Source: Xiphydria camelus
Lineage: Eukaryota > Arthropoda > Insecta > Hymenoptera > Xiphydriidae
Assembly: GCA_963678675.1 (NCBI GenBank)
Contig: OY783195.1
Coordinates: 16,957,342 to 17,021,341 of the forward strand
DNA length: 64,000 bases
Direction of reading: 5' to 3'
Shown here: positions 1 to 64,000 of the stretch, in pieces
Layout: each line of letters starts with the position of its first letter
Position numbering within the stretch: position 1 is the stretch's first letter
Made by a program: the position numbers and the translations under genes
The notes under the pieces: generated by a model
Databases searched by the model: none
Seen by the model: the letters and a program-made list of their open reading frames with translations, nothing else
Told to the model about the DNA's origin: nothing

Positions 1-35
1 AGTCTAGTGCCGGCCGAATGCCGGCCGGCGAACTA

Positions 36-312
36 CCACAGCTTACACAGCTAGCTAACTTTCACGCTGGACCTTTAAACTTGGACGCGTGCTGTCTCTT
101 TCTTGTCAGCGAGAGCTCAGGAGAGAAGTCAGGGCCGCGCTGCACTAGTCTCCTCTTCGCTCGGGAGAGAAGTCTCGCGAGAGCGAGGAGGAGACTAGTG
201 CGGCCCTGATCTTTCCCGAATCAGAAAGAGACAGCACGACTCAAGGTCAACCTTTCGGCGTTTATTACTTCAAAGATGCCGCGTGGGAGTTAGCTAGCTG
301 TGTAAGCTGTGG
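36..312. repeat. Foldback repeat with 25-bp inverted ends
   Basis: The 25 bases at 36-60 are the exact reverse complement of 288-312. Further inward arms (about 90-105 with 220-235, and 140-165 with 187-210) make most of the segment self-complementary. No coding frame of interest is present. This looks like a MITE or foldback unit, but I cannot assign a superfamily because no clear target duplication is visible. Confidence 0.75.
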
Positions 313-320
313 AACTACTA

Positions 321-572
321 CAGTGGTCCCTCTATTACTCGCGCGTCTAGGGGCTGTAAATTCGCAGAATTCTGAGTTAGAGAAGGTTCGCTTCAGCCCC
401 CACTCACCTCAATGGAGGCGTGGTAAAAGAAAGATAGCGCAGTTTCTACCATTCTACGGTACCGGCTTCTCCTCTCTATATTTTCATGCGCACCTCTGTG
501 CGCACTTCATGCTATGGCAGCAGTCATGGCGTCACGGGAGGAGTAGGGGCGCGAGTAATAGAGGGACCACTG
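321..572. mobile_element. Tc1/mariner-type MITE (TA duplication)
   Basis: Ends beginning CAGTGGTCCCTCTATTACTC are inverted repeats of about 24 bp (321-344 and 549-572). TA lies directly outside both ends (319-320 and 573-574), the Tc1/mariner target duplication. The 252-bp interior has no transposase. The superfamily call rests only on the TA flanks and is tentative. Confidence 0.7.
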
Positions 573-574
573 TA

Positions 575-781
575 CACGCGTTAAGCTTTAATAACCAACA
601 GGCCGCCGGCAGGCAGCACAAATGCTCATTTAAATTTGTGTATAGCGGAAAGTGGCCGGCCGACTGAACGTGAATAGGTACCTTTTAACTTTGTGTGTGC
701 GGCCGGCCGGCCAGGACTGACAGTCGACTGACAGTCGGCCGGCCGGCCACGGCCTGAACGTGTATGGGGACCTTAAACAGC
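575..781. other. GC-rich palindromic spacer
   Basis: This stretch carries runs of GGCCGGCC at 701-712 and 736-748 around an imperfect palindrome centred on GTCGAC near 725. The phrase CTGAACGTG is repeated near 664 and 755. No gene is seen. Confidence 0.5.
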
Positions 782-1068
782 AGAACGCACGAGTCGCGAA
801 TCGCGGCGGTTGGCGGTCGTGTGGATGTTAATTTATATAGGAATATATATGGCATACAATGCACTGGCATCCGCGAAACCGCGCGGATGAGCGGACGCCG
901 GCATCGGACGCGGCGTACGCGGTAACCGCGCGGACTTTCATAGTAGCAGTCTCTGCTACTATAGCGACCAACCCATCCGCGGTGGTTTCCGTAAAAGCAA
1001 TCCGCGCTTCCCCGCAGCAACCGCTTCTCCGCCAACCGCCGCGGTTCCCGGTCGTGCGTTCTAGGCCT
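782..1068 (+). mobile_element. MITE family A, copy 1
   Basis: Inverted ends contain AGAACGCACGA. The interior is rich in CCGCGG/CCGCGCGG words and an AT-rich GGAATATATATGGCATAC core. A second copy lies in reverse orientation at 2779-3048 and follows it almost end to end, which makes this a dispersed family rather than a chance palindrome. It is non-coding. Confidence 0.8.
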
Positions 1069-1186
1069 AACTCAGACGGTGTGACTTTCCTTCGACCGTT
1101 TTGTCGCACTGCTGTCGAGAGTAGTGGAGACGCGGCAAATCAGCATGGAGTCGCAGTAAAGCACTCAGACAAATGTCTGAGTTAGG
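1069..1186 (+). mobile_element. MITE family B, truncated copy
   Basis: The left terminus AACTCAGACGGTGTGACTTT and about 100 bases of body match 47935-48137. The right half is missing and is replaced by a short CTCAGACaaatGTCTGAG hairpin. The element abuts family A copy 1 with no spacer. Confidence 0.75.
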
Positions 1187-1270
1187 GTTTGGCCACGCTT
1201 GCGAGCGATTTATCGCGAGAGACAAATCGTTCACGACAATGTCGCGGGCGACAGGCGAGAATCTGGCCAG
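1182..1270. repeat. MITE family C, partial copy
   Basis: The segment starts with TTAGGGTTTGGCCACGCTTG followed by a GCGAGCGATTTATCGCGAGA-type core. Related copies lie at about 2232-2297 (partial) and 2692-2778 (complete). No coding content. Confidence 0.6.
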
Positions 1271-1454
1271 GGAAGGCCGATTCAAAAAATCGTTCACGAC
1301 AATGTAGAGGGGCGACAGGTGAGAACCTGTCCACAGAAAAGCGATTCAAATATCAGTTTTCATCATGCCTATGACATGAACGCGTCAAATTGCCCTTCTC
1401 TTCGAAGACGATCCATTTATAGACCCTTTATTAAAGTGCACAAGGAAATATGGT

Positions 1455-1612
1455 GTACATCCCATCAATAGATATAGAAAAGGGTATGGGGAATTTCATC
1501 ACCTAACAAACAGTTGCGAAAATACCCAGAAAGGCTTTTCCAGTACCTTAGAATGAGCATAGATACGTTTGACTTACTACTAAATAAAATTGGAACAAGT
1601 ATTGTAAAAGAA
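1455..1612 (+). pseudogene. PIF/Harbinger transposase fragment (N-terminal region)
   Basis: In two frames joined by one shift near 1505, the translation gives VHPIN...GYGEFHHL and then LRKYPERLFQYLRMSIDTFD. This is the conserved region preceding the DDE nuclease in HARBI1-like transposases (WVHP, EFHHL, FxxYxRMSxxTFD). About 53 codons survive. The catalytic domain and termini are absent. Two similar relics lie at 47589-47789 (minus) and 51413-52931 (plus). The family assignment comes from motif recognition only. Confidence 0.7.
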
Positions 1613-2104
1613 ATAATCGGAATTGACCGGAAATGCCCGTAATTCGGATCCCGGTTCGTCCTCTGGACACAGCTTCTAAGCTACTTTATTAACCCCTTGC
1701 CGAAGCTATTTCTGTTTACTGGGTGCGGGCGGACTTCCCCGGTCAATCCCTTCCCAGGTACGTCGAGCGTCAGCAGACCGCTGCCGGAACATACCGCCCG
1801 CCTTACCGAAATACGTCACACTCTGCGTTCGACTCAACTACCCTTTGATGTTTCCCGACAACGCGTGGAAAACCAGTCGACATGACGATTGACAAAATAT
1901 GTCGACCGACCAAATCGATTGCCGCGTATACACTCTAGTCAACAGTGTCGATCGACAATGTTGACTCAGTGAGGATGCGGTTTTAGACTAGCGAGGAATT
2001 TATGATCAAGATATTATTAAGCGATGTACGGCCTTCCGTTTTCCGTCCATCGTGTGACGGAATATGCAGTTCACAAGACAAAATGCAGCTAAAGTCGCTA
2101 GTCG
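1613..2104. other. No recognised feature
   Basis: Mixed-composition DNA with no gene or clear terminal repeats. Several GTCGA-containing words cluster at 1877-1960. It may be the decayed remainder of the adjacent Harbinger-like element. Confidence 0.4.
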
Positions 2105-2370
2105 CTTAAGAAATCAAACCAATTTGAAAACAGAGCGACGCGCTTAGCCGCTAAGCGATTTCTCGCTAAGCGACTTTTTAGGTATAGCCACTCCAGTAAG
2201 ATTCAATTGGTTTGAAATATTTTGTTGTCGTTCAGTCGTTCACGTTTATCTCTCGCGATAAATCGCTCGCAAGCGTAGTCGAACCCTAAGCGAATTCGAA
2301 CCAAATTAGCCGCTAAGCGATTTCTCGCTAAGCGTGTCGCTCTGTTTCCAATTCGGTTTGATTTCTTAAG
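2105..2370. repeat. Inverted-repeat element with nested CTAAGCG palindromes
   Basis: CTTAAGAAATCAAACC at 2105 is mirrored by GGTTTGATTTCTTAAG ending at 2370, with about 40 bp of arm on each side. Two copies of CGCTAAGCGATTTCTCGCTAAGCG lie inside, and a partial family C copy at 2232-2297 appears inserted in the middle. Confidence 0.65.
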
Positions 2371-2690
2371 CCGGGTCTTCACTGCGTGAAACTCTTTCGC
2401 GAAACTGTTTCGCGAAAATGTTCCGCGAGTATCGGGACGAAACGTCTCGGGTTCCAGGCGAAAATAAGGTGAGCCGCCAGTTTGCGCGAGACAATGATGC
2501 CGGCGAAACACACGGTGCACGTTCACACTGGCGGCACTCGGAAGGCGAAGCTCTTTGATGCGCGATCGAAAACCGACTGACATTTGGCTCACTTCGAAAC
2601 ATACTCGCGAAACAAGTTTCGGGGTGAGTACAAAGTATACACGAGGCGAGACTAGTTTCGCGAAACAGTTTCGCGCAGTGAAGACCCGGC
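2370..2690. mobile_element. MITE with GCCGGGTCTTCACTGCG ends
   Basis: GCCGGGTCTTCACTGCG at 2370 is repeated in inverse at 2674-2690. Subterminal copies of TTTCGCGAAAC occur on both sides. The element is 321 bp and non-coding. It directly abuts the preceding and following elements. Confidence 0.75.
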
Positions 2691-2691
2691 T

Positions 2692-2778
2692 TTAGGGTTC
2701 GGCCACGCTTGCGAGCGACATTATCGTGAACAATAATTCTCTTGCGATAAATCGCTCGCAAGCGTGACCGAACCCTAA
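2692..2778. mobile_element. MITE family C, complete 87-bp copy
   Basis: 27-bp arms (2692-2718 and 2752-2778) begin TTAGGGTTCGGCCACGCTTG and are inverted with one or two mismatches. A 33-bp AT-rich loop separates them. This is the shortest complete unit in the cluster. Confidence 0.75.
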
Positions 2779-3048
2779 GGCCTAGAACGCACGAGCGGGA
2801 ACCGCGGCGGTTGGCGGTGAAGCGGCGCCGCGGGGAAGCGCGGATTGCTCTTGCGGAAACCGCCGCGGATGGTTGGTCGCTAGAGCAGTGACTGTTACTA
2901 TAAAAGTCCGCGCGGTTTCCGCGTTCATCGCGTCCGCTCATCCGCGCGGTTACGCGGATGCCAGTGCGTTGTCTGCCATATATTCCTATATAAATTAACA
3001 ATCGCACGACCGGCAACCGCCGCGATTCGCGGCTCCTGTGTTCTGCTG
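2779..3048 (-). mobile_element. MITE family A, copy 2 (inverted)
   Basis: Reverse-complement copy of 782-1068, sharing the AGAACGCACGA ends, the CCGCGCGG-rich arms and the TATATTCCTATATAAATTAA core. Divergence by small indels suggests independent insertions. Confidence 0.8.
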
Positions 3049-4080
3049 CTAAGTTTGTAGAGTTCGGGGCGTCCTTCTTGTCGACGGGACTTTAGCCTCC
3101 GCTCGCCCCGGGGCGTTGGTAGCACGGGATTGTCCATCGCAGTGTGTATGTTATTTTTACATTTATTTATGATCAACATGTGTTTAAAATAACTTTTATC
3201 GTAAAGTATGAAAATTGTTATAATCCTAGGAAATCTCGTGTTCTTTCAATATTAAGTACATCGATTTTACTGTTGTCTATCGAATTATGGAAAGAAACTG
3301 TCTTCCTCCCCTCCTCGCCCCCTTCTTGTTCCATTATGATTTTTTATATAGTCGCGTATATTGGCTGCGGCATCTATCATGCTTCTTGGTATACACTCAG
3401 TTTCAAAAAGGGTTATCCACCTGCGCCTTTCATCCAATTATACCTACATATGAGGTCTTTGTGATTAGTATTGTAATGAACTGTCCATTTAAATGGGTAG
3501 TATATATTTGTACAATACATATTAACCTGCTGAGGGCAATCTCTTTATATGGTGATTCCCTTAAATAAAAGAAAGTCTGTAAGACAGCGGCCTACTATGG
3601 GTGCTCAGATATTCAGGGTGGCCCCCAGAGGGCTTTTATAATATAATATATATCGCATCTATTATAATACTTTTCAGTTCTTTTTGTATTAATAGTTTGA
3701 ATAGCGTTCTGTTAAAATAATAACTTGTATTAGTAATTTTATAACAACATGCATCTAGTAATGAAATGTTGCTTCAAATGCTGAATCTGATATACGAGTA
3801 GATAGCGATTTAGACTAATTGTATAAAAATGGTGTTCATATGACAGATTTTAAGTGTATCACGAATATTTGAATATACAAGCCATTTCTGTTACCTATAT
3901 AAATTATTCTTAAATTCGCAATCTTGGATCCATAATTTTTAATTAAAAAATTTTAATAACAAATTCGTAATCAGGCTCTTTAAACAGCCCTAAATATGAA
4001 TCTTCAAGCGAATCCAGTAAATATTTGGTCAAGTGGTCCGCCATTTTGGATCCGTTATTTTGAATTTTATATCTTTAAAA
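3049..4080. other. AT-rich spacer, no gene recognised
   Basis: Open frames of about 100 codons (3144-3464, 3287-3568) are low-complexity and show no motif I recognise. Composition becomes strongly AT-rich after 3600. No terminal repeats were found. Confidence 0.4.
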
Positions 4081-4152
4081 TTAATTTAACTAAACTAAGT
4101 AATTATCAGGCCAAACAACTTTTAACAACAATCACTTCACGTCTGACGTTTC
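4081..4152 (-). repeat. Inverted copy of Penelope-like terminal sequence
   Basis: This 72-bp segment is the near-perfect reverse complement of 6390-6461. It includes the 3' half of the hammerhead core in reverse (CGTCTGACGTTTC). It lies immediately upstream of the GIY-YIG relic. Penelope-like elements commonly carry such rearranged, inverted terminal copies, so I read it as part of the same insertion. Confidence 0.7.
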
Positions 4153-4168
4153 AAAGTTTTTTAATTCA

Positions 4169-4444
4169 GGAAAGGATAAGTTAAAGATAGATTTCAATAG
4201 CAATGTTGTTTACGAGATCAATTGTAAAGATTGTGGTAAAAAGTATATCGGTGAAACTAGCAGATGCCTTAAAAAACGCTTATATGAACATCAGTATAGT
4301 GTTAAAATGGGCAAAGAAAGCACTGGTCTTTTTAAGCATGCAATTGGCAATAAACATGTTTTTGAGTTTGATAATCCTAAAATTTTGTCACGAGAAAAAC
4401 ATTGGGCAAAGAGAAAGATATTAGAAAATTTTTATGTTAACTAA
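4169..4444 (+). pseudogene. Penelope-like element, GIY-YIG endonuclease C-terminus
   Basis: An open frame of 91 codons ending in TAA encodes YEINCKDCGKKYIGETSRCL followed by KKRLYEH. This is the Cys-pair plus YIG signature of the GIY-YIG nuclease that follows the reverse transcriptase in Penelope-like elements. It continues with a conserved tail (LFKHA, HVFEF, REKHWAKRKILE). The RT domain is absent, so this is a 5'-truncated remnant. The reading frame itself is uninterrupted. Upstream lies an inverted terminal copy and 2 kb downstream a hammerhead motif, both expected of this class. Confidence 0.8.
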
Positions 4445-6350
4445 ATTAAAGACAATATAAATATTAAAACTGATAATGCCCAGCTAGCAAAGTAGTTCTA
4501 TAAATTTAGAGTAATAGGAATTTTATATTCTGTTAATGTTTTATAGTTTTATCTAGAGCACTGAATTGTTCCATTAATGTGGCACGTGAGACTATTTTGC
4601 CTTCAGAAACTGAATTGTTTTTTAAATGTGTTGCAAGAACGTTCTTAGAGCATAACTTTTAGAGCATTTATAAGATAACTGCTAATGCAGCCCTATAAGA
4701 GTGTACAGTAACACCATTTTACAGCAACGGTGCTTATAGAATCAAATTACTGTAAAACTGATGCAAAATAGTGCCTTATATAGAATTATACCATATCCTG
4801 TAACACTCTTATAAAATTATTCCGTAATGTCGCTTATAGATTCTTTATAGAACTATTATGTAAGGGGTTGCTAAGTTACAATTTTGCTACGGAGAACAAA
4901 TTACAAATATGGAAGCTGCTATCGAACGAGAAAAAGCTCTATAAGGCAGTTATAGAGAATAATAATACAGTTGTTATATAAAATCATTATAGAGTAAATA
5001 AGTATTAATACAAGCCTTTTTGTTCCATAAAGAGAGACGCTATAGAACTATCATACCATAACCACATTTTATTTGATGCCATGTTTTAAGAGTTTATTTT
5101 GTTGTGTTGGGTGTACGAGTTTTGTACAATTGCAATATTTCTAATATATACCTATAATATAAATAGGTGAAATAGTATGGATTATGTTTACTTTCTGACT
5201 ATTTTATATAGTCATTTTATACAGTTGGTTGCTAAACTCATCAATTTAGAAAACATTTTTTTTTATTAAATTTCCAGCATCATGGGAAATATAAGATAAA
5301 CTGCGGGCGAGTCAAAAAATTACTATTATGTACTATATATTTCACGATAAAGCTTTTTCCGCATAAAAATTTACTGCTCCCTGATGGACTCTATACAAAC
5401 CAACTAAGCAATTCGTAATGATGTGAGTACTCTTATGCAGGTTGATTAGGATCATCTTGGTTCTTGGTCTATCCATATTATTTCTGACATGTGAAACGTT
5501 GTGATGCGATACAGAAACATTTTATTTTTAAAAGGCAATTAAATGATTTTAAAGTTCTCTAAATAGAACGCCATGCACACAGGAGCGTTCAGCAGATGAG
5601 GACTCGAGGACACCGACCGATTAGCGAAGTTAAACAGCAAAAAGTGCGGACAGTAGTTGGATAGGTGACCGCTCACGATTAAAAGATATACTACTACTAG
5701 AAAACACCCATGCAACACAGAAATTATATAATGAAGCAATATGCGCTGCTAAAGAATAATTGTATAAGAGTTCTTTTTTTGTTCCATACCAGAATTCTAA
5801 GACAACATTTTAGAGAACTGCTATAGAATTTTTATGAGATTGCTTTATAACTATGTTATAAAGATTCTTTAAGACCAGTGAGAACGTTTACTCACACAAC
5901 AATTCTATAAGTGTTTCCTGCAGACCTTATAGAACAGCTTAAAGAACTAAAACGTTCTATAGAATGGTGCCCATTCTTATCCTATAAGTGTTGTAAGAAC
6001 GTTAGAAAATGTTCTTAGAACAAACATTGTTCTATAAGACTTGCTCTGGAAACGTTCTTACGATTTTTATAGAACATAAAATTGCTACCTCTCTGTCTGT
6101 GTGTGTGTGGGTGTTGAACTTCATCAAATTTATGAATCAATAATATAAAAATTTAAATTTAAATGTAACAATAATATTGATTATAGAGATTGGTTTATGG
6201 GTTATTAACAATACTTTCGAATTTGACATTATTAAGATGACAGTGTTATTAGTAAATATTATTAGGGGGTTGAGAAGAAGAAAGTAATATAAGTAGGGAA
6301 GGGAGGGGATAACGGTTGTTAGAGATATAAATAGTGAATTCAAACAGATG
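4445..6350. other. AT-rich region rich in TTATAGAAC / GTTCTATAA words
   Basis: No gene is recognised. The words TATAGAAC, TTCTATAA and short variants recur many times on both strands, for example near 4733, 4848, 5055, 5820, 5928, 5951, 6029 and 6065, and often as the palindrome TTCTATAGAA. A segment at about 5150-5740 is poorer in the motif and may be an insertion. No terminal repeats define an element. Confidence 0.4.
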
Positions 6351-6357
6351 TGGGTCA

Positions 6358-6405
6358 TTACGTCTCTGAAGAGGGTTCGAAGAGGAACCGAAACGTCAGA
6401 CGTGA
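6358..6405 (+). ncRNA. Hammerhead ribozyme core (minimal type I)
   Basis: The strand shows every invariant of the hammerhead fold in order: stem I 5' strand ACGTCT (6360-6365), CUGAAGA (6366-6372, matches CUGANGA), stem II GGTTC/GAACC (6374-6378 with 6385-6389), GAAA (6390-6393), then a GUC cleavage triplet (6395-6397). The stem I 3' strand AGACGT (6398-6403) follows directly. Stem III is reduced to ACGT, the short self-complementary type known from Penelope-like elements, which favours pairing between two copies. The sequence match is seen directly; activity is inferred. Confidence 0.75.
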
Positions 6406-6461
6406 AGTGATTGTTGTTAAAAGTTGTTTGGCCTGATAATTACCTAGTTAAGTTAAATTAA
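6390..6461 (+). repeat. Penelope-like terminal sequence, forward copy
   Basis: Begins at the hammerhead GAAA and runs to AGTTAAATTAA. It is the inverted partner of 4081-4152, so the pair brackets about 2.4 kb containing the GIY-YIG relic. Confidence 0.65.
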
Positions 6462-7829
6462 TTTTAAACGACTACAGACAACATAAGTATTACCTTAAGA
6501 ATTTTATTTCTGACCTCAAATTTGTAATCAGCAACCTCAAGAACCCTTGTATAAGTACGACCCTTGTATAAGTAACTCAAACCTTTTTTCTATTTTTGGC
6601 CAAAGAATGAAATCTCTCAGACCAATGTGGGATGCTGAAAATACAGGGTTACTACAAAAGAATCATCACGTTTTAAAAATATATATTTCATAAAGTATTA
6701 CAGATATAATCGTAAATGATCTGCCAATAGGAAGGGAAAATATTCAAGTTTTTGAGCATATCATTACAAATATTCGATGTGCGCTCCTTGCGTCATACGA
6801 CATACGTCCAAACGATAGCCCGGTTCGATCCATACACGCTGTAATGTGTGTCGATCGATATTTTTAACAGCAGTCGTAATGCGTTCTCGGAGTTCATCCA
6901 ATGTAACAACATGCAATGGTACCAACAGGCAATGATGGTATGTAAACTTTATCTTTAATGCAGCCCTAAAGAAAAAATATTATGCGTGCAACGCCACGCG
7001 GTAGAAGTGAAACTTCTAGACGCTTTTCAGTTGTGATAATTTATGTAAAGTAAAGATTGGTTTAATTCGGCTAAATTAAATGATGGGAATTTATGAAAAT
7101 AACAAATGATAAATTGTAAGATTATTTATGCTATATGAAACTATGCAAAAATATAAGACTTACGACTATTGTAAATGATAGATACAATTTTAAGTAAAAG
7201 TTCACAATGATATTTTTCTAATAACTACATGGTAGGTGTAGTTCGTTTCCAATTCAGACGGACTGATTTATAATTCCTAAATGTGTTGTTTTTATATACC
7301 TACCTACTATTTATATCCCTATTCCCTTAAGAGGGTAAATGAATAAAAATGTAAATGTAAATTTTAAAGCAATCGGTGAAGAACTTTCGGAGATTTAAGA
7401 TTATGGACAAACGAACATTTACATTTTTATTTATGTACCCTCTTAAGGGAGTAGGTATATAAAAACAACACATTTAGCAGTTATAAATCAGTCCGTCTGA
7501 ATTTCAAACGAACTATACCTACTATGTAGTTATTAGAAAAATATCATTGTGTGAATTGTATCTATCATTTACAATAGTCGTAAGTCTTATATTTTTGCAC
7601 AATCTTATATAGCATAAGTAATCTTACAATTTATCATTTGTTATTTTTATAAATTCCCATCATTTAATTTAGCTGAATTAAACCAATCTTTACTTTACAT
7701 AAATTATCACAACTGAAAAGCATCTAGAAGTTTCACTTCTACCGCGTGGCGTTGCACGCACAATATTTTTTCTTTGGGGCTGCATTAAAGACAAAGTTTA
7801 TATACCACCATTAACCACCAACAACATCG

Positions 7830-7988
7830 ATTGAACTCCGAGAACGCATTGCGACTGCTGTTAAAAGTATCGATCGACACACATTACAGCGTGTATGGAT
7901 CGAACCGGACTATCGTTTGGACGTACATATGTCGTGTGACGCAAGGAGCCCATATCGAACATTTGTAATGATATTCTCTAAAACTTGA
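7830..7988 (+). pseudogene. Mariner-like transposase C-terminal tail (in palindrome arm)
   Basis: An open stretch of 52 codons reads IELRERIATAVKSIDRHTLQ followed by RVWIEPDYRLDVH. It resembles the last residues of mariner/IS630 transposases, after the DDE domain (LR.RI..AV..I...TLQRVW). It ends at TGA. The opposite arm carries the inverted counterpart at about 6740-6905. No catalytic residues remain. Confidence 0.55.
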
Positions 7989-8022
7989 ATATTTTCCCTT
8001 TCTATTGACATATCATTTACTA

Positions 8023-8588
8023 TTAGGTGTAGAAATAAGTGTCCGCTGTTTGACAAAAGATGGCCCCGCCAGAAGGTTATGTTGAAATTGTCAGATGTAA
8101 AAAGTAGTACCGTAAGTTTGGTCATCTGGTAACAACATAACATTGAAGTATTAGTGACTCCGTATCAGCATCAGATAATTTTTTTTGTGCGAAAATGTCA
8201 AGTTTTGTGCCGAATAAGCGTCACTTGCGGGAACTTTTGATTTACTTCTTTAATTTGAAGAAATCTGCAGAAAGCTGAGGCGCATCGCATCGATTGCTTG
8301 TAGAAGCATATGGTGAAGCTGCTTTAAGTGAGAGAAGTTGTCGTGAGTGGTTTCAACAGTTTAAAAACGGTGAGTTTCACGTGGAAGATAAAGAACGCAG
8401 TGGAAAGCTAAAAGTGTACGAAGACACGGAATTGGAAGTATTATTGAAGGAAGATTCGTCCCAAACGCAAAACGAACTTGCACTTACATTAGAAGTGACT
8501 CAACAAGCAATTTCACTGTCTTGTGAAAGACTCACAATAAATTCTTAATTTTTGATAGAAAACGGCGAAAACTTATTTGTACTCCTAA
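8023..8588 (+). mobile_element. Mariner deletion derivative, 566 bp
   Basis: Ends TTAGGTGTAGAAATAAGT (8023) and ACTTATTTGTACTCCTAA (to 8588) are inverted repeats flanked by TA. The same terminus closes the mariner relic at 51211-51228. The element sits in the right arm of the 6644-8663 palindrome. The undisturbed left arm supplies the empty-site sequence, so the insertion point is certain. Confidence 0.9.
8195..8548 (+). pseudogene. Mariner transposase, N-terminal HTH domain only
   Basis: From ATG the frame gives MSSFVPNKRHLRELLIYFFN, an in-frame TGA at codon 28 (8276-8278), then the first helix-turn-helix (AYGEAALSERSCREWFQQFK), VEDKERSGK and the second helix-turn-helix up to VTQQAIS. This is about one third of a mariner protein of roughly 340 residues. 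The DD34D catalytic part was lost in the internal deletion, so the protein cannot be functional. Confidence 0.85.
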
Positions 8589-8759
8589 TATTATATCTGT
8601 ACCTAATACTTTCTGAAATATACATTTTTTAAACCCGATGATGATTCTTTTGTAGTAACCCTGTATATTGAAATAAGCACAAATATTACTCGATGTTATT
8701 AGGTGTACAACTTTGTTTCCGCCGTTTTCCATCCGCCGTTCACTTAAAAGGATCAGGTT

Positions 8760-9217
8760 CAGATTTCTAAACGTCTAACGACGAAACTTTTACTGTAAAT
8801 TCGAATTTGCAAAACTAAATTAAATTTTTAACAAAAATATCAAGCATGAGAATAAAAAATGTAAATTTCTATCGCGCAATTGTATTGCAGAATCGAATAA
8901 ATCGATTCTCAATTGCAAAAACCGAAAAAATTGAATTTCGTCGATAGCGCCATCTGTCACGAATCGAAAAAAAATGTTTCAAATAAAAGTTATGTAGTTT
9001 TTAATGTAGAATGCGAATATGCAATCAAGATTGGGGGTTCCTATTTAAGATTTTGAAGCTTCCCCCTGCCCCACCTACAGGGGTTGGGGTGTGGGATCAA
9101 TCTTGGTATCATTTGATCGTTTTTTTTAAATATCAGATACGTGTTTTTTCGTTTCCCGATCTGAAGCGTACTTTTCGAGATATTCAACCGTTTTTATACT
9201 TTTTGGACACCCGTATA
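8760..9217 (+). repeat. Dispersed repeat X, copy 1
   Basis: About 455 bp that recurs in reverse at 35837-36291. It includes the G-rich phrase TTGGGGGTTCCTATTTAAGA, TTTCCCGATCTGAAGCGTAC and a terminus complementary to CAGGGTGTCCAAAAAGTATA. It has no transposase frame. It is probably one end of a larger non-autonomous element, since only one end shows the CAGGGT-type signature (degenerate here). Confidence 0.75.
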
Positions 9218-9238
9218 TAAATAGAAACGTGAAATATA

Positions 9239-10099
9239 CAGGGTTACATTTTGAAAACTTGTCGCCCCAATATCTTAGAAAGTTAGATTTTCTGAAAAAA
9301 AAAAACAAAATACGGTTTCAGCAGTGGAGAGGGGGAACTAAAATGACAATCGGAGACGCACCCCCTCCAACCCCCTTAGGGGTAGCTCCCCCAACTTTGT
9401 AATCTTAAATAGCAACCCCCATGTGTGATACAACGTTGGAAAACTTTAAAAATGCTTTACAACACCAAATTTTGGTACCTTTCGATGAGTAGTTTTCGCA
9501 CAAATCGAGAAAGAAACTGCTAGAAGTAAGTTTTGTCAATTTATTTATTAAAGGTTCATTACGTTACAATAAATTTTCGAAATGATTTTCATTGATTTTT
9601 TCGAACTTTTTCAAATGTTCTTGAAATTTTGTGACATTCTTGCGTAATTCTCTATTTCGGTTGGGCTTGCTGGTTGAGTTTGAAAAACAACAGATTTCAG
9701 ATGTCCCCATAAGAAGAAATCGTAGGGAGTAAGATCAGGTGATGGAAATCAATTCGAAAATTTTTTGTAACGTAATTGACCTTTAATAAACAAATTGACA
9801 AAATTTACTTCTAGCAGTTTCTTTCTCGATTTGCGCGAAAACTACTCATCGAAAGGTACCAAAATTTGGTGTTATCGTAAAGCATTTTTAAAGAGCTTTC
9901 CAACGCTGTATCACACATGGAGGGTTGCTATTTAAGATGACAAAGTTGGGGGGGGGGGGATACAACTAAGGGGGTTGGAGGGGTGCGTCTCCGATTATGT
10001 CATTTTGGTTCCCCCTCTTTACTGCCGAAACCGTATTTTTTTTATAAATCTGTAACTTTCTGAGATATTGGGGTGGCAAGTTTTCAAAATGTCACCCTG
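9239..10099. mobile_element. Palindromic TA-CAGGGT element, 861 bp
   Basis: Arms of about 320 bp (9239-9560 and 9770-10099) are reverse complements. The ends read CAGGGTTACATTTTGAAAAC and are flanked by TA. Purine/pyrimidine runs (CCCCCTCCAACCCCC and its complement) lie inside the arms. The centre holds a minus-strand transposase scrap. Confidence 0.85.
9608..9750 (-). pseudogene. Mariner/IS630-type transposase scrap (third Asp region)
   Basis: The minus-strand translation contains SPDLTPYDFFLWGHLKSVVF, the block around the last catalytic Asp of Tc1/mariner transposases, then a short degenerate tail with a stop. It lies in the centre of the palindrome and is probably its only relic of coding DNA. 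Confidence 0.7.
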
Positions 10100-10197
10100 T
10101 ATGTAAACAATACATAATCGTACATACATAAACATACAACAATTATTATGTTATGAAGTAATTCTGTGCAAACATGTACCAACTTACCTAAATAATT

Positions 10198-10314
10198 TTG
10201 ATTTTTTATTCTTGGCTCCTGGTCTGGTATAAATTCTAGATCACTTTCATCGTTATCACTACTTGCCATAGATGACATGTCACTTATCTCATTATAATGC
10301 TCTTCGTCACTCAT
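10198..10314 (-). CDS. Candidate first coding exon, acidic N-terminus
   Basis: From ATG at 10314 the minus strand encodes 39 residues beginning MSDEEHYNEISDMSSMASSD and continuing with an acidic stretch. It then runs into a consensus donor GTAAGT (10197-10192) exactly at the codon boundary after NQNYL. I do not recognise the protein. Acidic, Ser-rich starts of this kind are common in transposase and THAP-like genes, so it may be another TE exon rather than host. No downstream exon was found; element A begins beyond it only on the other side. Confidence 0.35.
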
Positions 10315-10780
10315 ATTCGATATTTGAAAAAATAAATATTTCCCGTAAAATTGAAGTATTCTGTGATGGCAAGCCGTTACGGAAATGTGCAAATATGAAC
10401 AAACCCGATTTAGCACTGAATTATAGGTTATGTGTACAAGTTGTAATGAAAACTAACAGCAATACGCATGCGCCAGATGAATGGTTGGAAAAAAATTCAC
10501 AAATCGTTCTGATAGTTTCCAAACTGGTTTGAATCTCGGATGGAACAGAAAACTGACTGTTTGCTAAACGTTAGTAACTCTGGTTGGAATACATTTAAGT
10601 TAGTGCGCAGAATCCTGACTGTGTAAGAAACTGTTTCTGACGCTGGTTGGAACGAACCTTATATCATCGTTTGCTGCACTTGTGAAAAATGCCAGCGACG
10701 TTGCGTATGCGATGGCGCCATGTTCTTTGCATTGCGAGAAAGCTCTATCTCAAAATAAATGTATAAAACGTTATAAACGG
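10315..10780. other. No recognised feature
   Basis: Unique-looking sequence with loosely repeated phrases CTGGTTGGAA and ACTGTTTCTG (10530-10660). It would be upstream of the minus-strand exon at 10198-10314. No promoter motif was identified. Confidence 0.35.
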
Positions 10781-11020
10781 TGTAATGTTCTTACGATATT
10801 AATGCACGCACTAGTTTCGATTAACAAAGCGTTTATTAATAGAAGTTACAAAATGAACAAGAGAACTTAGAACGATGCCGGGACCATGCGTATAGCTTAA
10901 CGGTCGGGAGAGAAGAGAGAGTCTCGACGATGACTCGTCGGACCCGTATCGCGCAGGCGGCGCTGTGTTCGCGTAACGCGTACTCCGATAGATGGCGACA
11001 TAGTAGCTAAAGGCACTACA
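10781..11020 (-). repeat. Element A, 3' LTR
   Basis: 240 bp beginning TGTAATGTTC and ending GGCACTACA, therefore TGTAGTGCC...ACATTACA in element orientation. It is nearly identical to the 5' copy, differing at a few sites plus a short indel near 10942. That implies a fairly young insertion despite the coding damage. Confidence 0.92.
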
Positions 11021-11113
11021 TTTAATTTAGAACATATAGCGCTCATTTATTACATTCCGCTATCTTCGAACGCTATACAGAACTAATTTTGACAAGTCCC
11101 TTACAATCTAGAT

Positions 11114-12079
11114 TTACTTAAGCTTAGCTATCCTAGACGAACGCCGTAATGGTATTTCCGCAGGAACGGTATCTCTCTTAATAAAGTTCTTACGCACGCT
11201 CTCATTCGTTTTCAAGTTACAATGGCGTATCTGGTTTACATGGCGCTTCCACATTCGACCATCATGAGTGGCTAACTTATACGTAACAGGCGAAAGTTGT
11301 TCGAGCACGCTAGATTTGAGCCATGAATCCGAACTGTAATCTTTTGCCATAACCGTCTCGTTAATCTCAAAGTTGATCGCACAGTTTCCACGGAAGAACC
11401 GTTTCTGCGCCTCTTGTTTATGCTCCACTGATTGACGCAGTGAAGGGTGCAAAAGGTCTAATTTCGTACGGAATTTCCGACCGATTTGCAACTCTGCCGG
11501 GCTGCAATTCGTAGTGCAGTGCGGCGTCGCTCGACAATGAAACAAATATTTGCAGAGAGCCTCGTGTCTCGCATAACCTTCCTTTAACAAAAGCTTAAAT
11601 TTATTCTTAAAGCTACGAACCGCATTTTCCGCTGCCCCGTTGGACGCTGGATGATAGGGTGCCGTACGCACATGACGAACACCATGCGACTTTAAGAATT
11701 CGCTGAATACGTGGGAGCAGAAAGTTGGACCATTATTGGTCACTAAGATTAACGGAATTCCCCACGTGCACATATATTCTCTGAAAACCTTGATTGTGGA
11801 TTCCGCTGTGATATTGTTAAGTTCCTTAACATCTACCCACTTCGAAAAAGAATCGATAATGATTAAATACATTTTCCCTTCGGTCGGACCAAGAAAATCG
11901 GCATGTAGTCGATGATTCGGACCTTCAGGCCATTTCCATGGATGCAACAATGCTCTAGGTGGATTATCCGATGATTCCAAACAAAGCTTACAAGATTTAG
12001 CGATATCTTCGATTGCACTATCGAGTCCTGGCCACCAAAAGTATGATCGCGCAATAGCCTTCATACGCACTACGCCCAT
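11114..12079 (-). pseudogene. Element A integrase
   Basis: The frame covers the Cys pair of the zinc domain (CKLC), the core with its first Asp (LIIIDSFSKW), and the last Glu (SNGAAENAVRSFKNK). It ends with a basic tail (PLRRSSRIAKLK) before TAA. The second catalytic position reads LVTNNGPTF, so the usual Asp is Asn. The zinc-domain His lie in the preceding frame, broken by a shift near 12078. There is no chromodomain. The altered residue alone should abolish strand transfer. Confidence 0.88.
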
Positions 12080-13028
12080 GTGTGTGTACGCTGTGTAATT
12101 CCTCTAAAAGGTTTTCGCGCAATTTCTCTGGAATGACCACTCGATGTCCCCACATTACACATCCTTTTTCCACCGATAGTTCTTTCGCACGACATTGAAA
12201 CTGCTTGTACTTATCGTTAACTAATTTCGGCCATCCTGTCATCGTGAAATTTTTCACTTGACTCAATACCGGATCTAAATCAGTTTCTTCGCTAACCGTC
12301 TCAGCGTTAATCGAGCTAACATCATCCGTGACATAATTTAAATAAGAATATTCTTTCTCGTCAGGCTCATTTTCCGATTCACGAGTAATTAGCGGTACGC
12401 GCGACAATCCATCCGATCGAGCGTCGTCAACTCCTTTAATATACTTAATATCGTAATCGTAGGCTGACAGTAATACAGCCCATCTCTGTACTTTATTTGC
12501 CGACATCTGAGGCAAACCATTCTTTGGACCGAAAATATAAACCAAGGGCTTATGATCTGAGACAAACTGATGAAATTTCTTTACACCAAAAATCAAGCTC
12601 AGCGCCTCTTTGTCTAATTGCGAATAACCCCTTTCGGCTTTCGACAACGTGCGTGACGCAAAAGCGACTGGCTTCTCGGATCCATCAGAATATAAATGAG
12701 ATAATACTGCTCTAATGCCAAATGGAGATGCATCACAACTAATTTTTACAGGTAGCTTCAAATCATAGTGAGCTAAAATCTCAGAATTGATAAGACTCTG
12801 TTTTGCTGCTTGAAAAGCCTCGTTACATGAATTATCCCACTTCCAGGATACATTCTTTTGCAGTAATCTATAAAGGGGGTTAACAACCTTCGAGTAATTT
12901 CTAATAAACTTCGAATAATAGTTCATCAATCCTAGGAATGCTCTTAATTGAGTTACTTCAGTCGGTGCTGGCGCGTCAATTATTGCTTTCGCTCTTTCTT
13001 TAGAAACTTGAGTTCCTTCTCGACTCAA
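12018..13028 (-). pseudogene. Element A RT thumb and RNase H
   Basis: Begins in the RT connection (LRAFLGLMNYYSKFI), followed by RNase H (ISCDASPFGI, SRTLSKAERGYSQLDKEALS, TDH-like SDHKPLVYIF, DARSDGLSRVP) and a linker to the integrase zinc domain. The usual TDH reads SDH. The frame shifts at 13028-13130, upstream of SREGTQVSK, and again near 12078 at the integrase. Confidence 0.88.
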
Positions 13029-13102
13029 TTCATAACCTAGGAATTCAACTTTCTCCCTGCCGAACTTACATTTCTCTTTCTTAACGGTAAGTCCACAGTC
13101 CT

Positions 13103-13540
13103 TTAATCTACGTAATGCGGTACGAAGTCGCTCGTTATCCGATCGTTATGGATAGTGCGAGTTGGACCGGAAATCAGAATATCGTCAAAAAAACAAACTA
13201 CACACTCTAAGTTACTCAAAATAGTCTCCATTTCCCGCTGAAAAAGACCGGATGCTGACGCGATACCGAAACATAAACGATTATAGGCAAATAGCCCCTT
13301 GTGTGTGGAAATAGTCACTAATGATTTCGACTCTTCTTCCAGTTCAACTTGCAAGTAAGCATGAGAAAGATCGATTTTCATAAAAACTGTGCCTCCATTT
13401 AGAGTGGCTAATAGGTCTTGAACACGCGGTATCAGATACCGATCTACTTTGATATGTGGGTTTACCGTTACTTTATAATCTCCACACATATACGGATTTG
13501 ACCATTGCTTTTCAAAACTGGCACAATTGGTGTTGCCCAA
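13103..13540 (-). pseudogene. Element A reverse transcriptase palm
   Basis: Contains CGDYKVTVNPHIKVDRYLIP, MKIDLSHAYLQV with the first catalytic Asp, GIASASGLFQREM, and CFFDDILISG with the paired Asp. This is FFDD where many gypsy elements have YLDD or FIDD. Frameshifts at both ends separate it from the fingers (13468-14010) and thumb (12018-13028). Confidence 0.88.
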
Positions 13541-14025
13541 TCACTACTTTCAACAGGTTCCAAAACCCCGATTTCGACTAAACGATCAATCTCGGCTTCC
13601 ACTTTGCTTCGCAGAGCGTAAAGTATAGGTCTAGGTTCACAAAAAATTGGATTAACATTCTCCTTGACATGAATTTGAAATTTTCTTTTCGAATATTTCC
13701 CGAGTTCGCTAGAAAAAACTGCACTAAATTCGTTGATAATAGCATTAATGTCCCTATGACCCGCATTATCTAGCCAATCAATGTTCGATTCCCTAGTTTC
13801 CTCTAGTAATTCCGATACGGGCACTGAAAGTGCACGAATCCAAGTTCGCCCGATAAGTGTTGGACCATTACCCGGTAGTACGAACAAGTCTAATGCAGTA
13901 GATACAATTCCAAATTTAACCTCAACCTTGGTAACACCCGACGGTACAATCGTATGTCCTGGATGTGATTTGAAACGACGACTCGTTTCCTGGAGGTTTA
14001 ACCTTTTCAATTCAACACGATTCGA
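13468..14025 (-). pseudogene. Element A protease-RT linker and RT fingers
   Basis: The frame continues from the protease after one in-frame TAG at 14026-14028. It reads through GNGPTLIGRTWI (end of protease region), a linker and the RT fingers (EIDRLVEIGVLEPVESSDWA, PIVPVLKSNGQIRIC). It then loses frame near 13500 before the palm motif. Only the single stop and one shift separate the protease, fingers and palm. Confidence 0.85.
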
Positions 14026-14629
14026 CTAATGTTTCTCTGAAATAACTGCTACGTCCGACCCTGTGTCGACTTCGCATTCCGTATCTATTCCCTGTATCTG
14101 TACAATAACTTTAATCGGCGCTATATTATATATTCCACTGTTCGACCCTTTGTCGAGCTCTATCTGTCCCTCTTCTAGGTGAAACATATTTTCAAAATCT
14201 ACGGCATAATCATCGCACTGATTATTACAATCCTCCGAGTTCCCAATATAATTTTGCCTCGGATTATTCCGTTTTTTATTTAACCTACACACGCTAGCGA
14301 GATGTCCCCGTTTCTTACAAACGTTGCACGAATACTGTTTATATTTACATACGGCTGCTCGATGGTTTCTTTTGCCACAAGAGTAGCAACGGATATTCCT
14401 GTCGTCGATCCGCTTGCCTTTCGACTGCTGCGACGTCTTCTTAGATCCCACGAAGTTGATCGAAGTTGATTCCTGTTGCTTCCTCTGCGTCGATCCAATC
14501 TCCGCAGCATCCTTAGCCGCTGTTTTCAGTAGATGAGCCAACTCGGCTACTCGGTTGCAGGTTAAGTCCTTTTCTCCCAGTAGCTTCTTTTGAATGTAGA
14601 GTTCTCGTAGCCCCACACAAACTGGTCTC
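14026..14629 (-). pseudogene. Element A nucleocapsid zinc knuckles and protease
   Basis: Two CCHC knuckles are intact: CYSCGKRNHRAAVC and CNVCKKRGHLASVC. They are followed by an acidic spacer and the protease active site CEVDTGSDVAVIS, with the catalytic Asp retained. Upstream it joins the capsid half across the TTAA MITE (14634-15357). Removing the MITE and one TTAA leaves a continuous open frame at the junction, which shows the insertion came after coding capacity was lost or late in the element's life. Confidence 0.88.
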
Positions 14630-14633
14630 TTAA

Positions 14634-15357
14634 GGGGGTATTACTGTCTAGACGCTTGTTTTTAATGTAATTTTTAGGAATTAATTTTGCGAAAACTATC
14701 AAACCTACAGAGTGCCGGGGTTTTTGACGCATAATAAGACATGTTTCAACTAACAATACAAATTTTAATAAAACATTTTATTGGAATCTGTACAAGTTAT
14801 GCGCTGTTATGCAAATCGTGGCGTAAGACACTCGTCCAATCGGGCGACCATATTGTGGCGGTCCTAATCGTCTGAGAGAGAAGAACAAATTTTTTTTTTA
14901 ATCTATATGAATGTAGTTATCGTCTGAACTAGAACTAAGTAGGTACGAAATTTTGTATCGCAATTGCAGCTGTTTGAAGATTAAAGTTTAATTTTCCCGA
15001 AAAATTGTCAACTAAAACATGAGAGCAGGGCTAAAATATTCAAGCTATCGGGATTATTCTAGTTCAGACCATAGGTGAAGGTTCCCTCGAAATGTGTGCA
15101 AAACCAGAAGTCAATCGGTCCAATAGTTTTTGAGAAAAACGTGCGCCCGACTTGAAAAATGTTTCGAGAAAAACGCGTTTAAAGTTGATGACTACCTGCT
15201 GCGCCCCAACGCACCGCAGCCTTTAAGCCTCTGTAACTATAGGAGTTCTACGAATTTCAAATTAGTATTTTTGAGACACATTCTCAAACTCCCAAATTAT
15301 AAGAAAATGCAAGAAAAAAAAATCGAATTTTTGAAGCGTCTAGACAGTAATACCCCC
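14634..15357. mobile_element. TTAA-flanked MITE, 724 bp
   Basis: Ends GGGGGTATTACTGTCTAGAC are 24-bp perfect inverted repeats (14634-14657 and 15334-15357). TTAA lies at 14630-14633 and 15358-15361. TTAA duplication is typical of piggyBac and Kolobok; the GGGGG start differs from the CCC start of the piggyBac here, so Kolobok is also possible. No transposase frame inside. Confidence 0.85.
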
Positions 15358-15361
15358 TTAA

Positions 15362-15939
15362 ATGATTTCCCAGATTTTCACAAAATTCACAATACGTTGA
15401 GAGCTTCTTTAAATTTTTCATAAATTCTTGCGTGTTTTCGCCCTCAACTTGGCGACATATTGTTTAAATTTAAACCTCTCCGTAATTATGCTAGGCTTGG
15501 GTTTTTATTGATTCGACATAGTGGTGATCAAATCGTTAAACGTTTGCGACGCCGGTGCGACCGGTGTGCATAGGTTACGGAGTAGAGCGTAACCCTCACT
15601 ACCAAGCAATGTGATTAACAACGATACCCTTTTTGTATCGGGGATATCGTTGGCAAGAAAGTACTGTTCCAACCTTTCACGCCACATTGTCCAGTCTTCG
15701 TGGATGTCGAATTCCTTTAATTCTCCAATCCTCGATGTAACGATTTGTTGCACTGTGCTTTGCGATGCTCCGCTTTCTAGGTTAATTTTCCATTCCGCCT
15801 TTTGTGCCAAAAAATGTTGCTGTTCCAGAGCCAATTGTTTCTGTTGCTCCGTGATTTGCTTCATTTCCTCCGCCAAGTCCGCTTTTCCTTTTTCGAGCTT
15901 CTTTAGCTCCTCTGGCCGTCTCCTTACGTCTTCCATCAT
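15362..15939 (-). pseudogene. Element A gag, N-terminal and capsid part
   Basis: Starts at ATG 15939 with a charged coiled-coil stretch (EELKKLEKGKADLAEEMKQI), then a capsid-like block (WTMWRERLEQYFLANDIPDT, LLITLLGSEGYALLRNL). One in-frame stop near 15506 interrupts it. The frame then continues toward the MITE insertion with some damage. The protein would be the structural Gag of the particle. Confidence 0.8.
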
Positions 15940-16230
15940 TTTACCGACACGTTCACTCTTGACGGATTCCTTTTTTCTGCGATCTTTTATCGCCCGCGAT
16001 CACTTTTCCCGACACGTTCACTCTCGACGATTCATCGAAATAATCATTTATGCGATCCTTTATCGCACGTGTTAATTTTATTCACGACACGCGGTTTCAC
16101 GAAATCGATGAATAACTTGGCGATCCTTTATCGCACGTGTTAATTTTATTCACGACACGCGGTTTCACGAAATCGATGAATATCTTGGCGATCCTTTATC
16201 GCACGTGTTTATTTTTACCCTCGTCGCCAC
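15940..16230 (-). repeat. Element A 5' leader with 68-bp tandem repeats
   Basis: Two full 68-bp units (16052-16119 and 16120-16187) and partial units on both sides contain GCGATCCTTTATCGCACGTG and CACGACACGCGGTTTCACGA. Immediately inside the LTR the minus strand reads AGTGGCGACGAGG, the likely primer-binding site. Tandem repeats between LTR and gag may be cis-acting leader structure. Confidence 0.8.
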
Positions 16231-16461
16231 TGTAATGTTCTTACGATATTAATGCACGCACTAGTTTCGATTAACAAAGAGTTTATTAACAGAAGTTACA
16301 AAATGAACAAGAGAACTTAGAACGATGCCGGGACCATGCGTATAGCTCAACGGTCGGGAGAGAAGAGAGAGTCTCGACGATGACTCGTCGGACACATCGC
16401 GCAGGCGGCGCTGTGCTCGCGTAACGCGTACTCCGATAGATGGCGATATAGTAGCTAAAGG
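16231..16461 (-). repeat. Element A, 5' LTR (interrupted)
   Basis: Matches 10781-11020 up to CTAAAGG at 16461, where element B begins. The missing end AAGGCACTACA resumes at 23672-23682 after a 4-bp AAGG duplication. This proves B inserted into A. Confidence 0.92.
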
Positions 16462-16852
16462 TGTAGCGGACTACAAGGCATGGAGGCACTCGACTCCAGC
16501 GACGCCACGCAAGGCGCAGTCTCTGGACGGTGGTGACGATGCAGCGATCACCATGCCCCTAGCGGCCAAGTTGTAGTCACGCTTTGGGTGACGAAGGCTG
16601 GATGCGCCGCGGAGGAACCACAGCTCTCTCTCGTTTACCAACTCTCGACCACGACGGACGTCTGGACACACTTCGCTCCTCCATCGCCCCGCGTCCCGGA
16701 CGGACGCTCAGACACAGCTCTCTTGTCGTTTCGCATTAGCTTAGCCACGCCGATAGTTAATAAAGTAAACTCTTGTTAGGTTTATTAATTACCGTCTTCT
16801 CTCCCTTACGTTCGTTTCCATCGCGTTCGGTGGGAACCCCTAAGGTCCCACA
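16462..16852 (+). repeat. Element B, 5' LTR
   Basis: 391 bp, begins TGTAGCGGACTACAAGG and ends GGTCCCACA. It lacks the 8-bp (near 23279) and 13-bp (near 23655) stretches present in the 3' copy. An AATAAA-like AATAAAGTAAACTC lies near 16760. Confidence 0.9.
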
Positions 16853-17021
16853 AATTGGTGACCCCGACGTGATCGTGAAACGGACAAACGGGAAGGCCCA
16901 AGCTATTCGCTGAATTGAATAGTGACGAGGACACGCAGTAGGAAACGCGAACATTCGCACGTGCTACGCCGGAACAGCCGAAATTCATCCCACGAAGCCT
17001 AAATCGCAGTAACGTCCAGTC

Positions 17022-17707
17022 ATGGACGGGGAGACTTCGCATAGCGCACTCGACGGATCGAGCCACGTGGAAGGAGCAGGAACCGAGGCTCATTCGGCTC
17101 GGATAGCGAAGCTACCTCCGTTCTGGAAGGAGGAACCCGATATTTGGTTGATGCAGGTAGAGTCCGCATTCCGGATAGCTCGCATCACCCAGGACGAGAC
17201 CAAATTTCATTACCTATTCGCGAACTTGGACGCTAGTATCCTCCCACACGTTACCGACATTCTACGAAGCTCACCGACAACGGGCAAGTACGAGGCCCTC
17301 AAACAAAGAATATTAACGACCTTCGCCGAAACCGCGGAAATCAGGCTACGACGGGCGCTGCAAGGCCAGATGATCGGCGAGCAGAAACCCTCACATTTCT
17401 TACAACACCTTAGAAACCTTTCCGCGAACCAATGCAACGACGCGGTACTGAGGACACTATTCCTGGAGCAGATGCCCGACCAGGTAAAAGGCATACTGGT
17501 CGCCAGCGAGGAACAGGCACTGGACAAAATAGCTAAGCTCGCAGATAGAATCATCGAGCTCCAGCAACCCGCGCAAGTGGCGGAGATCAACAGAGTCACG
17601 GCCACGGCATCGACATCGAAGACGCCACAACCGGAATTGGAGAGACGGATCGACGCGCTGGCATCGCGCCTTGAGCAGGTACTGCAAAGGGACACTCGGC
17701 CATTAGT
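17022..17707 (+). pseudogene. Element B gag, N-terminal part
   Basis: The frame opens at ATG after a 170-bp leader and carries a retrotransposon capsid-type region (PPFWKEEPDIWLMQVESAFR, KYEALKQRILTTFAE, LRNLSANQCNDAVLRTLFLE). A helical region before the foldback insertion follows. The remaining gag (about 19976-20152), with CYYDENFGTDARKCQSPCSW, a Cys/His-rich tail of this gag type, resumes after it. About 229 codons are open before the break. Confidence 0.88.
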
Positions 17708-19975
17708 CCAGTCATATCGTACATCCAACCTTGCAATAATTAGGGTAAACCTAATTTTTTTATATGTTGTTAGGATCCACCTGGGTTGTATAAATCCAGA
17801 TTTGCAACCCTGAAAAAGTTGTGCCACCTGAGATATAACCAAAAAACAGCGATATTTTTGGACTTCTTTCAATTCTTTGCCAAGAAGACACTAAAGGGAA
17901 CTTCTGACGAAAAACGTCATTCTTACCTTTTCTAAAGTAGATAAACTTTGCTACAATTTAAGCTCCAGCAGAGCTCAATAGCTCTCGTAGTTGATGAGAT
18001 ACAGCTTTGCAAAGATGACAATTTTTTTCTAAAACGGGCAAACTTTAGCTTACGCTCTACTTTCGAGTGAAATATTTTCAAAAGTACTAATCCTACATAA
18101 AAACTTCGAGAAATAAAATTTTAGAAAATTTAATTACCTTCCATTTAAAAAATGGCCAAAAACCAAAAAAGTCACAGTGATATATCGATAGAGGCCTAAG
18201 GCGAGGGGAGCGGGATCGGGCAGGAGGGAAATAATTATTACATTGGACAACAGTGATTTTGTTACTTGAACCAGACCAGGTGATTCTTATAGATTTATGT
18301 GCTCTAAAAACGAATTTGACTCTTAAATTTGTGACGTTGGTCAGGATTTCGAGATACTTGAGGTTAAATATACGAAAACGGGCGATCTTGGCCATATTCA
18401 CGGGTCTATTACAATGAAACTAAACAATTTTTTATTAATTGCACTTGTGTTATTTTTGAACTTTTCAATACATTACTTAATTATTCCTAAACGATTTTAC
18501 AAAGCCAAATTTCAATACAAGTCGATCATGTAGGTCCACCGCACCACGAGTCTGATACATTGAGGCCATATTCACGGCTCTATTAAAATGAAACTAAAAA
18601 ATGTTTCTTCATTGTACTTACAGTATTTGAAAGTGTCGTTTTTGAACTTTTCAATACATTACTTGATTGTTCCTAAACGATTTTATAAAGCCAAATTTCT
18701 GTATGACAAGTCTATTGTTCATATTCATTTAGGCGTGTGGCGCGGTGAACCCGCACGATCGACTTGTACTAAAACTTAGCTTTATACAATCGTTTAAAAA
18801 CAATCAAGCAATGGAGTGGAAAATTGAAAAATGACACTTTCAAATGCTCTAAGTGCAATTAAGAAAAATTTTTTTAGTTTCATTGTAATAGAGCTGTGCA
18901 TATGGCCTAAATGTATCAGACGCGTGGTGCGGTGGACCTACATGATCGATTTTTCGTACAGAAATTTGGCTTTGTGAAATCGTTTAGGAACAATCAAGTA
19001 ATGTATTGAAAAGTTCAAAAATGACACTTTGAAATGCTGTAAGTGCAATTAAGAAAAATTTTTTAGTTTCATTGTAATAGAGCCGTGAATATGGCCTAAA
19101 TGTAGCGGACGCGTGGTACGGTGGACCCACATGATCGACTTGTACTGAAATTTGGCTTTGTAAAATCATTTAGGAACAATCAAGTAATGTATTGAAAAGT
19201 TCAAAAACGACACTTTCAAATGCTGTAAGTGCAGTTCAGAACAATTTTTTTAGTTTCATTGTAACAAACCCGTAAACATGGCCAAAATCACCAGTTTTCG
19301 TATATTTAATCTCAAGTATCTCGAAATCCTGACCAACGTCACAAATTTGAGAGTCAGATTCGTTTTTAGCGCACATAAATCTATAAGAATCACCTGGTCT
19401 GGTACGAGTAACAAAATCACTGTTGTCCTATGTAATAATTATTTCCCTCCTGCCCGAGCCCGCTTCCATCGCCTTAGGCCTCTATCGATATCTCACTGTG
19501 ACTTTTTTGGTTTTTGGCCATTTTTTAAATGGAAGGTAATTAAATTTTCTAAAGTTTTATTTCTCGAAGTTTTTATGTAGGATTAGTACTTTTGAAAATA
19601 TTTCATTCAAAAGTAGAGCGTAAGCTAAAGTTTGCCCGTTTTAGAAAAAAATTGTCATCTTTGCAAAGCTGCATCTCATCAACTACGAGAGCTACCGAGC
19701 TCGGCTAGAGGTAAAATTGTAGCAAATTTTATCTACTTTAGAAAAGGTAAGAGTGACTTTTTTCGTCAGAAGTTCCTTTTAGTGTTTTTTTGGCAAAGAA
19801 TTGAAAAAAGTCCAAATATATCGCGGTTTTTTGGCTATGTCTCAAGTGGCACTACTTTTTCAGGGTTGCAAATCTGGATTTATACTACCCAGGTGGATCC
19901 TAACAACATATAAAAAAATTAGGTTTACCCTAATTATTGCAAGGTTGGGCTCGTTTTTATGTACGATATGACTGG
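17708..19975. mobile_element. Large foldback element inserted in element B gag
   Basis: Arms of about 700 bp (17708-18420 and 19265-19975) are reverse complements, with ends CCAGTCATATCGTACAT and ATGTACGATATGACTGG and subterminal TTAGGATCCACCTGG. The middle holds five related ~175-188-bp units, two forward and three reverse. There is no transposase. Removing it nearly restores gag continuity. A partial copy of arm plus one unit lies at 41242-41575. I do not recognise the superfamily. Confidence 0.88.
18391..19282. repeat. Internal tandem units of the foldback element
   Basis: Units start at GCCATATTCACGG (18391, 18565) in one orientation and at their complements ending near 18907, 19095 and 19282 in the other. 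Each includes CCTAAACGATTTTA, AATACATTACTTGATTG and GTGGTGCGGTGGACC. The orientation switch is at about 18720-18740, so the units mirror each other across the symmetry axis. Confidence 0.8.
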
Positions 19976-20097
19976 CCTACATGCCGATTCCGCTCGGGAG
20001 ACCGTTACACTCGCCGCCACCGAAGCCGATCAAGAGGAAACCCTGGGACGCCCGGCGCCTGTTACTATGACGAAAATTTCGGCACCGACGCGCGAAA

Positions 20098-20640
20098 ATG
20101 CCAAAGCCCATGCTCCTGGACAAGCTCGTCTACAAGGAGTGCGGAAAACTAGAACCGTCGTCGCGAACCGAGGCGGTAGGCGACGACGCACAATACCAAC
20201 GTAACCGCCTTACCATAATGGACAAAAAAAGCGGAAAGATTTTTCTTGTCAACACCGGAGCTGATATATCAACGCTTCCACGCACCGCAACTCACCTCTC
20301 ACCAACTCCTTTTAAGCTATACGCAGCGAACGGGACGCAGATAAACACATACGGTGAACGATTGCTACACGTGGACCTCAACCTCCGTCGAACTTTCAAA
20401 TGGATTTTCACCGTCGCAGACGTCTCAAGACCCATCCTAGGGGCCGATTTCCAGAGCCACTACGGTCTACTGGTAGACCTAAGAAACAAACGGCTCGTGG
20501 ACAATACCACGCGGCTTTCTGCTATAGCAGGAGTAACGCAGGAACCACATCAAAGCGTTCTAACCATCGCAGCCAACGAGGATCCTTATACGCAAATTCT
20601 GAAGCAGTTTCCGGAAGTCACAGCACCCCGAGACCGGGAA
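20098..20640 (+). pseudogene. Element B protease region
   Basis: Contains VNTGADISTLP, where the catalytic Asp of the retroviral-type aspartic protease motif (DTGA) is replaced by Asn. [14 protein letters not shown] follows, the typical ILGADFL-like end of the domain. A frameshift near 20632 separates it from RT. The Asn should inactivate the protease. Confidence 0.85.
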
Positions 20641-21121
20641 AACCGCTGCAGCACGGAGTGGAACGCCACATCGCCACCACGGCTCCACCGATAGCGGAGC
20701 GCGCACGCCGACTTCCGCCGGAGAAACTACGGGCAGCCAAAGCGGAGTTCGAATACATGCTCGAGCAGGGCATCTGCCGGCCATCCGACAGCCAATGGGC
20801 CAGCCCGCTACATATGCAGCCGAAGAAGAACGGCGAATGGAGGCCTTGCGGAGACTATCGCCGACTGAACAGCGTAACGGTACCAGATAAGTATCCCATT
20901 CCTCACCTACACGACTTCACACACAAACTTAGGGGTAGCGCCATCTTCTCGACGTTAGATTTAGTAAAAGCCTACCACCAAATACCACTGGCACCGGAAG
21001 ACCGGCCAAAAACCGCCATCATCACGCCGTTCGGACTGTTTGAATTTAACGTTATGACGTTCGGACTATGTAACGCGGCACAGACGTTCCAACGATTCAT
21101 GGACGCCGCACTACGAGAGGG
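20632..21121 (+). pseudogene. Element B reverse transcriptase, fingers and palm
   Basis: The open frame carries [55 protein letters not shown] with the first catalytic Asp, and [16 protein letters not shown] one-base loss near 21120 breaks it just before YIDD. Confidence 0.9.
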
Positions 21122-22426
21122 CTACCGTTTTGCCACTGCTATATAGACGACGTCCTCGTAGCATCCGAAAACTCTGAACAGCACGAGCAACACCTTAGGC
21201 AAGTTTTCGAAAGACTACGACGGTACGGCCTAACCATTAACATATCGAAATGCCGATTCGGGAAGCCAGAAGTGGAGTATCTCGGTTACCTTATCAACAA
21301 GGAGGGGACCAAGCTTTTGCCAGCAAGAGTGACAGCAATTCAGGAATACAACAAGCCCTCTAACATCGAGGAATTACGACGTTTCCTAGGCGTTGTAAAC
21401 TTTTACAGACCTTTCATTAAAGGAGCTGCCGGAATCCAGGCACCTCTGAACGCCATGCTACACGGCGCTAAGAAGAAAGATAAGCACCCAGCCACGTGGA
21501 ACGAAGAAGCTAGCACCGCTTTCGAAGAGTGCAAGCGGCAACTCGCAAACGCAACGCTGCTAGCGCACCCGGCAGACGACGCAACGTTAGCGCTATGTAC
21601 CGACGCGTCCGACGTCGCGATGGGGGCAGTCCTGGAACAGCACACGGACAAAGGATGGGAGCCGATCGGATTCTACTCTAAAAAGCTAAACACGGCTCAA
21701 CAGAACTACAGTACCTACGACAGGGAGCTGCTAGCCATTTACGAAAGTTTGAAGTTTTTTAGATACATGGTCGAAGGCAGGAATCTTATAATCAAGACCG
21801 ACCACAAGCCGATCACATTTGCTTTCAAACAAAAAGCAGGAAAAGCTTCACCGAGACAGCTACGCCACCTGGACTACATCGGCCAGTTCTCTACGCGAAT
21901 TGTTCACATATCAGGAGACAGGAACATCATCGCAGACGCGTTCTCACGCGTAGAGGAAATAAACCTGCCGGTTATAATAGGAACCGCGGAAATCGCAGTA
22001 GCGCAGAAGACGGACGAGGAACTGCAGGGACTACTACAAGGAGGATCATTGCTGGAGCTAAAGAAGGTGCGAATCGATGACTCCGACGACTTCATTTATT
22101 GCGACATCACCACAAAAGAAGTCCGTCCATATATTCCACGACCGCTACGAAGGAGGATTTTCGATAGGGCACACGGCGTGTCACACCCAGGCAGTCGCGC
22201 CACTAAGAAGCTTATACGGCAGCGATTCGTGTGGCCGAGTATGAATAAGGATGTAGCGGAGTGGACCCGCACCTGCCTAGCCTGTCAACGCAGCAACACA
22301 TCGACACACTCGGAACGTACCAGAACATATACCGGTTCCAGACGCACGGTTCAGCCAGGTACATATCAATATAATTGGACCATTGCCAAGCGCCCAAAGT
22401 TTCAGATACTGCCTTACTATGATTGA
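21122..22426 (+). pseudogene. Element B RT end, RNase H and integrase zinc domain
   Basis: Starts with [10 protein letters not shown] (paired catalytic Asp). It passes through the thumb (LRRFLGVVNFYRPFIKG) and RNase H (LCTDASDVAMGAVL, YSTYDRELLAIYESLKFFRY, IKTDHKPITFAF, NIIADAFSR). It ends in the integrase zinc binder (HGVSHPGSRATKKLIRQRF ... CLAC). All RNase H acidic residues appear present. It runs out of frame near 22300-22400. Confidence 0.9.
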
Positions 22427-23084
22427 TCGATTTACGAGATGGCCCGAAGCAGTCCCCTTAAGAGACACCACCGCGGACACTATAGTCACTGCGTTCTATG
22501 GGACGTGGGTAGCTCGTTTCGGTACACCGGCAACGCTAACGACAGACAGAGGAACGCAATTCGAGTCACAGCTATTCCAAGCTTTAACGAACCTTATAGG
22601 TAGCCATCGGATTCGAACAACGGCGTACCATCCTGCCTCTAACAGTATGGTTGAGCGATGGCACCGATCCCTCAAGACCGCACTCACGTGCCACGGTGCC
22701 AAAGATTGGGTTGCGACAATGCCAACCGTTCTCCTTGGATTACGATCATGCTACAAAGAAGACCTAAAAGCCACTGCAGCAGAGCTCGTCTACGGAACAA
22801 CGCTTCGACTCCCCGGAGAATTCTTCGTAGACGAGGATCTGCAACAGGACCCGCAGATATTCGTAGAAAAATTCAGAGAACAGATGAGGATGATACGGGC
22901 AACGCCGACAGCGCATCACACTAAACACACTCCGTTCATCCACAGGGCCCTAAGCACTTGCTCTCACGTCTTCATCCGGGTCGACGCAGTAAAAAAACCT
23001 TTACAAGCACCGTATGAGGGGCCGGTTCGAGGTCATCGAGCGAGTCGCGGACAGGATCTTCCGGATCAACGTAAACGGGACTAA
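22383..23084 (+). pseudogene. Element B integrase catalytic core
   Basis: The DDE triad is visible: YCLTMIDRFTRWPEAVP, LTTDRGTQFES, and NSMVERWHRSLK. The triad is intact here, unlike in element A. The frame shifts near 23014 and the tail continues at 23014-23238. Confidence 0.9.
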
Positions 23085-23238
23085 CGCCACGGTATCAATA
23101 GAGAGGCTAAAACCAGCCTTTCTGGAGAAAGAGGCCGACCAGCAACAGCAACAACAACATCCAGCAGGCGAAAGAGAAAGTACTTTCAGAATTTATCCCG
23201 GACCACGGACGAAAAAGGTTCATTTCGCGACTAACTAA
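23014..23238 (+). pseudogene. Element B integrase C-terminal tail
   Basis: Carries the basic/SH3-like end (FEVIERVADRIFRINVNGTN, ATVSIERLKPAFLEK) and a short Gln run (QQQQQQ), then ends at TAA 20 bp upstream of the 3' LTR. The polypurine tract lies between. Confidence 0.85.
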
Positions 23239-23258
23239 GTCGCTGGAAGGGGAGTACT

Positions 23259-23671
23259 TGTAGCGGACTACAAGGCACGTTCGCATGGAGGAACTCGACT
23301 CCAGCGACGCCACGCAAGGCGCAGTCTCTGGACGGTGGTGACGACGCAGCGATCACCATGCCCCTAGCGGCCAAGTCGTAGTCACGCTTCGGGTGACGAA
23401 GGCTGGACGCGCCGCCGGAGGAACCACAGCTCTCTCTCATCTACCAACTCTCGACCACGACGGACGTCTGGACACACTTCGCTCCTCCATCGCCCCGCGT
23501 CCCGGACAGACACTCAGACACAACTCACTTGTCGTTTCGCATTAGCTTAGCCACGCCGATAGTTAATAAAGTAAACTCTTGTTAGGTTTATTAACTACCG
23601 TCTTCTCTCCCTTACGTTCGTTTCCATCGCGTTCTGTGGGAACCCCTAAGGTCCGACCCCTAAAGGCCACA
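23259..23671 (+). repeat. Element B, 3' LTR
   Basis: 413 bp with the same start as the 5' LTR, ending GGCCACA. Followed by the duplicated AAGG and the remaining 7 bases of element A's LTR. Confidence 0.92.
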
Positions 23672-23682
23672 AAGGCACTACA

Positions 23683-24155
23683 AACGGTCTAATTATATTG
23701 TAACGCAATGTAAAAAAAATTGTTTTTGTGTATCCTTGTCAAATTACTTGGAGAACGTTTTCACGCAGTTGTGTGTGCAGTCATAATTGTCATGTACGTT
23801 TGATCATGAGTGATAGCGAAAAGGATCAAATTTAATTTAATTCTAAATAATAATAATACATTATTACAATATTATTAAAAAAATTAATTATTAAATCTAT
23901 TACATTTAAACTATATAAATATATTTAAAAATTTAATTTAAATTGTAATTTTTAATTTTTAAGCTTATCCCTACAAATTTTTATATAAATAATTTTAAAA
24001 TTTATTCAATTTTAATTAAAAATTTTACTTATATATAAATTAAATTTATTTCTAAAAAACTAGGTAGGAAAAAATCGTTCTAAACATTAAAATCGTTTTA
24101 AACATTAAAAAATAAACGGTTATTAATTTATTTAATAATTATTAAATAATTATTT
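23683..24155. other. AT-rich spacer
   Basis: After the AACGG duplication, sequence is over 80 percent A+T by eye from 23830 onward, with TTTAATT/AATTAAA words. No gene. Confidence 0.45.
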
Positions 24156-24184
24156 GTAGAGTGGCGGGGCTAATTGATCTAATT
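24156..24184. repeat. Outer inverted repeat, left partner
   Basis: TGTAGAGTGG..GGGCTAATTGATC is mirrored at 28866-28892 (GATCAATTAGC..CCACTCTACA). AT-rich DNA lies outside both. The pair encloses the CENP-B/pogo-like element, which abuts the right partner directly. Confidence 0.65.
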
Positions 24185-25127
24185 GTAAGTGCCAAAACAT
24201 TTTTCCCAGGAAAATAAGAAAAACTGCTCATCAGTGAAACCCAACTGACATTTGATCACCTTTTGACGGCTTATGCAACGAAAAGAAAAGGGCATTGACA
24301 CAAGGTATTTCTATGGTTTTGCGTTTTTCTTACGAGTCTCATGAAATTTTGCCAATCAAAAGACTGAAATATTACCCATCGATTCCCAAATTTTCAAAAC
24401 GCTGTGCCATGTAGTTTAAAAGAAAATGTTAATTCAAAGTAGCATTTTCTACACTGACTTTCAATAGCTAACATGTAGAAAGACGGTACCTCAGTGACGT
24501 TTTGAGCTATAACTTCCGAACCAATCTTACAATGTTAAAGAAAAACTAACGGCGAATAAAATGATATTGTAGGATTATGTTCACAAAAACTGGAAGTGCT
24601 GAGCCATATAGTTTCAGAGAAATTATAACTTAAAAACTGAGATTTTTCTTGAAACTGCAACGTGGTGGGGACGAGTAACGGTGATGTGGCAACAGTGCGC
24701 ACAGCTGATTTAGCCCTCTCATGTGACTATGGGACTCAGTAGTACTTTTGCTACCTGAGAGGGGATAGCCAGTGGCACGGCGCGGCAGCCCCCACTACGG
24801 CACGTAGTGGCAGGCACGTAGCGGTATTCTAAGGATAGAGAAGCACTGTTGCCACGATTATCGGGCCAGGCAGTGTATATGTGTGAGATACATTTGTACA
24901 CAGGAGGTCTCTGTGTAGCAAGGAGCCCAGAGTACAGTTTACTCAAACGTTTCGTTCATGTGTAATACAGTTTGTGATCAGTTGTACTAACAATAAGTCC
25001 TGAAGCAAAAACTTTTGAATACGACTGTCACCATAGAAATACCTTAAATCATATAGCTCTGCATTGGCCTTGGCGCATACATCATTTTGTAGAAAAAATC
25101 CGAAATCATGGAATTTTGACACTCTTA
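24185..25127. other. Unrecognised region inside the outer inverted repeat
   Basis: No gene recognised. A small imperfect hairpin is seen at about 24714-24765 (CCTCTCATG...CTGAGAGG), followed by the phrases GGCACGTAGTGGCAGGCACG and CAGTTTACTCAAACG. It may be the body of the element defined by 24156-28892 before the CENP-B/pogo-like insertion. Confidence 0.35.
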
Positions 25128-28100
25128 CAAGGAGAGTATTCGAGGTGTACCTCACCGATTTTCTTCATTCTGCGATATGTTGTAGTATATCAAAAAACAT
25201 TAGACACGTATTTTTTTGTACGTGCTAATTCGGTCATTTAAGGGGTGAAAATCACCCCTAAACTTGACCCCCTAAAACCAATTTCCTACGATTTCTCAAA
25301 AACTACGTTGAATTTCTTAATGAAACAAATTGAATATTATTCCTTATCGAAAGACGATGACATGTGAAGTACTTTTACACTCGGGGGTTGCATCCCTCAT
25401 TTTTCGCAGGGGTAAAAATAAGTTTTTCCACAATATTTTCGTTCCAGAAATTACCAAATGTATTACATTTGAATGCAAATTATTCTGTCAAAATTAAATA
25501 AAAAAAGTAAATTTGAAATGTTTTGGGATTTTTTTAAAAAACTTCCCTTGTAATTGAGAGTCCGGATCATGAAACTCGCCGAGTTATATTAGATTAACGA
25601 GTACATTTATACTGTACAAAATGTTTTAATGGAAGAGTTTGAATGCGTCATGGTACTATAATTAGATTGTTTACTGGCTCACGATTAACGCGTTTAACCT
25701 TAAGAGGACCTGAAAGCCAATATACTGGCTCGACCCATACAAATCCAAATGCCCACTCCTCTAAAGGTTAAACATTCTTTCGTTGAAACGTTCAGTCGAG
25801 TTTCATGACTTCTTCAGTACAGATGTACAAGTGCCTAAATATTTTTGTAAATTTAGTGAGTTTAAACATTTTTTTACTGAATTGTTAGTTTGGCGTTTTT
25901 TTACCAAGTTAGTATGGTTCTTTCTTGACCTTCCCAAAGCAGATTAAAACAAATTAAAACATTTATATTTTATTTTATAAATGTTTTATCTATATAATAA
26001 TGTCCTGTCCACTATAAAAAGAACCTTCTAATGAAAAGGTAAAATATTATAGCAAATATGTTTTTTTTATTTTTATTTATAAATTTTATATAATCAAGTA
26101 TAAATTTATTCAATTTATTCCTTATAATATGGGATTTTGCTTCTCTATCCTATTTATTAATTACCTATATTATAATAAAATTACTGATAATAAGCGTCGA
26201 GATAATAGCGTACCTATATTATAACCAGCAATATTACTGTCTCCTTATAATTAGGTGTTCCTAGCGATTAATATAACGCAATTGTGTGTAATTAACTTAT
26301 TAAGTTAATGGTGAAATATAACTGTTCATGTAAATATTTCTAAAATCTGCGAAAATAATTGTTTGAACCCCTTTTTTTGAATAATAGATGTACGAATTAA
26401 TTATTCTTTTCTAACCTACCTTGGAATTGTTGAGAAAGAATTACTACTAATTTAATCACGCAATATTATTATGACACACATTTACATTTAATAAAATATC
26501 ACGTGATTTCAGATACGTTGTTTACAAAATGATTGTCAATCCAATCAACGTCATAAATTTACTTGTGGTGACATTTCAAGCATTAAAGTTACCGGAAACA
26601 CCAATAACACAGTAGGAAATTAACTTAAAACAAAGTATTGAAGATATTTTATTAGATGCTATGAAAGAATATAATGGCATAGAACTTTTTCAAGATGAAA
26701 CATTAGACTTTCAAGAATCGTATATAGATATTGACATGCAAATTGTAGAAGACAATGATAAAATATAGACTGCAGATATAGATGAAAACTTACAAGTGTG
26801 CACAAAAGATTCTGAAGAATTATCTCACAATTATAAAGCAAAAGCTGTAGAATTCTGGAGAAGTGGAGTTACAAAAAATCTTGCATTAAGAACTGTACAA
26901 AATAGGTTCCGGATAGTTCAATAACCCAATAAAAACGCTGGGCACATACGCTAAATAAAGGAGGAACTTATAGAGAAAAAATAGGAAGAATCTCTACATT
27001 TGTTTTGGAAAATTTAAAAAGTGCTATTGATGCCGGTCATATTATACATGACAGAGATTTGCAAAAATGGGCTTTACAGGCGCAAAAAGATATCGGAAAC
27101 GAAGATTTACGTTTCAAAGCTTCACATCAATGGGTACATAATTTTAAAAAAGCCCATAGAATTGTGAGCAGAAAAATAAATAAATTCGTTACTAAAAAAA
27201 CGCTTGAAGGTGCTGACTATTTACAAAGAAAAGCTGATGCTTTTGTAGATGAAACTAAATAAGTAATTCAAAAGAAAGAGAACGTTTTTAGTTCAGATCA
27301 GAGTGGGTTTCAGTTAGAAATACATTCTAGACGGACTTTAGCAGTTGAAGGACAACAACAAATTCAATGTTTAGTACAGTCTGTTACTTCAACGACCCAC
27401 AGTTACACCATTCAGCCAATGGTATCAGGTGATGGAAAGCTCATGTCACCACTTTTTATTGTACTGAAGGAAAGAAGTGGTGAATTTGGACCATTAGTAG
27501 AAGAGAGTTTATTTAGACCTCCTAACGTTTCTATTATGGCTTCTAAATCAGGAAAACTGACTTCAGGTATTAACAGCTGAATTTTACATTCGACACTACT
27601 TTGCATACATAATTAAAATTGCTTAAAATTTGACATATTTTCAGATCATTTTAAAACTTGGCTGAAAAAGATGTATATTTTCCAAATATTGGATCGTCAA
27701 GCGTTTTGCTGGTAGATTCGTGGAGTGGACATTGCTCTGCTGTTGTACAAGGAGCAACTCCTCCAAATAAAGAAATCGCTTTAAAAATCATTCCGAAAGG
27801 TACAACTGAAGGTACAACTGGTAAAATACAGCCATTTTAGATGTATATGGCTTTAGAATATGGAAGAATTATGTTAGACATTTTTCTGATAATGTAATAC
27901 TGATGAATGAAGATTTAAATCTCCACTTAAAAAACAACATCATCAAACTCCAATCTTTGGTTCACAATCAGTTATCTTCTCCACGATACATAAATTTATT
28001 CAAATATTCGTGGTTTAAAAGTGGCTATACTAATGAAAAACCAAATGATTTTGAGAACCCGGTTGACTATGGTTTTCGAGAGGACACTAATGTATACTGT

Positions 28101-28863
28101 GAAATAGAGGGCTGTTCTAATATTGCAATTGTTAGCTGTCCATGGCGTAAAAAATCATTATGTCTTAAACATTTTTTTCATGATTATCATTACTGTTCAA
28201 ATTATAAAAATTGATAATTGTCAAATTATTGTACGATCACACATTGAAAATAAAGAATATTAAATGAATTTATAGCAACGATAATAAATGATCATTTAAC
28301 TCACCACTTAAATGACCGAATTAGCACGTAACAAAAAAAGACACGTCTAATGTTTTTTGATATACTACAACATATCGCAGAATGAAGAAAACAAGAATTT
28401 TTGTATTAAAAATAAAATACATTTAATTTAGGGGTAGTTTGCCCTTTCGAGGGTTTTTTTAAACGCGAAATATATGTCCTTTAATTTCTTTTTTTATTTT
28501 AAATAGAATAACTATTATCCAGATTTAATCAATTTGGTAACATCTGTAGCGACAAAATTGTGGAAAAACTTATTTTTACCCCTGCGAAAAATGAGGGATA
28601 CAACCCCCGAGTGTAAAAGTACTTCACATGTCATTGTCTTTCGATAAGAAATAATATTCAATTTGTTTCATTAAGAAATTCAACGTAGTTTTTGAGAAGT
28701 CGTATGAAATTGGTTTTAGGGGGTCAAGTTTAGGGGTGATTTTCACCCCTTAAATGACCGAATTAGCACGTACAAAAAAATATGTGTCCAATGTTTTTTG
28801 ATATACTACAACATATCGCAGAATGAAGAAAATCGGTGAGGTACACCTCGAATACTCTCCTTG
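25128..28863 (+). mobile_element. CENP-B/pogo-like DNA transposon with ~350-bp inverted repeats
   Basis: Ends CAAGGAGAGTATTCGAGGTG (25128) and the complement at 28863 begin long inverted repeats (about 25128-25480 and 28515-28863). TTA lies outside both ends, although TA alone is expected for pogo. A second subterminal repeat copy lies at about 28290-28440. The interior carries a CENP-B/DDE transposase relic. Related terminal fragments occur at 49840-50520. Confidence 0.85.
26661..28214 (+). pseudogene. CENP-B/pogo-like transposase relic
   Basis: In order: an acidic start; an HTH-like block (KAKAVEFWRSGVTKNLALRT, VQNRF); the CENP-B-type HTH (LQKWALQAQKDIG, FKASHQWVHNFKKAHRI); then the DDE core with SDQSGFQLE (first Asp). 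Further pieces carry VLLVDSWSGHC (second Asp region) and a C-terminal Cys/His cluster (CEIEGCSN, CPWRKKSLCLKHFFHDYHYC). Stops near 26766 and 27260 and a few frameshifts break it. Domain identity is from motif recognition; pogo is the nearest well-known group. Confidence 0.75.
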
Positions 28864-28865
28864 TT

Positions 28866-28892
28866 AGATCAATTAGCACCACCACTCTACAT
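28866..28892. repeat. Outer inverted repeat, right partner
   Basis: Complement of 24156-24184. It starts right after the TTA that follows the CENP-B/pogo-like element, so that element was inserted inside this older repeat. Confidence 0.65.
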
Positions 28893-29890
28893 TTGTACTA
28901 ATGATTAATTAAATTAATGATTTTAAATATAATTAGATAATTATAAATATAATAATTATTAAATAATATATATTTAATAATAAATTATTAAAATTAATTA
29001 ATTTTATAGGTATATAAATATAAATTGTATCGTTGCACTTCGTGCACGTTACAATTTGGCCGATTCCCCTACGTCGCTTCGCTGATCCCGCCATCCCCAG
29101 GATAGCACATTTAGTATAAAAATATTTTAGCGCGTTAGAAACTTTTGTAATAGTATAGGGGCGACATAGCGGAATACCGTAGCGATATCAGTAATTCGAC
29201 CTAAAAGACGCTGGAGCGCTGGAGAACCAAGGGGCTGCAACGAGCGCCAGATGCCGTGCGGCGAAATGCACACGACTTCCTTGCCAGGCGCAGGACTGGG
29301 ACTTGCAACCGAGCAGCGTACCTGGCGAGGAACGTACCCTGTTTAGACAGGCACCCCACTTCTTCGGCACGGATGGGCCGCTTGGAGGCAGGCTTCACCT
29401 CGAGATTCTCCGCGTGATCCCACAGGGGAATGTTCCGGAGGAATCTCCAGAAGCTAGCTTCGTATCGGGATCCTCCGCGTGATCCCGCAGGGGAATGTTC
29501 CGGAGGGATTCATAAGCCGTCATCCGTGAAGGGACAGTTCCGGAGCTATGATTGAATCCAGCGAGCTGCGCGCGCATCCGCGCCAACCAGGAAGGAACTA
29601 GTTTCCTTCGATTGACGATCGACGGAGCGGGCACGCAGCGGAAACCAGAGCGTCGCGCATGCAAATCGATGGGGGACATCGATCACCAATTAAAATCGCG
29701 GAAAGGGTCTACTAGGAGTGGCGACAGGCCCTCGCCGCCTAGCGAGCCGTAGCGATCACTGGACTCTTCCTATCTCGTGTGGACCAGCGAAGCGACTACA
29801 CGTGCCTCATCGCCACAGCAGCAGCAGATCCTCCGTTCCGGTAAGCCGGCTCCTTTGTTCGCGACACGTGGCCGAGATTGTACTAGAGAT
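28893..29890. other. AT-rich spacer then GC-rich LTR- or leader-like DNA
   Basis: 28893-29035 is AT-rich. From about 29130 to 29890 composition turns GC-rich with a direct repeat GATCC(C/T)CGCGTGATCCC-like near 29405 and 29470 and no convincing coding frame. Together with 33341-34250 it looks like one LTR/leader region into which piggyBac inserted. The left boundary cannot be set. Confidence 0.4.
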
Positions 29891-29894
29891 TTAA

Positions 29895-32800
29895 CCCATT
29901 CCCTCCCAGTGGGTCGTTTGCGACCCACCTAAGAAAAAAAATTCTGCAGCGCCACTTATTGTTTCGTGCGCGCTTCTACCGTGCTAAACACATGTAGTAG
30001 GCTTGGAAACAGTGTTCTGATGCGCCAGCCAGGCACTCCCCTCCACTGATCGGCAGTAGCGGCGAAGCGTCGAGGAGGATGGCGGACCCGGTAGTGCGCT
30101 CTCGCCGACAATGGTAAGTTCAGTGGTAAAAAGTGTTACAATATTTTATATCTGGTGTGAATATTACGGGGGTATGTATACTGCATCTTTAGAGCCATTT
30201 AGGTTGACTGTACTTTGTTTGGTTCATGAGCTGGACGTCATATAAGATAGCGTGGGTCGCAAACGACCCACTGGGAGTGAATCGCGGAACAATGTAGGTT
30301 TACATTCTTGTGCTTATTTTTGCACGACGAGGGCTTTCCGTAACCGTTTTTGAAAACAAACGTTTAAAAATAATATTTTTAGAGAAAAATACAATACTTT
30401 GTAGATTTTTGTGAATTTATTTTATTATTTTGTCTTACAATAATGACACTTTTGTACACTTTTGCAGGCGAAAACCTCTTTCAACTGTAGAAATTCTAGC
30501 CGAGTTGGACATGATGACGGCCTCGGACCTTCCGGGGACCTCCGCAGATATTTTTATTACGCCTCCGGAAGACGACGGTAATTTATCAAATGCTGATTCG
30601 GGTGACGAGGACAACTGCTGCAATCCCGACAAAATGAACAGAAATCAGCTAAAAGCCCAAGCTGAACTGGTCATTCGAGGTACCGTTGGTGTAGATGTCG
30701 ACTCAGACGATGTTTCCAGCGATGACTCTAATCCTGACGAAGATTTCTGTCCTGAATCTGCGATCGATGATGACTCTGAATCAGTGACCGACGACAATTT
30801 CGGCGACGAATCCGAGACTGAAATGCCTGCAAAGAAAAGAAAAGTGACTACATTATCGTTTACGAAGGGAACAAACATGAATTCGTCATCATCAAATAAG
30901 AAAAAAGAAGTGAACCTATCATCCTCAAAAAAGAAACAAGAGGTAGATCAGCCCTTGTCCAAGCAGAAAAAAACAGGCGCATCCGTCATCATCCACGAAA
31001 AAAAAACAGTCGAATTTGTCATCAGCTACGAAGAACAAACAGACAAACCCGTCATCATCAAAGAAGAAAAAACCTACTAGGCCCTGGGAGCAAGGAGACC
31101 TCCAACCATCAGCTATCGAGGAACAGCAGCTTCTTAGCGTAATTGCTGGCGCAATATCAGCTGTAAACAAAGATTCGAATCCATTAGATTTTTGGGAATT
31201 ATTTATAACGGAGGAAGTAATTGAGATGATTGTCAGTAACACAAACTTGTACGCTGCTCAAAATAATGAACCTAACCTAAACCTTACCAGGGAGGAAGTT
31301 TATTGTATTTTAGGTATACTCTATCTAAGTGGTTACGTTCCTCATGCAAGGAAACATATGTACTGGGAGCTATCTGATGACGTGCACAATACCCTTGTTG
31401 CTAAAACAATCCGTCGAAATAGATTTAACGATATTTTGCGTTATTTTCACGTTTGTGACAACACTAATTTGCTCCGAGAAAAAGTAGGTGATAATATGGC
31501 TAAAATTCGAGCCTTTATTGAAGTAATGAACAAGAACTTCATTCATAACGCTCCTAACGTAACGAAACTTTCAGTGGACGAATCTATGATCCCTTATTTT
31601 GGACGTCATGGCTGTCGCCAATTTATAAAAGGAAAGCCCATACGATTTGGCTACAAAGCATGGACTTTGGCACAGAAGCAAGGTTATTGCTTGCAAGCTG
31701 ATATATATCAGGGTAAAGGAACAGAACCTCGTTCTAAAGACGTAACGTTAGGAGAAAAAGTTGTTTTACACTTTTGTGATATTGTATCTGAAATCTACCA
31801 AGGAGTGGCTTTTAGCTTCTATTGTGATAATTTCTTTACGTGCCCAAAGTTGTTGACTGAGCTCGCTAAACGGGGTATGAAATGCACAGGGACCGTGCGA
31901 GAGAATCGAATGGAAGGTTGTCCGTTGCCTGGTAAGAAGGTCATGAAAAAACGAGAAAGGGGATCTTTTGAGAGTGTGGTTGATCGAAAAGACAATATCG
32001 TTGCGGTTACCTGGACGGACAACAGTGTCGTAAACATTTTGTCTAGTGAGCACGGAGTAGAACCTTTGCAGCAGGCTCACCGCTACTCGTTTGCCGAGAA
32101 GAAACTCATAAAAATTCCACAACCTAATCTGATCGCCCACTACAACAAAAACATGGGCGGCGTCGACCAAATGGACAACAACATTTCTAATTACCGGATC
32201 AATATACGATGCAAGAAATGGTACATACCGATAATCTTTTGGTACTTCGATGTGGCCATGAGCAACGCTTGGATCCTTTCACGTTCCTTCGGTTTGACGC
32301 TTGATGCTCTGGAATTTCGTCGCTTTATTGTGAAGAGTTTGATGGAGAAACATGGGACACTTCCTCGTCGCCGACTTCCTCATGCTCCTGTAACAGAGGC
32401 TGTTAAAAATAGTCATGCAGGTCATTTACTCATAAGCCCCCAACCTAGAAGGCGTTGTAAAGTTTGCAAAAATAAAACTATTCAAGCCTGCCAGCGCTGT
32501 AATGTACCTTTACATGTTGAATGTTTTGCAAGATTCCATAATTCTAAATAGATTTTTAACGTGTTTTCTTATCTTCTTTGATACTTTGTTTTTAAGCATT
32601 GCTTTTTAGATTTAGAAGAGAAGTTTGCCTCTCAGTATTTTAGTATTCAGTATTTTTGACTAATATTGAAGATCGATAAAGAGAAGGCTGAATGTTGCCA
32701 AAAACCATGACCAAATGTCGTGTTCGACTGATTTTCTTTATAAGTAGGTATTTCATAAATGCAATTTTGATAGTTGTTGCATGTTGTATTTTATGTGATT

Positions 32801-33340
32801 TACAAAGTAAGGCTGAATGTTGCCAAAGGCCATGACCAATTGCCTTATTGGACTGATTCTTTATTTTTGTATTAGCGGTTTTACGGTGTAAATCACTTGA
32901 TGAAATGAAATAAAGTGCAATAAAAATATGTTTTTGAAATTAAAGAATTTTTATTTAAAATAATTCGTGTATTTAACAATTTACCTTATCATAACTTACC
33001 GTAAACGTAGACTTCAATCTTCCAAACCTAGAGTCCATGTGCAGGTTGCAACCAAAAATTCTTTTAATTTCTTAAAAGGACTTAAAAAACATTTGTTTAA
33101 CTCCGGAAAACTTATATGAAAAAAAATAGCACGAAATAAAAATATAACATTATTTACAACTTAAGGTGTATTGGACTGCGATTCACTCCCAGTGGGTCGT
33201 TTACGACCCATGTCATTTTTTCAAAACCAGCATTATAAGAATTTTTTAAACAATTTTTGGGGAGCTCTTACACATAGTAGAATACGTTTAAACTATAGAA
33301 ACCCAAAAAAATGGATATTTTTTTTTTGGGAGGGAATGGG
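29895..33340 (+). mobile_element. piggyBac element, nearly intact (3.4 kb)
   Basis: 13-bp perfect inverted ends CCCATTCCCTCCC / GGGAGGGAATGGG, with TTAA present on the left (29891-29894). The right side reads CTAT, so the right TTAA is lost. Internal palindromes TGGGTCGTTTGCGACCCA (29909-29927), its complement at 30251-30280 and TGGGTCGTTTACGACCCA at 33195-33212 act as subterminal repeats. It encodes one transposase with all three Asp. It lies inside LTR/leader-like DNA. Confidence 0.92.
30079..32551 (+). CDS. piggyBac transposase (predicted intron, one frameshift)
   Basis: I predict exon 1 at 30079-30113 (ATG, MADPVVRSRRQ) with donor GTAAGT at 30114, and exon 2 from 30468 after TTTGCAG. The split TGG codon keeps frame into RKPLSTVEILAELD. 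An acidic, Ser/Lys-rich N-terminus follows. An indel in or near the A-run at about 30964-30972 shifts frame. The long frame 31016-32551 then carries the DDE_Tnp_1_7 core. The catalytic Asp are visible in VDESMIPYFG, FYCDNFFTC and MGGVDQMDNN. The C-terminal cysteine-rich finger is CKVC..K..ACQRCNVPLHVEC. No stop lies in the catalytic half. A sequencing slip could explain the shift. Confidence 0.88.
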
Positions 33341-34250
33341 CTATTAGATTTCCCTTGCCCTCGACGGGCCTATCGTTTCGTTCCGTGAGTGCGGGTGACG
33401 GACCCGTGGCGTTCTTAGAGTTTTCTTTTCGTAGTATCTTGTGTCGCGCGTTAATAGCAATCACATTTATTGTTTAGCGATTTAGTTCGCGGTTGTAGTA
33501 TCTGGGGATGCTCGGAAAATTCGGCAGCACGAGGCGACCGAATTCCCTGAGACGAGTTTAGCCCGCGTTATCGTCGGCAGGATAGTGCGCGTCGGTAGTG
33601 CGGTAATACCGTTTTCGTTTCGTTCTGTGCGCTATCGAGCGCGTTATCGATTAATAGAGAAGAGTGCCCTTAGTGCGGCAATATCGCATAAAGTAGCTCG
33701 TGCGCTCGACTCTCTGTTCTCCGCTCAGGGCGGTTGATTCTCTCTCGCGAATTTCTCCGGCTAACGTTCCTATTCCCTCGCGAATTTATCGCGGCTACCG
33801 TTCCTATCTCTCCCGCGAATTTCTCCGGCTAACGTTCCTCTTCCCTCGCGAATTTGCCGTGGCTACCGTTCCTATCTCTCCCGCGAATTTCTCCGGCTAA
33901 CGTTCCTCTTCCCTCGCGAATTTGTCGCGGCTACCGTTCCTATCTCTCCCGCGAATTATTGTCGGTTATTCTGCTTGTTAGTTTCGCGATAAGGACTGTT
34001 TTGAAGCCCGACCTTGCCGTAGCCGTTAGGCTCTTAAAATAGCCAGTAGTGTATAAGAAGATCTCCAATGAAGCTAAGTGTTATTTTCTTTTTATGAATC
34101 GCCTCAAATTCGTTTCTTTGTCTTGAGACCCCGCCCCTCTCCCTTGCCGATACGGGGCTAAGCTAGCGGAGTTCCGTTTCCGGTTCACGCGATCTGACTG
34201 TTATCGATTTCGACTTTCTTTGGTGTTTCGGAACACCTGGCGCCCAACAT
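33341..34250 (+). other. LTR/leader-like region with primer-binding-site-like motif
   Basis: GC-rich non-coding DNA with TATA-like AGTGTATAAGAAG near 34050 and a sharp GGAACACC followed by TGGCGCCCAAC at 34238-34248. That sequence is characteristic of retroelement primer-binding sites just after a 5' LTR. No gag follows: a MITE begins 100 bp later. It is probably the right half of an LTR interrupted by piggyBac. Confidence 0.5.
33747..33957 (+). repeat. 68-bp tandem repeat, three units
   Basis: Units begin GCGAATTTCTCCGGCTAACG at 33747, 33815 and 33883, with a partial at 33951. Each 68-bp unit is itself two related 34-bp halves (GCGAATTTCTCCGGCTAACG / GCGAATTT..CGGCTACCG). Confidence 0.85.
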
Positions 34251-34351
34251 TTCATTATTTCAATACCTTGTCCGAGCGGGGCCAGTCAGAGAGCGTGCCG
34301 AAGTGTGCGACTACCCGGGTAGCGCCGAGTAGCGTCGTTACAAAATATATA

Positions 34352-34749
34352 CAGGGTGTTATGCAGGTCGATGCAAACCTTATATGAGCTGATAGAATAC
34401 CTCATTTAGAACCTATTTAGCCACAGTTACCTTAGTACAAACTCTGATAGTTTTCGAGCTATTCGCCAATGAAAGAATGAAGATAATAACTCTTACATTC
34501 ATTTTTTCAGTTTGAATTCTTGCTCTAATCTGTATTTTTCTATTTAATATGGTAAGGATTGTCTAAAAACGAAGTAGAGATTAATGACATCATTTTAACA
34601 CATTGAAAACGGGTGATAACATTATCACTTTTTTGCGAATAGCTCGAAAATTATCAGACTTTGTACTAAGGTAACTGTGGCTAAATAGGTTCTAAATGAG
34701 GTATTCTATCAGCTCATATAAGGTTTGCATCGACCTGCATAACACCCTG
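34352..34749. mobile_element. Palindromic TA-CAGGGT MITE, 398 bp
   Basis: Ends CAGGGTGTTATGCAGGTCGA and complement, flanked by TA (34350-34351 and 34750-34751). Arms of about 110 bp (34352-34465 and 34637-34749). No coding content. Confidence 0.88.
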
Positions 34750-34922
34750 TATAGGACTGTTCCGTCTTTGCGCGACGGACTACGCAACAAATTAATCTTG
34801 CGTAATGGGTTTAGTGGGATTAATAAATTACATTATTTTACGAAAAAGCAAAACCATGCACTTTATTTGCGAGCTGTTCGAACTCAGCCATCACTTTTCC
34901 GCTATCAAACTAAAACGGAGTC

Positions 34923-35183
34923 TCCCTCCGAGGAGACCACTTATGTGGAGTAGAAACTCCAGACTGTTGAGCACAAACTCATTCTTATTTATACGAAAAC
35001 TGAGTTTATACTCACTTGAAATTGTACATAAGAGTACCTACTCATAGTGAGCATCTTCCCTCCGAGGAGACTCCACTTATGTGGCGTAGAACCCAGACTG
35101 TGACTCATTCTTATTCATACGAAAACTGAGTTTATACTCTCTTGAAATTGTACATAAGAGTACCTACTCATGGTGAGCATCTA
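34923..35183 (+). repeat. Tandem duplication, ~130-bp unit
   Basis: Two direct copies (34923-35056 and 35057-35183), each with TCCCTCCGAGGAGA, CACTTATGTGG.GTAGAA, TACGAAAACTGAGTTTATAC and TACATAAGAGTACCTACTCA. The second differs by small deletions. Confidence 0.8.
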
Positions 35184-35399
35184 CTCTTAATTCTTATTCA
35201 TACAGATTGGAGTATTTACTCCAGAATTTTGAGCATGAAGTACATGCTCCGCTTTATTCATATCACCCAATATTTTTAGTTTGAACAATTTCTCCCATTT
35301 TCATTTCCTCTTTAAAATTAATTTTTTCAGCACATTTTTTATATCTTTGCAATAGAAATTACTATTTAACAATATAGAAATAAATAAAACGAAAAAAAA

Positions 35400-35469
35400 C
35401 CCGCAGCAAGAATCGAACCCGAGTCCACCGCGTGGTAAGACTTACCCTTAACCACTGCGCTACCGCGCC
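35400..35469 (-). ncRNA. tRNA-like Pol III unit (SINE head)
   Basis: The minus strand reads GGCGCGGTAGCGCAGTGGTT with an A-box match (TAGCGCAGTGG), then a B-box match (GGTTCGATTCTTG). It ends with a T8 run (35392-35399), a Pol III terminator. Acceptor-arm halves do not pair and the anticodon region is replaced by a GGTAAG/CTTACC palindrome, so it is not a working tRNA. Most likely it is the promoter head of a tRNA-derived SINE. Confidence 0.6.
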
Positions 35470-35836
35470 GCTATGGAAACTGTCGTTTAAAACCAGACCA
35501 CTATCGTCCGGTCCGGCAGCGTAAAAACTAAAATATTGTTTATAAATAAACGAAGCCGCATTGGCAGCAACCGCTTTAGGGGCTTGTTTGTGACCCTTTT
35601 GGCTACCGTTTAACCAAAACGCCGTTCAAATCGGTGTCCCATGGGTCGAGCCCTCCTCTTGTGAGTACAACTATGTCCAAGATTCAACAAATTTTCTTAT
35701 ATCAGACCTGCGCTGACATGATGCCAGTCATTTTATTTGCAAATATCTATCTTACTACGTGTATAATGGTCAAAGGTTAATTTCTGAAGTTAGTCATTGA
35801 ATTATTACCTATCTGTGTTCAAGTTACAACATACAT

Positions 35837-36291
35837 ACAGGGTGTCCAAAAAGTATAGAAACGGTTGAATATCTCGAGAAGTACGCTTCAGATCGGGAAA
35901 CGAAAAAACACGTATCTGATATTTAAAAAAAACTATCAAATGATACCAAGATTGATCCCACGCCTTAACCCTTGTGAGTAGGGCAGGGGGAAGCTTCAAA
36001 ATCTTAAATAGGAACCCCCACTCTTGATTGCATATTCGCATTCTACATTAAAAACTACATAACTTTTATTTGAAACATTTTTTCCGATTTGTGGCAGATG
36101 GCGCTATAATCGACGAAATTCAATTTTTTCGGTTTTTGCAATTGAGTCGATTTATTCGATTCTGCAATAAAATTGCGATAGAAATTTACATTTTTTATTC
36201 TCATATTTGATATTTTTGTTAAAAATTTAATTTAGTTTTGCAAATTTGAATTTACAGTAAAACTTTCGTCGTTAGACGTTTAGAAATCTGG
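35837..36291 (-). repeat. Dispersed repeat X, copy 2 (inverted)
   Basis: Reverse-complement copy of 8760-9217. It begins CAGGGTGTCCAAAAAGTATA after TA, showing the CAGGGT-type terminus cleanly. Confidence 0.78.
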
Positions 36292-36776
36292 CAAATACAA
36301 TACAATACAAGACAAGAAGGAGAATTAGAGAAGGGATGTAGCAGTTCGCGTGGGGTAGATTTGTGATTTGTCAGTCTAACGACAAATTCTAGGACTTACA
36401 GAGTTAATGAGTTTTAGAGAAATAGGTTTCAATAAACCCAGGAAATGCCGAGTACTGACGGTGACAAAGGAATTTCGCTTTATATAGTTATATATTATTT
36501 TATATATTTTAAATTACAATGAAGTAGTCTTTTCTTCTTGCACAATCCGCTACTATCCCCGGATATTCTTCCTCTCCATGTCGTTCTTCTTTCCATTGAA
36601 TTCGAGTAGTATTAATTAAATATTGTTTTCCAACTATCACTATATGCTAATTTGATTACGTAATGTGAAATTGGTCTAGAGAGTAGAAAATAAACACTAC
36701 TACGAGAACAAGTATCCGATAATAGCGGAGGAAATCGACGTGATTGTGAAAACTCGAAGATCGTAAACGATCATCA
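36292..36776. other. No recognised feature
   Basis: Non-coding, moderately AT-rich. No repeat or gene recognised. Confidence 0.35.
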
Positions 36777-37116
36777 TTTTGTTTTAATAATTTTCTTTAA
36801 CCCCGAATATACCCACATCACTTCCACGCAACATTGTTCTGCCCGATGTTTACACATCTATTGCAAGTTAGAATGACTAACTCGTTTTTAATTTTTTTCC
36901 CGCTTACCGTACCTCCACTCGCATTTTTCGATGATTCCGATATGAAATCCGCGTAAAGTACCGCGAGTTTTTCATGGAAATTCTTCGAAGAAAGTTGGGA
37001 AGAATGCAAAAGAAATTTGAAATTTCGAATGCCGCGATTTTTGTATACGAAAATGTAGCGTGGAAGTGATGTGGGTATATTCGCTGAAAGGAAATTATTA
37101 AAACAAAAAAACCAAG
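36777..37116. repeat. Inverted-repeat element with ~60-bp arms
   Basis: TTTTGTTTTAATAATTTTCT...ATATACCCACATCACTTCCA at 36777-36837 is mirrored at 37053-37116. The 215-bp interior is non-coding. Superfamily unknown. Confidence 0.7.
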
Positions 37117-37379
37117 TGAATGAAAAATTTCTACTGTTTTCAGTGTAGTTTTGTATCCATATTTCATTTGTACACGACCATCATTTATCTAGTAATTTCT
37201 AGGTTTAACTGTTTAAATTAATTAGTGATTAATATTGTATAGAAATTGAAAAGAAGAGGAAGGCAAAATACATGAGAAACTACCGACAAAAAGAAACGAG
37301 AGGAGAAACAGAAGAATGCACCACCACATCAGGCGGTTGTAATTGCCAGGTTGTTGTTACCAAATGGACAGACTCTTCT

Positions 37380-37610
37380 GTCAATCGTTTGGTGATTTCA
37401 ACGTAAATTTTAATGATCCTACATCTACACCATTTATTAATTATTTGAAGGGTAAGTTAGAACTTGATATAAGCTCTGACAAAACAGTTGCGACGACTAG
37501 CGGCGGAACAACTATTGATGCCGTTTTTCAACGTTTTATTGATACGCTACACTCGCAAGTTTATGTTTTTGTAGTTCCTCATATATTCTGCCTTCCTCTT
37601 TCTCGCAATT
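37380..37610 (+). pseudogene. EEP endonuclease-like fragment (Helentron or LINE origin)
   Basis: The frame gives FGDFNVNFNDPTSTPFINYL, LELDISSDKTVATTSGGTTI and DAVFQRFIDTLHSQVYV. GDFN and the T..GTTIDAVF block are typical of the endonuclease/exonuclease/phosphatase fold as found at the end of insect Helentron-type proteins. The final His motif is lost. A Helentron-like element occurs at 45060, which favours that source, but LINE endonuclease cannot be excluded. Confidence 0.5.
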
Positions 37611-37634
37611 TCTGTAAAATACTCACCATTATTC

Positions 37635-37793
37635 ACAAATTCACAATTTCGAGGTTAGACGCTTCGATCACCCGAATTGAAACCTACTCTAACTACCGAC
37701 TCGACTTCTACCGGTATTAAATGACTCGAGTACCGACCAAGCCTGCCCGAAGGTAATTTCAAACTGGCCAATACAGAGTGGGACATACGGTAC
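37635..37793 (+). repeat. Dispersed repeat Y, copy 1
   Basis: About 158 bp repeated in direct orientation at 59862-60019, over 90 percent alike by eye, both starting near TTTCGAGGTTAGACGCTTCG and ending GAGTGGGACATACG. Confidence 0.8.
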
Positions 37794-37864
37794 TGTGGGG
37801 CCCGTGGTGGACGCCATCTGATGGCGGAGCGACCAATTGCTGAGCTCACACGGACATACAGTAA

Positions 37865-38171
37865 AGGTCGGGACACATATTACCGGGCCGTGCCAGGGCC
37901 GAAGCACGGCCGAGTATCGTCCGTCGTCCGGGTCGTACCGGGCCGGGCCAGTTAGTTTAGTTTTACTTTTTCACGGTGACGGTCCGACCGCGCTTCTCTT
38001 GTTTCCGTAATTTACGTGTTTAGTGCAATCAACCTAGCAGTTTCTAAGGCAACTGACGACTGACGGACTTGTGTGGTTCATAGATACACGCGTCGTGCAA
38101 GGGTTCTGACCATTTCTTCCTCTTCGGCCGTGTTCGACCCTGACACGGCCCGGTAATGTGTGTCCCAACCT
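37865..38171. mobile_element. Harbinger-type MITE (TAA duplication), 307 bp
   Basis: Ends AGGTCGGGACACATATTACC and complement of AGGTTGGGACACACATTACC, about 27 bp, flanked by TAA at 37862-37864 and 38172-38174. Three-base TWA duplications are typical of PIF/Harbinger, whose transposase relics occur elsewhere in this window. Confidence 0.78.
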
Positions 38172-38598
38172 TAATGCTGTTCACGCTTCCCCCACCACTT
38201 TCCCCAAATCACTCCCAGGCGAGCCTAAAGATGTTTACACATCAAAAATATTAAGCAACTACGGAGCCCTTTTGTCGTAATAGATATAACAATACTTAGC
38301 CTACTTCAAAAATAAATCCTCTACCATGTCAAATTAGTCAATGGAATAAAATAGTAAGGATTTTGTAAGTTCTTTCGACTACAGAAACAAAAGAACCTTC
38401 GAACTTTCTTGAATTGTAATGATTACGTTATATCGTCGTATATATTACAGTAACATCAATTATATAGATTCTGTTTTTCGGCAGGCGAGGAATATGAAGT
38501 TGGAGTTAAGGAAAGCCAGGTTTATTGTACGAGCAGGAAATCAATTTGGTACAATTAGCAAGCATACATTTAAAAGAGTAGGAAAAACAAGTACTTAC
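38172..38598. other. Probable intron, no feature recognised
   Basis: Non-coding DNA downstream (minus strand) of the exon at 38599-38679. The short frame 38419-38691 on the plus strand is antisense to that exon and not credible. Confidence 0.35.
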
Positions 38599-38679
38599 CT
38601 TCCCTCTGCGTTGGGGCTACAGCCGCCGTCATTGGCTGAGGAATGGCCTGAGGAAACTGGCCGTACATGGCAGGATATG
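38599..38679 (-). CDS. Internal exon of a CELF/Bruno-like RNA-binding protein gene
   Basis: The minus strand shows TTATTTGTTATTGTCGCAG at the acceptor and GTAAGTAC at the donor around exactly 81 bases (phase 1-1). The exon encodes [20 protein letters not shown] followed by VAPTQREG, with the outer residues completed by neighbouring exons. This resembles the linker just before the third RRM in insect Bruno-3/CELF proteins, which end in a similar QREG. CELF proteins bind GU-rich RNA and control splicing and translation. The match is from memory of the family and no flanking exon is visible here, so the gene name stays tentative. Confidence 0.6.
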
Positions 38680-40152
38680 CTGCGACAATAACAAATAATG
38701 GATACATCATGATTTGTAACACCAAAACACGAGCGTGCCGTTTTACAACTGTCGACTACTCTTCCCTCCAAGCGAGCCTTGTTTCTCAATAACAAACAAT
38801 TCTCGAAAACAATATTTATACCCGTTCGATAGAGTTTCCGAGAGGAGGAGGTATAATAAACAACCATTGTCAGCGAAAACAACCATAAAGTAGAAAATGA
38901 ATTGATCACTTTGTTGCACTTCGTCATTTACCTGTTATATTTAAAAACCTCAAAGATATTCGCGATGGATTAGCGAAGAAAGGAAGTACGACCAATATTC
39001 TCGGAAACACTTCACTCGACTGGTTAATTAATTGATACACGTTACAAATTTTCAATAGTTCAAGTCCATCTGTTGACGAACTCGCGCATATATATTCCTT
39101 TTTATTTCGTTATACATGATAAACGCAAAATTCGATATCGTTTTTTTTATCATACTTAATGGAGCCCGTATCAGTAAAGCAGTCTATTCATTATTATCGC
39201 CTTTGCTCACGACATGTGCCGGGCTTAATATACATTTTATTAAAAAGCACTATATTAGATTTTAGGTTGGAGTATAATTATTTATGTGACGGACAATACT
39301 TAAACTGCTTCTTTACTGCGAAGGTACAATGTCATATCGTAAGGCCAGGCTAATGTTGCTTTTGAATTTTGTGGTTATTTCAATGTAGAAATTCTTAAAT
39401 AAAGGTATTTATCTGACAACGCATTATCGAATGTGATGGACTACTATTGATAATAAATAGATAATTGTAATATTCAGTCTGTCGAATCTCGTAGAATGTA
39501 ATCTGGCACGGAAAGGGGATGAAGAATTTTGCATAGTACGTTCATTGCTTTCTATGGAAAAGCTAGAAATTTAAAAACGCGTATTTAAAGTAAAAGTATG
39601 AAGATAAGATTCATCCGAAATTGAATATAACGTTATTTTTAAGCTCGTTAATAACATATGCCGTGCGCTCTAGCGCGTGTGTTTGTGAGTGATCTTTTCT
39701 AATATAATTAAAAGACACATTGTACATTTAAAATAGTCTCATGGCGAAGGAGGGAGGATTAGTCTGAACTACGACATTAAGAACACCGATATTGGAATGA
39801 AGAAATATTAACAAAAATGACATGTAACATCCAACTACACTGCAGCACCTCGCGCAAGCATGGTTGCAATATGCTTAGTTATAACGTTATATACTTCCAC
39901 GTTACTATATATCAAACATGACGAACGTTGCATGCAAGAAAATATGGGAGTGAATTACATGTGGACAGTGAGCATGAAATCAAGTTTTTTGGGGTAAGTT
40001 ATATGCAGCGTAAGTAAGCGATATCAAATTTTGAGCATTTAATCATTTCTTTAATACTATTTGATTTCAGGAAATTCTGATAAGATCTTTTAGGGCGATG
40101 GATGCGATGCAGACATTGTATTTTAGATCTGTTAATACTCCAGTAATAAAAG
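38680..40152. other. Probable intron, no feature recognised
   Basis: Upstream side (minus strand) of the exon. AT-rich to mixed, with no coding frame longer than about 65 codons and no terminal repeats seen. Confidence 0.35.
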
Positions 40153-40539
40153 ATATGTGGCAGAAGTATGGCGGAAGTGGCATGTATGGTCAAATAGACT
40201 TATCCACACATGACCCACACTTCCTGAAATGTATCGAAGTAGTGTGGCTGATGTATTGTAAACAAACATATGTGTGGCTGCAGGATTGTACGGCATGTGT
40301 GGCAGTTATCTACATACCTACGTACTACGAATAACTCTCTCATTTCATGTAAATTAAACACCTTTTATTTAAAACTACTTTATAAATAAAATAATATAAA
40401 CGTTTACAGATCTATTTGAGTCTAAATAACGAATTTAATTAAATTAGGTTATATTTAACATTAGATTCAACGGTAGTCGATGAGGCGGAGAATAAATATC
40501 CGAGGACGAAGGTCGGAAGAATCCTGCAGGCTTCGACCA
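40153..40539 (+). repeat. Inverted-repeat complex, left arm
   Basis: Pairs with 42875-43153 plus 43896 to about 43965. Includes TATGGTCAAATAGACTTATC, GCACACATC-like words and TCCTGCAGGCTTCGACCA. The 40098-40334 open frame lies in it but is not recognisable. Confidence 0.7.
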
Positions 40540-40865
40540 TACATTAAGAAAAATGAATGGCTCTGCCTACTGAATTTTTAGCTCTTAGAGCTATATTCGA
40601 TTCTTTTTGTACAATAATAGTACCACCTAGCTGAGAGAGCCGAACGTTTACATCATATGCATTCCGCTTGCAAGAATGATGTGGTATAGCTGTGGGAGCT
40701 GAACGACGGGTAACTTCTAACAGCCATGCAATGTTCAATATGCCAAATGAGCAGTTTCGCATTACATACATAGAAAAATAAGGTACAATCGCCAAATGCC
40801 GTCCCTCTTTTGTTTAAATTTGTTTTTCTGTTTGGTGGATAGGTACATTAGTATAGCAATATAAA

Positions 40866-41668
40866 TGGGTGCATTCAGCAGATCATTCCGCTCCGCAACA
40901 GTTGTGGAGCAGCTCAGTAAAAATCTGCTGAACGCGCATTCTACCGAGCGCTCCAAGTGAGCGCAAGTGGTAGCGGTCGCCATGTTTTGTAGCGAAGAAG
41001 AGTTACGCTCCAGCGCTCCCGCTCACTTCCATCGGAAGAAATTTTGGCGCATTTTATGAATGATGTCGAGCGGTGTGAACCGATGTGTCGAATTCCGTCT
41101 GTCGTGCGACGGAACATCTTATATTTTATGTATTATTACGAAAAAAATTATATTTTCTTGCCACCGGCAATGGAGTTAATACTGTTTAGCTCTGAGGTAC
41201 TGATATAAACAACACAATATTTTGTAACCAAAGATAACACCGGACAACAGTGATTTTGTTACTCGAACCAAACCAGGTGATTCTTATAGATTTATGTGCG
41301 CTAAAAACGAATCTAACTCTCAAATTTGCATACCACGTCAGGATTTTTAAATACTTGAAGTTAAATATAAGAAAACGGGCGATTTTGGCCATATTCACGG
41401 GTCTATTACTAACTAAAAAGTGTTTCTTTTCGAACTTTTTAATACATTAGTTTATTGTTTCTAAACGATTTTACAAAGCCAAATTTCAATCTGAAAGTAG
41501 GATTTTTCAAAGCTAAAGTACGACAAGTCGATCATTTAAATCCACTGCGCCACGCGCCTAATGTATCGCAGGCCATGGCTAGAACTTGTTGTCAGCAGAA
41601 CAGAGAGCGCTACTTCTGAGCGTACTGAGCGGTAGCGGTTTATGCTCGATCTGCTGAATGCAACCATT
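40866..41668. repeat. Inverted-repeat element with GCATTCAGCAGATC ends
   Basis: GTGCATTCAGCAGATC at 40866 and GATCTGCTGAATGCAAC near 41648 are inverted. A 74-bp mini-unit at 40866-40938 ends ATCTGCTGAACGC. A related terminus occurs near 5589. A fragment of the 2.3-kb foldback family (41242-41575) sits inside. Confidence 0.55.
41242..41575 (-). repeat. Fragment of the 2.3-kb foldback family
   Basis: Matches the arm (GGACAACAGTGATTTTGTTA, GAAAACGGGCGATTTTGGCC) and the first internal unit of the element at 17708-19975. This shows that family is dispersed and mobile. Confidence 0.8.
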
Positions 41669-41978
41669 GATGGCTGATATAAGCATAGATGTAAGTGTAT
41701 GCATGGTTCCTGCACTCGTATGTACTCGTATAGCTCTTACAACTATATCGGGTAGTAACTGCACTAGTTCAAAGAAATGCCTCCAGAAACTGAAATGTAT
41801 CTCTCCAAGGGTTTTCTTGAATTGTTACAATATCAAATACATCGGTAACTAAAAGGTGACTCGGTTACTCTTACAGTGATGCATATTCCTCATACGACAA
41901 TGATGATTGCTATAATAAAGGACATGCATGTAGCAATACTTGAGTTTTTGTAGGAAAATTAGTATTTTTCTCAGTGTG

Positions 41979-42873
41979 GTAACGATTTTTTGTGTTGCTT
42001 GCAGCGTCTCTTATTAGTCTCGGCTCCGCTCTGCTCCGCTCAGGTCTCAGCCATGTGATGTGATGATCTCGGTATTCTCGTCGGGTGTGTTGTACATCGC
42101 GTCGTTCCTACGTGCCGTATTCTCAAAGTAGGGTCTGTAAAATACGAGCAATTTAAATCAGTAGATCAGTTCGCGAAAATCGACGATTTAAGTGAAAAAT
42201 ATTATTTCAACTAACCCTCTTTTTCCAGTTGCCGCGAGTTTCTTTCTATCAAAATTATTTATATAATGAAGTAAGATTCGGTATCCTTCGTAGCAGATGA
42301 CATTGGCTAAGACTCAAGACCTATACGCGATAAATATTCATAAATGACGTAAAATTGAACGACTTATTGTGTATGAGACTAGTTTTACCGAATGTTATCT
42401 ATCTTGACACGAATGACATCGAACCAAATTTCATAACGTGAATAAGTTTGACAGAAAGAAACTCGCGTCAACTGGAGAAAATGTTAGTTGAAAGAATATT
42501 TCTAAAAGTCATCGATTTTCGCGAACCGATCCACCGATTTCATTTGCACGCATTACAGGCCCCTCGGTGGACATGCAGTGAAGGAACGATACGATACAGC
42601 GAGAACCCGGCGGGAATGTCGAAGTTATCGCATCGCATCGCTGAGAGTTGGGGGGGCCTTTCTCGAGTCACTCGCAAAGTTACGTATATGCATCTTAGCG
42701 AATAGACCAATCAGGACCTGGGGGTCCACAACGGAATACTTGATCCTGATTGGTCTATTCGCTAAGATGCGTATACGTAACTTTGCGAGTGACTCGAGAA
42801 AGGGACCCCTGAGCGGAGCCGAGCAGTGTCAGGACTGACAGGAGACGCTACAAGCAACACAAAAAATCGTTAC
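41979..42873. repeat. Inverted-repeat element with TAACGATTTTTTGTGTTGCT ends
   Basis: About 65-bp arms (41979-42045 and 42808-42873) with CTCGGCTCCGCTC inside. It encloses the smaller near-perfect palindrome 42657-42803 and is itself enclosed by the 40153/42875 pair. Confidence 0.72.
42657..42803. repeat. Near-perfect 60-bp-arm palindrome
   Basis: 42657-42716 and 42744-42803 are reverse complements with one mismatch, separated by a 27-bp loop. The arms hold CTCGAGTCACTCGCAAAGTT and AGCGAATAGACCAATCAGGA. The high identity suggests a recent or gene-converted structure. Confidence 0.85.
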
Positions 42874-42874
42874 C

Positions 42875-43965
42875 ATGGTCGAAGCCTGCAGGATTCTTTG
42901 GATCTTCGTCTTTGTATATTTATTTTCCGCGTCATCGACCACGGTCAAATCTAATGTTAAATATAACCTAATTTAATTAGATTCGCGATTTAAACTCAAA
43001 TGGATTTGTAAGCATGTATGTAATTTTATTTTTTATATAGTTATTTGTAGATACGAAGGTATATAGATGACTGCCACACATGCCATAAAATCCTGTAGCC
43101 ACACATCAGCCGCACTACTTCGATACACTTCAGGAAATGTGGGTCATGTGTGGTGTAACGTCCTAACGTAGCCGTTTTCATAGAATAAAACGCAGCGGCG
43201 AATTAAGCGATAGGATAAGAGGAATCAAATAGCGACGAGCAAGGCCGCTGCGAAGGCCGGAACGCCGACTCCGCATCGAGCCAAAACTGCACCGCGAGTA
43301 ACACGAACCCTCGCGCAAGGTGAAGGCGCGAAAACCTCCACGTGCCACCCGCGTAGCATTAAAGGAAATGCACCAGCGAAAAATAAGACGCCAAGTAGCC
43401 ACCGAGTAGCCGCTGACAGGAAGAAACCTCCATGATTCAACGCATTCCTTCTCCTTCCCCTTTTCAACATCAGGAAGGATCCCCACCCGGAACGAAGTCT
43501 AACGACATATATAAGGAGAATCCTGGACACCGAGGGAGCTTTTTGTCTTTTGTCTTTTTCCTCGAGTAACGCGTGTTCCGTTCAAAAATCTGAATAAAGA
43601 AGTTCCGAGATCTAAAGTGACTGTGATTTGTGGAAACCTCAATTTCTATCCCTGTCGTGCTACCTAAAGTGAGTGACCAAGGAGAGAGCGCACCCCTTTC
43701 GATCCACCCCTCGGAGCAAGGATCCCACGGCCGACAGGAGGAGGAAGAGAGAGAGAGATCGAAGGACAAAGAAAGGTTAGTAGGAACAGAATATTCTTTT
43801 GCGATATAAAATCTCCTGAGTGTATCGATGATCCCTATTGTTTTCCCCGAATTGATAGTTAGTAGTAGTTCTAGTTGTCCATGACGTGACAGTGGATAAG
43901 TCTATTTGACCATACATGCTACACAATTTAGCTGCTATACTTCCGCTATACTTCTGCCGCACATT
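42875..43965 (-). repeat. Inverted-repeat complex, right arm (split by solo LTR)
   Basis: Complement of 40153-40539, interrupted between 43153 and 43896 by an LTR with a GTGG duplication. The sequence resumes GTGGATAAGTCTATTTGACC exactly where the left arm predicts. Confidence 0.72.
43154..43891 (+). mobile_element. Solo LTR, 738 bp
   Basis: Starts TGTAACGTC and ends GACGTGACA, near-perfect 9-bp inverted ends. GTGG lies at 43150-43153 and 43892-43895. The uninterrupted left arm of the host repeat gives the empty site, confirming a single insertion. ATATATAAGG (43506) and GAATAAAG (43590) fit a promoter and polyadenylation signal. The strand is inferred from those signals. No internal region remains, consistent with LTR-LTR recombination. 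Confidence 0.8.
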
Positions 43966-45059
43966 TTTTTTAACTCGAGTAGTACATTGACTCAGTTTGC
44001 TGAACAACGTTCCACATTCAGGAATTGCTTGCGATGCTATCTGAGCATAAATGTAAATGAGTAATCGAATATTATGTTGAGCGGGAATGATATTCTTAAT
44101 GAAGTATAATGACAAAAGCGATTGTATAAATGCTGAATATGAAACTCAAAGCAAGTTGCCTCTAGACTCCAAATATCGTAAAGAGACTAATCACAGGCCT
44201 GCAACAAAATTGTGATCAAGCTATTTTAATTTTTTTCACCTAATTAGGACTTATAATAAACTAAACAAACCCAATTTTGCTTCTATCACGTAACGTTTTT
44301 TTGCAAACCAATATTTAAGTATTATCTTTAAATATTCCAAGCAAATTAAAATAAATTCCTTCTTTTTGTTCGGAAACTGTGAGATACGCCTTAAAATTTC
44401 GTATTTACCAGAAGGAACCGGACAAGTCGGGGATTCTCCAGTTTGATACACTTGCTTTATAACAATGCTTTGAATTTTGTTCAAAAACCTTATGGGATAG
44501 AAAAAAAACTAAAACCGGATTTATAATCAGCATCACTTAAATGCCCAACATCAGTTAAAAAATTCAATTCACATTTTATAAGGTATTGAAACGCAGGCCT
44601 ATATGTAATGGTGGTGTACAAAATGAGACCTTTTTTTATTAACACAAACAAAACCAGATAGATTATATGAACCTCGGGTGGTAAATTCCAAATATGAATT
44701 CTGTTTTATTTTAGTATATCCCGTTTTTCAGAAAATTAAGGTGGGAATAGTATAAATCATGCTTTAAAGGTTTTTTAAGAAGATTTTCTCAAGAAATTGA
44801 CGTGCCCAAGGATATATTCAGCCCAAGGATTAGAATTCTGCATCAAAAAATCAATAACACTACCAGTGACTACTTTTTATAATCCATTAAAGTTTGAACA
44901 AACATAAACTAAATTTCATTGAGATGAGTGCGATGCTTCTCACAGATGATAAGCATCTTTTCTTCACAGAAACTTTAATTGCTAATCACTTCTTGCTCAC
45001 TGATTCGTACTCAATTTAAAAAATCTATGATAACCATTGATTGTATTTTACAATGCTAT
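43966..45059. other. No recognised feature
   Basis: AT-rich. A minus-strand frame at 44251-44484 has no motif I know. No terminal repeats seen. Confidence 0.35.
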
Positions 45060-45480
45060 ATAAATCTACACTAATCTACATTAATATAGTAAAGAAGAAA
45101 TGTTTGTGAGTTTGCTTGATTGTGAAGGGTAATCTCCTGAACTACTAAACTGATTAAAATTAATCTTTTACTGGTAAGGAGCCTGGACTTTTTAAACGAA
45201 CATTGGTTTTTGTTCTGAGGTTTTGACAAAAGGGAGTTGACAAGTGATGATTTTAGTGACGTAGGTCATCGTTAAAACGGACAAACGAACGAGTTTTTGG
45301 AAAATGGTAAAAGATATCTGTACCTCAGAGCCAGACTATGTGAAGTCCTATGTTAAGACTATGGACTTAACATAGTCTGGGTCTGAGGTACAGATATATA
45401 TTGTAGAACACAAATATAATTACAACAAAGACCGTAATAACATATATCTAGCATACACGCGAACGAAGTCGCGGGTGGTT
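45060..45480 (+). mobile_element. Helentron/Helitron-like non-autonomous element
   Basis: The 5' part reads AGAAATGTTTGTGAGTTTGC and CCTGAACTACTAAACTGATT. The 3' part reads CACGCGAACGAAGTCGCGGG, a short hairpin near the end. Both are phrases typical of insect Helentron-type elements. A 35-bp-arm hairpin (45312-45397) lies inside. Boundaries are approximate because Helitron-class elements lack target duplications. Confidence 0.55.
45312..45397. repeat. Hairpin with ~35-bp arms
   Basis: ATATCTGTACCTCAGAGCCA...GAAGTCC is mirrored after a 14-bp loop as GGACTTAACATAGTCTGGGT...ACAGATAT, with a few mismatches. It may be a nested mini-element. Confidence 0.7.
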
Positions 45481-45940
45481 GTTAGCGTTAAATAAATTTG
45501 GATTAGATTTCATGAAGAGATGAGCGCGGGGCCGTGAGATTTAGTCTAAATATAGTATATTATTGAACTTACGGTTAAATGTATTTCAAAATGCAATCAA
45601 TTATTACTATCAATTTTTGTATTCTGAACCCAAATCTGAAAGTACAAAATAGCTATTATGTCAAGTTTTTCAGACAAAGAAAGTACTCGTCATATTTAAA
45701 TAGCATTACGTCATTTCGATGAAATTTAGTTTATATTTATTCCAGTGGAATTACGTCACGAATGGTATCAATAATGTTTATAAATTATTTGGCACTAAAT
45801 TCGAATTCGTAAGTAATGTGAGGATAACATGTCAAGTTGTTAAGAAGAACAAAAAGAAACCTTTAAAGCGTGACATGTATGACGTTTACTTCATTCTTCG
45901 TATAACAGATATACTTTGTATGTATTATATAATATATATA

Positions 45941-46658
45941 TGTCGCACCCACACTTAGCGTAATTGTCCATTTCATGAAATGGATATCCACTTCGCGAAC
46001 TGTATCCATTTAATGAAATCATCTTACCTTACAACATCTGGACAAAAACCGTCCAGTTCCTGTTCTGTACAGATAGACCTTATTTGTCCACTTCATGTAA
46101 TAAAGTTAGTCTGGTTTATGTCGCACCCACGTTGCACCCACTTGGCGTAATTGGCCGTTTCATGAAATGGATATCCACTTCGCGAACTGTAACCACTATA
46201 ATTTCGCTTTATTGTGTCTCCGCTCGCTGCGCTCGCTCCGCCGACTACCTAACCTAACCCAACCTCTCCCTATTGGAATTTTTTTTCCTAAATTTCCCAA
46301 GAAAATTTGGATTTATTATGGCTCTGTCGCACCCACTTGGCGTAATTTCTTGGGAAATTTAGAAAAAAAAATTCCGATAGGGAGAGGTTGGGTTAGGTTA
46401 GGTAGTCGGCGGAGCGAGCGCAGCGAGCGGAGCCACAATAAAGCGAAATTATAGTGGTTACAGTTCGCGAAGTGGATATCCATTTCATGAAATGGCAAAT
46501 TATGCCAAGTGGGTGCGACAAAAGAATATTTCCATTTCATGAACTGGACAAAATTTTATCCAGATAGAGGAATAAAATATTATTCCTCTATCTGGATACA
46601 GTTCGCGAAGTGGATATCCATTTCATGAAATGGACAATTACGCTAAGTGGGTGCGACA
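45941..46658. mobile_element. Nested palindromic element, outer unit 718 bp
   Basis: Ends TGTCGCACCCACACTTAGCG and complement, flanked by TA. Subterminal palindromes ATTTCATGAAAT, GGATATCC and CTTCGCGAA follow in the same order on each side. A second complete unit of the same family lies inside at 46119-46520, and a third end TGTCGCACCCACTTGG at 46325. Confidence 0.85.
46119..46520. mobile_element. Inner unit of the TGTCGCACCCAC family
   Basis: Same ends as the outer unit (TGTCGCACCCAC / GTGGGTGCGACA) with long arms (GCGAACTGTAACCACTATAA, CCGACTACCTAACCTAACCC). A third partial end marks its centre. The pattern is insertion of the family into itself. Confidence 0.8.
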
Positions 46659-46940
46659 TATACTTTATGTTTATCCTCGCGATTTCTACGCTCCTGGTGG
46701 CTTCATATCATAATATGGATATACCGGGTGATTCTTCAATATTGCGACAAACGTCAAGGATGGGTTCCTTGGATGAAAATAAGAAAAAAAGTTCCCATGA
46801 GCATGGGTCCGGAAATGCTGAGTTTCGGAATTGCATTTTTAAATGCCTTATCAAAAAAAATATTTAAAACGCAATGACGCATCCTCTATTCTGAAATGAT
46901 ATTTAATACTCCTAAGAAGACCCTATTACAAAAACGTTTG

Positions 46941-47180
46941 GCCGCCACACGCGGAAGAAGTGAAACTTCGATACTGATGGGTAGAAAAGAAAACTAAACA
47001 AGTAATTAACAATAGTAATACCATGTCATTTTAAGATAATGTAGTTCAGATATGGTTTTAAAAACAATAGTACTACCATGATATTTTTATTATGCCATGG
47101 TATTATTATTGTTAATTACTTGTTTAGTTTTCTTTTCTACCCATCAGTATCGAAGTTTCACTTCTTCCGCGTGTGGCGGC
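46941..47180. repeat. Palindrome with GAAGTGAAACTTC motif
   Basis: Arms of about 84 bp (46941-47024 and 47098-47180) start GCCGCCACACGCGGAAGAAG. The same GCGG.AGAAGTGAAACTTC phrase occurs near 7000 and 7725 in the arms of the palindrome at 6644-8663, linking the two. Confidence 0.78.
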
Positions 47181-47512
47181 TATACGTTTTGTTTTTTTTC
47201 TACGACCTAGCGCATCGGTTTGACTGAACGGGGACGTTGAGTGCGCGGCGGGAGGATAACTAAGCGCGGTCTCTCACGGGTCGGTATGCTTCGAGCAAAA
47301 ACCGCGCTCGGTATCCGTGCAGCATACCGACTGGTTGTTGCTCTATATATTTTGTATCGATGCTCGCACACGGGTCGGCGTGGCATCGGCGCGAAGCTGT
47401 TTGTACTCGGTATGTTGCGTGCAACATCACCAATCAGTCGCGTCTCGACATTTGCAGGCTGTAAGCATCTAGGCAGTCGGGCTTTCCCGGTCGAACCTCC
47501 CGTTGGGGTGTA

Positions 47513-47934
47513 CCAAGGGCGGTCTACACTCCCTCACACATGTTCGTATTTTGTCTGCTTATCAATGGCTTAACGAGTCTGACTAATTTTACAGAAGAAT
47601 TTTTTGACATTCTATATACATTGCCTTAAACTTATCATTTTCACTCAATTCTCCTGCTGCTATAAATAGTCTGTTACTATAGTTGCGTTCAATGTATGGA
47701 TGGACCCAAAATATCTTTTTTCTTTGATTTCTGAAATAATTATAAATTACAATAATATCTTCATCACTTGAATCACTAGACGTAGACATGTTTCCTACTA
47801 CTTTCCGCCGCGGAATAGCACGAAATGAAATGCACCGGCAAGCGTCGCGCCGCCAGCATACCGAGGCTGTAAGCGAGGCTGGCTAGTAAAGAATCGGTAT
47901 GACATTTACCGTATACTTATAGACCGCGCCTTGG
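47513..47934 (-). mobile_element. Non-autonomous PIF/Harbinger element
   Basis: Ends CCAAGGGCGGTCTACA (47513) and TATAGACCGCGCCTTGG (to 47934) are inverted. A minus-strand transposase N-terminal scrap lies inside. It abuts the family B MITE at 47935. Confidence 0.6.
47589..47789 (-). pseudogene. PIF/Harbinger transposase N-terminal fragment
   Basis: 67 codons from ATG: an acidic start (MSTSSDSSDEDIIVIYNYFR) then FWVHPYIERNYSNRLFIAAG and ELSEND.KFKAMY. WVHP and the E..D..KF...YR block are Harbinger hallmarks. No nuclease domain. Confidence 0.7.
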
Positions 47935-48137
47935 CTCAACTCAGACGGTGCGACTTTCCTGCGACCGTTTTGTCGCGCTGATGTCGAGAGTAGCGGAGAC
48001 GCGGCAAATCAGCATGGAGTCGCAGTAAAGCACTCAGACGGTGCGACTTGTCGACGACAGTTGTCTCCATTTATTTTCTACAAAGTGCGATCGTCTTGTA
48101 CTGCTGTCGCAGGAAAATCGCACCGTCTAAGTTAAGC
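47935..48137 (+). mobile_element. MITE family B, full copy (203 bp)
   Basis: Ends CAACTCAGACGGTGCGACTT and complement of CTTAGACGGTGCGATTTTCC. It shows the complete form of the truncated copy at 1069-1186, with two internal TCAGACGGTGCGACTT blocks. Confidence 0.8.
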
Positions 48138-49032
48138 CTTAACGTTAGATTTTTGGTAAGCCCGTCAAAATACTGACTGGGATCAAATACATACAAATAA
48201 ATCTGAGGCTTGGTTCTAAAAGGGCCAATATCAATTTTTCGAGATTTGGGCCAAAGTGCATAATCAAACTGTATTTCAAGAGAACCTTTAAATGTAGAAA
48301 GGGCTAATATGTACTTACAATAAAAACTGTGCTATAATTATAATTAGTCGTATTTTTGAAAAACGAAAACAACGAAAACGACAAACCCTCGTTGGTGGAT
48401 TAAAGAACTATACAAAAATCGCATGCAATACGGAAACAAATTGATGGATGATGTGCGATATGAATGTATAGACGAAACGATCTATAATTTCTCTCGCATG
48501 AGTTACATGATTTTGTATATATATGATCACTTATTGCTCCAAAAATAAGTAGAACCGATACATACATGCGAGAGGCAATCAGCAGAAAAGAGAGAGTAGC
48601 TATATCCTATCCTTCATGTCTTTATGAGTTAGGGATTAGGTCTTCCCGATCGGTCATCTATTGAAATCGTCATTCTTTCCTTTACAAGACGGATCTGGTA
48701 TTCCACGTATAGCGGTATCGATTAAAATTGCAGGGAAAGGTGCGAGACTGCAAGCGCATTTGCCGCTTTCGCAGAAATATACCGTTTGCCTGATGGTTAG
48801 ATTAACCCTTAGATTAGTGGGGTATTCAGATCGCGGTGCAATCAAACGGTACGAACCGATATTCTGAATTCCGCCTATCGTGCGAGGGAACACAAATAAA
48901 GAAATAAGCATCCGAGCATGAGCCAAGTAATTTAGCGTCTACACAAAGCGAGCAGTTTGGGGCGAAGCGCCTTTCATTGAGCATCGCCAAAAACCGACAG
49001 CACGCCGGATCGCACCGAGGCTGCTCGGGTAA
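48138..49032. other. No recognised feature
   Basis: Mixed DNA with no gene or terminal repeats recognised. Ends in GC-rich sequence near 48940. Confidence 0.35.
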
Positions 49033-49302
49033 AGCCGCGTATACATCTGAGCACGAACGGGAACGAGGCAAGGCGAGGCCGAACGAGCATGCAAGTGTGT
49101 ATGTGCATCCGAGGTGCGGCAAGACGCCTCGGCCTCGCCTCGGGGCCGTTCGGAGTCTATCCGTTTCGAGTCGGTATTTCAAAGGAACGAATGGATAAAT
49201 CGTTGCCTCTCGAACGTTGCCTCGTACGATTGTCAAAAACTCTCGCATTCGCCTCGCCTCGCCTTGCCTCGTTCCCGTTCGTGCTCAGATGTATACGCGG
49301 CT
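49033..49302. mobile_element. MITE with AGCCGCGTATACATCTGAGC ends, 270 bp
   Basis: 49-bp arms (49033-49081 and 49254-49302) include GCACGAACGGGAACGAGGCA. Repeated CGAGGC/GCCTCG words fill the interior. Non-coding. Confidence 0.8.
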
Positions 49303-49839
49303 ATGGAGAGGTAGCCTCGGCCTCGCGTCTTAGGTAGTCCTCGCCACGGCGTGTCTCGCGCACGGGCTCCTCGGCGAGCGTGTACTGCCGGCATTAGCCG
49401 AAATACCCCGATTCGCTGATAGTGGGACTAACTATGAATGGCGAGTTATTTATGACGCGACGCTATTAAGGAGGAACATCAGTGAAATGAAAATGGACCA
49501 ATTACTAAGATTTTAACATTGGAAATGTTTAAGGAATCGGTGTTCTGAGGTAGGAGTGTACGAAACTTCAAAATGTAACAAATGTTCGGTCGCGACCCCT
49601 GGGCGTTTGAGTGGGCGTGGGGAGCTGATCTTGGTATCATTTTGTAGATTGCAATTTTCTCTGTCTAATGAAGGTAATTTCAAGATTCTAATTGGAAGGG
49701 TATGGACACGGTGAGAAAAATATAAGACCGGGTGGTTTGACTCGTCCACTAGAGTGGCACGGCTCCCGTGTTTATATAAACTCGATATGTTTATTTCCGA
49801 CGCGCGATAAGATTTCTCGCTCGGGCGGTATGACGCTAA
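49303..49839. other. No recognised feature
   Basis: GC-mixed DNA containing a possible TATA box (GTTTATATAAACTC near 49770). No coding frame that I can support. Confidence 0.35.
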
Positions 49840-50520
49840 CAAGGAGAGTATTCGAGGTGTACCTCACCGATTTTCTTCATTCTGCGATATGTTGTAGTAC
49901 ATCAAAAAACATTAGACACATTTTTTTATACGTGCTAATTTGCTCATTTAAGGGGTGAAAATCACCCTTAAACTTGACCCCCTAAAACCAATTTTCTACG
50001 CTTTCTCAAAAACTACGTTGAATTTCTTAACGAAACAAATTGAATATTATTCTTTATCGAAAGACGATGACATGTGAAGTACTTTTACTCTCGGTGGTTG
50101 CATCCCTCATTTTTCGCAGGGGTAAAACTAAGTTTTTCCACAATTTTTTCGCCAGATGTTACCAAATTTATTAAATCTGGATAACAATTATTCTGTTATA
50201 AAGAAAAAAAGAAATTAAAGTTGACATATTTCGGGGTTTTTCGAAAAACTTCCCCTCGAAAGGGTAAACCACCCATAAATTAAATGTATTTTATTTTTAA
50301 TAAAAAAGTTCTTATTTTCTTCATTCTGCGATATATCATAGTGCACCGAAAAACATTAGACACGTATTTTTTTTGTTACGTGCTAATTCTGTCATTTAAG
50401 TGGTGAAAACCACCCCTAAACTTAACCCCCTAAAACCAATGTTCTACGATTTCTCAAAAACTACGTTGAATTTCTTAACGAAACAAATTGAATATTACTC
50501 CTTATCGAAAGACGATGACC
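49840..50520 (+). mobile_element. Two terminal-repeat fragments of the CENP-B/pogo-like family
   Basis: 49840-50160 matches 25128-25450 from the terminal CAAGGAGAG. 50310-50518 repeats the same part again (TTCTTCATTCTGCGATATAT ... GAAAGACGATGAC) without the outermost end. The second fragment stops abruptly inside a mariner relic. Confidence 0.78.
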
Positions 50521-51228
50521 AAAAGCGTCAATTAACTGGCAAAGAAAAACGTCCAGTAAAACTGCTCCATGACAACGCCAGGCCTCATGTAGGTAAAACA
50601 GTTAAGGATACGTCAATGGCTCTTGGATGGGAAGTTGTAACACACCCGGCATATTCAGCAGTATTCACTGTAACAAAGTCATGCTGTGTATATGGTGGGA
50701 TATGAAAGGCGTACTCCATTATGAACTTTTGAAATCTGGCCAGACAGTTACTGTCGATCGCTATCGCCAACAATTAATACGATTAAACCAAGAAATTGAT
50801 CAAAAGCGTCCATTTATTGGCAAAGGAAAATGTCCAGTAAAACTGCTCCATGACAACGCCAGGCCTCAACCCACAAGTTGACTGGTCAAGGATATGTTAA
50901 TGTCTCTCGGATGGGAAGTTGTACCACACCCGGCGTATTCACCAGACTTAGCTCCAACTCCAACTGATTTTCACTTGTTTCGGAAAATGCAAAACTAATT
51001 GTCTGATGTGCGATTCAAAACATTGAAGAAGTCCAAAAGTGGGCTGATAACTTCATTATCTCGCAAGATAAAACTTTCTTTGGAAAGGCATTCGTGAATT
51101 TCCTAAAAGATGGCTGAAAGTCATTGAAAGTGATGGGGATTATTTTGATAAATAAATGTATTTTACTTTTTTCAAAAATAAATATTGAATTTTTGCAAAA
51201 GTGTCCTTAAACTTATTTGTACACCTAA
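50519..51228 (+). pseudogene. Mariner transposase catalytic half, internally duplicated
   Basis: Contains [14 protein letters not shown] (first Asp), LLHDNARPH (second Asp, present twice at about 50570 and 50855), and WEVVPHPAYSPDLAP (third Asp). It ends with WLKVIESDGDYFDK and TAA. The 3' terminus ACTTATTTGTACACCTAA matches the mariner at 8023-8588. The KRxxxGK...HDNARP...GWEVV block appears in two tandem pieces, so part of the gene was duplicated. Several stops. Confidence 0.85.
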
Positions 51229-51718
51229 TATAAAGTTTCGTATGGGCTGGCTGTGTGTCTCAGGGTATGTTCATAATGGCGCACCGTACATTGCACCGCA
51301 CCTAGCCCTGGAGCATAGCCTCGCCTTGAGCTTCGCCCATAGTATGGAGCAAAGTGTTTATAGTGACGCCTCGCACCTAGCTTAGCAATTCAGTCTTGTT
51401 GTTAATAATACCATGTCATTTTCGTCTCCTTCAACGTCTTTTGATGAAGAAGATATCGTGTTTAATTCGAATTTGCAAAAATGGTGCATGTTTGAAAGAA
51501 ATGAAAATATTCTTACACACAATGTTAATAAAAAACGAAGTTTTTATGGAGAGTTGCATCATCTTTATAAAGATTTGAGGAAAGACCCGCAGCGCTTTTT
51601 TCAACACATGAGAATAAGCATAAGTATGTTTGATGTATTAAGAATTAGGGGGCTCCACCCCCTGGGAGTTTCGCTCCCCAATTCCCGGGGGGCTATCGCC
51701 TCCGCTCCGCTTTCGCAG

Positions 51719-51826
51719 CCCCCCCCCCCCCCCTAGATCTTCGGAGGTGACACGGACGCATATACTAAAGGATTGCTCGCTCCGCTACGCGGAGCTCGAA
51801 TCGGAGGAGGAGGAGGAGGAGGAGGG
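51719..51826 (+). repeat. Simple repeats: C-run and GGA microsatellite
   Basis: A C15-type run at 51719-51733 and (GGA)n with one variation at about 51802-51826. They lie in the GC-rich insert within the Harbinger relic. Confidence 0.85.
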
Positions 51827-51962
51827 AGGCTGCATAACAACCGTCCGTGCTTCGCGCATCCGGTCCCAAGGTCGCCGGGGTTTTTCGAGACACGGTTTTG
51901 TCCACGCATTTATTCAAAAACTATTTTATATTATAGAAGGACAATATCGAAACAAACATTAA

Positions 51963-52861
51963 CCCGTAGTGGTCACACAGGGTCCAGATAACAAGGCAAT
52001 CTTTGAGTTTATGTATCCTTCAAGATATGGTTCAAAATGGAATCTGTGACACTATCTGTTATTGTTTGAAGGTACTACAATAACTTTCAGTGGTTTTTGA
52101 AAGCTTGCGTGATATCAGTGCGTCAGTAGACATCAATTTCTACGAACGTGTTTTTTGCTGGGGTCAACTAGACCCAGTGTGACCATAGTGTGGCAAAATC
52201 GGAATAAAACGTCTGCTCAACAAATTTTTTTTTTCATTAAAGTGTGATTGACAACGTAAGTATTAGTGCGCGTACTGTTATTTTTTTCTTTTTTGCCAAA
52301 GTCGGACGAATTTATGCGCTGATTGCGCTGGGCATGAGTAGTTTTTCAGTTCCTATAAATTTGTTTTACTTTTCTTAATGTAATTATTAATAAAATATAC
52401 ATTTTTTCTTATAAAAACAGTTTTTCACTTTATTTTACACCTTCAAACCCGACCTATTTGATTTTACGAGTTTCATGAAAATTTATATCTTCAAACTGTA
52501 AAATAAATATACTTTTTTCAAAGCTCGTTATAATACTGTTTTTTTCTTAAAAGTATACTATTTTGAGAGTAAAACGCAGAAAGTTTTTTTTCTCTATCTC
52601 AAAAATTGAAATTTTGATGAATACTTTTGTGAAAAATGTCAAATTTCTCGACAAACTTTTTCTCACATTTTTTCAATATAAACAAATTTAAAAAAGGAGA
52701 GCATAATTATTGGATTATAAAAGAGGAAGTCTTAAACTAAATTCCAGTTCAAGGTTTGAGTCGATACATTAAAAAGAACGCAAATGGCCACTGTTTTTCT
52801 GCGTGGGGTCCATTGGACCCAGTGTGATCACTACGTTATTTTTAGGTGTGACCACTACGGG
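51963..52861. mobile_element. piggyBac-type MITE (TTAA duplication), 899 bp
   Basis: Ends CCCGTAGTGGTCACAC and GTGTGACCACTACGGG are perfect inverted repeats flanked by TTAA (51959-51962 and 52862-52865). Internal palindromes GGGTCAACTAGACCC (52159) and GGGTCCATTGGACCC (52806) parallel the GGGTCGTTTGCGACCC of the autonomous piggyBac here. No transposase. Confidence 0.88.
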
Positions 52862-52931
52862 TTAATAAAACCTGGTGTAACTGTCATTTTCAGCCTATAT
52901 CAGTTGAGGAAAGGCTTATGTTAAGTTTAAG

Positions 52932-53499
52932 GTAAGTACACATTTACAAAATATTTATAAAAGAAATCGGAGCATCAGTAATTAAATTAGCAATGAACAA
53001 AGACGCAGTTTGTTCATTTTTCTTTATCCATCGTCGGGAGATGTGCGACGCTCGAGGCTCGACAAAATACTAAGCTCTATTCCTTATGCGAGGACGATGG
53101 TACCATGCCATGTGCGAGGCGAAGGGCTGTGCGCCGTTGTGATCGAGTCCATTTATTTACACACACGCGCCTATTTGCCTTACTTGCACCAGGCTAAGGG
53201 CGGTGCGTGGTGCGGTACGCCGCTGTGAACAACCATTTACGCTGTCCAACGCAAGCCAATATCGAGATGCTGCTCGACAGAGGGGTATCGTATCATGCCG
53301 TAATTGGGGGTACCGATCGCTATTGGTTGGCGTCAGGAACAGTGAAGGTGGTATAAATTGTGTAGGCTACATCCTAACACGCCCATCAAGAATAGCGTCG
53401 TCGACATAACAGCCGCTCTCGTTACGACGGACGTAAACACATGCGAGTAGAATATCTGTCCAGAGTTTCTTAGGGCTCACAAGGTACACTCGCGAGCAG
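52932..53499. other. Unassigned; part of an inverted pair with 58080-58205
   Basis: 53240-53345 (AACGCAAGCCAATATCGAGA ... GTCAGGAACAGTG) recurs in reverse near 58085-58200. The rest is unrecognised. Confidence 0.45.
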
Positions 53500-53660
53500 A
53501 GTATCTTCCCGCCGTTGTTTCAGTTAAAGAACTTGGATGGAGGCGGCCGTAGTTAAGCGGTACATATGTGAGAGTTCCGTTACAGAGGCTTTGCATAGTA
53601 CGTCCGCGATCAAAGATGATATATCAAAACTACGAGTTTTGCATGAGCACCCCTGTGCGG
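53500..53660. repeat. Inverted repeat, left partner (with 56785-56905)
   Basis: TATCAAAACTACGAGTTTTG and the flanking words pair with 56785-56905, bracketing about 3.1 kb that contains a large palindrome and a transposase relic. Confidence 0.65.
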
Positions 53661-53828
53661 TTGATCAATTTGATTCTTTTTTGTATTTTTCTACTTTTTT
53701 ATTTTTCTTAATAAATAAATGTTTTATATTGAATCTAGTTATAAAATAATAGAGATATTTTTGTCCACAGATAGGAGGGGGCGGGGGGGGGGGGGGCATT
53801 TTTATTTTTATGCTCCAAATCGTTTCTA

Positions 53829-54814
53829 CAGGGTGGACCAGGTTAAACGTCATTTTTTTTGATATGATAGAACAAAAAAAAAGTAAACTCATAAGAAAAT
53901 TTTTTTCAAAAATGTTTCCTAACAAAGATACAGGATGTCAAAGTTTCGAAAAAAAAAATGGTTTTCTTATAATAACTCCTAAACTACTTGATCGATTTCC
54001 ATGAAATTTCGCACACAGGCTAATGTAGAACAGATCTAAGCAATAACTAAATAATTTTAAAAAATTCTCCAGTGGCGTAAATACTAGGGGCCGGTACCAT
54101 CCTTTCCCCCTCCCAATCTTCGGCAACACTGGATATTTTGCAAAGAAAATTTCATTATTGGATTCCCCGTTTAATTTAAAGAAAAAAATCACCCTTGCAA
54201 ATTTTTGATTTGTGACTTCGTTTTTTAGATATTTATTTAAATTTATAGGGTTTCGAAACTTTGACACCCTATATCTTTGTTAGGGAACATTTTTGAAAAA
54301 AATGTTCTCATGAGAATCTATTTTCTTTGTTGCTCTATCACATATCATAATTAATGCAGTTCAACCTAGCTTTGGCCTGCTCGCAACCCTATAAATTAAA
54401 ATAAATATCTCAAAAACGAAGCCATAAATCAAAAATTTGCAAGGGTGATTTTTGTCTCTAAATTAAACGGGGAATCCAATAATTAAATTTTCTTTGCAAA
54501 ATATCCAGTGGCGCCGAAGATTTGGAGGAGGAAAGGGGGGTACCGGCCCCTAGTATCTACGACACTGGAGAATTTTTAAAAATTATTTAATTATTGCTTA
54601 GATCTGTTCTACATTAGCCTGTGTGCGAAATTTCATGGAAATCGATCAAGTAGTTTAGGAGTTATGATGAGAAAACCATTTTTTTTTTCGAAACTTTGAC
54701 ATCCTGTATCTTTGTTAGGAAACATTTTTGAACAAAATTTTCTTATGAAAGTCTACTTTTTTGTTGTTGTTCTATCACATATCAAAAAAATGACGTTTAA
54801 CCTGGTCCACCCTG
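53829..54814. mobile_element. Palindromic TA-CAGGGT element, 986 bp
   Basis: Ends CAGGGTGGACCAGGTTAAAC and complement, flanked by TA. Arms of about 410 bp (53829-54240 and 54400-54814) are close to reverse complements. The centre repeats the subterminal phrase CACCCTATATCTTTGTTAGG, indicating rearrangement. No transposase frame. Confidence 0.85.
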
Positions 54815-54933
54815 TATATGTCAATTTTATGGTGGCTCTGAAAAGAGCCATTTTTGCACCATTCATAACATGGGTACCGAATGAATCGATCAGATGGCGG
54901 TGGCGCTTCTAAAGCAAGTGTTCAATTTGGCCG

Positions 54934-55943
54934 CTATCGATGTTCTGCTGGCACATCATCGTAACTCGCCTGTAGAAGCTTCGACAGACCTTTCATAAGG
55001 TCTTCGCCGTTATTTTTGCACACTGCACGAATGAGCCATTTGTCCTCGGTTCCATTAATCTGCCGCCCGTTAAAGATTCTCCTCTTCAGATAACCCCAGA
55101 GGAAAGAATCAAGATGAGTGAGGTCTGGAGATCTGGGAGGCCATTCCGTCAGTCCACGCAATCCTATCCCATTTTCTCCGAAAACTATATCAAGAAACTG
55201 GCGGACACAAACACTCGTATGCGCTAAAGCGCCATCCTGTTGAAAGACGACGTTTTCCTCTCTAGCAACATTCGCAAGTGTCGGAAGGACCTCTTCCTTC
55301 TTCATGGCCAAATATCTCGTGGCATTCATGTTACCTTGAAAGAAAATTGGACCAATGATGGTTTCCCTCTACATTCCCAACGCCCTAAAGTCGACGTCGC
55401 AACGGGATGTGAGAATTCTCTGTCGCCTAATACCGGTAGTAATACGAGCGAACTTCACCGTTTGTTCAGAACGTACACTCATCGTTAAAAGTTGTTTTGG
55501 TAAGCGGCTACTCTTCTCAAAATCTCCCAGCAAAACGTTAAACGACTCGCCCTGTCGTTCACCCTAAGGGCCTGGTGGACTTGACCCTTAAACGATTTGT
55601 GACGATGTAGGCGGAGGATCTTGCGAACTGTCGTCTTCGATACTCCAATATCCCTCTCAATACACCTCAACTATAGCTGCATTTCCTCTGCAATGGAATC
55701 CAGGATGACTACCTTGCAGTTTTAGTCCCTGATGGAAGGGCGTCCCAAATTTGTAAGGTTCGCTGTTAAAGCCGTCCGACGGAACTTCCTTAGCAATTTG
55801 CCAAGCATGCACTTGTTGAGACCTGAACTCATCGGGTGACGCTGCTGGAAAATCCTACTCGTTTCTTTAAGGCTATAGTGCCCTAGCAAGACCATGAGCT
55901 CTGCCTTCTCCTTATTCGTATAACGAACCACTTTCGTCATCAA
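54934..55943 (-). pseudogene. DUF4817-type mariner/IS630 transposase relic
   Basis: From the 3' side on the minus strand: an N-terminal DUF4817-like HTH (YTNKEKAELMVLLGHYSLKE, RKFRRTALTANLTNLGRPS), a second HTH (IGVSKTTVRKILRLHRHKSF), and then the DDE core with VVFQQDGALAHTSVCVRQFL and LTEWPPRSPDLTHLDSFLWG. Two frameshifts and several stops break about 1 kb of coding DNA. The first catalytic Asp region lies in the damaged middle. Confidence 0.82.
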
Positions 55944-56784
55944 AAATCAGTGAACAATCGCAAGGATTGCACTCAATGACACACGCTCTCAATCACCGCG
56001 ATGAAAATTTTGGAACACTCATCTGCGCCGCTATAACAGTGGAAAATTTTCTGGTGGAAAAATCTTGCTAATAAATGTCTAAAAAACAGAAGTTAACGTA
56101 AAAATGTTCTAACAAAGAAAAACATTGTGCATGGAGTCCACGCGCGACAAAAGTGAAAGTACTTGCTTATTAGTTATAAATAGAGATACATTATTAGTAT
56201 TTTTTTATTGAACAAGAAATAATAATTGACAATAGTAAGGATGAGAGTATGATCTTAAATGAAAAATCAATTCAATATTAATGTTTTCAAATATACTTTG
56301 GCTTCAGTCTTCTTCTCCTCATCGATCGCCTCTGAGCCGACAGAACGGTCATGTTTCTTAGGTCGTTGGAGCTCACCTAGCTCCTTCGAGGAAATTGTTC
56401 CATACCGGCTGCATGACTGAGCGCTAAACCTGTAACCATATGAAACACAAGAATGTGAAAAAATGATAAAACTTTTGATCCACATGTCTTTTTTGTAATA
56501 ATTTCATTAAATTAATTATTAAGACTTACCCTACTTCGTAGAAAGCTCGATATTATTTCCCCCTTGTAGGCTCTTACTTCCAAGAGTTTCCTCGCCACAA
56601 TTTTTTAATTAATAACTCGCGCTCGCGTTAAATAACGACGCCTCCTTAATCAAAAAATCGTACCCAAACCGAACTGCACTCGCAGACGGCACCTGCCAAC
56701 CGCCGCGGATGACCACGCATGCGCATTCACGCTTCTCCGTTGACTTTCTATTGGACGAGGAGATCCAGAGCTGTACTCCACCAG
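55944..56784. other. Unassigned, with one splice-bounded frame
   Basis: On the minus strand, 56429-56267 follows an acceptor TACAG and stays open for about 54 codons (CSRYGTISSKELGELQRPKK, HDRSVGSEAIDEEKKTEAK) to a stop. I do not recognise it. It could be a last exon of a TE or host gene. The rest shows nothing. Confidence 0.3.
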
Positions 56785-56905
56785 ATACGGGGGTGCTCAT
56801 ACAAAACTCGTAGTTTTGATATGCCCTCTTTGATCGCGGTTATACTATAGACTCTCACGTACCGTTCAATTACGCTCGCCTCAATCCAAGTTCCTCGACT
56901 GAATG
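56785..56905. repeat. Inverted repeat, right partner (with 53500-53660)
   Basis: Complement of 53500-53660, with CAAAACTCGTAGTTTTGATA in both. Confidence 0.65.
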
Positions 56906-57648
56906 CACGGCGGACAGATTTTCAACTCACATGTTTGGTCAGGGTAGAGAACCTGTAGATAGGGGACGTGATAGAGTTCGATCAGTTCACGAAATCATTG
57001 TCGTTTAGCTAGAGGGCAGGCAGGTCGTATAGTTGTGGGGATCTGAGGATCTCTCACTGATCGTGCGTGGAGTGGAAGTGACGAAGGAAGCGATAGTTAT
57101 AAATATAACGAGAGTTATTTATCAACTCAACTATCGATGATAACACACTTTGCGAGAGTCGAGCAGGAGAGCTGCGTCCGGACGTTCGTCGTGGGCTCAT
57201 GTGAGGCTTGCGACTCTAGTGGCGCGGCTAGCTGTCGTCACCAGGAGTGTGGTGATCGGTTGGTCACCAGGTGTGCGACGATTGCCTGGCCGCCAGAGGC
57301 GTGGCGATCGCTCGGTCGAAACATAGTACGCATGCGCAGAGCACATGATATCACGCGTCGAGTAGGTGAAGGAAAAGTGGAAATGACGCTTGAAGATGGC
57401 ATTGCCTTAGAGATACTTGACTGGAAGGTGGTGAGCAGTGGCCAAGCCTGCATTGGAGACTATTGGAGATGCCGATTGACATTGAGTGACTGAGACGGAC
57501 ACTGACGTGTTTTAACCGAGAATATTTATATTCTTCATGAATTTTGAATAGTACCTCGCAGTGAATAAAATTACTTTTACTTATTAAAGATTTCTTTTAT
57601 TTTAGCAAATTCATTCTTTATGGGTCTTAAAAGAGAATTTTTTAGGTA
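56906..57648 (+). other. Unassigned region, possible LTR or 3' end
   Basis: GC-rich first half with one open frame (57137-57493) rich in Cys/Arg that I cannot assign. AATAAA at 57564-57569 is followed by T-rich DNA. No paired repeat was found to confirm an LTR. Confidence 0.3.
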
Positions 57649-57860
57649 CATCCGGGGTCACGAATTCTGTCGCCGGTGACTTTTCAAAATGTCATTTTTA
57701 GACAAACTAGTCAATGAAAAATTTGTTTTCATGTTCTCGTTAACTACGGCGGTGTTTGTCCTGACTAATGAAAGCATAAAAATTGATTGATCATTGGTTA
57801 GCCTACGTTTAAAAATTACAGTTTAAAAATGACCAGCGACAGAATCCGCGTCCCCGGATG
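57649..57860. mobile_element. Tc1/mariner-type MITE, 212 bp
   Basis: Ends CATCCGGGGTCACGAATTCT and complement, about 32-bp arms, flanked by TA (57647-57648 and 57861-57862). Non-coding. Confidence 0.8.
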
Positions 57861-59260
57861 TAGTTTCCTTAAAGGGAAGCGGGTAGGCGAGGATGCATCC
57901 TAAAGAGTATGCGGGGTGGGGAATGAGGAACGGCGGCATGGTGGGAAAAGGGTAATGGGTTAGGTTAGATGTTGTTTAGTTATGAAATCAGCGTCGATCA
58001 CGTAGATGGCGTTGAACTATTGAGCTATTGTATGAGAAAGGGGGGGGGGGGGTCAGCATTTAACACGGCAGTTCCCCTACCCAGACGTGGGCGCAAGCCT
58101 GCACTGTTCCTGACATCAGCCAATAGCGGGATCGGTACCCCCAAATATAGCATGATGCGATGGCCCTTATTCGAGTAGCGATTCGATATTGGCTTGCGTC
58201 AGACGGTGTAGGCCACACAGCCAGAATCACTGGGTAAAGGCTATAGCAGGATAAGCATGGTCAATCTGCCTTGGAATGAAATCTTTTCGTAAATAAGAGT
58301 CCTTTGAATATCTCGTTGAAAAAAAATTTGACCAAAATTTCAGCTCCCCACATCAAGCAGTTCCTGAGAAATTGTGAAAAACGTGATTTTTTATTTCTTA
58401 TTTTTCTCTCGGCCGCTATTGCAGATACTCTTACAAAAAAAAATGTGGTTGCAAAGTATGTCAAACCGTACTTGAAAAAATACTTGTTGACTTATCTCGC
58501 GCTATTCCCGATTTTTTAAAAATTCCTAAAATTTTCAAAATTTCTTTTCTCGCGTATACGAAAAAACGTCACCGCCAAAAAATTTGAGAATGTGTATTTC
58601 ATCAAAATACACCTCTTCAAATTTTTTCAGAATTTTTAAAAATACACTTTTTGAGAAAAAACGAAAAATCGCCTTTTTCGGCTTTTTTTTGAGGTTTCAC
58701 TTTTTTATATGGGATATTTTTATTTTCTGACAATATATCAAATGGAACATGGAACACCTCTGAAGGTTTCTATTATATTCTGCCGTAGTTTGTAGCGTGG
58801 TTAATAGATGGCGCCACGTGAATCGTATATATTATATACATTTCAGTAGGGCCACATATATTGTTCCTCTTTTCGCTTAAATACTGTATCTAACCTTAAT
58901 AAAAATGGTATCGATATAATCATGCTTCTGTAAAGAATTGGCGAAAATTACTTTTTCTTCGATCCAGCTTTTTTTAATTAAATAAATATGAGTAACAATT
59001 AGGTTCCTTATATTCGCCCCTGCCATTTAGCGGTGTTTGATTGAAGCTTGTTCTCAATTGTTAGTTTTGTCTTATTCCGACAGATAGCTGCATTGTACAT
59101 ACATTCTAACTTCTAGAGATAAAGTATAATGATGTTAATGATTGTAGCAATAAAAACAGCTAGTCAAACGGTTTTTTATTCAAAGTAATTATTTATATTT
59201 TCTATGAAAAAGTAGTGAATAGTTTACAAAATCTAATATGGTAAATACATAACTGAGAGA

Positions 59261-59864
59261 CTAATCTTCGTCACTATCCTCTTCGATGATTGGTTCAACT
59301 TGCTCGACATCAAAAATCTTCGTTAGTATCTCTGCTGGTCTAATGATTGATGATAAATATCTGGCACATGACAAGTAGTAAATAACGGAAGCTAGATGTG
59401 AACAACAACCAATTGTTCTTAATCCATTAGGACAGTCACATGTGTACCGTAAAATTCCAGCACGCGCGACCAATAGAATTCGGTTTGTACTCTATGTAGC
59501 ACTTATATGACTTTCTATTTACATGTCGTGACCTGACTTCGAACTTAACTATATTTGGTTGCTCTATCACATAATTAACATTAATATTACCATCATCGTC
59601 CATCATTTCTGCTAGATAGGATATTGTTTGAGAAACTTGGTAAGAGCCGGTAAAAAAGATCTTCAATTCCTGTTCTGTGATTTCTGGGAAATCCTCTAAA
59701 TCAGCCGATTTTAACAACTTGAAGGTCTTTTTCCTCCTATTCCATTTTGCGTCCATCACTTCGATAGCTAACGTGTTTTCAACAGCTTTTCTAGAGTTTA
59801 TCTGATGTACAATTTCTCGAAATAAACCTTTATCTGAATTCAATCGGTGACCAAAGAGTTTCAC
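59261..59864 (-). pseudogene. SWIM zinc-finger transposon protein, C-terminal part
   Basis: Minus strand: LKIFFTGSYQVSQTISYLAE and IVKFEVRSRHVNRKSYKCYI. After one shift near 59465, the finger YTCDCPNGLRTIGCCSHLAS (C-x-C ... C-x-H) follows, with ARYLSSIIRPAEIL and an acidic end. This C-terminal layout is shared by a large group of insect/cnidarian transposon-encoded proteins; I cannot name the superfamily. The catalytic part is missing. Confidence 0.7.
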
Positions 59865-60019
59865 AAATTCATAATTTCGAGGTTAGACGCTTCGATCTCC
59901 CGAATTGACACCAACTCTAACTACCGACTCGACTTCTACCGGTATTAAATGACTCAAGTACCGACTAAGCCTCCCCGAAGGTAACTTCAAACTGGCCAAT
60001 ATAGAGTGGGACATACGAT
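59862..60019 (+). repeat. Dispersed repeat Y, copy 2
   Basis: Direct copy of 37635-37793. It ends exactly where the right arm of the 58229-60495 palindrome starts. Confidence 0.8.
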
Positions 60020-60514
60020 ATAAAGAAGTGAAACCTCAAAAAAAGCCAAAAAGACGATTTTTCGTTTTCTCTCAAAATGTGTTTTTAAAAATTCCGAAAA
60101 AATTTGAAGAGGTGTATTTTGATGAAATACACATTCTCAAATTTTTTGGCGGTGACGTTTTCTCGTATACGCGAGAAAAAAAATTTTGAAAATTTTAGGA
60201 ATTTTTTAAAAATCGGGAAAAGCGCGAGATAAGTCAACAAGTATTTTTTTTAAGTACAGTTTGACTTACTTTGCAGTCACATTTTTTTTTGTAAGAGTAT
60301 CTGCAATAGCGGCCGAGAGAAAAATAATAAATAAAAAATCACGTTTTACACGATTTCTCAGGAACTGCTTGAGGTGGGGAGCTGAAATTTTGGTCAAAAT
60401 TTTTTTTCAGAGAGATGTTCAAAGGACTTATTTACGAAAAGATTTCATTCCAAGGCAGATTGACCATGCTTATCCTGCTACAGCCTTTACACCCTGTATA
60501 TGTTTTGACAAATA

Positions 60515-60880
60515 CGAGGGCAGAGTGAAAAGTCTGATAATTTTTAGTAGATGGTGGTACGATCGCAAAGATGAATATACCGCCCCCATTTGGCGAAAAA
60601 AAAGGTTCTGTCCCACCACGCAATGCACCTGCCCATTCGTCTGTCATTGCAACAGCGAAATTGGTCGATTTGAAGTTCGAATTGCTGCCGTATCCACCTT
60701 ATTCACCGGATTTGGCTCCCTGCGACTTCTTTCTCTTCCCAAACTTGAAAACATGGCAGGCTCGAAAGAAATAATTCTCATCAAACGAAGAGGTCATCGT
60801 CACAGCAGGGGGCTACTTTACAGACTTTGGGGCGCACCACCATCTGATAGAAAAGTATCGAACTTTTCACTCTGCCCTCG
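60515..60880 (+). mobile_element. Mariner deletion derivative, 366 bp
   Basis: Ends CGAGGGCAGAGTGAAAAGT and complement, flanked by TA. A different mariner lineage from 8023-8588. The internal deletion leaves only the region around the last catalytic Asp. Confidence 0.85.
60571..60774 (+). pseudogene. Mariner transposase fragment with SPDLAPCDFF
   Basis: Encodes NAPAHSSVIATAKLVDLKFE then LPYPPYSPDLAPCDFFLFPN, the block around the third Asp of DD34D mariners, ending at TAA. Upstream HTH and first Asp are deleted. Confidence 0.82.
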
Positions 60881-61324
60881 TATGTACTTAAATTATTTTC
60901 GTTATTTTCATGTTATGAAAAAATTGTTTAAACAGAATTATTGGGGTCGAGGGAGACATTACAATAATATATACTTATACATGTACATGGGTGATTCTTT
61001 TCTAATTGCGACCTTTGCGTCCAGCCTTCTTACCACCTTGGTTATAGAATATTGAACAAAATTCCTTAACTATGTTAAAGATATGTTGGTACTTGAAGTA
61101 CCTAAATCCCACTTCCTAGTAAAAGTTGCAATCATTCAGTATAAAGTCGCGGAAAAGACCACAAGTATCAGTATCGTGGCATGTCCTACATCACATCATT
61201 TCTTACTTTCCTTAATTATTTTCCTTTGCAATCCAATATACGAGAATGTCAGTAATAAATATCGTAGTATTACGTGCTCTACGACGATGCACAGTAGTAA
61301 TATTCAAATATTCATTTTTGAACC
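60881..61324. other. No recognised feature
   Basis: AT-rich with short frames. It may include the decayed upstream part of the protein at 61325-62233. Confidence 0.3.
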
Positions 61325-62233
61325 GAAATTTGCCTTGCCCAAACATTACTACCTCTGACGACTACTACAGACGTCAACTAAACTTCATTAGTTTCAACAT
61401 CCATGTCCTTTCAACTCAACAGGCAGTTTTCTACACGTACGATGAGTCTATAGCAAAAAAAGGAGCTGAAGATGTTTGCTCTATGTTGCATCATTTCGTA
61501 TGCAACATTTTGTTCCCAACAGTAAAGGAACTTACGATATTTTGCGACTCATGTGGAGGGAAAAATAAAAATTTTACATTTATAAGGTTTTACACTATTT
61601 GGTAACCTAAAAAGGGAAATTGGGAACCATCAAAGATATTTTCCCGGTTCGAGGCTACTCTTACATGGAGTGCGACCGTGATATGAGTATTATCAAACAA
61701 AATTCATACACTAAAACTTCTGAGGAATGGAGAGATGTTTTCAGGAACGCCCGTGTAAAACCGACTCCTTTTCAAGTGGTAGATTGTGGCCAGGATCTCG
61801 ATATTTTCCAAAATTGGACTGAACATCTGTCGTCCATTTATTCCAAAAAGTGTCCATTCCCCAACAGACCAATAAGAATGCTCAAAATAAGTGCCACCAG
61901 GAGAATTTAGTTTACTACAAAGCACCTTACTCTGGCCCGTACACAAGTTCTCCATTATTGAATCCACTGCCGCCTATGAAAACTCTGACTTCGAAAAAAA
62001 GAAAACAGGCACCTGCGAAGCCAGCCGTGGAACTGAAGAGATTATACGATGGGAAACTCCCTATTAAACCTCCCAAATTCAGAGATCTCCTTCACCTCTT
62101 ACAATTTTTGGAAAAGCCGGAAGCGAGTTTTTACCAAAGCTTGAAGTCTGGCGGACTTGAAGACGACGACGACGCCAACGATTACATCGACGACCCTCCC
62201 ATTGATGCTACAAACCCTGAAGAAGACGAGTGA
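61325..62233 (+). pseudogene. Transposon-encoded DDE-like protein (DUF7869-like)
   Basis: Three frames joined by shifts near 61590 and 61905 carry YYRRQLNFISFNIHVLSTQQ, FCDSCGGKNKNFTFIRF (an acidic motif of an RNase H-like fold), YMECDRDMSIIKQNSY and KCPFPNRPIRMLKISAT, then an acidic C-terminus (GLEDDDDANDYIDD). I know the pattern from arthropod proteins annotated with a DUF7869-type domain. The mechanism is not established to my knowledge. The original start is not identifiable. Confidence 0.6.
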
Positions 62234-62517
62234 ATCCGCCAATATTTCAATGTTGGTGATTTTTTCTCTATTTTTGGAACATTATTATTTTGTTGCGTTG
62301 GTAATAACCTTTTTTTGTAAATTTTGGGTAAATTTTTTGTAAACAAATTAGTGTAAAAATTGTGCAAAAGAAAATTGTTTTGTAAATACATATTTAATGG
62401 ACATTTAACTACATTTTTGCATTCTTTAAAGTAATTTCTTCTCCCCATTGTTTGGTTTAGGGGTAAAAGAGGGTTAAAATTCGCATTTTGTAACGCATGA
62501 GTCGCAGTCAAGGCGGC

Positions 62518-62588
62518 TTACGTCACCTCGCGAGGCGGCTTACGTCACCTCACGAGGCATAAGGAGCAGTTCGGGATGCAATGACTCA
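62518..62588 (+). promoter_or_regulatory. Cluster of CRE/AP-1-like bZIP sites
   Basis: TTACGTCA occurs twice 22 bp apart inside the repeated phrase GGCGGCTTACGTCACCTC, and TGACTCA follows at 62582-62588. All lie 100-170 bp upstream of the TATA-like sequence. Binding is inferred from consensus only. Confidence 0.5.
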
Positions 62589-62732
62589 TCCCGCGCATAC
62601 GGAGTCATCTCAAGCACGGACGACGGAGAAGGTCCCGGTCAGATATCACCAACGGCTGCGATTGGTGCGCAGCTAGGACCCCCAAGGGCCTTATAAGACG
62701 GCCAGCGAGCAGCCACCAGTAGACTGATTCGA

Positions 62733-63062
62733 GCATCTCGCTAGCGGCAGCATTCGCTCCGCGATCACCACTAGCCCTCGATCCTCACCAGCAGACCGAC
62801 TCGAGCATCGATAGTGGCAGTCTTCGCTCCGCGAACACCACTATCCCTCGAAGTCCACCGCGAGATCTGACCCGAGTCGTTAGCGGCAGTCTTCGCTCTG
62901 CGAACACCCTAACGCTCGGGGCTCTCCGATCGACGTTCACGACCGAGAGGGCAGTATTCGCTCCGTGAACACCCTCTCGCTCGCCGTCGCTGACGGCCCT
63001 ACGCTGTCCCGGCTTGAGGTTCGCTAGCGGCAGTATTCGCTCCGCGAACACCCTAGCGAACT
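62733..63062 (+). ncRNA. Five tandem two-stem hairpins with covarying outer stems
   Basis: Each unit has an inner hairpin TTCGC-TCC-GCGAA (inner stems start at 62753, 62823, 62892, 62957 and 63036). It is set in GGCAGtN...CACC and an outer stem whose sequence changes while pairing is kept: GCTAG/CTAGC, GATAG/CTATC, GTTAG/CTAAC, GAGAG/CTCTC and TTCGCTAG/CTAGCGAA. Further flanks (CGAG/CTCG, CCCGAG/CTCGGG) pair in units 1-3. The units lie between TATA and AATAAA, so they should be transcribed. Function unknown. Confidence 0.7.
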
Positions 63063-63400
63063 CGCCGCTCCAACCGACGTTTTCACGTCGCCTCGCCTAC
63101 TCGACGAGCTCCTACGTAGACGATTCACGTTCACTTCCGGCCCTACGACGGTATCCGAGACGCTAGCAGTACCCGGCACGCTACGACTGACGTAGCCTTC
63201 CCAGGGGACGGCTCTCTCGACGCATCCACGCAGCCAGCCCGGTCTCGCACCTTCGACGCTTCTCTCATTTTTATCCCTCCCGGGATCGATATTCCCCCAC
63301 ATACACGCTCACACACCCACCATCTGTACGCCCTTATCTCGAATAAACAATTGTTATCGTTTATCCTCGTTTTGTGCGTCTTCCCCCCTCTTATAATTTT

Positions 63401-64000
63401 AAATTCGATGTTTTTATGAAATATCATCCAATATTTTGAAAAACAGTTATCTGGAAAACATATTGTGAATCTGCATAGTTGGAGATTCAAATACAACATT
63501 TTTTGTATTTTTAAAACTGTTTTTCTAGTCACCATTAGTTGGTAAACTTTAACATTAATTTTTCTCTAAATCAGCTTTGGGCCGATGACGGGGTTTTTCC
63601 CTTGGACTCTTCAACTCCAAGTGCCATAGCAGCTTGTCTTGTTTGAACAAATTTGATTTCATATTTCAGCAGGATTTACAGTTTTAGTTTCCTCGCTTTT
63701 GTAAAATATTTTTTTTTTATTAAATACGTTCTTCTAACATCTATGTCCTTACACTATGTCCTTATCATTTTTGGTATACCCCACTTTAACCAAGCGACAG
63801 CGGGTAGAACGCGGTTTACCCGGGTAAAGCCCGAAACGTGTGTTATTTAAATTATATTTCAAACATTACCCATGTTTCGTGGGTACTATGGAGTTTACCC
63901 GGGTAATCCTAGGTTTAGCCGTTATTCTAACTTTACCCATAACATAAATATAATTTCTACAAAATCCCGTAATGCTCAACTTGAAATACCGACTTTTTCA
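63401..64000. other. No gene recognised; TTTACCCGGGTAAA palindromes
   Basis: AT-rich DNA. TTTACCCGGGTAAA at 63818 and TTTACCCGGGTAA at 63895 are repeated palindromes near the window edge and could mark another inverted-repeat element running off the end. Confidence 0.35.

What the first reader, a model, noticed from the sequence alone, without database searches (positions are those of the whole stretch)
62733..63062. Five repeated hairpins with compensatory base changes in an LTR-like transcribed region
The inner hairpin sequence is constant in all five units, while the outer stem differs in each (GCTAG, GATAG, GTTAG, GAGAG, TTCGCTAG) and the opposite strand changes to match. One base pair is even tuned to a full T-A pair in unit 2. 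Such covariation is hard to get by simple tandem duplication and points to selection for an RNA (or single-strand DNA) structure. Location between TATA-like and AATAAA signals suggests a repeated leader RNA domain, for instance for packaging, dimerisation, translation or protein binding. I know of no described element of this form.
Basis: partly seen in the sequence, partly recalled or inferred. Interest (0 to 1): 0.85.

Follow-up and report, generated by a model that had tools for sequence, protein, structure and literature searches.

The report
Five-hairpin array in LTR-like element
What looks like a leftover end of an arthropod retrotransposon carries five similar RNA-hairpin repeats whose stems have changed in matching pairs, which suggests that the folded RNA was useful to the element, but what it bound or did is not known.

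Summary
Each has a nearly constant core, GG-CAGUM-UUCGC-UCC-GCGAA-CA-CC, on a 5-bp stem that differs between units but stays paired in all five. Strict covariation is modest: two inner-stem columns plus one outer-stem column. Unconstrained divergence almost never gave the inner-stem pattern, but template switching could. Fold stability is not unusual for this window.

The array lies in a GC-rich, solo-LTR-like island (best reading 62489-63395) with a TATA box and AATAAA; its exact ends are uncertain. It starts 6-11 nt after the predicted cap site. The predicted R-U5 has no ATG, within the longest ATG-free run of the window. Rfam has no match.

My reading: redundant protein-binding RNA hairpins in an R region, working most like retroviral post-transcriptional control elements, with RNA packaging as the main rival. 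Function and transcription are inferred. The decisive test, other copies in the same genome, could not be run: all 23 genome-search runs did not complete.

The parts
62489..63395 (+). putative solo LTR, 907 bp, TGTAAC...CTTATA (best reading of the ends)
   Evidence: GC rises from 0.37 to 0.57 at 62489 and falls from 0.53 to 0.13 at 63395 in 30-nt steps, with an AT-rich dip at 63335-63364. Flanked by ATTT on both sides (62485-62488, 63396-63399), but such 4-bp repeats next to a TG start are expected by chance (6 found, mean 6.1 in 500 shuffles). No other copy examined.
62453..63349 (+). alternative ends of the element, TGGTTT...TAAACA with 6-bp flanking repeat ATTGTT
   Evidence: TG..CA ends with a 6-bp repeat arose in 11 of 500 shuffles of the flanks. 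It would end 2 nt after AATAAA, leaving no room for a poly(A) site inside the LTR, so I rank it second.
62511..62554 (+). two 22-bp direct repeats, each with TTACGTCA (CRE/ATF-like, site name recalled), in predicted U3
   Evidence: 4 such 8-mers on the + strand of the window
62582..62588 (+). TGACTCA, AP-1-like site (name recalled), in predicted U3
   Evidence: seven such 7-mers on the + strand of the window, so weak
62691..62697 (+). TATA-like box TTATAAG; predicted start about 62718-62723
   Evidence: sequence match only (TATAAG occurs 27 times on the + strand)
62729..62781 (+). hairpin unit 1
   Evidence: folds alone (-15.6 kcal/mol) but its pairs have at most 0.21 probability in the predicted R RNA
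62801..62851 (+). hairpin unit 2
62872..62919 (+). hairpin unit 3
62939..62984 (+). hairpin unit 4
63014..63065 (+). hairpin unit 5, longest inner stem (8 bp)
62719..63395 (+). predicted R plus U5 (677 nt) without any ATG
   Evidence: 0 ATG and 7 CAT in 62719-63370; 0 ATG in 63371-63395; ATG-free run of 827 nt from 62581 to 63408
63342..63347 (+). AATAAA polyadenylation-like signal; T/G-rich stretch 63369-63379 downstream
   Evidence: AATAAA occurs 86 times on the + strand of the window

Best explanation
The region is most likely the R part of a solo LTR left by an arthropod LTR retrotransposon. The element's RNA would start 6-11 nt before unit 1 and carry five copies of one hairpin module near its cap, and again near its 3' end if R runs to the poly(A) site. 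The nearly constant part (GG/CC pair, CAGUM/CA asymmetric internal loop, UUCGC-UCC-GCGAA cap) is the part a protein would read. The lower stems are only held paired, so they drift by matched changes. The array is then a multivalent docking site. Because it lies in R, in an AUG-free leader, I think its most likely job is to recruit a double-strand-binding factor (for example MLE, the fly homologue of RNA helicase A) or an export factor, so that the structured RNA is exported and translated, as retroviral RU5 post-transcriptional control elements do. Shown: the units, the pairing, the core more constant than most spacers, the absence of ATG. Inferred: LTR identity, transcription, protein binding, the job.
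For: Pairing kept through changes on both arms, rarely reproduced without constraint. Of 120 ways to pair 5' halves with 3' halves only two reach the observed 84 of 90 pairs: the true one and the exchange of units 1 and 5. For 4 of 5 units the unit's own 3' half gives the most stable hairpin. Core identity is 0.91, while of 10 spacer pairs 3 had 6 or fewer of 200 shuffles scoring as well and 7 had 17 or more. Units 2-5 form with high probability in the predicted R RNA. No ATG in 677 nt of R-U5 against 7 CAT in R, within the longest ATG-free run of the window; in a gypsy element of the same window such a run (16602-17022) ends at the gag ATG. Retroviral PCEs are redundant stem-loops of the 5' UTR, with R and U5 named for HIV-1 and HTLV-1, bound by RNA helicase A (PMC2657110, passages); MLE targets RNA hairpins in flies (PMC4710571, passages).
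Against: Only three columns vary with full compensation, one of them with mismatches in two units. Template switching could make such changes. Units 1 and 2 still share their spacer well (88% over 24 nt), so not all spacers have diverged. Unit 1 forms poorly in context. Stability is not exceptional and the - strand is at least as stable. Wobble-type evidence for the strand is a tie, two cells each way by my reading. Dinucleotide shuffles lack ATG in 451 of 5000, so the ATG gap is only suggestive by that test. The ends of the LTR are uncertain and the ATTT repeat is of no statistical weight. The predicted R (about 640 nt) is far longer than the 70-150 nt given for gammaretroviruses and lentiviruses (PMC3601003). 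No transcript data, no other copy, no internal region, no test of any protein.
Confidence: 0.34

Rival explanations
1. Packaging or dimerisation signal: the five hairpins are repeated sites for the element's own Gag, so that its RNA enters the particle.
For: The same structural evidence. Repeated sites in a leader suit multivalent Gag binding (general knowledge, no call).
Against: No Gag of this element is known, so binding cannot be tested here. The array lies wholly in the predicted R region, before any primer-binding site.
Confidence: 0.24
2. Mutational origin without selection on RNA: tandem duplication of an inverted repeat, with template switching restoring complementarity of the arms.
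For: The mechanism is published for RNA hairpins (PMC8794818, abstract and passages). Unit 4 has matched changes at adjacent columns plus loss of both unpaired bases, as one switch event would give.
Against: The 5/2-nt internal loop stays unpaired and nearly constant in all five units, whereas copying one arm would tend to erase it; the unmatched C persists in units 1, 3 and 5. The core is more constant than most spacers.
Confidence: 0.2
3. DNA-level element: repeated protein-binding DNA sites acting as enhancer or insulator, as the tandem repeats in the 5' UTRs of gypsy, ZAM and Idefix.
For: Tandem repeats in leaders of Drosophila LTR elements act as insulators (PMC8872304, passages). The 24-bp core is constant enough for a DNA site.
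Against: A DNA site does not explain why the stem arms outside the core change in matched pairs.
Confidence: 0.12
4. A single-copy non-coding RNA gene with tandem stem-loops (works like roX), not an LTR.
For: One copy in the window; promoter-like and polyadenylation-like signals frame a stretch of about 640 nt; the ends of an LTR are not firmly found. [quoted passage not shown]
Against: GC steps at both ends and a window full of transposable elements fit an inserted LTR better.
Confidence: 0.1

Closest known systems
Retroviral post-transcriptional control element (PCE) bound by RNA helicase A (PMC2657110)
   Same: Redundant stem-loops near the cap in the leader of an LTR element
   Different: Five copies of one hairpin here; no sequence comparison made; arthropod element; no helicase or translation data
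[quoted passage not shown]
   Same: Repeated internal-loop motif in a retroelement RNA (two-fold repeat recalled, not from a call)
   Different: CTE lies in the 3' UTR (PMC2657110); sequences not compared
Tandem-repeat 5' UTRs of gypsy, ZAM, Idefix and Tirant (PMC8872304)
   Same: Insect LTR elements with tandem repeats in the leader
   Different: Described as DNA-level insulators, enhancers or silencers; the words stem and hairpin do not occur in that main text
roX RNAs of Drosophila
   Same: Tandem stem-loops in one transcript
   Different: Cellular dosage-compensation genes; no sequence comparison made
Roquin constitutive decay element (recalled)
   Same: UUC..GAA stem with a three-base loop and C-G closing pair
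   Different: The recalled loop rule pyrimidine-purine-pyrimidine is not met by UCC

Membership tests
LTR (solo) | Flanking target-site duplication of 4-6 bp | tested here: inconclusive
   ATTT around 62489-63395 is no more than chance; ATTGTT around 62453-63349 arose in 11 of 500 shuffles
LTR (solo) | TG...CA ends | tested here: inconclusive
   TG...TA for 62489-63395; TG...CA for the alternative 62453-63349
LTR (solo) | Promoter and polyadenylation signals inside | tested here: met
   TTATAAG 62691 and AATAAA 63342, by sequence match only
LTR (solo) | Likeness of the part after AATAAA to a known LTR | tested here: inconclusive
   alignment to the gypsy LTR at 16759 ff. scores 25 without AATAAA, reached by 70 of 1000 shuffles
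LTR (solo) | Further copies, some flanking gag-pol with primer-binding site | tested here: inconclusive
   No second copy in the window; genome search unanswered in all 23 calls
Retroviral PCE | Redundant stem-loops in the 5' leader (R-U5) | tested here: met
   on a predicted R region
Retroviral PCE | Binding of RNA helicase A/MLE and effect on translation | not testable with these tools
   bench work needed
Insulator repeat of the gypsy/ZAM kind | Insulator activity through a DNA-binding protein | not testable with these tools
   bench work needed
Any Rfam family | Score above gathering threshold | tested here: not met
   0 matches in the window; only match at E up to 5 in 62450-63420 was sR44 on the - strand, 13.1 bits against 45 needed
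roX-type tandem stem-loop RNA | Stand-alone cellular gene | not tested
   copy number unknown

The most novel reading that the evidence does not exclude
A new RNA module of arthropod LTR retrotransposons: five addressed hairpins, each with its own lower stem so that arms do not cross-pair with neighbours, presenting one constant internal-loop head five times to a dedicated partner (Gag or a host protein).
Probability: 0.25. Interest if true: 0.75.

Novelty: new variant of a known kind. Interest (0 to 1): 0.47.

Why it matters
Tandem repeats in the leaders of insect LTR elements have been read as DNA insulators (PMC8872304); I recall few cases where an RNA structure was shown there. A repeated hairpin with a nearly constant head and matched stem changes gives a defined 24-nt motif to look for in other elements and to test for binding by Gag, MLE or NXF1. 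It is also a natural test case for telling selection on RNA from template switching.

Tried and rejected
Rfam, whole window at gathering score and the region at E up to 5: nothing relevant. tRNA scan: none. Second copy of the LTR in the window: none. A covariance model of the units finds only the same five in the window, and on 1001 bases without filters no sixth unit; the next + strand hit is 5.8 bits. Pattern scans: IMG/VR 0, 1, 0; GTDB genomes 1. The GTDB hit, one unit in a bacterial metagenome-assembled genome, folds its inner hairpin and two more pairs; about 0.2 hits would be expected by chance by my own estimate, so I take it as chance. The IMG/VR hit does not fold as a unit. Neighbouring ORF 61823-62233: no Pfam or PADLOC family; one relative, a hypothetical protein of the spider Oedothorax gibbosus, 66% over 65%. 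Searches with gypsy pol (120 of 786 hits listed) and the piggyBac-type transposase (120 of 138 listed) show named relatives mainly in insects and spiders, and one snail, at about 40-54% identity, so the host is probably an arthropod but not identified. Overall fold stability as evidence: rejected, as 28 of 366 tiles are below z -4. The ATTT repeat as proof of the LTR ends: rejected after a shuffle test; this lowered the best explanation from a first 0.36 to 0.34 and raised the non-LTR rival from 0.08 to 0.10.

Papers: PMC2657110, PMC3601003, PMC8872304, PMC4710571, PMC6451107 and PMC8794818 were seen as passages only; PMC8579622 as abstract and outline. Nine literature searches ran; their listings showed no described element of this form. 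That is no proof of absence: I saw titles and abstract starts only, several lists were capped (for instance 15 of 619), and several searches asked for rare phrases.

Full report
Observation. The sequence at 62729-63065 holds five units of one hairpin. A MAFFT alignment of the five (A1) and RNAalifold give a consensus of an inner hairpin UUCGC-UCC-GCGAA, an asymmetric internal loop CAGUM/CA, a GG/CC pair, an unmatched C (opposite an A in unit 1, replaced by a T-A pair in unit 2, absent in unit 4), and a stem of 5-6 bp. Pair by pair, 62 of 65 cells are standard pairs. Column pair 10-43 is CG, AU, UA, AU, CG in units 1-5, and 11-42 is UA in four and GC in unit 4. Sliding one arm by 1-3 columns drops pairing from 95% to 31-50%. 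Three pair types at one column and two at the other mean at least three matched double changes on any tree of the units.

Outer helix. Folding each unit with more flank shows a further helix in every unit: UCGAG/CUCGA in units 1 and 2, CCCGAG/CUCGGG in unit 3, CGA/UCG in unit 4, GAG/CUC in unit 5. In a hand alignment checked against the window 84 of 90 cells pair. The outermost column goes from T-A to C-G in unit 3 but is mismatched in units 4 and 5; another column has a T-G wobble in unit 5; one is mismatched in unit 4.

Chance. Dealing the 3' letters anew among units reached the observed pairing in 0.13% of 100,000 shuffles. For the smaller structure 3 of 500 shuffles reached it, while 67 of 500 reached the number of pairs changed on both sides. 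A star-like simulation of the inner stem from a paired ancestor without constraint, asking for all 25 cells paired and at least three double changes, succeeded in 0, 2, 0 and 0 of 200,000 runs at divergences 0.10, 0.16, 0.25 and 0.35. The core is 0.91 identical between units and the arms of both stems 0.76-0.77. Of ten spacer pairs three had 6 or fewer of 200 shuffles scoring as well, the rest 17 or more. The stretch before unit 1 was cut to 10 nt in that test; with its full length it is 88% alike to the one before unit 2 over 24 nt, part of which is the outer helix (family D6). So units 1 and 2 are a younger pair and the other spacers have diverged more.

Results against. The region's fold energy is not outstanding: z -4.34 for 62700-63100 with 100 shuffles but -2.65 for 62719-63066 with 25 shuffles, while 28 of 366 tiles of the window lie below -4, and the - strand gives -3.8. 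Unit 1's pairs have at most 0.21 probability in the predicted R RNA; for units 2-5 the inner-stem and core pairs have 0.9 or more, apart from the outermost U-A pair of the inner hairpin at 0.57-0.59. Strand: two wobble cells favour + and two C-A cells would be wobbles on -, by my reading, so the strand rests on the TATA/AATAAA orientation and on the ATG count.

Surroundings. The window is rich in transposable elements: two gypsy-type elements, a piggyBac-type transposase and many inverted repeats. The array lies in a GC-rich island. In 30-nt steps GC rises from 0.37 to 0.57 at 62489 and falls from 0.53 to 0.13 at 63395, with an AT-rich dip at 63335-63364 around AATAAA. These steps fit an element TGTAAC...CTTATA of 907 bp, with ATTT on both sides. 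But a 4-bp repeat beside a TG start is expected by chance (6 candidates found, mean 6.1 in shuffled flanks). A rival pair of ends, TGGTTT...TAAACA at 62453-63349 with a 6-bp repeat ATTGTT, arose in 11 of 500 shuffles; it would end 2 nt after AATAAA and so leave no room for a poly(A) site, which is why I rank it second. The part after AATAAA resembles that of the gypsy LTR at 16759 only weakly (score reached by 70 of 1000 shuffles without AATAAA). Inside are two 22-bp repeats with TTACGTCA, a TGACTCA, TTATAAG at 62691 and AATAAA at 63342 followed by a T/G-rich stretch. I read this as a solo LTR with a long R region (about 640 nt, against 70-150 nt given for gammaretroviruses and lentiviruses in PMC3601003, passages, which also links long R regions to stem-loops). 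This is inference.

Leader. 62719-63395 holds no ATG. The ATG-free run from 62581 to 63408 (827 nt) is the longest between successive ATGs on either strand of the window; the next is 561. In the gypsy element at 16478-23654 the ATG-free run 16602-17022 ends at the gag start codon. This fits a scanned leader. Dinucleotide shuffles of R average 2.1 ATG, with none in 451 of 5000, so the count alone is suggestive, not proof.

How it may work. A constant head on variable but paired lower stems is what a protein-binding RNA hairpin would show (general knowledge). Five copies give multivalency. Different lower stems may also keep neighbours from cross-pairing: only the true pairing and the exchange of units 1 and 5 reach 84 pairs among 120 arrangements, and own halves give the best hairpin for units 2-5, while unit 1's 5' half would be better with unit 5's 3' half. 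The place, R and leader, matches PCEs, redundant stem-loops of retroviral 5' UTRs that bind RNA helicase A and promote polysome loading (PMC2657110, passages); the fly homologue MLE targets hairpin RNAs (PMC4710571, passages). I therefore rank an export or translation role first, packaging second, mutational origin third, DNA insulator fourth, a non-LTR RNA gene fifth. None was tested directly.

Template switching deserves weight. It can fix base pairing of stems in one event (PMC8794818, abstract and passages), and unit 4's adjacent matched changes fit it. It does not readily explain the retained asymmetric loop in all units.

Known families. No Rfam family matches. The nine searches of the paper library named in Tried and rejected showed no such element in their listings. 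I file it as a new variant of a known kind (redundant leader stem-loops of LTR elements), not as a member of PCE, whose defining binding and translation features are untested.

Limits. All 23 requests to search the own genome were unanswered, so copy number, element family, exact ends and covariation across copies remain open.

Noticed in passing
16478-16848 and 23283-23654: LTR pair (96% identical as aligned) of a gypsy element whose first ORF carries DUF7041; its internal region holds large inverted repeats (17725-18715 with 18945-19948).
   Followed up: partly
10781-11013 and 16231-16461: Repeat pair (97% identical), likely LTRs of a second gypsy element on the - strand, ending 16 bp before the aligned start of the LTR of the first.
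   Followed up: no
30947-32551: piggyBac-type transposase ORF (DDE_Tnp_1_7, E 1.9e-76), open over 534 aa stop to stop; top relative 55% identical.
   Followed up: partly
1-348: Very stable fold on both strands (z -17.2 and -12.9 with 25 shuffles), the lowest of 366 tiles; probably a DNA inverted repeat.
   Followed up: no
6707-8025: A 1.3-kb near-palindrome: the stretch matches its own reverse complement at 85%.
   Followed up: no
33739-33957: Tandem array, 34-bp unit (6.4 copies) or 68-bp unit (3.2 copies, 95% matches).
   Followed up: no
61823-62233: ORF beside the LTR-like element with an acidic C-terminus and no known domain; its one relative found is a spider protein (66% identical over 65%).
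   Followed up: partly
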